Origin: Armatimonadota bacterium
GTDB lineage: Bacteria > Sysuimicrobiota > Sysuimicrobiia > Sysuimicrobiales > VGFF01
Length of the DNA: 36,690 nucleotides
Direction: 5' to 3'
NCBI GenBank assembly: GCA_016868955.1
Contig: VGFF01000002.1
Coordinates: 1-36,690 of the forward strand
Shown here piece by piece: positions 1-36,690 of the stretch. Made by a program: the position numbers and the translations under genes. The notes beneath the pieces were generated by a model that saw only the letters and a program-made list of their open reading frames with translations, ran no database searches and was not told the DNA's origin. How positions within the stretch are numbered: position 1 is the first letter of the stretch; each line of letters begins with the position of its first letter.

Positions 1-365
1 AGCGCCACCGTGTCGCCGCCGGCCGCAACGGCGGGCCCGATCCCGTCGCCGCGCCGGAGCACCAGCGTCAGCGGTCCGGGCCAAAATCGCGCCGCGAGGC
101 GCGACGCGAGCGGCGGCCATTCCGCGGCCAGCGCCTGGGCGGCGGAAGGCGACGCGACGTGGACGATGAGGGGATTCTGCGACGGGCGGCCTTTGACGGA
201 AAAGACCCGCGCGACGGCCGCTGAATCGCGCGCGCTCGCCCCCAGGCCGTAAACCGTTTCGGTCGGGAAGGCCACCAGCCCTCCGGTCTTCAGGATCTCG
301 GCGGCCTCGGCGAGCACGTCCGCGGCGGGGTCTCGCGCGTCGATCGCGCGAACGCGCGTACGCAC
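1..365 (-). CDS. Threonylcarbamoyl-AMP synthase (Sua5/YrdC/YwlC family), C-terminus cut by window edge
   Basis: Minus-strand reading from GTG at 365 gives VRTRVRAIDARDPAADVLAEAAEILKTGGLVAFPTETVYGLGASARDSAAVARVFSVKGRPSQNPLIVHV; GGLVAFPTETVYGLGA and KGRP..NPL are the YrdC signatures. Not in the supplied ORF list because it runs off the edge. Confidence 0.9.
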   Translation of the reverse strand, partial: MRTRVRAIDARDPAADVLAEAAEILKTGGLVAFPTETVYGLGASARDSAAVARVFSVKGRPSQNPLIVHVASPSAAQALAAEWPPLASRLAARFWPGPLTLVLRRGDGIGPAVAAGGDTVA

Positions 366-369
366 GCGC

Positions 370-1590
370 CTAGACGAGCCGCACGCGCGCGAACCGCCGC
401 TTTCCGACCTTGAGGACCATGCCGTCGCGCACCACCGCGCGCGCGTCGGAATGGGGGATCCGCTCGCCGTCGATCGAGACGCCGCCCTGGGCGATCAGAC
501 GGCGGGCTTCGTTGTTGGACTCGGCCATGCCGGTCAAGACGAGCAGGCGGATGAGGCTGATCGACCCTTCCTCCAGCTCGTGGGGATGAACGACCGCGTC
601 CGCAATCTCCTCCGGCGCGTCCTTGTGCGCGAATACGCGGTCGAATGCGGCTTCGGCCTCCATCGCGGCGTCGTGCCCGTGCCAGACCCCGACGATCTCG
701 CGCGCCAGGCGACGCTTCACGTCGCGCGGGTGGCGGCCCCCTTGCGCGAGCCCCATGACGATCTCGCGAACCTCGGCGAGCGGCACCTCCGTGCACAACA
801 CGAAGTAGCTCTCCATGGCTGCGTCAGGGACGGACATGACCTTACCGTACACCTCCGCCGGCGCCTCGCGGATACCGATATAGTTGCCGAGGGACTTGCT
901 CATCTTCTCGACGCCGTCAGTGCCAGGCAGCAGCGGCGTGAGCAAAACGACCTGCGCCGGCTGGCCGAACTCCCGCTGCAGATCACGCCCCATGAGGTTG
1001 TTGAACTTCTGGTCGGTGCCGCCCAGCTCGACGTCCGCTTCCAGCGCCACCGAGTCGTAGGCTTGGCACAAGGGGTAGAGCAACTCGTGCAGTCCGATTG
1101 GCACGCCGTCGCGCAGGCGGTTCGTGAAGTCGTCGCGCTCGAGGATGCGGGCCACGGTCAGCTTGCTCGCGAGCCGGATCACGTCCGCGAAGCTCGTCGG
1201 GCCGAGCCACTCGCTGTTGAAGCGCACGATCGTCCGGTCGGGATCGAGCACGAGGCCGTATTGGTCACGATACGTCGCGGCGTTGCGCTCGATGGCCTCG
1301 CGCGACAACATCGGGCGCGTCGCTTTCTTGCCGGACGGATCGCCGATCATCGCCGTGAAGTCTCCGATGACGATGATCGCCTGATGACCGAGGTCCTGGA
1401 ACTGGCGAAGTTTTCGCAGCACGACCGCGAACCCCAGATGAATGTCGGGTGCCGTCGGATCGAGGCCGAGCTTCACGCGGAGCGGCCGCCCCTCGCGCAA
1501 CTTCGCGAGCAGCTCCTCCTCGTGCAGGATCTCGACGGCGCCGCGGCGCAGGATCTCAAGCTGTTCTTCCGGGCTGAGCCGCGCGGGCAT
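370..1590 (-). CDS. tyrS: Tyrosyl-tRNA synthetase (start refined to ATG 1590, RBS AAGGAGGAAA)
   Basis: [17 protein letters not shown]...[34 protein letters not shown] motif, C-terminal S4 domain. The 525-aa ORF includes a spurious upstream extension. Confidence 0.95.
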
Positions 1591-1649
1591 GAGCGCGTTT
1601 CCTCCTTGAATTAGGGGCGACGACCTCGATCGGAACGTCAGTCGGTGGG

Positions 1650-2144
1650 CTACGTTCGGCGCGCCGGCAGGCCGAGGGCAGCGGCGCGGGCCTGCAGGGC
1701 CAGCAACAACGGATAGCCGATGCCGTAGCACGCGACCAGCTGCCCCGCGAACACCCAAGCGATCGTCCAGCCGACGTGGATCTGCGTCAAGAACTGAAGG
1801 TAAACCGGCACGACAATGGCGTTGACGAGGACGGGAGGAAACGGCGCGAGCACCGGCCGTCGCACGCGCGCCGTCCACATTGCCGCGACCAGGCTCGAGG
1901 CCGTGCCGAAGACGAAGTCCGGCCACCCGAACGGGCTGCCGAGCCAATTCGCCAGGGCCACGCCGACCGAGATCCCGAGGATGCCGGCCCCCGGATCCAA
2001 GAACGGCAGGACGGTCAATGCCTCGGCAACGCGCACCTGAACCTCGCGAAAGCTCAGCTCTCGGATGCCCGGCGTTAACGTGATCGCCACGTAGGCGGCA
2101 GCGATCGCGCCCGCGCGCACCATCGTCCGGGTGTCGAGACGCAT
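1650..2144 (-). CDS. QueT-family (queuosine precursor) ECF substrate-binding membrane protein
   Basis: [81 protein letters not shown]...; QueT-like RxxEALTxLP and G..lGvalaN motifs, multi-TM. Confidence 0.75.
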
Positions 2145-2211
2145 GTCGCTCCTCAGGATACCCGCCCGAACCGCGCCAGACAACGCGCGCGGCGGACGTT
2201 CCCGGAGGTCG

Positions 2212-3150
2212 TCAGCGGCGCAGCACACTCCGCAGCACGAACAGCGCGTTCGCCGGCCGTTCCGCGAGCCGGCGAACGAAGTACTGATACCAATGCGTGC
2301 CGTAGGGCACGTAGACGACAATCGGTTCGCCGGCGGCGAGCAAGCGCTCGGCGAGCCCGACGCGGATCCCGTACAGCATCTCGAACTTCAGTCGATCGCG
2401 CGGAATCGTGTGTGCCCGGGCGTACGCGCGCGCGTCCTCGATGATCCGTCCGTCGTGCGTCGCCGCCGCCGCCGTGCCGCCGCGCTCGAGGTGCGTGAAC
2501 AGCAGATCGCGGAAGTTGCGGTCCACGTCGGACTTGTTCGGAAACGCGACGTCTGGCGGCTCGCGATAGGCGCCCTTGACGAAGCGGATGTCCGGGCGCA
2601 GCGGGGCCAGGCGCTCGAGGTCGTCGCGTGAGCGATACAGATACGCCTGCAACACGATCCCGACGTTGCCGTGGTCGGCGCGAACGCGCTCGAAGAGCCG
2701 AAGCGTCGCCTCGACCGACGGCGCGTGCTCCATCTCGACGCGCACGGACAACCCTGCGGCGCGGGCGGCGATGAGCACGCGCTCGAGGTTCCGCACGGCG
2801 TGATCAAAGGAAAGATCCGACCCGATCTGCGAGGGCTTCACCGAAAGATACCCGCGCAGGCCGCGTTGGGCGAACGCGTCCGCGGCCGCAACGTACTCGT
2901 CGGCGGCCGCGTCGGCAAGCATCGGCTCGGTCACGCTTTCGCCGACGTACTGAACGCTCGTCCGAAAGCCTCTTCGCTCCAGGCGCGCGACGACTGAGAT
3001 CGCGTCCGCGAGGGCCTCGCCGGCGACGAACCGGCGCGCGCCGAAGCGCCCGCCGTGGCGGCGGACGAGGTTCGATACCAACGGGTTCGCGAACGCTTGG
3101 AAGACCGCGGCGCGGGTCACCTCGGACACGCGATCCGTCACCGTGCTCAC
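2212..3150 (-). CDS. Proline dehydrogenase (monofunctional)
   Basis: Motifs VSVRVEMEH, GIVLQAYLYRS, RFVKGAYREP, ATHDGRIIEDA, FEMLYGIR, VYVPYGTHWYQYFVRRLAERPAN typical of ProDH/PutA TIM barrel. GTG start overlaps the upstream stop (GTGA). Confidence 0.92.
   Translation of the reverse strand: MSTVTDRVSEVTRAAVFQAFANPLVSNLVRRHGGRFGARRFVAGEALADAISVVARLERRGFRTSVQYVGESVTEPMLADAAADEYVAAADAFAQRGLRGYLSVKPSQIGSDLSFDHAVRNLERVLIAARAAGLSVRVEMEHAPSVEATLRLFERVRADHGNVGIVLQAYLYRSRDDLERLAPLRPDIRFVKGAYREPPDVAFPNKSDVDRNFRDLLFTHLERGGTAAAATHDGRIIEDARAYARAHTIPRDRLKFEMLYGIRVGLAERLLAAGEPIVVYVPYGTHWYQYFVRRLAERPANALFVLRSVLRR
2247..2278. repeat. 11-bp inverted repeat near the 3' end of the proline dehydrogenase CDS
   Basis: cgttcgccggc (2247-2257) / gccggcgaacg (2268-2278), 10-nt loop. 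Confidence 0.85.
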
Positions 3151-3566
3151 GGGCTCGCGGCTTCGACGAGGTGAACGTCGCCTTCCGGCCCGACGCGCAG
3201 CCGATCCCCGGAACGAACGGTCGCGACGGCCTCGGGGACGATCACGACGGGGATCGTCTGCCCGTCCAGCTCGTCGGCGACGATCGCGCCGAGCGCGAGC
3301 ATCTCGTCGGCGGCAGCGAGCAGGATCGCGGCCGGCCCTGTGCGCAGGCGGATGCACTCGAGCAGCACGCTGGACGATGAGGAGGACCCGCGGCCGCGCG
3401 GCATCACGAGGACGCGGCCGGTGACATGCTCGCCGCACAACGGGTGATGCGAGTCGATGACCTCGCCGGTGAGCGGCTCGACGCCGCCCCAGAAGCTGAG
3501 CGGGATCGACGTGACGAGCGCGATGCCCTCCGCCGCCCCGCCGACGAGCACTTCACCGCGCCACAA
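3147..3566 (-). CDS. Aconitase X swivel (small) subunit, DUF126
   Basis: GIALVTSIPLSFWGGVEPLTGEVIDSHHPLCGEHVTGRVLVMPRGRGSSSSSSVLLECIRLRTGPAAILL matches the DUF126 pattern. Confidence 0.88.
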   Translation of the reverse strand: MWRGEVLVGGAAEGIALVTSIPLSFWGGVEPLTGEVIDSHHPLCGEHVTGRVLVMPRGRGSSSSSSVLLECIRLRTGPAAILLAAADEMLALGAIVADELDGQTIPVVIVPEAVATVRSGDRLRVGPEGDVHLVEAASP

Positions 3567-4824
3567 GCCAGCCGTCCTCCTCCCGCACGACGCGGGCGGC
3601 GCGCGCGGAACGCACGCAATCGGCCAAGCTGCCCAGCGCGACGCGGCATCCGACCTTGCCGGGACCGTAATGCGCGAACTTCGCGGAGTTCGTCATCATG
3701 AGGCGGTACGGGCCGCGCGGCCCCGGAGTATTCACGACGCAGGTATCGGTGAGGATGCGGCCGCCTGCCCGTTCGACGGCGTCGGCAAGGCCTTCGGTCC
3801 GCGCGAGCTCGTAGGTCGCGCGTCCCGTGCAGACGACGAAGTCGACGGCAGCATCGACGCGGACGCCGTCCAGCAACGGTTTCAGCCGGCGAAACTCCGC
3901 CAGCGAGAAGTGGGGGCTGCCCAGCGCGACGAGATCGACGGGCTCCTCGGCGTCTTCGCGCGACAGCTCGCGATGCGCGTCGCGCAGATCGTCGAGCGTG
4001 ACGTCGACGACACGCGACGGTCGCCGAACGCCGAACGCCGCGGAAAGAGTCGGTGCCTCCGGCGTGATCCCCACGGCGTGGAACAAGCCGACCGCGCCCG
4101 AGGAAGCCGCCGCCGCGCCGAGCGCCTTGAGGTCGTCCTCCGAGGCGGTCGGCGGCAAGCCGTCGATCACCGGAACGCGTTCCTGGCAAACCATGCCGAA
4201 GAAGTAGCCGAGCAACGGGTAGAAGCGCTCGTCCTCCCGCACCGCCGCCGGCAGCTCGTCGACGCGGAACAACCACTCGCCGCGGCGGTTCTCCTCGAGG
4301 TGCAGACCGGCCGCCGGCACGCGGCCCGTGATCGCGGCGCAGATGTCGAGAAAGTCGCCGTAGCGGTTCGTCCGCGCGCCGAGCACGGAGTTCGCGAACA
4401 CGATCGCGTTCGATTCGCCCCAAGCGATCTGGGCGCCGAACGCGGGGCGCTCGGTGTCTTGATACGGCGCGCACGTCCAGGTGGGGCGGCACCCCATGCG
4501 GAGGTAGGCGTCGGCGAGCGAGCGCGCCTTGCGCGCGAACGCCGCCGGGACGCCGGCGGCGCGCCATCGCAGGAAGTCCAACGATCCGATGTTCAGCGTG
4601 GCCGGAACGGCGACACGACCGCCGGAGGAAGCCAGCCGCTCCGCGAACTCCAGTCCGCCGTCCCCATGGTAGAGACAGCCGTCGATATGCGCGCCCGTGA
4701 TGTCGAGCATCGCCAGCGCCCGCCAGACGTAGGCCATGCGCAGCACGATGCGCATCGCCATCGCGGCCGCCGGGCCGCGTTCGCCCCCCAGCAGCGATCG
4801 GTCGACGTCCGTCAGCCGCAACAT
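3553..4824 (-). CDS. Aconitase X catalytic (large) subunit, DUF521
   Basis: DITGAHIDGCLYHGDGGLEFAERL, VPATLNIGSLD, YLRMGCRPTWTCAPYQ, WGESNAIVFANSVLGARTNRYGD, LTDTCVVNTP; overlaps the small subunit by 14 nt. Confidence 0.92.
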   Translation of the reverse strand: MLRLTDVDRSLLGGERGPAAAMAMRIVLRMAYVWRALAMLDITGAHIDGCLYHGDGGLEFAERLASSGGRVAVPATLNIGSLDFLRWRAAGVPAAFARKARSLADAYLRMGCRPTWTCAPYQDTERPAFGAQIAWGESNAIVFANSVLGARTNRYGDFLDICAAITGRVPAAGLHLEENRRGEWLFRVDELPAAVREDERFYPLLGYFFGMVCQERVPVIDGLPPTASEDDLKALGAAAASSGAVGLFHAVGITPEAPTLSAAFGVRRPSRVVDVTLDDLRDAHRELSREDAEEPVDLVALGSPHFSLAEFRRLKPLLDGVRVDAAVDFVVCTGRATYELARTEGLADAVERAGGRILTDTCVVNTPGPRGPYRLMMTNSAKFAHYGPGKVGCRVALGSLADCVRSARAARVVREEDGWLVAR

Positions 4825-4831
4825 CGGACTC

Positions 4832-5722
4832 CTATGGTCGGAACGTCACCACGGGATTGCGCAGCACGCCGATTCCCTCGACCTCGCACTCCACGACGTC
4901 GCCCGGCTGGATCGGCCCGACGCCTTCGGGCGTACCGGTGGCGATGAGATCGCCGGGCTCCAGCGACATGTACTTCGTGATGTGCTCGATCGCCTTCGGA
5001 ATCGACAGGATCATCATCGCCGTCGTGGAGTCTTGGCGCGGCTCCACGGTTCCGTCTGGCTTGCGGATGCGCAACGCCAGGCGCGTGTTCTCGGGGTTCG
5101 GGAAGGACGCCCTCGTGACGACGACGGGCCCGATCGGGCAGAACGTGTCGAACGCCTTGGCGCGGTCGAACGGCTGGCCGCGCTTGCGATCGATCGCTTG
5201 CAGGTCGCGCGACGAGATGTCGTTGAGGATCGTGTAGCCGCCGATCAATTCGTAGGCGCGATCCGCCGGCACGCGCACGCCGTGCTTGGCGATCAACAGC
5301 GCGATCTCGACCTCATGGTGGATGTTGTGCGCGACGTCGACCGACGGCAGGACGATGTCCTCGTCCGGCCCGACGATCGACGTCGGCGGCTTGAAGAAGA
5401 TCGCCGGTTCCTCGCCGCCGGGCCCGCCCATCTCCTTGGCATGCTCATCGTAGTTGCGACCGAGCGCGACGATCTTGCCAGGGCGGTGAATCGGGGCGAG
5501 CAGCGTGACCTCGGACAGCGGGATGAGCGTTCCTTCCGAAGCTTTGAAGTCGGCGGCCGAGTAGGACTCCAATCGCGTCACGAGGTCCTGCATCCGCTGC
5601 AGGTGATCCGGTTGTCGGACGAGATCGGTAATCGTGCGCAGACCGTCGAGCAGGAGCGCGTGGTCCCGCACGACAACGGCCACCGATTCGGCGCTCCGAT
5701 ACCGTACGCGAGCTAATTTCAT
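4832..5722 (-). CDS. Fumarylacetoacetate hydrolase (FAH) family protein
   Basis: KIVALGRNYDEHAKEMG, PAIFFKPPTSIVGP, HHEVEIALLI, YTILNDISSRDLQ, FDTFCPIGPVVV, GDLIATGTPEGVGPIQPGDVVE. Confidence 0.92.
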   Translation of the reverse strand: MKLARVRYRSAESVAVVVRDHALLLDGLRTITDLVRQPDHLQRMQDLVTRLESYSAADFKASEGTLIPLSEVTLLAPIHRPGKIVALGRNYDEHAKEMGGPGGEEPAIFFKPPTSIVGPDEDIVLPSVDVAHNIHHEVEIALLIAKHGVRVPADRAYELIGGYTILNDISSRDLQAIDRKRGQPFDRAKAFDTFCPIGPVVVTRASFPNPENTRLALRIRKPDGTVEPRQDSTTAMMILSIPKAIEHITKYMSLEPGDLIATGTPEGVGPIQPGDVVECEVEGIGVLRNPVVTFRP

Positions 5723-6096
5723 TGCTCAGCCTCCACGTGATTGGGGTCAGAACCCGGCAAGCCGCTAGCGGGACCCAGGATTCTCTTCGCGAGTCGCGCG
5801 CCCACGGACGCGAGACTCCACCGCGCCGCCGTCAACAGCATGCCGGTCAGCAACGCCGTCGCCGCCAGCACGCGGTTTCCATGTTCTTCGACCTGTTCGC
5901 TCCCGAGACCCGCAGCCGCCAGGTGCTCGTCTCCGATTTCCGCCGGGACACGCCGCAGCACCGTCCGAACGACCCACAGGGCGACGTTCAGATCGTCGAG
6001 CTGCCCGAGGACCGGAACGAGACCGGGAATGAGGTCGAGCGGGCACGCAAGGTAGGCCGCACCGCCGAGGAGCACCGCTTTCTCGGCGCGGCCCAA
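5719..6096 (-). CDS. DUF1232 (YkvA-like) membrane protein; N-terminal part interrupted by in-frame TGA at 6106-6108
   Basis: EKAVLLGGAAYLACPLDLIPGLVPVLGQLDDLNVALWVVRTVLRRVP; ATGA overlap with the FAH gene. The same frame upstream of the stop reads LPAYGRLCWRLL*DPRLGRAEK, which fits the family. Confidence 0.75.
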   Translation of the reverse strand: MGRAEKAVLLGGAAYLACPLDLIPGLVPVLGQLDDLNVALWVVRTVLRRVPAEIGDEHLAAAGLGSEQVEEHGNRVLAATALLTGMLLTAARWSLASVGARLAKRILGPASGLPGSDPNHVEAEQ

Positions 6097-6206
6097 CCGG
6101 GGATCTCACAGCAACCGCCAGCATAGCCTGCCGTACGCCGGCAATCGGGACAAGACGGGCAGCAGATCGGCGCGGCCAACTCACTTCGCGAGCGAGGTAA
6201 CGCTCA

Positions 6207-8567
6207 CTAAGAGAATTCTACAACGGTTGCCCCATCGCCGCCTTCCGACGGGGCCGCGAGGTGGTAGCGAAGCCCGCCGTAGGACGCCAGTAGGTCGTGC
6301 ACCGCCTTGCGCAATGCGCCCGTTCCCTTGCCGTGGACGATGACGGCGCGCGGCAGGCGCGCGAGGGTGGCGTCATCGAGGTATTTCTCCAGCTCGTAGA
6401 CGGCGTCGTCGACGGTCATGCCGCGCAAGTGCAACGACGACGGCAGGGCCGGCCGCGACGGAACGGGCGCCTCGCGCGCGATGACCGCGGCCGCCGTCTC
6501 GTCGAGCACGACGACGTCGGCGCGCGGCACGCGCACCGACATCTTGCCGACGCGCACCTCGACATGATTGCGCTCGGCGCGAACGACCGTCCCTTCGGCG
6601 TCGAGGGAGACGACGCGGACGCGCGCACCCTCCGTGAGCGGCGCCGACGCGGAGCCGGCCGATGCCGGTTTGCGCGGTGGCGCGGCCGCGTGCCCCATCT
6701 CGGCGAGCTTGCGCCGCACTTCTTGCGCGGTTTTCTCGTTGCGCTCGTCGCGCATGACGCGCAGCAGCTCGTCAACCTCGGCCCGGGCCCGCTCGATGAT
6801 CGCGCGCGCGTTCGCCCGCGCCTCGGCGATCGCGCGGTCGCGCTCCGCCTCCGCTTCGCGCACGCGCGCTTCCTGCTGCCGCCGCTCCGCCTCCGCTTCG
6901 TGCCGCAGCCGCTCCGCCTCGCTGCGGCGGACCTCCGCGACTTTCTGGTCGGCCTCGATGCCGGCGAGGACCTTGTCGATCTCGACCAGATCGCGGTCGA
7001 GGTAGGACCGGGCGCGCTGGGAGACGGCGCGCGACAACCCGAGCCGCTCGGCGATGAACAGCGCGTTGCTGCGGCCTGGCGTGCCGATCATCAGCCGATA
7101 CGTCGGGCGCAGGGTTTGCCCGTCGAACTCGACGGACGCGTTCTCGATGCCCGGCGTCTGATAGGCGAGCGCCTTCAGCTCGCTGTAGTGCGTCGTCACG
7201 ATCGTGCGCGCCCCGGACGCGTGCAGCGTTTCGATGATCGCGCGCGCCAGCGCCGACCCCTCGGCGGGATCGGTGCCGGCGCCGGCTTCGTCGAGGAGGA
7301 CGAGCGTTCCCTCGCCGGCGCGCGCGAGAATGCGCACGATCGCGGTCATGTGCGACGAAAACGTCGACAGCGACTGCTCGATGCTCTGCTCGTCGCCGAT
7401 GTCGGCGAAGACCGCCGTGAAAATGCCGCAGCGGCTGCCGTCGGCGGCGGGCACGTGCAAGCCGGCCTGGGCCATCAAAGACAACAACCCGACGGTCTTC
7501 AAGGTGACCGTCTTGCCGCCGGTGTTCGGCCCCGTGATGACGAGAGTCGAATACGCCTCACCGAGCGCGGCGTCGTTCGCCACGACGTCCCGTCCGTCTT
7601 TCGCTTGCCGGGCGACGAGCAATGGATGGCGGGCCGCGTGCAGGACGAGCGACGCCTCGTTCCGCAGCGCCGGACGCACCGCCGCCATTTCGTCCCCGAG
7701 ACGTCCCTTGGCGGCGGCGAAGTCGAACCGGGCCATCGTCGACTGGGCGGCGTCCAGGTCGTCGGCGCGGGCGCCGAGCCGGCCGGAGAGCGCCATGAGG
7801 ATCCGATCGATCTCGCGCGCTTCCGCCGTCTGCAGCTCACGGAGCCGGTTGCCGAGCTGTAGCGACACCAACGGCTCCATGAACGCCGTCGCGCCGCTGC
7901 CCGATTGATCGTGGAGGATGCCCGGGAACTGCGACACATATTGCTGCTTCACCGGGACGACGTAACGGTCGCCGCGCACCGTGACGATAGGATCCTGGAG
8001 CATCTTTGCGTACTGCGGCGAGCGGGTGATGTGCTCGAGCTGCGCCCGCACGCGCTCCTGCGTTTGGTGGATGTCGCGGCGAATCCGTGCCAGCTCCGGG
8101 CTGGCGGAGTCGAGGACGGTCGCATCCTCGCCGATCGCGCCCTCGATCGCTTCCTCCTCGTCGCTGAAGTCGGGAACGCGCAGCGCCAGCGCGCCGAGCT
8201 GCGGGGCGCGGCCCGCTCGCGACAGGACGTATGCCTTCGTCAGACGCGTCGCCCGCAGCATCAGCAGCACGTCGACGAGCTCCTCCGGTCGCAGCGTTCC
8301 GGCGAGCCGCGTGCGCCGGATCGCGGCGCGCACGTCGCGCAGTCCGCGCAGCGGCAGCTCGCCCTCGCGCATCAGCAGGCGCGCTTCGTCGGTCTCCTGC
8401 AGCGCCTCTTGTACGACCGCGAAGTCAGCGGACGGCGCGAGGTCCCGCGCGATCTCCTCGCCCAGCGGCGAGATCGCCAGATTGCGCAGCCGATCCCGGA
8501 TCTGCACGTACTCCAGCACGCGCATCGTGCGGTCATCGGTCGCAACGAATCGTTCGGTCTCGTTCAT
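6207..8567 (-). CDS. mutS2: Endonuclease MutS2
   Basis: VITGPNTGGKTVTLKTVGLLSLMAQAGLHVPA Walker A, LVLLDEAGAGTDPAEGSALARAI, coiled-coil linker, C-terminal Smr domain LHLRGMTVDDAV...VIVHGKGTGALR. Confidence 0.96.
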   Translation of the reverse strand: MNETERFVATDDRTMRVLEYVQIRDRLRNLAISPLGEEIARDLAPSADFAVVQEALQETDEARLLMREGELPLRGLRDVRAAIRRTRLAGTLRPEELVDVLLMLRATRLTKAYVLSRAGRAPQLGALALRVPDFSDEEEAIEGAIGEDATVLDSASPELARIRRDIHQTQERVRAQLEHITRSPQYAKMLQDPIVTVRGDRYVVPVKQQYVSQFPGILHDQSGSGATAFMEPLVSLQLGNRLRELQTAEAREIDRILMALSGRLGARADDLDAAQSTMARFDFAAAKGRLGDEMAAVRPALRNEASLVLHAARHPLLVARQAKDGRDVVANDAALGEAYSTLVITGPNTGGKTVTLKTVGLLSLMAQAGLHVPAADGSRCGIFTAVFADIGDEQSIEQSLSTFSSHMTAIVRILARAGEGTLVLLDEAGAGTDPAEGSALARAIIETLHASGARTIVTTHYSELKALAYQTPGIENASVEFDGQTLRPTYRLMIGTPGRSNALFIAERLGLSRAVSQRARSYLDRDLVEIDKVLAGIEADQKVAEVRRSEAERLRHEAEAERRQQEARVREAEAERDRAIAEARANARAIIERARAEVDELLRVMRDERNEKTAQEVRRKLAEMGHAAAPPRKPASAGSASAPLTEGARVRVVSLDAEGTVVRAERNHVEVRVGKMSVRVPRADVVVLDETAAAVIAREAPVPSRPALPSSLHLRGMTVDDAVYELEKYLDDATLARLPRAVIVHGKGTGALRKAVHDLLASYGGLRYHLAAPSEGGDGATVVEFS

Positions 8568-8601
8568 GTCTCCCTTAGGATGGGGGGCGCCCCGGCGCGG
8601 T

Positions 8602-9522
8602 TCAAGCCCGACCGCCGGCGATCGCTTCCAGCGCCGGCAGGAAGTCCGTCAACGTCCGCACGCGTGCCGCGACCTCGTCGCGACGGGCGCCGACACACAG
8701 CAACGGCACGGGATTCCGCGTGTGGGTCGCGGATTCGCCGTCCTCCAGGTTGCCGTGGTCGCTCGTCAGGAGCAGCAGCGACCGTTCGAGGTCGAGCGCC
8801 GCGACTGCGGCCCCGAGCGCGCGATCGAGCTGCTCGACGACGGCGACGGGATCGAGCGACCAGCGGCCGTGGCCGGCCATGTCGGACAAGAAGAATTCGA
8901 AGACGGTGACGTCGTGCCGTTCCGTGAGGCGCGCCAATGCCTCACCGGCCGCCTCCGGCGTGACGAGCGGCACGTCGTGGCCGCGCGCCCGTGCCCGCGC
9001 GTTCGTCAGATCCTGATACGCGGCTTCGCCACGACGCAGCGCGTCGAGATCGCGCAACGGGATGTCGGCGGCCAATGCCGCGAACGTGAATGCGGCGTGG
9101 CGCAGGCGCCGGGCCTCGATCGCGGTGAAGTAGTCGGGGCTGAACTCGTTCGCGAACGTGACCTGAAGTCCCCGATCGCGCAGCCGCCGGAACAGACCTT
9201 GCTCGCGCAGCAGCGCGCGCTGCTTCACCGTCGGATACGCCGTGACGTGCCGCCCTTCCAACGCCGCGGCGTTGTGCCCCGTCAGCAGCGACGTCTGGCC
9301 GCTCGCGCTTTGCGGCAGGCCGGGAACGCCGAGCGTCGCGTCGACCGGCACGGCCGTGCAGCGCGCGCTGCGGAGCAGAAGTCGCTCGGCGACGAGCGCC
9401 CCGCCGAGCAACGCGTCGAGCGCCGGCGTCTTCGCGGTGACGAACGGATTCGTGACGCTCGCTGATCCGAGCCCCACGCCGTCGACGAACCAGAACAGAA
9501 CGTGCGGCCGGTCGGCGCTCAT
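8602..9522 (-). CDS. Alkaline-phosphatase-superfamily metalloenzyme (phosphopentomutase/phosphoglyceromutase-like)
   Basis: MSADRPHVLFWFVDGVGLGSASVTNPF, QSASGQTSLLTGHNAA, LLTSDHGNLED...THTRNPVPLL. Confidence 0.8.
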   Translation of the reverse strand: MSADRPHVLFWFVDGVGLGSASVTNPFVTAKTPALDALLGGALVAERLLLRSARCTAVPVDATLGVPGLPQSASGQTSLLTGHNAAALEGRHVTAYPTVKQRALLREQGLFRRLRDRGLQVTFANEFSPDYFTAIEARRLRHAAFTFAALAADIPLRDLDALRRGEAAYQDLTNARARARGHDVPLVTPEAAGEALARLTERHDVTVFEFFLSDMAGHGRWSLDPVAVVEQLDRALGAAVAALDLERSLLLLTSDHGNLEDGESATHTRNPVPLLCVGARRDEVAARVRTLTDFLPALEAIAGGRA

Positions 9523-10094
9523 GGCCGGCGCGACAGCGACGGGCTGTCGGAATCGAGGAAGCGGCAGGGAGCCTCGGCGGCGTGGCGGATGCCGATCCGC
9601 CGCGCCGCCGAGGCTCCCTGCCGGCCGGCGGCGATGAACAGGTCGCCGGCGCGTGCCAGGTCCCATCCGCTGCACGAAAGATCGATCCCGAACGCCCGCG
9701 TGAGGCGGCCTGGGCCCGCCGCCAGGCGGATCGCGGCGACGGCTGGAGATTGGCGCCACGCGCGCATCTGCGCATTTCCCGATTCGGGCTCGACCGCGCG
9801 AACAAGGACGGCGCCGGCGACCCCTTCGCGCTCGGCCATGACGTTGAGGCAGAAGTGCACACCGCAGGAAAGATACACATAGGCCGTCTCGGGCACGCCC
9901 CACATGATCTCGCTGCGCGCCGCGCGCGTCCGGGCGTGGCTCGCGGGGTCTCCGGTGCCGAGGTACGCCTCTGTCTCGACGATCCGGCCAACGAGCGTTC
10001 CGCCCGGTGCACGCCGGACGAGCCGCGCGCCGACCAGTGCGCGCGCGACCTCGAGGGTGGAGCGCGCCAAGAACGCGCGCGGCAGCGGCTTCAT
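9519..10094 (-). CDS. DNA-3-methyladenine glycosylase (MPG/AAG family)
   Basis: LARSTLEVARALVGARLVRR...VGRIVETEAYLGTGDPASHARTRAARSEIMWG..AYVYLSCGVHFCLNVMAE; GPGRLTRAFGID; RRIGIRHAAEAPCRFLDSDSPSLSR. Confidence 0.92.
   Translation of the reverse strand: MKPLPRAFLARSTLEVARALVGARLVRRAPGGTLVGRIVETEAYLGTGDPASHARTRAARSEIMWGVPETAYVYLSCGVHFCLNVMAEREGVAGAVLVRAVEPESGNAQMRAWRQSPAVAAIRLAAGPGRLTRAFGIDLSCSGWDLARAGDLFIAAGRQGASAARRIGIRHAAEAPCRFLDSDSPSLSRRP
9562..9623. repeat. 29-bp near-perfect inverted repeat inside MPG CDS
   Basis: 9562-9590 cggcagggagcctcggcggcgtggcggat; loop gccg; 9595-9623 atccgccgcgccgccgaggctccctgccg; one mismatch (t9583/g9602). Confidence 0.97.
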
Positions 10095-11815
10095 CCGCCG
10101 CGCTTGCGGCGCAGCGCCGCTCGCAGCTTCACCAGCGGCAGCGCGTTGACGACGTTCTCGGCGGTGAGCCAGGCGCGGCGCGCCGTGCCGATGCCGTAGT
10201 TCAGCGCCAGCCCCTCCGCCGCGTGCGCGTCGCTGCCGATTTCGATTTGCACGCCGTTGGCGCGGGCGCGTCGCAGGTGATCGTCCTTCAGGTCCAAGCG
10301 CTCAGGCGCGGCATTGAGCTCGAGGATCGTTCCAGTCGCCGCCGCCTCGCGGATGACGGCGTCGATGTCGAGCGCGTAGGGATCGCGTTGCCCGATCAAC
10401 CGGCCCGTCGGGTGGCCGAGGATCGTGACGTAGGGATTGCGCATGGCGCGCACGACGCGCGCGGTCATCTCCGATTCGGTCATCCGAAACCGCGAGTGCA
10501 CGCTCGCGATCGCGAGATCCAACGCGGCGAGCAAGTCGTCATCGTAGTCGAGCGATCCGTCGGCGAGGATGTCGACCTCGGCACCGATGAGCACTTCGAT
10601 GCCGAGCTTCTTATTCGACAGCGCGCGCACCTCGGCGATGTGGGCCCGCAAATCCTCGGGAGGAACACCGCCCGCGAACTTCAAGGACTGCGAATGATCG
10701 GTGATGCATACGTATTCGTAGCCCAACGCCTTCGCGGCGCGCGCCATCTCGGCGGCGCTGCCGCTGCCATCGCTCCACTTCGTGTGCATGTGGAGGTCGC
10801 CGCGGATGTCGCCGGCCTCGACGAGGCGCGGCAGCGCCCCGGCGACGGCCGCTTCGACCTCACCGAGGTCCTCGCGCATCTCCGGCGGAATCCACGGCAT
10901 CCCGAGCGCGTCGTAGATCTCCTCTTCCGTCGCCGCGGCGATGCGCTGCTCGCCATCGGCTCGAAACAATCCGTATTCGTTGAGGCGCAAGCCGGCGCGG
11001 ACCGCGCGCTCGCGCACCTTCGCGTTGTGCTCCTTCGAGCCGGTGAAGTACTGCAGCGCGGCGCCAAACGCCTCCGGCGGGACGACGCGCAGATCGGCCT
11101 GCACGCCCGTGCGCAACGTGACGCTGCTCTTCGACGGCCCGTGCGCGAGCACGTCGAGGACCCAGGGCGATCGAACGAACGCGTCCATGACCGGATCGGG
11201 ATCATCGCTCGTGACCAGCACGTCGAGGTCGCCGATCCTGTCGCGCATGCGGCGCAGGCTGCCTGCGACGCTGATCTGTCGAACCTGCGGCAGCGCGCGC
11301 AACGCCGCCACGAGATCGTCGGCCATCGGCCGGGCGATGCCGATCGGCGTCCGCGCCGATTGCCGTCGCGCCTGCTCGATGCCGCGCAGGACGTTCTCTT
11401 CGCTCTTCTTGCCCATGCGCGGCAAGGTGCGCAGGCGGCCGGCGCGCGCGGCCGCTTCCAACTCGTCCAGCGTCGAGATCCCCAGTGACGCGTGAATCAA
11501 GCGCGCCGTCTTGGGACCGACGCCGGAGAGGCGGGCGAGCGTGATCAAACCCACCGGCAGCTCGGCGAGCAGCTTTTCGTGGAAGTCGACCTTGTCGGAG
11601 TCCAGGAACTCGAAGATCTTCTCGGCCAAGCTCTTGCCGATGCCCGGGATCTCCTCCAACGCCCCGCGATCCGCGATCGCCTGCACGTCCTCGGTCAGCG
11701 ATCCGATCGCACGGGCGACGCGCCGATACGCGTTGACGCGGAAGCCCGATTCTTCCTTCAGCTCGAGGAGGTCGGCGATCTCGTTGAAGATCGTTTCCAG
11801 CGCCTGGTTGTTCAT
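10091..11815 (-). CDS. polX: DNA polymerase/3'-5' exonuclease PolX (Pol X + PHP)
   Basis: MNNQALETIFNEIADLLELKEESGFRVNAYRRVARAI, HhH motifs, SLRRMRDRIGDLDVLV, PHP domain GDLHMHTKWSDGS...CITDHSQSL. Confidence 0.95.
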   Translation of the reverse strand: MNNQALETIFNEIADLLELKEESGFRVNAYRRVARAIGSLTEDVQAIADRGALEEIPGIGKSLAEKIFEFLDSDKVDFHEKLLAELPVGLITLARLSGVGPKTARLIHASLGISTLDELEAAARAGRLRTLPRMGKKSEENVLRGIEQARRQSARTPIGIARPMADDLVAALRALPQVRQISVAGSLRRMRDRIGDLDVLVTSDDPDPVMDAFVRSPWVLDVLAHGPSKSSVTLRTGVQADLRVVPPEAFGAALQYFTGSKEHNAKVRERAVRAGLRLNEYGLFRADGEQRIAAATEEEIYDALGMPWIPPEMREDLGEVEAAVAGALPRLVEAGDIRGDLHMHTKWSDGSGSAAEMARAAKALGYEYVCITDHSQSLKFAGGVPPEDLRAHIAEVRALSNKKLGIEVLIGAEVDILADGSLDYDDDLLAALDLAIASVHSRFRMTESEMTARVVRAMRNPYVTILGHPTGRLIGQRDPYALDIDAVIREAAATGTILELNAAPERLDLKDDHLRRARANGVQIEIGSDAHAAEGLALNYGIGTARRAWLTAENVVNALPLVKLRAALRRKRGG

Positions 11816-11873
11816 CGCCGGCCGCGCGACGCGATGCGACGCAAGTCGACTCGACCGCCCGCGCCGCGGGCGG

Positions 11874-12392
11874 CTAGAAAACGTCCTTGCCAGTGCCGAG
11901 GCGCGGCAGGGGGAGTGGGATGAGCGGGTAGACGAGTTCGTAGAAGTTCGTCTGCCATCTCGCGACGTGCTTCGCGATCCGAGACTGCCGCACGTCGCGG
12001 ACGATCGGGGACCGCGCCGGCAACGGCACGGACAACAAAACGGCGACCATCATCATCGCGATCAGCACGCCCTTGACGCCGCCGAACAGCGCGCCGACCG
12101 CGATCGACGACCCGCGCGCCGGCTTGCGTCCGGCGATCCAGGCCGTCAGGATGTTCCCGACGACGATCAACGAGAAGAAGGCGAAGACGAACGTGAATGC
12201 CGCTCCCCAATCGGGCCACGGGAACGCCGCCGGCAGCGCCGTCCGCGAGATCGGCTGGTAGAGCAGCGACGCGGCGAGGAAAGCCGCGCACAGGAAAAAG
12301 ATCTCGAAGAACGTTCGAACGTGCCCTCGCACCAGCCCCGAGAACACCATCAACAAAAAGAGACCGATGACGAGAAAATCGATCCAGGCCAA
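11874..12392 (-). CDS. CvpA family membrane protein
   Basis: MAWIDFLVIGLFLLMVFSGLVRGHVRTFFEIFFLCAAFLAASLLY...GNILTAWIAGRKPARGSSIAVGALFGGVKGVLIAMMM. Confidence 0.85.
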   Translation of the reverse strand: MAWIDFLVIGLFLLMVFSGLVRGHVRTFFEIFFLCAAFLAASLLYQPISRTALPAAFPWPDWGAAFTFVFAFFSLIVVGNILTAWIAGRKPARGSSIAVGALFGGVKGVLIAMMMVAVLLSVPLPARSPIVRDVRQSRIAKHVARWQTNFYELVYPLIPLPLPRLGTGKDVF

Positions 12393-12415
12393 CGGGAACC
12401 TCCCGCGTAGCGCCG

Positions 12416-14488
12416 CTACGCGCCGCGAATTTGCGCGCCAAGCCGCGTCCTCAGCGCGTCTCGGACCCTCTCCAGCGTCGATTCTACTTCCGCGGCTTCG
12501 AGCGTCCGATCGGGATCGCGGAAGCGCATCGCCACGGCCACGCTCTTGGCACCGTCGGGGATCGAGGCGCCGACGTAGACGTCGAAAGGTTCCGCGTGCT
12601 CAAGCGTCGCCCCCGCGACCTCGTGGACCACGTTCAACAACGCCGCCGATGTGACTGCTAGGGGAACGATCGCCGACAGATCGCGCTCCACCGCCGGCAG
12701 GCGCGGCATCGGTTCGTAAGCCTGCCAGACCGACGCGCGTGCGACTGCGGCCCCCAGGTCGATCTCGGCCGCGAACGCCCTTCCCCGCAAATCGTACTCC
12801 GCGGAGACGTCCGGATGCACCTCACCCAGCCAACCCGCGTCTCTCCCCTCGATCGAGACGGCCGCGGCCCGGCCTGGGTGTAGAAACGGCAACACCGTGG
12901 GGCTGACGTCCCAGACCTCGACGTGGAGCAGATCGAACAGCGTCTCCAACAGCCCTTTGACGTGGTAAAAGGTCGTCTCGGCGGCGGCCGCGGGAACGTT
13001 CCAGCGCCCCGCCAGGAAGTGCCCGATCGCCCCGATCGCGATGACCTTGCGCTCGGTCCACTGACCGCCGGTTCGCCCGTAGACGCGCCCGATCTCGAAC
13101 GCTGACACGTCCGCGTTGCCGCGCGTTCGGTTGATTCTCAGGACTTCCAACAGCGATGGCAACATCATCGTCCGCAGGTGCGTATGCTCTTCCGTCAACG
13201 GATTCCGCAGCGGAATCGCGGCGCGGCCCGGGTCGCCCTCCGGCAGCCGCAACGCGTCGAAGACGCGCGGGTGAACCAGCGACAACGTAAACACCTCGGT
13301 CAATCCGCAGCGCAGCAACGTGTCGCGGGCCACCACCTCGGCAGCGCGAGACGCGACGACCCGACTGGCCGTCGCCCTACCCGCGGGCATCGTCTCCGGA
13401 ATCCGGTCGTAGCCCCAGAGGCGGGCGACCTCCTCGATGAGGTCTTCTTCGCGCCGCACGTCGCGCCGGTGGGCTGGGACGAGCGCCGTGAGGCGGTCTC
13501 CCTCGAGACGCGTCGCGAAGCCGAGCCGGCCGAGCACCGCGACCGTCTCTTCGACCGGAGGCGCCGCGCCCAGCACGCGCTCGATGCGCGCCAGCCGCAA
13601 CGTCACCGTCCGCTCCGCCTCGGGTTCGGGATAAACGTCAATGATACCGGGCGCGGCCGTCCCCTCGGCCAGCTCGGCGATCAGCGCCGCCGCGCGGTCG
13701 AGCGCGTACGAGACCCGCTCGGGTTCGCCGCCGCGTTCGTGGCGCGCGCTCGCCTCGGTGCGCAGGCCCAGGGAGCGTGCCGTGCGACGCACCTGGCGGC
13801 CGTTGAACCATGCCGACTCCAGGAAAACATGTTTCGTCGCGGCTGTGATCTCGGTCTCGGCTCCGCCCATCACGCCGCCGACCGCGATCGGGCGCGTCCG
13901 ATCGGTGATGATCAGCGCGCCATCGGGCAGTTCGTGCGTCGTCCCGTCCAGCGTCGTCAGCTGCTCTCCGGCGCGCGCCGCGCGCACGACGATCTCGGCG
14001 TTCGGAATCGTGTCGAGGTCGAACGCGTGCAGCGGCTGCCCCGTCTCGAGCATGACGTAGTTCGTGACGTCGACGACGTTGTTGATCGCGCGAACGCCGG
14101 CTTTTTCCAGGCGCTCCTGCATCCAGAACGGCGACGGTCCGATGCGCCTGATATCGATCACGCGGCCGGCGTAGCGAGGACACAACGCCGGGTCGGCGAT
14201 AGTCACGGTCGCACGAGCGGCGGCGGCGATGCCCGCTTCCGGCACGACGGCGGCGGGCAGCCTCAGCGCGCCGCCTGCCGCCGCGGCGACTTCACGGGCG
14301 ACGCCGACGATGCTTTGCCAGTCGGGCCGGTTCGCCGTGATCTCGAGGTCGAAGACGACGTCGGCCCCTTCCCCTTCGACGCCTTCCACGCCGAGCCCGA
14401 GTTGGGGAAAACGTTCGGTCCAGGTCGCAGGATCGAGGTCGTCGACGCCTTCGACGTACGTGCGCAGCCAACTCCAAGGAATCTTCAA
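12416..14488 (-). CDS. pheT: Phenylalanyl-tRNA synthetase beta subunit (likely TTG start at 14488)
   Basis: LKIPWSWLRTYVEG...FDLEITANRPDWQSIVGVAREVAA, INNVVDVTNYVMLETGQPLHAFD, GGVMGG, C-terminal anticodon-binding-like domain. No EMAP/tRNA-binding insertion seen, so a shorter-type PheT. Confidence 0.94.
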   Translation of the reverse strand: MKIPWSWLRTYVEGVDDLDPATWTERFPQLGLGVEGVEGEGADVVFDLEITANRPDWQSIVGVAREVAAAAGGALRLPAAVVPEAGIAAAARATVTIADPALCPRYAGRVIDIRRIGPSPFWMQERLEKAGVRAINNVVDVTNYVMLETGQPLHAFDLDTIPNAEIVVRAARAGEQLTTLDGTTHELPDGALIITDRTRPIAVGGVMGGAETEITAATKHVFLESAWFNGRQVRRTARSLGLRTEASARHERGGEPERVSYALDRAAALIAELAEGTAAPGIIDVYPEPEAERTVTLRLARIERVLGAAPPVEETVAVLGRLGFATRLEGDRLTALVPAHRRDVRREEDLIEEVARLWGYDRIPETMPAGRATASRVVASRAAEVVARDTLLRCGLTEVFTLSLVHPRVFDALRLPEGDPGRAAIPLRNPLTEEHTHLRTMMLPSLLEVLRINRTRGNADVSAFEIGRVYGRTGGQWTERKVIAIGAIGHFLAGRWNVPAAAAETTFYHVKGLLETLFDLLHVEVWDVSPTVLPFLHPGRAAAVSIEGRDAGWLGEVHPDVSAEYDLRGRAFAAEIDLGAAVARASVWQAYEPMPRLPAVERDLSAIVPLAVTSAALLNVVHEVAGATLEHAEPFDVYVGASIPDGAKSVAVAMRFRDPDRTLEAAEVESTLERVRDALRTRLGAQIRGA

Positions 14489-14526
14489 GGCCGCTCTCCT
14501 CGCTCGATACGATGCCGGGTCAGGCG

Positions 14527-15510
14527 CTAGAACTTCCGCAAGAACCGCACATCGTTGTCCCAGAACAAGCGCAGGTCCGGGATCCGATGGCGGACCATCG
14601 CCGGGCGCTCGACGCCCCAACCGAACGCCAGCGCCGCGTACCGCTCGGGGTCGATCCCGGCCGCCTCCAAGACGTGCGGGTGGAACATGCCGCAGCCGCC
14701 CATCTCCAACCATCGCCCGCGAAACCGCACCGCCGTCTCGGCGCTCGGTTCGGTGAACGGAAAGTAGGAAGGCGTCAACCGCGTCTTCGTCTCCGGCCCG
14801 AAGAGCTGCCGCGCGAACTCCGACAGAATCCCCTTCAGGTCGGAGAATCGGATGTTCTCGTCGACGACGAACCCGTCGACTTGATGGAAGACCGGCATAT
14901 GGGTCGCGTCGATCAAGTCACGCCGATAGCAACGGCCCACGGTCACGACGCGCATCGGCGGACGCCGTTCCATCATGACGTGCGTATCGACGCTCGTCGT
15001 GTGCGTACGCAGCAGGTGCGTGGCGTCGAGGTAGAAGCAATCTTGCGCGTCGCGCGCCGGATGGTCCTCCGCGAAGTTGAGACGCCGGAAGTTGTGGTCT
15101 TCGTCCTCGATCTCCGGGCCCTCGGCGACGTCGAATCCCATGGATCGGAAGATGTCGACGACCTCGACCAGCAGACTGCCGAGCACGTGCGGACGTCCGA
15201 CGTGCGGGCGCCGGCCCGGCAGCGTCACGTCGAGCGCCTCCTCGCGCAGCGCAGCGTCGCGCGCCGCGACGACGACTTCCGCGGCGCGCGATCCGATCAA
15301 CGTCTCCAGGGCCGCCTTCGCGTCATTGAGGGTCTTCCCGGCGGCGGCGCGCTCCTCGGCCGGCAACGCGCCCAGGCCGCGCAACAAGGCGCTGAGATCC
15401 CCGGCGCGCCCGAGGAACCGCCGGCGCGCTTCCTCAAGGGCTTCCGGCGACGCAGCCGCGCGAATCGCCGCCTCGGCTTGCGCGCGCACCGCCGCGATCC
15501 GTTCTTGCAT
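14527..15510 (-). CDS. pheS: Phenylalanyl-tRNA synthetase alpha subunit
   Basis: MQERIAAVRAQAEAAIRAAAS...GRRPHVGRPHVLGSLLVEVVDIFRSMGFDVAEGPEIEDEDHNFRRLNFAEDHPARD...FHQVDGFVVDENI...WLEMGGCGMFHPHVLEAAG; RBS GGAGGAG. Confidence 0.96.
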   Translation of the reverse strand: MQERIAAVRAQAEAAIRAAASPEALEEARRRFLGRAGDLSALLRGLGALPAEERAAAGKTLNDAKAALETLIGSRAAEVVVAARDAALREEALDVTLPGRRPHVGRPHVLGSLLVEVVDIFRSMGFDVAEGPEIEDEDHNFRRLNFAEDHPARDAQDCFYLDATHLLRTHTTSVDTHVMMERRPPMRVVTVGRCYRRDLIDATHMPVFHQVDGFVVDENIRFSDLKGILSEFARQLFGPETKTRLTPSYFPFTEPSAETAVRFRGRWLEMGGCGMFHPHVLEAAGIDPERYAALAFGWGVERPAMVRHRIPDLRLFWDNDVRFLRKF

Positions 15511-15575
15511 GCCACTCTCCTCCTCGGTTCGTCGGCGCAAACACGCGAACGCTTCCTATGGCCCGCGCACACGCC

Positions 15576-15845
15576 GGAAAACAAATACGCCCCCGTCGAC
15601 AAGGACGGAGGCGCGTTCCGTGGTACCACCTTGGTTTCGCGGCGTCAGCGTGACCCCGCCGCGACCCTCTGGATTTCCCGTTCACGGGGGACAGGCGGCG
15701 ACGACTACCGACGCCCGCGGGCGCGTTCACCGTCGCGGCTCGGGAGCGAACTTCAACGGTCAGGCCGCGAACGAGGCTCGCAGTCTCGGCCTCGTCTCCC
15801 TGGCGCCGCGCAACCGTTTACTCTCTCCCTCTTCGCCGTATGCAC
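15576..15845 (-). promoter_or_regulatory. Phe T-box leader upstream of pheST
   Basis: Minus strand: T-box AAGGTGGTACCACGGAA (15616-15632); terminator stem CGCCTCCGTC/GACGGGGGCG (15588-15613) then TATTTGTTTT; Stem I specifier loop GGGAG-AGAGTA-AACGGT ... ACCGTT-GAAG-TTC-G-CTCCC with S-turn AGTA/GAA and TTC (Phe) at 15748-15750. Confidence 0.95.
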
Positions 15846-15851
15846 AGGCGG

Positions 15852-15860
15852 AGTATAACA
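15852..15860 (-). promoter_or_regulatory. Extended -10 promoter element (TGTTATACT) of the T-box/pheST transcript
   Basis: Minus strand TGtTATACT just upstream of the T-box 5' end; no convincing -35. Confidence 0.6.
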
Positions 15861-15890
15861 GACGCCGGCATCGCCGCCGGTCGCGGACGT

Positions 15891-16670
15891 CTACGGGGCG
15901 CCCGCAGGGCGGTCCAGGCGCCGTGCCTCGTAAAGGACCACCGCGGCCGCCGCGAACACGTTGAGCGACTCGGCGCGACCGAAGACGGGTACGCGGATCC
16001 GGCTTGCGCCCGACCACGCGTGCTTGGGCCCGTGCGCTTCGCTGCCGAAGACGAGAGCGATCGGCGGCGCGTAGTCGACGTCACGATAGTCGGCGGCGCC
16101 GCTGGCGTCCGCCACGTAAACGCGCTCGACGCGCAGGACCTCGGCTTCCGATCCGTCGAGGATCGGCAGGGAGAGGACCGACCCGGCGCTGGCCCGGAGC
16201 GCTTTCGGGTTGTACGGATCGACGGAATCGGCCATCAGGACGACGCCGTCGAACCCGGCCGCGTCCGCCGTGCGAATCAGCGTTCCGAGGTTCCCGGGAT
16301 CGGCGATCCCGTCGCAGACGACGAGCCGGCGCCACGATCGTTCTCGCAGCGGCCGCCGCGACGGCAGCCGCACGACCGCCGCCAGCGGCGGCGGCGACGC
16401 GACGTCACCGATCGCACGCAGCACGCGCCCCGAGACCTCGATCCGGCGCGCCCCTGAACCGACGGCGCGCGCCGCTAGCGCTTCGTCGTCCGCGTCGGCG
16501 GCGGCGGCATGGACGAGGATCTCCTCCACCGGCGCGCCCGCGCGGAGCGCGGCGTCGATCAACCGCGCCGTCGGCAGCACCGCGCGCCCTTGCGCCTGCC
16601 GCTCGGCCGCGCGCGCCAACGTGCACAGCGCCTTGATGTGCGGATGGTGCGGGCTCTCGATCGTCGCCAA
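15891..16670 (-). CDS. TrmH/SpoU family RNA 2'-O-ribose methyltransferase (start refined to TTG 16670)
   Basis: (M)ATIESPHHPHIKALCTLARAAERQAQGRAVLPTARLIDAAL...LVVCDGIADPGNLGTLIRTADAAGFDGVVLM...ALVFGSEAHGP; RBS AGGAGAGG 8 nt upstream of TTG. Confidence 0.9.
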   Translation of the reverse strand: MATIESPHHPHIKALCTLARAAERQAQGRAVLPTARLIDAALRAGAPVEEILVHAAAADADDEALAARAVGSGARRIEVSGRVLRAIGDVASPPPLAAVVRLPSRRPLRERSWRRLVVCDGIADPGNLGTLIRTADAAGFDGVVLMADSVDPYNPKALRASAGSVLSLPILDGSEAEVLRVERVYVADASGAADYRDVDYAPPIALVFGSEAHGPKHAWSGASRIRVPVFGRAESLNVFAAAAVVLYEARRLDRPAGAP

Positions 16671-16704
16671 CGCGACAACCTCTCCTCGAAGTCGGGAAAC
16701 GAAA

Positions 16705-16731
16705 CGGCGGTCCGGCATGGCCGGACCGCCG
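16705..16731 (-). terminator. Intrinsic terminator after rplT
   Basis: Perfect 12-bp stem CGGCGGTCCGGC-CAT-GCCGGACCGCCG followed on the minus strand by TTTCGTTTCCC, 26 nt after the rplT stop. Confidence 0.7.
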
Positions 16732-16756
16732 CCTCCACGTTAGCGCTCTGCGCCGT

Positions 16757-17116
16757 CTACGCGGACGGACCGACCTGCGCCCGCCGCACGATCTCGGCGA
16801 ACGCCGCGTCGTCGCGGACCGCGAGGTCGGCCAGGACCTTTCGATTGATCTCCACACCCTGATTGCGCAATCCGTTCATCAACCGACTGTACGACGTCCC
16901 ATGCGATCGCGCCGCCGCGTTGATGCGGACGATCCAAAGGCACCGGAAGTCGCGCTTGCGAATGCGTCGGTCGCGATACGCCTGCGCGAGCGCTCGCATG
17001 ACGTATTGATTCGCGAGCTTGAACCAGCGGCTCTTCTTCCCCCAGTAGCCCTTGGCGAGCTTGAGGATCTTCTTGTGACGCGCACGCGACGTCGTTCCTC
17101 GCTTCACCCTCGGCAT
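16757..17116 (-). CDS. rplT: 50S ribosomal protein L20
   Basis: [70 protein letters not shown]. Confidence 0.98.
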
Positions 17117-17139
17117 CGTTGATCACCCCTGCTGTTCAC

Positions 17140-17167
17140 CGTGGCTCGCCGTCGGCGGCGAGCCACG
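17140..17167 (-). promoter_or_regulatory. Intercistronic hairpin between rpmI and rplT
   Basis: Perfect 12-bp stem CGTGGCTCGCCG/CGGCGAGCCACG with 4-nt loop, no T-tract. Confidence 0.55.
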
Positions 17168-17176
17168 CCGGCCGTT

Positions 17177-17380
17177 CTACTTCTTGTTGTAGGGAAGGAG
17201 CTTCTCGATCCGATCGGTGTCCGCCGGCGCGACCGCGATCGAAACGCGAAGGCTGCGACGCTGGCGCAACGTCTTCGCTTCCTTCAGGTGGGCACCGCCC
17301 TGCTTTCCGCGCCGCAGCTTGCCGGTACCCGTCGTCTTGATGCGCTTGCGTAGCCCTTGATGCGTCTTGACCTTCGGCAT
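17177..17380 (-). CDS. rpmI: 50S ribosomal protein L35
   Basis: MPKVKTHQGLRKRIKTTGTGKLRRGKQGGAHLKEAKTLRQRRSLRVSIAVAPADTDRIEKLLPYNKK; ATG 17380. Confidence 0.97.
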   Translation of the reverse strand: MPKVKTHQGLRKRIKTTGTGKLRRGKQGGAHLKEAKTLRQRRSLRVSIAVAPADTDRIEKLLPYNKK

Positions 17381-17391
17381 AGGTTCCTCGC

Positions 17392-17919
17392 TTACTTCTT
17401 CGGATTCAACACCATCACCATGTTGCGGCCTTCCATCATCGGCGGGCGGTCCACCGCGGCGACTTCGGCCACGTACTCGGCGAGCCGATCGAGGATCAAC
17501 CGGCCGAGCTCGGGGTGAGCGTTCTCGCGGCCACGGAACCACATCTCGATCTTGACCTTGTGACCTTCCTCTAAGAACACGTAAATCATCTTGGATTTGG
17601 TCTGGAAGTCGTGCGCGCCGATCTTCGGTGTCAGCCGGATGCGCTTGATCTCCGACGATCGCGCCTTCTTCTGCGCGGCCCGGTCGCGCTTGCGCTGCTC
17701 GTACTTGAACCGCCCGTAGTCCATGATCTTGACGACGGGCGGGTTCGCTTGCGACGCGACCTCGACGAGATCGAGCGCGGCTGCCCGCGCCTTCTCCAGC
17801 GCTTCGGCCGTGGCGACCACGCCGATCTGCTCGCCCTCCGGGCCGATCAGCCGGACCTCCCGCACGCGGATCTTTTCGTTGATGCGGACACGTTCTGTGG
17901 CTCGCGAATCGCGATCTAT
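17392..17919 (-). CDS. infC: Translation initiation factor IF-3; probable ATA start at 17919 (alternative TTG at 17934)
   Basis: RINEKIRVREVRLIGPEGEQIGVVATAEAL...PPVVKIMDYGRFKYEQRKRDR...EIKRIRLTPKIGAHDFQTK. GGGGGT lies 7 nt before ATA; the in-frame TTG has no SD. Confidence 0.9.
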   Translation of the reverse strand: MDRDSRATERVRINEKIRVREVRLIGPEGEQIGVVATAEALEKARAAALDLVEVASQANPPVVKIMDYGRFKYEQRKRDRAAQKKARSSEIKRIRLTPKIGAHDFQTKSKMIYVFLEEGHKVKIEMWFRGRENAHPELGRLILDRLAEYVAEVAAVDRPPMMEGRNMVMVLNPKK

Positions 17920-18077
17920 GCTACCTACCCCCAATTGGGCAAAAATGGAAGACGGACAGCGCAGGCCGCCCGTCTCGTCACAGCGAAAGCACCCGACAGA
18001 GGTGCCAGCGATTACCCGGCTGGCAGCCTCGTTGACGCGACCGGGTGAGAAGCAACGCTTCTGCTTTCAAGGCCGGT
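17920..18077 (-). promoter_or_regulatory. Structured infC-rpmI-rplT leader (candidate L20/IF3 autoregulatory leader)
   Basis: Minus strand hairpin AGAAGC-GTT-GCTTCT (18048-18062) followed by CACCCGG; hairpin GCCAGC-CGGGTAATC-GCTGGC (18004-18024) whose CCGGGT can pair with upstream ACCCGG. Confidence 0.6.
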
Positions 18078-18079
18078 AC

Positions 18080-18109
18080 ACGATATCACGCGCCGCGGGG
18101 GGGCGTCAA
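18080..18109 (-). promoter_or_regulatory. infC operon promoter: -35 TTGACG (18104-18109), 18-nt spacer, extended -10 TGaTATCGT
   Basis: Minus strand TTTGACGCCCCCCCGCGGCGCGTGATATCGT. Confidence 0.65.
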
Positions 18110-18163
18110 ACGCGCGGCTCGCACGGCTTCCGGAAGGTCGAGCGGGGGGTGACGCGGATCAAG

Positions 18164-18949
18164 ATGGCCACGAACCATGCGCCGCGAAGAATCCTGGAGC
18201 GGATCGGTGCTACCACCGAACAGCGTCTGGCCGAGGTCGGCGCCGCCGCGCTCGCCACGATCGATGTGCTGCGCTGGGTGTCGCGCGGCGCCATCGAGCC
18301 CCGGCAAACGGTGCGGCAGATGGCACGCGCCGGCCTGGACTCGCTTCCGATCATCCTCCTGACCGGCTTCTTCTCCGGCATGGTCCTCGCGCTGCAGACC
18401 GCAAGCCAGCTCTTGAGCCTCGGCAACGAGGGATTCCTCGGCGGCATCGTGGCAGTAGCGATGGCGCGGGAAGCCGGTCCTGTCTTCGCCGCGATCACGA
18501 TCGCCGCGCGCGTCGGCTCGGGATTCGCGGCCGAGATCAGCATGATGAAGGTCACCGAGCAGGTGGACGCATTGACGGTCATGGCGATCGACCCAGTCCG
18601 TTTCCTCGTCGTCCCGCGCGTCCTGGCGCTGGTGACCATGCTGCCGATGCTCGTGTTGTTGGCCGACATCTCGGGCATGATCGGCGGATACTTCGTCGGC
18701 TTGCCGCGCGGCGTCCCCGGTTCCGTGTTCCTGGACTCCGTGCGCCAGCTCCTCGCCCCGCACGACGTGACGGCGGGATTGATCAAGGCCGCCGTCTTCG
18801 GTCTCGTCGTGTCCATGGTCGCGTGTTACAAGGGGATGGCCGCGAGCGGCGGCGCCGACGGCGTCGGACGTGCGACGACGAGGGCCGTCGTCGCGGCGAT
18901 CTTCTTGATCCTCGTCACCAACTACTTCCTCGATCTCGTGATGTTCTAG
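18164..18949 (+). CDS. MlaE family lipid ABC transporter permease
   Basis: LPIILLTGFFSGMVLALQTASQLLSLGNEGFLGGIVAVAMAREAGPVFAAITIAARVGSGFAAEISMMKVTEQVDALTVMAIDPVRFLVVPRVLA. Confidence 0.95.
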   Translation: MATNHAPRRILERIGATTEQRLAEVGAAALATIDVLRWVSRGAIEPRQTVRQMARAGLDSLPIILLTGFFSGMVLALQTASQLLSLGNEGFLGGIVAVAMAREAGPVFAAITIAARVGSGFAAEISMMKVTEQVDALTVMAIDPVRFLVVPRVLALVTMLPMLVLLADISGMIGGYFVGLPRGVPGSVFLDSVRQLLAPHDVTAGLIKAAVFGLVVSMVACYKGMAASGGADGVGRATTRAVVAAIFLILVTNYFLDLVMF

Positions 18950-18952
18950 CGC

Positions 18953-19777
18953 ATGCGGAGCCCCGCCGCCGTCCGGCATGCGGACGTGGCGATCACCGGC
19001 CGGATCGAGGTCCGCGATCTGCGGAAGCGGATCGGCGACAAGGACGTGCTGCGCGGCGTATCCCTCACGGTCGAAGCCGCGGAAACGGTCGTCATCCTCG
19101 GTCCCAGCGGCTGCGGCAAGAGCGTCTTGCTAAAGCACCTCGTCGGATTGCTCCGACCGGACACCGGCGAGGTCCGCTACGACGGCCACTCGCTGGCGGC
19201 GCTGTCGGAAGGCGCGATGGAGGCGTTGCGTACGCAAATCGGGATGGCTTTCCAGAGCTCGGCGCTCTTCGACTCGCTGACCGTCGCCGACAACGTGGCG
19301 TTTCCGCTGCACCGCCATCGCCACCTCGAGGAAACCGCGATCGAGCGGATCGTCGCCGAGAAGCTCGAACAGGTCGGGCTGGCAGGAACCGAACGGCTGA
19401 TGCCGGAGGAGCTCAGCAACGGCATGCGCAAGCGCGTTGGCATCGCGCGGGCATTGGCCCTGAATCCCAAGGTAATCTTCTATGATGAACCCACGGCCGG
19501 CCTCGATCCGGTGACGGCAAGAACCGTGGACGGAGTGCTGAAACGGGTGCAGCGAGACATGCACTCGACCGCCATCGTGGTTACGCACGACCTCATGACG
19601 GCGTTCTCGGTCGCCGACCGGATCGCCGTCATGCAGTCCGGCGCGTTCGTCGAGCTCGGAACGCCCGAAGCGATCGAGGCGTCCGAGGACGAAGCCGTCG
19701 TCGAGTACCTGCGCACCGGCGTCCCGCGCCGCCCTCGGGACGCCGGCAATACGACAGGCCCGGAGGCCGGACGATGA
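18953..19777 (+). CDS. MlaF-type ABC transporter ATPase
   Basis: Walker A LGPSGCGKS, signature ELSNGMRKRVGIARALALNPKVIFYDEPTAGLDPVTA. Confidence 0.95.
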   Translation: MRSPAAVRHADVAITGRIEVRDLRKRIGDKDVLRGVSLTVEAAETVVILGPSGCGKSVLLKHLVGLLRPDTGEVRYDGHSLAALSEGAMEALRTQIGMAFQSSALFDSLTVADNVAFPLHRHRHLEETAIERIVAEKLEQVGLAGTERLMPEELSNGMRKRVGIARALALNPKVIFYDEPTAGLDPVTARTVDGVLKRVQRDMHSTAIVVTHDLMTAFSVADRIAVMQSGAFVELGTPEAIEASEDEAVVEYLRTGVPRRPRDAGNTTGPEAGR

Positions 19778-21141
19778 GAACGGAAGCGAAGATCGGCTTC
19801 TTCGTCGTGATCGCGGTGATCCTCTTCCTTGGACTGTTCGCGTTCCTCGGTCGAGGTCTGCTCCAAGAGCCGGGTTACCGTCTGGACATCCTGTTCGCGA
19901 ACGGCGAGGGCACCGCGCCCGGCGCACCGGTCACGATGGCGGGCGTGCAGATCGGCACGATCCGGTCGATATCTCTGACTGCCGACAACCAAGTGCTCGT
20001 CGTCGCGCGCGTCCGCCCCGGCGTCGAGATCCCCGTCGGGTCCCGGTTTCTCATCGGTTCGACGACGCTGCTCGGCGGGCGCACCGTGCAGATCGTGCCG
20101 GGCACGCCGATCCGCGGCTACTATAGCGCCGGCGCCCGCATCCGCGGCGAGGTGCCGCCGACGATCGGCCAGCTCTTCGAACGCGTCGCCCTCGTCGCCG
20201 ACGACCTTCGCGACGCGATCGCCGACGCGCGCGTCGTGTTGAACACCACCAATCGCGCCGTCGAATTGGTCGGGCGAACGATCGACTCCGTGAACGCCTT
20301 GGCCAGCGACGAACGCCTGCGCAGGTCGCTGCTGCGCAGCGTGCAAAACGTCGAAGCCGCGACGGCCCGCTTCGATCGGATCGTCTCGTGGACGGGCGCG
20401 CCCGTCCACGAGACCGCCGAGAACTTCCGCGTCATGTCGCGGGACCTGGCCGCTCTGGCGGCTCAGCTGCAGCGATTCGGAGATTCGGTCGTCGGCGACG
20501 GCGAGGTATCGCGCCAGATCCGCACGACGGTGACGTCGATCGAGTCGACGGCGCGGCGCATCGACGAGATGACGCGCACGCTGCAGGCAGGCCTGATCAA
20601 TGAGAAGCAGATGGGCGAGGTACGGGGGCTCATCGCCGACACTCGCAAGACCGTGCAGCAGGCCGGCGAGACGTTGAAGCAAGCCGACACGGCGATCGAT
20701 CAGGTCGCCGGCGTGGTCCGGCACACGACGACAGCGATCCCCATGTTGCCGAGCCTGCGGTTCACGTACGAGCTGTGGTGGGACAGCGCCAGCGCCCTAC
20801 GGCACGACATCGACGTCTGGGGCGCACGCGGTCAGCCGCGCTACTACCGGTTCGGGATCCACGACCTCGGGCGCGGGAACTTGCTGCAGGTCCAAGCCGG
20901 ATTCCGGCTGGACGATGCGCTCGGATGGCGGCTCGGCATCGTCGACTCGCAAGTGGGCATCGGCCTGGACTACCAACTCGCGCCGCGGTGGACGACCATT
21001 TTGGACTTGTACAACTTCAACCGCCTGACGCTGAACTTCGCTTCGTTCTACGAGTTCCAGCAAGGGTTCTCGCTGTCGCTGCACGTGCGCAACATCCTCA
21101 TCGCGCCGAGCGTCGGCGTCGGGCTGCAGTACCGCTACTAG
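19774..21141 (+). CDS. MlaD/MCE-domain protein with long helical region and C-terminal beta-barrel-like domain
   Basis: N-terminal TM, MCE core LDILFANGEGTAPGAPVTMAGVQIGTIRSISL; C-terminal ~120 aa of alternating strands ending VGVGLQYRY; ATGA overlap with mlaF. Confidence 0.9.
   Translation: MRTEAKIGFFVVIAVILFLGLFAFLGRGLLQEPGYRLDILFANGEGTAPGAPVTMAGVQIGTIRSISLTADNQVLVVARVRPGVEIPVGSRFLIGSTTLLGGRTVQIVPGTPIRGYYSAGARIRGEVPPTIGQLFERVALVADDLRDAIADARVVLNTTNRAVELVGRTIDSVNALASDERLRRSLLRSVQNVEAATARFDRIVSWTGAPVHETAENFRVMSRDLAALAAQLQRFGDSVVGDGEVSRQIRTTVTSIESTARRIDEMTRTLQAGLINEKQMGEVRGLIADTRKTVQQAGETLKQADTAIDQVAGVVRHTTTAIPMLPSLRFTYELWWDSASALRHDIDVWGARGQPRYYRFGIHDLGRGNLLQVQAGFRLDDALGWRLGIVDSQVGIGLDYQLAPRWTTILDLYNFNRLTLNFASFYEFQQGFSLSLHVRNILIAPSVGVGLQYRY
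20383..20414. repeat. 32-bp perfect palindrome inside mlaD CDS
   Basis: gtctcgtggacgggcg|cgcccgtccacgagac, 16-bp arms, zero spacer; peptide SWTGAPVHET reads on both strands. Confidence 0.98.
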
Positions 21142-21160
21142 CCGGGCAGGCGGCGCAGCG

Positions 21161-21199
21161 AAAAAACGCGACGGCCCCGCGTTGCCGCGGGGCCGTCGC
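21161..21199 (-). terminator. Intrinsic terminator of the Lys-rich small gene
   Basis: Perfect 14-bp stem GCGACGGCCCCGCG (21168-21181)/CGCGGGGCCGTCGC (21186-21199), 4-nt loop; minus strand continues G-TTTTTT (21161-21166). Confidence 0.88.
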
Positions 21200-21223
21200 A
21201 ACCGATCCGTCAGGAAGAAGGTG

Positions 21224-21321
21224 TTACTTCTTCTTCTTGGCGGGGGCCTTCTTCGCCGTCGTCTTCTTGGCGGAGGTGGACTTCTTGCGGGGGCCTTCTT
21301 GGCCGCCTTCTTCATCGCCAT
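21224..21321 (-). CDS. Small Lys/Ala/Pro-rich basic (histone-H1-like tail) protein with apparent 1-nt deletion
   Basis: AAAGGAGGAA RBS, ATG 21321; reads MAMKKAAKKAP, then shifting frame at 21287-21291 gives KKSTSAKKTTAKKAPAKKKK*; 98 nt = 33 codons minus 1 nt. Confidence 0.65.
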
Positions 21322-21449
21322 GGCTCGGTTCCTCCTTTCAACAAGATTGATTGATCTTTTACGCTACAGTAAGCAAATTTCCTGCTCCTCGCGCAAAAAC
21401 TTTTATTTGCCACCTCGAAATTCGCCCGGTCACTGTCGCGGGACTCGAT

Positions 21450-21821
21450 TCACTCCGGTGCGTCCGGCAAACGAGCGGCGTGATACATCGCGATGCCGCG
21501 ACCGGCGACCGCCGACGACAGGTACCCGAGCACGAACAGGAAGATCGCTTTCATCAAGAGCTGCAGGCTCACGTTCAGATCGGACGCTGCGGCGTTCGCG
21601 TTCTCACTCGGCACCGGCGAGGTCGCCGTCGGCACACCCAAGCGCGCCATCGCCGGTCCACTGAATTCCTGGTACGCAGTGAGGAACACGAAGATGAGCA
21701 GCCCCACGCCGATCACGAAGACGAGCAGCCCCAGCAGACGTCCCGGGCCATCCGCCCCTCCACGGTCGCCGTTCCCCGCGCCTTGAGGCCTCGTCGCTAC
21801 GTCGTCCACGCACCTCTCCAC
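21450..21821 (-). CDS. Small hypothetical membrane protein (two TM segments)
   Basis: GLLVFVIGVGLLIFVFLTAYQEF... and LQLLMKAIFLFVLGYLSSAVAGRGIAMY; codon usage and position fit a coding gene, family not recognised. Confidence 0.6.
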   Translation of the reverse strand: MERCVDDVATRPQGAGNGDRGGADGPGRLLGLLVFVIGVGLLIFVFLTAYQEFSGPAMARLGVPTATSPVPSENANAAASDLNVSLQLLMKAIFLFVLGYLSSAVAGRGIAMYHAARLPDAPE

Positions 21822-21825
21822 TTTC

Positions 21826-22629
21826 CTACTCCGCGCGCGCGCCGTCCAACGCGCGTGGACAAAGCGGACACGTGTTGTGCTCGGGCAACTGCCGAATCGC
21901 CTCGAGCAGCAGTCCTCTGACCTTCGTGATGTTGGCCGTGAATTGAGCCATCACCTCATGATGGCTCACCGGCTTCGCGCCGGGATCCCCCTCGACGCCG
22001 ACGTCATAGTCGGTCACGAGCCCGATGTTCGCGTAGCAGATCGCGAGCTCGCGCGCCAGCGCCGCCTCGGGATACTGCGTCATGTTGATCGTCTCCCAGC
22101 CCTGTGCGCCGAACCACTTGCTCTCCGACCGGGTCGAGAACCGCGGCCCTTGGATGACGACGACCGTCCCGCGCTCGTGCACCGTCAGTCCTTGCCCGCG
22201 CGCGACCTCGCAGAGCAGCGGGCGCAACGTCGGGCAATAGGGATCCGCCATGCTGACGTGCGTGGTCACCGGGCCGTCGTAGAACGTGTCGCGGCGGCCG
22301 GTCGTGCGGTCGACGAACTGATCGGTGATGACGAAGTCCCCCGGCTTCACGTCCGGCCGCAAGCTGCCGACGGAGGTCGGGCCGATGATCCACTTCACGC
22401 CGAGCGCGCGCATCGCCCAGAGGTTGGCGCGGTAGTTGATGACGTGGGCCGGGAACCGATGATCCCGTCCGTGCCGAGGCAAGAATGCGACGCGCCGCGA
22501 TCCGACCCGACCGATGGTCACACGATCACTGGGGAGACCGTACGGCGTCTCGATCCAATGCTCTTCGACGTCCTCCAAGAACGAATAGAAGCCGGAACCT
22601 CCGAAGACTCCGACGTCCGCATGAGGCAA
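21826..22629 (-). CDS. mtnP: S-methyl-5'-thioadenosine phosphorylase (TTG start 22629, RBS GGGAGGG)
   Basis: ADVGVFGGSGFYSFL, VAFLPRHGRDHRFPAHVINYRANLWAM, IQGPRFSTRSESKWF..GWETINMTQYPEAALARELAICYANIGLVTDYD. Confidence 0.93.
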   Translation of the reverse strand: MPHADVGVFGGSGFYSFLEDVEEHWIETPYGLPSDRVTIGRVGSRRVAFLPRHGRDHRFPAHVINYRANLWAMRALGVKWIIGPTSVGSLRPDVKPGDFVITDQFVDRTTGRRDTFYDGPVTTHVSMADPYCPTLRPLLCEVARGQGLTVHERGTVVVIQGPRFSTRSESKWFGAQGWETINMTQYPEAALARELAICYANIGLVTDYDVGVEGDPGAKPVSHHEVMAQFTANITKVRGLLLEAIRQLPEHNTCPLCPRALDGARAE

Positions 22630-22649
22630 GTTGTCCCTCCCTTTAGTGT

Positions 22650-25313
22650 TTATTCCTTGCGCGATTGTCTGAGCCGAGCGATATAGAGCCGCGCCAGCTC
22701 GTCCGTCGACGCGCTGCGCGTTTGCTCGGCGGTGGGTTTCCAGCGATCGGCTTCCGCATACATCGAGTCCGCGGCGTCGGGACCTCGGCGCAACCGGCGG
22801 CGCAGCGCCTCGACCGAGGCCGCCGCCGCCGGCAGGCGCCGCACCGTGACCTCGGCTAAGAAGGCCACCGCGGCCGCGCTCAGCAGCCACGGCCAGGTTT
22901 CCCGCATGTCGCGCGCGCCGCGGGCCCGCTTCAGCGCGTCCGCGGCGCGCGACAGCACCTCGCCTCCGGTCATTTCGGCGATGCTTCCGAGCAAGCCGCC
23001 GTCGCTCTCCGTATCACGCAGCTCAGGCGAGTAGCTGAGGACGACCGGCTCATGTGTTCGCGCGACGACGCGCGCACCGGCTCGCGCCGTCACCGCCACA
23101 GAATATTCGCCCGGCCGCTCCAGCGTCGCCCGCCCCTCGTACCACCCCGGACCGGTCTGGCGAAGCTCGACCGGCTGCTCGAAGCGTCCGACAACCGTGG
23201 CCTCCATCTTCAATCCGTCGAGGAAGTCGCCGGCCGCGTCACGCGCGTCGACGGCGACGCGAACCGATGCCCCCTGCAGTTCCGTGCGCACGTCGAGCGT
23301 GCCTGTCCGCGACCGTATGGCCCAACGGACGGTTTGCGACCAGAAGTGCGCGAAGTCCTTCCAAGTCATCCAGTCGGCGGCCCAACGCGGCACGGCGTCG
23401 GAGGTGAACGCGACCGCGCGCCCGAGGCCGTATTGCCAAGATACGAGGATCGGATCCCGCTGCGCCGATCGCAGGTGCACCTCGGCGGCCGGCTTCGCGC
23501 TGGCCGCGATGTAGCCGCGCAACGCCGGCACCGCCGGAATCGTCCCCAGCAGCTCGGTGTTCAACCGCACCGGCTGAAACTTCTCCTCGACGATGTAGGA
23601 TCGCGTCGCAATCAGCGCTTCGGCCGTGAAGATCTGCGGCACGCTGTAGTCGTCGAGGGCGTGGTAGTGACGGCCGCCGCCCCACTCCGCGAGCTTCTTC
23701 ATGAACCTCAGGTCCGCGTCCTTGCCGATCGACACCGCGCTGAGCGTCATCTGCTCGGAGCGCATCTGCCGCACCAAGCGCTCGAACTCGCCGGGATCGG
23801 TCAACCCGTCCGACAGCGCGATGTTGTGCTTGATCTTGATGTTGAGCGGCGCCAGCGCTTCGTAGGCCGCGCTCAGCGGCGGATACATCTCCGTGCCGCC
23901 GCCGGCCCGCAGGCGCGAGACCTGATCGAGGATCTGCTGGCGGTTGCGCGCCGCCGTCAGCGGTACGAGCCACTTGTAGCTCTGGTCGAAGGTGATCACG
24001 CCGATCAGGTCGCGCTCGCTGAGCAGATCGACGACCGAGCGCGCGGTTTCCTTCGCGAGCTCGACCTTGGCCGTCTCCTGACCCAATTTTCCCATGCTGC
24101 CCGACTCGTCGATCAGCAGGATGATCGCCGTGCTCGGCAGCGCGACGCGCTGCCGGATGTCCATCGACACCGGCAGTGCTTGCTCGAGCGCCGTGCCGGC
24201 GTAGCCGCCGACACCGAAGGAATTCGGTCCGCCGATCGCCACCAGGCCGCCGCCCAGATCGGCGACGTACCGCCGCAGCGCCTCCATCTGTCCCCGAGAC
24301 AACGTCGTCGCCGGCACGTTGTCGAGAACGACCGCGTCGTAGCGGTTCAGCTCCGAGATCGTACCCGGCAGGCCGTCGGCCGTGACGCGCTCGACGCGCA
24401 GACCCTGCGCCGCCAGGACCTCTGGCAATCGCCCGTCGCCCGCGTACAAGATCACCGGCGCACCGAGGACGCGCACGACGGCACGTCCGACGCAGTTCTC
24501 GCGGACGGTGTCCTGCGCCGCTTCGAGGGACGCTTGCAGCTGGATCCAGCCGCCGCCGGCGGCGGTCACTTGGAATGGCACGGACAATGCGCCGGCCGGC
24601 AGCGACACGCGTTGCCGTCCCCAAGAACGCCCGCCGGCCGACAGCTCGACGAACGCCGGCTGCGCGACGGTCGAGCGAACGATGACATTGACGTCGAATT
24701 TCTCGCCGGCACCGACGCGCGGCGGCGCAACGACGCTGTCGACGAGCACCTCCGGCTGGCGCTCGCGCAGCAGCGGCAGGACCGAGATCTCCACGCCGGC
24801 TGCGCGCGCCGCCTTCGCGGCCTCCAAGGCATTGCCGCGGTGATCGTTGCCGTCGCTGACGACGACGATGCGGCGACCGCCGTCAGGCGGCAGCGACGAC
24901 AGCGCACGCTCGATCGCCGCGCCGATGTCCGTGTCGATCGACTTCGGCCGCAGCGACGACTGCAACCGCGCATCCTCCGACGGCACGTGCTCGACGACGG
25001 CGTCGCCGCCGAAGCTGACGAGGCCGAGGCGATCGCCCGGCCGGCGCGCGCGCTGCGCTTCCTCGAGGAACTGCTCGGTGCGCGCCCACTGCGCCGGCGA
25101 GACGCTGTCCGATCGATCGACGGCGAAGACGACGTTCAGGCGCGTCGCGGGCGCGGCCACGTGCTGGCCGGACAAACCGACGATCGCGAGCGCCAGCGCC
25201 GCCAAGCGGAACGGCAGCACAGTCGCGGCGCCACGGACGCGGCGGCTGGCGCGGGCGAGAAACGGCAACCCGATGAGCAGCAGCAGCGCGATCGGCCAAT
25301 CGAACCGGATCAC
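22650..25313 (-). CDS. Large membrane protein with two VWA domains and a GATase1-like domain
   Basis: N-terminal TMs; MIDAS 1 VVFAVDRSDSVS, MIDAS 2 ILLIDESGSMG; GATase-like YDAVVLDNVPATTLSRGQMEALRRYVADLGGGLVAIGGPNSFGVGGYAGTALEQALPV; C-terminal TM. Confidence 0.9.
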   Translation of the reverse strand: MIRFDWPIALLLLIGLPFLARASRRVRGAATVLPFRLAALALAIVGLSGQHVAAPATRLNVVFAVDRSDSVSPAQWARTEQFLEEAQRARRPGDRLGLVSFGGDAVVEHVPSEDARLQSSLRPKSIDTDIGAAIERALSSLPPDGGRRIVVVSDGNDHRGNALEAAKAARAAGVEISVLPLLRERQPEVLVDSVVAPPRVGAGEKFDVNVIVRSTVAQPAFVELSAGGRSWGRQRVSLPAGALSVPFQVTAAGGGWIQLQASLEAAQDTVRENCVGRAVVRVLGAPVILYAGDGRLPEVLAAQGLRVERVTADGLPGTISELNRYDAVVLDNVPATTLSRGQMEALRRYVADLGGGLVAIGGPNSFGVGGYAGTALEQALPVSMDIRQRVALPSTAIILLIDESGSMGKLGQETAKVELAKETARSVVDLLSERDLIGVITFDQSYKWLVPLTAARNRQQILDQVSRLRAGGGTEMYPPLSAAYEALAPLNIKIKHNIALSDGLTDPGEFERLVRQMRSEQMTLSAVSIGKDADLRFMKKLAEWGGGRHYHALDDYSVPQIFTAEALIATRSYIVEEKFQPVRLNTELLGTIPAVPALRGYIAASAKPAAEVHLRSAQRDPILVSWQYGLGRAVAFTSDAVPRWAADWMTWKDFAHFWSQTVRWAIRSRTGTLDVRTELQGASVRVAVDARDAAGDFLDGLKMEATVVGRFEQPVELRQTGPGWYEGRATLERPGEYSVAVTARAGARVVARTHEPVVLSYSPELRDTESDGGLLGSIAEMTGGEVLSRAADALKRARGARDMRETWPWLLSAAAVAFLAEVTVRRLPAAAASVEALRRRLRRGPDAADSMYAEADRWKPTAEQTRSASTDELARLYIARLRQSRKE

Positions 25314-27103
25314 GTCGCACCTCGGCGGGACGGAGAGGCGTCGTTCCAGCGGCCCTGGCGCCGACTGAACAGCCACCATTCTACGACGAGCAGCACAACG
25401 ACGAGGAGCAAGACGGCATGTCCCATCTCACGCAGACCGATGCCGCGAGAGACGTCTTGCGGGATGGCGGCGGCTGTCGTCGCCAGCGGCAGCGCCGCCT
25501 CCCGCGCCGGCGGCTGCACCGCGAACAGCGCTACCCCCGCCGCGGTTTGCAAAGTATACATGCCGCCGCGATCCAGCGGCGGTGTCACGAAGAGCCTGTC
25601 GGTCGCCGCCAAACGAATCGTGCCGTCCGGCCCCGTCAGCGTCGCTTCCCGCTGCGCGCCGGCCGGCACGGCCAACGACGTACCCGCCTCGATCTGGCGC
25701 GTCTGTGGCCCGGCGAGCCACGTCATGGCGTTGGAGATCAGCAACGGAAACGCCGGCAAGAACGGCAGGTTCGTCTTAGTGACGTCGAATCCGAGTGCGA
25801 CGATGCGCCGCCCGCGGTCCTCGTGCGCCCAGGCGATCGGCAGTTGCGCCTCGAGCAACGCGTCCCCCGGCGGTGCCGGAAACGAGATCGTCTCGGCGAT
25901 CTCCAATCCGCCCAAGTCAACGAAGCGCAGGATCGGGTGCGTCTGCTTCCAGCGCAGGATCCGCGGCTGTCGCAGCTCCGGTCCGGTCGCGACGGGCGGA
26001 TTGTCGGGCAAAGAGCGCACGAGCAGATAGTTCCCGGGCGGCAGGCTCATCGCCGGCTGCGGACCGAGCACGACGACGTCGGCGCCGGCCCACGTCTGCG
26101 GCTCGACGCGCGGCGTTCGTCCGAACCGATAGCCGGGAATCGCGCGGATCGCCTGCTCGAGGAACGGATTCGGCCGGCCGACGAACAGCACGCCCGGCTG
26201 CCGCGCGCCCGTGCCCGCGGCCACGGCGCGCTGAAACGCGGGCAGATCGCCGGGCGCGTCAATCGAAGCCTCGACGGCGGCACCGCCGGGCAGATCGAAG
26301 CGGAGGCCGCGATCCTCGCCGGGCGCGAGCGACACCGGCACGTCGGCCGCCGTTTTGCCGTCGACCGCGACGCGCACGGTCACGCGCCGCGCCGATGCCG
26401 CCGCGTTCACCACGTGAACGACGGCGCGCTGCCGCCCCTCGGCCAGGGGCACGACGAACAAGCCGTACAACGCGACGTTCTGTCCGTTGCCGCGAAAGAC
26501 GTGCGCCGTCGCGCCGTCGATCGCTTGATCCGAGAAGACGTGCACGCGCAACGCGCGTCCGGGACGGGCCTGCGCCTTCGCGAGGCGCACGGCCGCATCA
26601 AGGTCGGCGGCGCCGTCGGACGCGCGCATCGCGCGCAGGATCTGCAGCGCTTGGTCCTTGCGCGGCGCCAACGCCGACAGGAGCCGCGGCTTCGGTCCCG
26701 CGCCGATCACCGCGATGTCCTGTCCGCGACCGACGCTCGCGGCGACCCTGACCGCCTCGGCGCGGGCCGCATCGAAACGACTCGGCGCCACGTCCGTCGC
26801 CTGCATCGACGCCGACAGATCGACGACGAGCAAGACGTCGTCGCCGCCGGGATTCGGAAACGGGATCTGCGGTCGCGCCAGCGCGAACGCGACCGCGGTC
26901 ATGACGAGGATCTGAACGAGAAGCAAGAGGTTGCGCTCCAACCGGCGCACCGGCGTTCGCACGAGATGATCGCGCAACGCCATCCGCCACAACACGAGGC
27001 TGGAAACGCGCGTCTCCGTCCGGCGCGATCGCAGCATGTACAGCAGGATCAGGACGGGAACGCCCAGCAGCCACAAGAGTCCGGACGGGTTGAGGAAGCT
27101 CAC
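25310..27103 (-). CDS. BatA-like N-terminal domain + VWA membrane protein
   Basis: MSFLNPSGLLWLLGVPVLILLYMLRSRRTETRVSSLVLW..., MIDAS VLLVVDLSASMQ, C-terminal TM. Confidence 0.9.
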   Translation of the reverse strand: MSFLNPSGLLWLLGVPVLILLYMLRSRRTETRVSSLVLWRMALRDHLVRTPVRRLERNLLLLVQILVMTAVAFALARPQIPFPNPGGDDVLLVVDLSASMQATDVAPSRFDAARAEAVRVAASVGRGQDIAVIGAGPKPRLLSALAPRKDQALQILRAMRASDGAADLDAAVRLAKAQARPGRALRVHVFSDQAIDGATAHVFRGNGQNVALYGLFVVPLAEGRQRAVVHVVNAAASARRVTVRVAVDGKTAADVPVSLAPGEDRGLRFDLPGGAAVEASIDAPGDLPAFQRAVAAGTGARQPGVLFVGRPNPFLEQAIRAIPGYRFGRTPRVEPQTWAGADVVVLGPQPAMSLPPGNYLLVRSLPDNPPVATGPELRQPRILRWKQTHPILRFVDLGGLEIAETISFPAPPGDALLEAQLPIAWAHEDRGRRIVALGFDVTKTNLPFLPAFPLLISNAMTWLAGPQTRQIEAGTSLAVPAGAQREATLTGPDGTIRLAATDRLFVTPPLDRGGMYTLQTAAGVALFAVQPPAREAALPLATTAAAIPQDVSRGIGLREMGHAVLLLVVVLLVVEWWLFSRRQGRWNDASPSRRGAT

Positions 27104-27993
27104 TGCAGGATCCCGCTCCGCCGCATGTAGCGCAACACGAGGTCCTGCACCGGCAGCGAGGTCGTCGTTCGCAAGTACTCGACCTGATGCCGGAAGCAGA
27201 ACGTCTCGACGTCTGCGAAGAACCGATCGCGCGCGGCGTAGTAGGCTTCCAGCGCGGCGCCGTCGAGGCTGACCTCCAGCGGCTCGTTCGTTTCGGCGTC
27301 GAGGAGGCGAAGGTCTCCGGACAGATCCACTGGCTGGACCTCGTCGTCCGCGAGCACCTGGAGCAGGAACGTCTCGAACCGCTGATACCGCAGGATTTTG
27401 AGCGTGTTTTCGTAGCCGGCCGGATCGAAGAGGTCGGTGATCAGGACGGCGAGGCCGCGGCGTTTCGTTCGGAACACGTGGGGACGGATCGCCTCCGCCA
27501 GAGTCGTGAGGCCGTCGGCGCTCTGCTCCTCCAAGAAGGAGAACAACGCGCTCGCTTGGTGGCGGCCGCGGCGCGGAGCGAGCACCCGCACGCGATCGCC
27601 GTGCAGCGCGACGACGCCGACGCGATCGAGGTTGACGAGCGAGATGTAGCCGATCGCCGCCGCCAGCCGTTTGCCGTAGTCGAGCTTCGACGGCAGGCCA
27701 TAGCGCATCGACCCGCTGGCGTCGAGGAACAGGTGCACGTCGAGATCCTCTTCCTCACTGAACAGCTTCAAGAACAGTCGGTCCAGACGCAAGAAGATGT
27801 TCCAGTCGACGTAGCGGTAATCGTCGCCGAGCTGATACTGCCGGTGATCGGAGAACTCGACGCCGCGCCCATGCACGGCGCTGCGCCGCTCTCCTTCGAG
27901 CCCACCCCGCACCTTGCGGCGCGCGAGCATGCTCAACTGCTCGAGACTCGTGAGGAACTCGCTGTCGAGGAGCGGCGTGTGCTCAGAGTTCAT
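27100..27993 (-). CDS. DUF58 domain protein (VWA-like)
   Basis: GLEGERRSAVHGRGVEFSDHRQYQLGDDYRYVDWNIFLRLDRLFLKLFSEEEDLDVHLFLDASGSM. Confidence 0.94.
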   Translation of the reverse strand: MNSEHTPLLDSEFLTSLEQLSMLARRKVRGGLEGERRSAVHGRGVEFSDHRQYQLGDDYRYVDWNIFLRLDRLFLKLFSEEEDLDVHLFLDASGSMRYGLPSKLDYGKRLAAAIGYISLVNLDRVGVVALHGDRVRVLAPRRGRHQASALFSFLEEQSADGLTTLAEAIRPHVFRTKRRGLAVLITDLFDPAGYENTLKILRYQRFETFLLQVLADDEVQPVDLSGDLRLLDAETNEPLEVSLDGAALEAYYAARDRFFADVETFCFRHQVEYLRTTTSLPVQDLVLRYMRRSGILQ

Positions 27994-27996
27994 ACG

Positions 27997-28983
27997 TTAC
28001 GACGGCTTCGGACCCAACTCCGCGACCTCGGCCACGACCGCCTTGAGGATGTCGTCGGGGTCGATGCCTTCCGCTTCTCCCTCGAAGCCGAGCAGGATAC
28101 GATGGTGCAGCGCCGGCAGGACCATCGCCCGAATGTCCTCGGCCGAGACGTTGGCGCGGCCTTCGGAAACCGCGCGCACCTTCGCGGCTAACAGGATCGC
28201 CTGCGCGCCGCGCGGGCTGGCTCCGTAGCGCACGTAGCGCTTAACCATCGACGTCGGCTGCGGGCTCTGCGGATGCGTGCCCTCGACGATGCGTGCGACG
28301 TACAGCCGCAGGTGCGCCGCCACGGCGACCTCGCGCGCCAGCGCCTGCATCGCCCGGACCGTATCGCCGTCGGCCACCATCTGCGCCTCCGGCAGCGCCG
28401 CGCCCGTCGTGCGATCGAGGATCTCGACGATCGCTTCGGCGTCGGGATAGCGCACGCGCAGCTTGAACAGGAATCGGTCAAGCTGCGCTTCCGGAAGCGG
28501 ATACGTACCTTCCATCTCGATCGGGTTCTGCGTCGCCAAAACGAAGAACGGCGCCTCGATCTGGTAATGCACTCCGGAGGCGGTGACCGAGCCCTCCTGC
28601 ATCGCTTCCAGCAGCGCCGATTGCGTCTTCGGCGTCGCGCGGTTGATCTCGTCGGCGAGCAGGATGTTCGAGAAAACCGGGCCGCGCTGGAACGCGAAGT
28701 GCCGATGGCCGTCTTCCGCCTGCATCAATACGCTCGTCCCGACGATGTCGGCCGGCATCAGGTCGGGGGTGAACTGGATGCGCGCGAACCGCAGATCGAG
28801 GGAACGCGCCAGGGTCTTGACGAGCAGCGTTTTGCCGATGCCGGGCGCGCCCTCGAGCAAGACGTGGCCGCCGCCGAAGACCGCGAGCAGGACCTGATCG
28901 GTGATGTCCTCGTAGCCGACGATCACCTTCTGGACCTCGTTGCGAATCTTCCGGTACGTCGTCCGAAAGCCGCCTACGTCCAT
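27997..28983 (-). CDS. MoxR family AAA+ ATPase
   Basis: HVLLEGAPGIGKTLLVKTLARSLDLRFARIQFTPDLMPADIVGTSV, ILLADEINRATPKTQSALLEAMQEG, TQNPIEMEGTYPLPEAQLDRFLF. Confidence 0.96.
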   Translation of the reverse strand: MDVGGFRTTYRKIRNEVQKVIVGYEDITDQVLLAVFGGGHVLLEGAPGIGKTLLVKTLARSLDLRFARIQFTPDLMPADIVGTSVLMQAEDGHRHFAFQRGPVFSNILLADEINRATPKTQSALLEAMQEGSVTASGVHYQIEAPFFVLATQNPIEMEGTYPLPEAQLDRFLFKLRVRYPDAEAIVEILDRTTGAALPEAQMVADGDTVRAMQALAREVAVAAHLRLYVARIVEGTHPQSPQPTSMVKRYVRYGASPRGAQAILLAAKVRAVSEGRANVSAEDIRAMVLPALHHRILLGFEGEAEGIDPDDILKAVVAEVAELGPKPS

Positions 28984-29003
28984 CTCGTCGCCCCTTTTGT
29001 CGT

Positions 29004-30566
29004 CTACTTGCCGCTGAGCGACAAGAAGTAGTTGCGAACGATTTCGCGATACGACGCCGGCACGCGCTGCCGCTGCATCGACTCGTCGGCCTGGCGCACG
29101 ATCACGGGATCGATGGCGCGCACGGCGACGGTGACCTGCCCGGTCCGGCCGCGCAGCTGCATCTCCACGGGGACCACGGCTCCCTGCCCTTCCGTGCTCG
29201 AGATCTGCTGCCGCTTCCGCTGCCCGGCCAAGCGGCCGGTCGGCGCCCCCAGCTTGTCCTGAATCTGACCGTGACCAGGGAGTGAACCCTGCCCGGGACC
29301 GGGCGCGTTCGGCGTATCGTCCTGCGTCTGCTGCGCCTGCCCGCTGTCGCGCGGCGCTGACGAGACACCCGAGCGCGCCGAGGCCAACCCTGATCCGTGG
29401 TCCTCTTCCGTCGGCACCGGCTCTCCCGATGCGATGCGCCCCTGCGATTGATTGACCGCACCTTGCGCGCTGCTCAACCCCTGCTCGTCCTCGATCATCT
29501 GGCTGAGGATCGACAGGTCTTGGGACGCGCTGCCCAGCGCCTGCGAGGCACTTTTCTGGTCACCCTGCTGCAACTTTCGCCGTGCGTCCTGGACGCGGGA
29601 GCGCGCGTCGCCGGCGCCCCGCGTCGGCAAATTCGGTTCGATCTGCGACAAGACGCGCGCGATGCGCGAGATGTCGTCGGGCGTCGCGTTCTCCTGCGCG
29701 AGCTGGCGGCTGAGCTCCCGCATCTGTTGCGATTGCGCGTTGATCTCCGGCAGCTGCGCCTGCAGGTCGAGCGGCAACGGGTCGGAACCGCCGCCGCGCT
29801 GTCCCTCGCCGCGCGTCCGTGAACGGAACTCGTCGCGCAGGCCGCGCTGCGCGCGCTCGATCCGGTCGAAGATCTGCTGCAGTTCCGCCATCGCGCGGTC
29901 GCGGCCCGGCGTCCGCTGGGCCTGCAGTCCGCCGCCGACGCGCTTGAGATCCTCCGCGACCTCGGCCGTGCGTGGTAGACTGCGCGACGTCGCCTGGCGC
30001 GCGAGGCGCTCGGCGATGCTCTGCATCTGCCGCCCCTCGGCCTGCAACATCATCGCCGTCTGGCGCGCCGGCGTGTACGGCAGCGTCAACCCGGAGAACG
30101 CGAGCTCCCACAGCAACACGGCGGCGATCAGGAACAAGAGCTGGCGGGCGAAAAGCACGGGCCGCAGGCGAATCGCGGCGCGGACGTCGACGGCGCGCGC
30201 CGCCTGCAACGTGTCCTCGCGCAGATAGTCGCCAAGGCCGGTCGTGATCCGCCCGGCGGCGAGGTCGAGCGTCGTCGCCAGCCGGTCGCGCAGCCGGCAG
30301 CGCAAGTCGAGCTCGTGCGCCGCCACACGCTCGCTGGGGCGCAGCAACAGACAACCCGCCAGAACCACGACGACCCAAACTGCGAGCGCGGCGGCGACGA
30401 CGTAGATGAGCGGGACGGTGATCGGTACGATCAGCGTCGCCAGCTGCGCCGCGAATCCGACCGCGAGCAAGCCCGCGGCGACGAGGGCGGCGGTGTCCAA
30501 GCCCCGCTTCCAAGCGATTCGTCCCCGTGCGCCGCGCAACAGTCGCGCGATTTCCTTCGAGATCAC
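29004..30566 (-). CDS. Membrane-anchored coiled-coil, Gln-rich protein (DUF4175-like architecture), GTG start 30566
   Basis: TM pairs near N-terminus, then helical Q/R-rich region (LQAQLPEINAQSQQMRELSRQLAQENATP...); GTGA overlap with upstream gene. Family call tentative. Confidence 0.7.
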   Translation of the reverse strand: MISKEIARLLRGARGRIAWKRGLDTAALVAAGLLAVGFAAQLATLIVPITVPLIYVVAAALAVWVVVVLAGCLLLRPSERVAAHELDLRCRLRDRLATTLDLAAGRITTGLGDYLREDTLQAARAVDVRAAIRLRPVLFARQLLFLIAAVLLWELAFSGLTLPYTPARQTAMMLQAEGRQMQSIAERLARQATSRSLPRTAEVAEDLKRVGGGLQAQRTPGRDRAMAELQQIFDRIERAQRGLRDEFRSRTRGEGQRGGGSDPLPLDLQAQLPEINAQSQQMRELSRQLAQENATPDDISRIARVLSQIEPNLPTRGAGDARSRVQDARRKLQQGDQKSASQALGSASQDLSILSQMIEDEQGLSSAQGAVNQSQGRIASGEPVPTEEDHGSGLASARSGVSSAPRDSGQAQQTQDDTPNAPGPGQGSLPGHGQIQDKLGAPTGRLAGQRKRQQISSTEGQGAVVPVEMQLRGRTGQVTVAVRAIDPVIVRQADESMQRQRVPASYREIVRNYFLSLSGK

Positions 30567-31267
30567 GAGGCCCTCCGCAGGACGAGAATGTGCCGCGACG
30601 TCCACGTGAATCCGGCGACACCGAGCGCCAACCAGATTACGATGCAAACCCACCGTGCGAGCGCGTCGGCGCGCGGCGCGACCGCGAGCGCCGGCTGAAA
30701 CGCCGTCGCGCTGGCGAACGGCAACACGCCGAACGTGAGCCCCAACAACGCCCACAAGACGAGCGACCGTAAGAGATCGCCCTCGATTCGCGCGCCGAGA
30801 AACGTGGCGATGCCGGCGAATCCCCAGGCGACCGCGGCGATGACCGCTGATTGTGCGAGCGCCGACGACCAGCCGTCGCCGCGCAGCGCGTGCGCGAAGT
30901 GCAACGATGGCGCGGCGACGCCAACGAGCAGCAGCACGTACACGAGCGCCGAGGCGGCCTTGCCGAGACCAATGGCGCGCGGCGTGAACGCCGTCGTCGC
31001 CAGATCCGCGGGGGTCCTCTCGCCGGGGATCAAGATCTCGCCGCTGCTTACCGCGCTCGCCACGTAGGTGACGAACACGAGGATCGCGACCGAGATCCAC
31101 GTCAGGACTGCGCTGAACTGCGTGTTGGGAAGATCGGGAGCGATGCCGAGAAGAGTCGCGAGGCAAACGAGAGCCGTAAAGACGCTGATGACCCGAACGC
31201 CCTTCGAGGTCTCGATGCGGGCCCGAAAATCTCCGCGAACAATGGCGGCGACCAGCGGGAGGTTCAT
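30563..31267 (-). CDS. ABC-2/CcmB-like membrane permease
   Basis: Six predicted TMs; SSGEILIPGERTPADLATTAFTPRAIGLGKAASALVYVLLLV resembles the ABC-2 permease E..rGT...L..TP....i..GK motif. No ATPase adjacent. Confidence 0.65.
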   Translation of the reverse strand: MNLPLVAAIVRGDFRARIETSKGVRVISVFTALVCLATLLGIAPDLPNTQFSAVLTWISVAILVFVTYVASAVSSGEILIPGERTPADLATTAFTPRAIGLGKAASALVYVLLLVGVAAPSLHFAHALRGDGWSSALAQSAVIAAVAWGFAGIATFLGARIEGDLLRSLVLWALLGLTFGVLPFASATAFQPALAVAPRADALARWVCIVIWLALGVAGFTWTSRHILVLRRAS

Positions 31268-31268
31268 T

Positions 31269-32978
31269 TCATTCCCCGTCCAGAAAGAGCAGCATCCAAC
31301 TTCGGCCTTGCCGTGCGGAGCGCTCGCCGATAAGCACGGGGCGATGCAAAATTATATCAGAGGCCCTTCCGCGCGCTTGCCGCAGCAGATCGAGGCCTTG
31401 ATGCGATCGATGCCCGGTTTCCCAGCGGTTGGGATCGAACGTCACGCGATCGCCGCGAATGCGGCCGACCGGGAGCGTGCGATCTCGGCGCACGAGCAGG
31501 GCATTGTCGAGCCGCGTCGCTTCCCCCTCCAGCCGCAACTCTCCTTTCGCCGCGTCGATGCGGCCGCGCGCTTCGATAGGCTCACGACCTTCCCACCGCA
31601 CGACCACGCGTTGACCGGGCCGGTGATCGGTGATCGCGAGAACGACGTTCGGCCCGTCGACGACTTGGGCGGTGCGGTATTCGCCCTCGATGGAAACGGC
31701 GGCGCGCGGCGGCAGCTGCTGCGCCGCGGGGCCGCCGTAGATCGACATGCCTTGCGCGCGTCCGACCGTCCACCCGTCGCGCTCGGCAACGACAACGACG
31801 GACTGGCGCTCCATCGTCGCCGCCCGTTGCTGCATCAGGCTCGACAGGCCGTGCACGCCGGCCGCCCCCACCGCGATGGCGAGGGGCAGCAACAGGACCC
31901 GGCCAGCCCCCGTGCGGGCCAGCCGCGCGGCCGAGGTCACGAGCGCCCAATAGATTGCGAGCCCGGCGGCGGCGAACCCGAACGGTGCGCGCCCTCCTTG
32001 GTCCGGCGCCTCCGGGAGGATCTCCAACGGCTCCGGGCGATCGAGGATCTCGCGCCACATCGGCGACTCGGCCACGACGTCTTGCGACTCAACCGCCCAC
32101 ATCCACACATGGCCGAAGCCGCGGGGCGCGGAAACGACGATTGGAACACCGTTGCGCTGCACGACCCGCGCCCCGGCACGCGGATGGATCTCCCAGAGAC
32201 GGGCCGCGCGCGAGATGCCGGGCAAGCCGCCGGGCGGCATGTCCCGGCGCGGACCGGCGGTGCCCGGCAACAACCATTGCGCCAAGGCACCGTCGGGCGC
32301 GACCGGCGCGGTGACCAAAACGCGGCCGCCGTGAACGATCCAAGATTGGATGGCTTCGCGCTGCTCGCGGGAGAGGCGGCGCTCGTCGAGGCTCTCCACC
32401 ACGAGGGCGTGCAGCGAAGTGTACGCGGCGGCGTCCTCCGGCAGATCTTCCTCGGAGATCGCGGCGACGCCGCGTTGCCCCATCGGACGGGACAACCGCC
32501 CGAGCCCGCCGATCCCCTCCTTTAACACGCCGATGATCGAGAGGGTCGCGCGGCGGGGATCGATCGCCAGCTCCGCGGTCGCGACTGGTTTCCCCCGGAC
32601 CTGAAATGACAAGACCGGCGGCCGCCGAATGTCACGGATGATCGCGGACCACCGTACGGTCTGGGATCCGAAGGCGGCCAGGCGCAGCGGCTTTCGGATT
32701 CTGACCCCCGGCGCATCCATACCGCGCGGGACATCCAAGGCGAGGTCCCCGTCGAGCGGACGCGGCCCCGCGCGCACGGTGACGACGACAGGGTTCCACT
32801 CTCCCGGGCGGATCCAACCGTCCCAACCGACGGTGCCTTCGAGCGTCGCCGCCGGCGCGTCGGCCGCCGAGGCCGGGGACACGATCAGCGCGATGAAAGC
32901 GGTGGCCGCGATCCCCATCGCGGCCCACACACCGAGGCTGCGGGCGATCCATCGTCTCGCGACGCCGCCCGTTCCCAC
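31269..32978 (-). CDS. Secreted/membrane protein with GATase1-like region, MoxR-operon component
   Basis: Signal peptide MGIAATAFIALIVSPASAADAPA; SLHALVVESLDERRLSREQREAIQSWIVHGGRVLVTAPVAPDGALAQWLLPG; internal TMs. Family not recognised. Confidence 0.7.
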   Translation of the reverse strand: MGTGGVARRWIARSLGVWAAMGIAATAFIALIVSPASAADAPAATLEGTVGWDGWIRPGEWNPVVVTVRAGPRPLDGDLALDVPRGMDAPGVRIRKPLRLAAFGSQTVRWSAIIRDIRRPPVLSFQVRGKPVATAELAIDPRRATLSIIGVLKEGIGGLGRLSRPMGQRGVAAISEEDLPEDAAAYTSLHALVVESLDERRLSREQREAIQSWIVHGGRVLVTAPVAPDGALAQWLLPGTAGPRRDMPPGGLPGISRAARLWEIHPRAGARVVQRNGVPIVVSAPRGFGHVWMWAVESQDVVAESPMWREILDRPEPLEILPEAPDQGGRAPFGFAAAGLAIYWALVTSAARLARTGAGRVLLLPLAIAVGAAGVHGLSSLMQQRAATMERQSVVVVAERDGWTVGRAQGMSIYGGPAAQQLPPRAAVSIEGEYRTAQVVDGPNVVLAITDHRPGQRVVVRWEGREPIEARGRIDAAKGELRLEGEATRLDNALLVRRDRTLPVGRIRGDRVTFDPNRWETGHRSHQGLDLLRQARGRASDIILHRPVLIGERSARQGRSWMLLFLDGE

Positions 32979-32981
32979 GGC

Positions 32982-33311
32982 CTAGTTCGAAGATCCGGAA
33001 GTTGACGCCGGTGCCGGGCTGGTGGGCGCCGCAGATGGCGCGGGCGTCGCGCCAGGGCCGTTCGTGGACGTGGCCGGCGACTTGCTGGACGACGTCGCCG
33101 CCGCGGGGGCGTCGCCCGTGGGAGCGGGTTTCCGGTAGTCGGTCACGTGAAAACCGGAACCCCGAAAAACGATTCCGGGCGGCGAGAACAGCCGTTTGAC
33201 CGCCGCCCCGCACTTTGGACACTCGGGCGCGGCGGCGCCGACGGATTGCTTACGCTCGAAACGGTGGCCGCAGGCGCGGCATTCGTATTCGTAAAGTGGC
33301 ACTACCATCAC
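32982..33311 (-). CDS. FmdB family zinc-ribbon protein
   Basis: VPLYEYECRACGHRFERKQSVGAAAPECPKCGAAVKRLFSPPGIVFRGSGFHVTDYR, then low-complexity PAST tail. Confidence 0.92.
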   Translation of the reverse strand: MMVVPLYEYECRACGHRFERKQSVGAAAPECPKCGAAVKRLFSPPGIVFRGSGFHVTDYRKPAPTGDAPAAATSSSKSPATSTNGPGATPAPSAAPTSPAPASTSGSSN

Positions 33312-33355
33312 CTTCCAGGGTTTCGTCGATGCTTCCTGTATTTTTGTTGACGCGA

Positions 33356-34393
33356 TCAGCGCCGGTCAAATCTTGCCATCCAAACCGGGCCAGCCGAGCG
33401 CCCCGTGTTCGTGCCGAAAGCCAAGGCACGGCCGGTCGGACTCCACGCGACCTGGAGAGCCGGATGGTCGCCGAGCTCCGGCTGATACAAGGACACGCGT
33501 AGGCGGCTTCCGCCATCGGCATCGACGACCCAGATCGTGGCGCGTCCCTCCGCGTCACCGCCAAGCTCGGCGAAGGCCAGCTTGTCGCCCTGCGGGGCCC
33601 ATCCCATCGCGACGATGCGCCCGGCCGCGAGGGTACGCAATCTGCCGCCGCCAAGGCGCCCGACGACGAGCTGCGCCGCGTGCTCATCACCTTGGATCGA
33701 CGCGACCACTTGACCGGCGGGATCGACCGCCGACTGGGCGATCCGCGCCCCCGGAGCCGAATACGTCACGCGATCGGGACCCGCGAACCGGACGCGCGTC
33801 AGCGCCGTCGTCCGACCCGACGTATCTTCGACGCGAACGAACGCGAATAGACCCGTACGTTCCCACGTCAGGTCGGTCGCGGCAAAGCCCGGCTCAGTTT
33901 CGTACACAAGCCGCCGCAGGCCGCCGTCCGCGCTCACGACGTAGAGGCGCGTTCGCCCGTTTGTCTCGACGAGCGCCATACCGCGGTCGCCAACCGGCAG
34001 CCAGCGGAACTCTCTGGCGACACCGTCGAGCGGCACCTCTCGCGCGGCGCCGTCTCGCACGGAGACCATGGCCAGCGTTCCCGCGCGCACCACGCTGAGC
34101 GTTCGCCCGTCCGCCGACCAGCCCAGGTCCGTCGCGTTCGCCATCGCGGCGAGCTTGCGCTCCGGTTCCGCCTGCAAAGCGTCGATGAAGATGCCTTCGC
34201 CGGCGGCGTAGGCGATGCGGGTGCCGTCCGATGACCACGCGGCATTGGAGGTCGCCACGCGATCGGTCAGCCGCGCGACGCGTTCGATGCGCAGCGTGCG
34301 CACGGGCTCGGGCGTCATCACGCGCTGCACTTGGCAGCCGGCGAGGACGATCATCGTCGTCGCCAGCGCGAGCGGCCGCAGCCGCCGCGCCAT
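33356..34393 (-). CDS. TolB/WD40-like beta-propeller lipoprotein
   Basis: Lipobox MARRLRPLALATTMIVLAGC; repeats AAWSSDGTRIAY, LGWSADGRTLSV, MGWAPQGDKLAF, VAWSPTGRALAF. Start refined to ATG 34393. Confidence 0.85.
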   Translation of the reverse strand: MARRLRPLALATTMIVLAGCQVQRVMTPEPVRTLRIERVARLTDRVATSNAAWSSDGTRIAYAAGEGIFIDALQAEPERKLAAMANATDLGWSADGRTLSVVRAGTLAMVSVRDGAAREVPLDGVAREFRWLPVGDRGMALVETNGRTRLYVVSADGGLRRLVYETEPGFAATDLTWERTGLFAFVRVEDTSGRTTALTRVRFAGPDRVTYSAPGARIAQSAVDPAGQVVASIQGDEHAAQLVVGRLGGGRLRTLAAGRIVAMGWAPQGDKLAFAELGGDAEGRATIWVVDADGGSRLRVSLYQPELGDHPALQVAWSPTGRALAFGTNTGRSAGPVWMARFDRR

Positions 34394-34403
34394 CACGGCA
34401 GCC

Positions 34404-35060
34404 TCAACGGTGCCTGAACCGAGCGAATGGGCGGACGAGCACCAAGCCGGCGACAAAGCCGCCGACGTGCGCCCAGAACGCGACGCCCCCCTCTTGTTGC
34501 ACGCCCAACGCCGATACGCCGAGGAACAACTGGAGGAGGAACCACAACACAAGGAACAAGATCGCAGGAACTTCGACGAAGCGGATGAACACCCAGATCG
34601 GCACGACCGCGAGCACGCGCGCGGCCGGATAGAGGACGAGGTACGCGCCGAGCACGCCGGCGATCGCGCCGCTGGCGCCGACCATCGGGACGCGCGACGC
34701 AGGATCGATGAGCACTTGGGCCGCGGTCGCCGAGATGCCGCACAGCAGATAGAAGGCCGCGAACGCCCCGTGTCCCATCGCGTCTTCCACATTGTTGCCG
34801 AAGATCCACAGGTACCACATGTTGCCGAGGAGGTGGCCCCAGCCGCCGTGCAAGAACATCGACGTGAGGACCGTGAGGTAGGCCGGGTCGGAACCGGTGA
34901 GCGCGGCCGGAACGGCGCCGAAGGTCATGTAGAACGCGCGCACGCTTCCCTCGGACGTCAACGAGTTCACGTAGAGAAACGCGGCCACCGAGATCGCGAT
35001 GAACGCGATTTTGACCCAGGGCGTCGTGCGCGAGGGGATGTCGTCGCGGATCGGGATCAA
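34404..35060 (-). CDS. Rhomboid family intramembrane serine protease
   Basis: TSMFLHGGWGHLLGNMWYLWIFGNNVEDAMG, MVGASGAIAGVLGAYL, WAHVGGFVAGL. Confidence 0.95.
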   Translation of the reverse strand: MIPIRDDIPSRTTPWVKIAFIAISVAAFLYVNSLTSEGSVRAFYMTFGAVPAALTGSDPAYLTVLTSMFLHGGWGHLLGNMWYLWIFGNNVEDAMGHGAFAAFYLLCGISATAAQVLIDPASRVPMVGASGAIAGVLGAYLVLYPAARVLAVVPIWVFIRFVEVPAILFLVLWFLLQLFLGVSALGVQQEGGVAFWAHVGGFVAGLVLVRPFARFRHR

Positions 35061-35701
35061 TCGCTGCGCGCCCAGGACACCGTTTCGATCCCTTCCATCT
35101 CCTGCGCCGCCATCAAGATTTGATCGCGATCGCGCCCCGTCGGAATCCGCAACTTGAACTCGATCTGCACGCGCCCGCCGACGCGCGCCAGCATCTCGAT
35201 GCCTTCGATGTTAGCGCGGAAGTGCCCGAGCGTGGCACCGATCCGACCGAGCAAGCCCGGCTGGTCGATGGCGTTGATCGTCAGCACCTCGTGCCCGTCG
35301 GCGCGGCGCGGCACGCGCCGGCCGACGCGGGAGAACAAATGAAGGATGACGATGACGAGCGCCGTTGCCACGGTCGCGCTGGTATAAAACTCCGTGCCGA
35401 CCGCCATGCCGATCGCCGCGACCGTCCAAAGACTCGCCGCCGTCGTCAGTCCTCCGTCCGCGGTACCGTGCCGCCAGATCGTGGCGGCGCCGAGGAAGCC
35501 GACGACGACGACGACGCTGGCGTGGATGGCGGGGCTACCCCAGAACACGCCGGCGATGGCGAACATCGCCGCGCCCAGCGCGACGAGGATGTGCGCGCGA
35601 AACCCGGCCGGCTTCTCGAGCGATTCCCGTTCGATCCCGACGATCCCGCCGAGCACGACGGCGAGCAGCAACCTGAGGATCTGCTCGTGGTCGGAGATCA
35701 T
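35057..35701 (-). CDS. MgtC/SapB family membrane protein with C-terminal ACT domain
   Basis: LLLAVVLGGIVGIERESLEKPAGFRAHILVALGAAMF...VVGFLGAATIWRHG...GLTTAASLWTVAAIGMAVG; ACT-like INAIDQPGLLGRIGATLGHFRANIEGIEM. Confidence 0.93.
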   Translation of the reverse strand: MISDHEQILRLLLAVVLGGIVGIERESLEKPAGFRAHILVALGAAMFAIAGVFWGSPAIHASVVVVVGFLGAATIWRHGTADGGLTTAASLWTVAAIGMAVGTEFYTSATVATALVIVILHLFSRVGRRVPRRADGHEVLTINAIDQPGLLGRIGATLGHFRANIEGIEMLARVGGRVQIEFKLRIPTGRDRDQILMAAQEMEGIETVSWARSD

Positions 35702-35726
35702 GCGCGCGCGACGCCCCTTTCGGCGC

Positions 35727-36690
35727 TCATCCGCCGCTGGCCCAGCGCGTGAGGTCGCGGAACGTGAGCACGAGGATCAGCGTTATCAGCAACGCGAAGC
35801 CGATGACGTGAATGTACCCTTCGCGGCGCGGATCAACGACGCGGCGGCGGATGGCTTCAACGAACAGGAACATCAGTCGTCCCCCGTCGAGCGCCGGGAT
35901 CGGCAGAAGGTTGAAGATGCCGATCATGACGCTGAGGAAGGCGGTCATGAAGAGGTAGGAATCCAAGCCGGCCCGCGCCGCGTCGCTGAGCACGCGCACC
36001 GCCCCGACCGGACCCGACAGGTCATCCAACATCCGGCCAGCGCGAAAGACGCGCGCCAGCCCGGTGAAGATGTCCGACACGTAGCGCGCGGACTGCTGGA
36101 CGCCCCAACCGATCGCCGCGATCGGATCGTAGCGCGCGCGTTGGACGCCGGGCGTGACCCCGGTCGCGCCGACGTTCATGCGCGGTTCCAGCCGCGGCGT
36201 GACGCGCACCTGGAAGATCTCCGTGCCGCGCCGCACGTCGAGCACGAGCGGCTTCCCGGCGCTCCGGTGGATCGTCCGCACCATCTGTTGTCCGTCCTCC
36301 ACGCGCACGCCGTCGATCGCGACGATGCGATCTCGGGGCCGGAGACCCGCTTCGGCCGCCGGCCAGCCGGGCCGGATCTCGACGATTTCGTTCGTGACGC
36401 CCTGGGGCACGCCGTACGCGGACGCGCCGACGGCGAGCAAAACGACCGCCAAAACGAGGTTCATCGCCGGCCCGGCCGCGATGACGGCGATGCGCTGACA
36501 CAAGGATTTGCTGCGGAACGAGCCCGACTTCGCGCCGTCCTCGAAGTCCTCGCCCTCCATGCGCACGTACCCGCCCAATGGCAGCACGTTCAGCTCGTAT
36601 TCGGTTTCACCGCGACGCCACTTGAACAGCGTCGGGCGGAACCCGATCGCGAAGGTGTGCACGAGAATGCCGGCGCGCTTAGCGACGATG
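35727..36690 (-). CDS. RIP metalloprotease RseP/site-2 protease family, N-terminus beyond window
   Basis: IVAKRAGILVHTFAIGFRPTLFKWRRGETEYELNVLPLGGYVRMEGED, PDZ-like region, IGIFNLLPIPALDGGRLMFLFVEAIRRR. Confidence 0.95.
   Translation of the reverse strand, partial: IVAKRAGILVHTFAIGFRPTLFKWRRGETEYELNVLPLGGYVRMEGEDFEDGAKSGSFRSKSLCQRIAVIAAGPAMNLVLAVVLLAVGASAYGVPQGVTNEIVEIRPGWPAAEAGLRPRDRIVAIDGVRVEDGQQMVRTIHRSAGKPLVLDVRRGTEIFQVRVTPRLEPRMNVGATGVTPGVQRARYDPIAAIGWGVQQSARYVSDIFTGLARVFRAGRMLDDLSGPVGAVRVLSDAARAGLDSYLFMTAFLSVMIGIFNLLPIPALDGGRLMFLFVEAIRRRVVDPRREGYIHVIGFALLITLILVLTFRDLTRWASGG

Follow-up and report, generated by a model that had tools for sequence, protein, structure and literature searches.

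Genomes of one bacterial phylum carry, almost throughout, a gene for a lysine-rich microprotein of a kind for which we found no prior description in literature searches, and this family is our main result. One copy lies in the window, the whole 36,690-nt stretch analysed here, which makes up the whole of contig C2; the draft genome it comes from totals 2.1 Mb in 218 contigs and is 89.5% complete. Here the frame is one base short. The microgene probably represents, in broken form, a monocistronic gene that occurs across the phylum and encodes a tiny Lys-rich protein free of acidic residues; error is slightly favoured as the cause of the break.

A lysine-rich microgene across the phylum

We surveyed 43 genomes of the phylum for combined RBS and Lys-codon patterns and then checked the translations. 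Apart from the genome of the window, 38 of 42 yielded intact Lys-rich ORFs of 10-30 aa, 44 in all (for example MAKKKAKKKK, MAKKKAAKKKKK, MATKKKAAKKGKKR, VAKKAKKAAKKKGK and MAAKKAAKKATAKKTSAKKTAKKAARKKR). All 44 are open, none contains Asp or Glu, their lengths vary by whole codons, and the relatives' peptides have net charges of +7 to +14. Of the four genomes in which no copy was recovered (G005, G029, G041, G042), three are 64-72% complete. Terminator hairpins of unrelated sequence occupy the same place 3' of the microgenes. The window product shares the protein traits of the family in its restored frame only: it is Lys-rich, lacks Asp and Glu, falls within 10-32 aa, has small or Lys residues after the start and ends in Lys/Arg. 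A strong Shine-Dalgarno sequence, a terminator of its own and the promoter-like GCAGGA element are likewise present in the window, and the only departure is the interrupted frame, which is open in the 44 others. The microgene loci appear prone to assembly breaks, as contigs end in or beside the gene in G030 (C112, C117) and G033 (C25, C68; L327-L330).

A DNA search for orthologs in the relatives (families labelled f2-f7, genomes G0xx) recovered an intact microgene behind mlaD in 11 genomes of three families (f3, f4 and f5). The f3 family has it in all seven sampled genomes (G002, G008, G012, G016, G020, G024, G028), with mlaD proteins only 41-50% identical; in G003 of f4 it starts with GTG, and the f5 genomes G013, G017 and G035 carry a shorter form of 11-14 aa at the same place. 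The preliminary description would have discarded the gene had relatives lacked a K/A-rich codon pattern here; they carry intact Lys-rich genes instead. Upstream of the microgene lies a threonine aldolase gene, identified by reading the sequence, in the examined f3 (L007, L012) and f4 loci and in the f5 genome G025. G002 lacks that arrangement and shares with the window the 123-aa upstream protein, whose C-terminus (GRGIxMYHAARL..PE) also precedes its microgene.

Conservation of the ORF exceeds that of its surroundings. All 90 nt of the mini ORF are identical (100%) when G016 is compared with either G020 or G024, whereas mlaD is 82-83% identical in the same two pairs and the 85 nt further upstream are 45-54% identical; at the mlaD identity level, the chance of 90 unchanged sites is about 2-5e-8. 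Substitutions within families show a synonymous excess (11:6, against 20% synonymous expected, p=8e-5). Because intact orthologs, conservation above the flanks, synonymous excess and whole-codon length changes concur, the frame is, on sequence evidence, a real coding sequence.

The element upstream of the gene appears specific to it. A search of 12 genomes for the pattern GCAGGAAAW N9-16 CGWAT gave seven matches, of which four stand immediately 5' of the microgene, and the reversed control pattern gave none; the window version reads GCAGGAAATTTGCTTACTGTAGCGTAA. With about one match per genome, a genome-wide promoter is ruled out, and the element looks dedicated to the microgene rather than housekeeping. 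Two copies of a GGTRGCGAAC box, one preceded by AAGGATTTT, lie upstream of the f5 microgene (L247, L248), and f2 leaders have one copy together with a conserved GACGGC/GCCGTC hairpin; boxes and hairpin are possible regulator sites.

Judged by architecture, all copies likely descend from one common ancestor. Against this, Lys/Ala sequences of low complexity may evolve more than once, and the microgene of f2, f7 and part of f5 occupies other loci, each conserved within its family. All 43 sampled genomes of the phylum belong to one order, and the phylum would fit Sysuimicrobiota (CSP1-3), which is described as comprising a single class with a single order, as known mostly from hot springs, and as formerly placed with Armatimonadota (PMC11604079). 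Comparable mini ORFs were found in a few of 94 sampled genomes outside the phylum, as Lys-rich frames of 11-29 aa behind GGAGG: VKKKAAKKKKK and MKKKATKKKKKK in G125 (L315, L316), MAEKKKATKKAAKKKPAKKATKKTAKKKK in G066 (L317) and MPTRKRKKARKKGKRR in G061 (L322). Matches to plasmids reflected only a likeness in AAG/GCC composition to Lys/Ala tails in actinobacteria.

The window copy and its missing base

The microgene unit of the window lies between mlaD and the gene for the 123-aa protein, beyond which follows the gene for S-methyl-5'-thioadenosine phosphorylase on the minus strand (Table 1). It reads, on the minus strand, ATG at 21321, then ATGGCGATGAAGAAGGCGGCCAAGAAGGCCCCCGC|AAGAAGTCCACC...GCCCCCGCCAAGAAGAAGAAGTAA, ending at 21224 with a TAA that stands in the shifted frame. 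The break falls after codon 11, and addition of one base restores MAMKKAAKKAPAKKSTSAKKTTAKKAPAKKKK (32 aa). Unrestored, frame 0 runs for 174 R/P-rich codons through the terminator (stem 21200-21167, z = -4.7 against shuffles) and antisense to mlaD as far as 20797, its next stop lying about 370 nt beyond the T6 tract. The part downstream of the break cannot start by itself, as its frame contains no ATG, GTG or TTG upstream of the break and, on reading the sequence, is closed by a TGA located 19 nt 5' of the microgene ATG. The preliminary description had recognised this Lys/Ala-rich minus-strand frame, one base short with RBS and terminator kept, as a compact gene for an H1-tail-like peptide, and the intact orthologs in several families bear it out.

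Table 1. Coordinates of the microgene and neighbouring features in the window
Feature	Position	Strand	Basis
Lys/Ala-rich microprotein gene with 1-nt deletion, 32 codons with frame restored	21224..21321	-	sequence and intact syntenic orthologs
Shine-Dalgarno sequence AAAGGAGG	21331..21338	-	block AAAGGAGGtACCGAGCCATGGCG conserved in nearest family
Promoter-like element GCAGGAAATTTGCTTACTGTAGCGTAAAAG	21356..21385	-	related element upstream of microgene in other families
Intrinsic terminator, 15-bp stem and T6	21161..21200	-	folding versus shuffles
Missing-base site, GC|AAG versus GCC AAG in relatives	21286..21287	-	ortholog alignments
C5 run, complete, not the deletion site; absent in relatives	21289..21293	-	sequence and ortholog alignments
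mlaD (MCE-family protein), convergent neighbour	19774..21141	+	same arrangement in f3, f4 and part of f5
123-aa protein upstream of microgene, no Pfam match	21450..21821	-	ORF and profile search

The position of the deletion had to be revised. It had been assigned to the C5 run, itself placed at 21287-21291 and in fact found at 21293-21289. The broken motif copy is GGCCCCCGCAAG and the downstream copy GGCCCCCGCCAAG; both have five C, and they differ in the CC pair before AAG. Aligned orthologs read GCCACCGCCAAG (GCC ACC GCC AAG) at the motif. Since the run is complete with respect to the downstream copy and the CC pair is short with respect to the orthologs, the deletion is not in the run: these alignments show that the CC pair at 21287 lacks one of its two C (21287/21286 in the ortholog comparison). 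It follows that reads with six C would be the wrong test for an error.

Origin of the break

An assembly or consensus error is, in our estimate, the somewhat better bet for the break. We slightly prefer it over a real recent loss because the gene is nearly phylum-wide and the window copy is both the only one detected in the draft and the only broken one seen. The fragmentation and incompleteness of the draft were also counted toward error, and the draft contains another clean 1-nt frameshift, in a gene for a rhomboid-like membrane protein on contig C8 (L183, ~8000). The latter came from a tblastn comparison with G002 that covered up to 127 kb of the draft, some of it antisense, and gave 12 candidates. 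Ten of these were scanned against Pfam; most lacked a match and are apparently antisense shadows, and among those with matches were the rhomboid-like case, a real 1-nt frameshift, and a pair of adjacent ABC genes. Clear frameshifts are thus infrequent, about one in roughly 100 kb compared, so that error is no strong default. A scan by codon statistics was uninformative, since antisense ORFs of this GC-rich genome spoiled its training set.

Real recent inactivation by a 1-nt deletion, with frame-0 translation leading to a nonstop product, is a serious competitor, though the less probable of the two. The scarcity of other frameshifts in the draft speaks for it, as does the location of the deletion in a CC pair rather than in one of the long homopolymers where sequencing errors typically fall; the intact state of RBS, promoter-like element and terminator is also what a fresh mutation would leave. 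On the other side, the gene is intact in nearly all the relatives and no second copy was seen here, which would make the loss costly if the gene matters. Were the deletion real, ribosomes reading frame 0 would meet no stop before the terminator and would run off the end of the mRNA, and the gene would be dead. In the assembled sequence, with the base missing, no peptide of this kind is readable.

A second piece of the locus occurs on contig C26 (L002 1430-1617; G000:C26:5071-5258). This block contains the stop region of the microgene, the terminator with its loop inverted and the last 12 mlaD codons, about 95% identical by eye to the window, and is joined on one side to an 85-aa secreted K/A/P-rich ORF and on the other to a 5'-truncated fasciclin gene. 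In G013, the fasciclin gene, with signal peptide, is a single ORF beside a MerR-like gene. The join looks like an assembly chimera or a recombination, hints at strain mixture at the microgene locus and was likewise counted toward error.

That a programmed -1 slip on the C5 run connects the halves of the gene, as had been suggested from the GCC CCC directly before the break, is hardly credible: with the deletion outside the run the idea has no basis, the relatives carry GCCACCGCC or GCAGCTGCC at this position, with neither a C5 run nor an interruption, and so need no shift, GCC CCC GCA would not let both sites re-pair well one base back, and the second C5 of the same gene, in the downstream motif copy, sits in frame, where a slip would damage the product. 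A programmed frameshift is recognised by a slippery site and an interruption that are both conserved in relatives, and here neither is.

Possible role and comparison with known systems

The microprotein probably works as a cytoplasmic polycation with RNA, DNA or ribosomes as its binding partner. Its short transcript would be strongly translated, and the peptide, having no signal peptide, would stay in the cytoplasm as a disordered chain and act as an encoded polycation, binding RNA, ribosomes or DNA in the manner of an H1 tail or a polyamine; its composition makes binding to nucleic acids plausible. We advance only tentatively, as a proposal rather unlikely to hold in full, that a polylysine-like micropeptide, in its shortest form only 10 residues long (MAKKKAKKKK), is made from a dedicated promoter throughout the phylum, much of whose sampled membership derives from hot springs, and acts as a general stabiliser of nucleic acids or ribosomes, an encoded polyamine. 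If so, polylysine-like micropeptides would be a wider class, given the similar genes seen beyond the phylum.

We think it distinctly unlikely that the product is instead an additional tiny ribosomal protein in the manner of bTHX or bL37. Those proteins share with it the 20-30 aa scale, the strongly basic charge, the expected high expression and the ease with which annotation misses them. Nevertheless, the microprotein is far more repetitive than either and is not encoded beside ribosomal genes; a PDB search with a 29-aa ortholog gave no match to solved chains at E<=10, which carries little power for a low-complexity query. Less probable still is a small regulatory RNA whose ORF is incidental or secondary. 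The short transcript, promoter-like element, strong terminator, structured f2 leader and high DNA conservation could suit such an RNA, but covariance models gave no Rfam match, the synonymous excess and codon-wise length changes point to translation, and the conserved block in the orthologs centres on the Shine-Dalgarno sequence and start codon.

Conserved genes of 10-14 codons fall under usual gene-calling limits, and so a gene present nearly throughout a phylum would escape annotation. Provided that they are expressed, these peptides would rank with the smallest conserved proteins of the cytoplasm and allow a direct test of whether encoded polycations serve bacteria in stabilising RNA, DNA or ribosomes. 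The interrupted window copy is a reminder that small genes should be compared with relatives before recoding is proposed.

By composition, the closest resemblance is to AlgP of Pseudomonas, Hc2 of Chlamydia and other H1-like proteins, which are likewise low-complexity sequences of AKK, AAKK or PAKK type, acid-poor, disordered and expected to bind nucleic acids. The microprotein has their Lys/Ala/Pro-rich repeats, but no H1-like profile match: profile searches gave no Pfam match and no significant NCBIfam match. AlgP and Hc2 are well over 100 aa long, several to more than ten times the 10-32 aa of the microprotein, which, unlike them, would be a stand-alone tail with no other domain. The restored 32-aa peptide weakly matches the Lys/Ala/Pro stretch of Rv3852 (H-NS-like, NF050153; E 0.071, 13.6 bits against a cut-off of 100), and the remainder of Rv3852 is absent here. 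Polyamines, including the branched ones of thermophiles, may share with the microprotein a polycation role in stabilising nucleic acids; in contrast to them, it would be a ribosomally made peptide.
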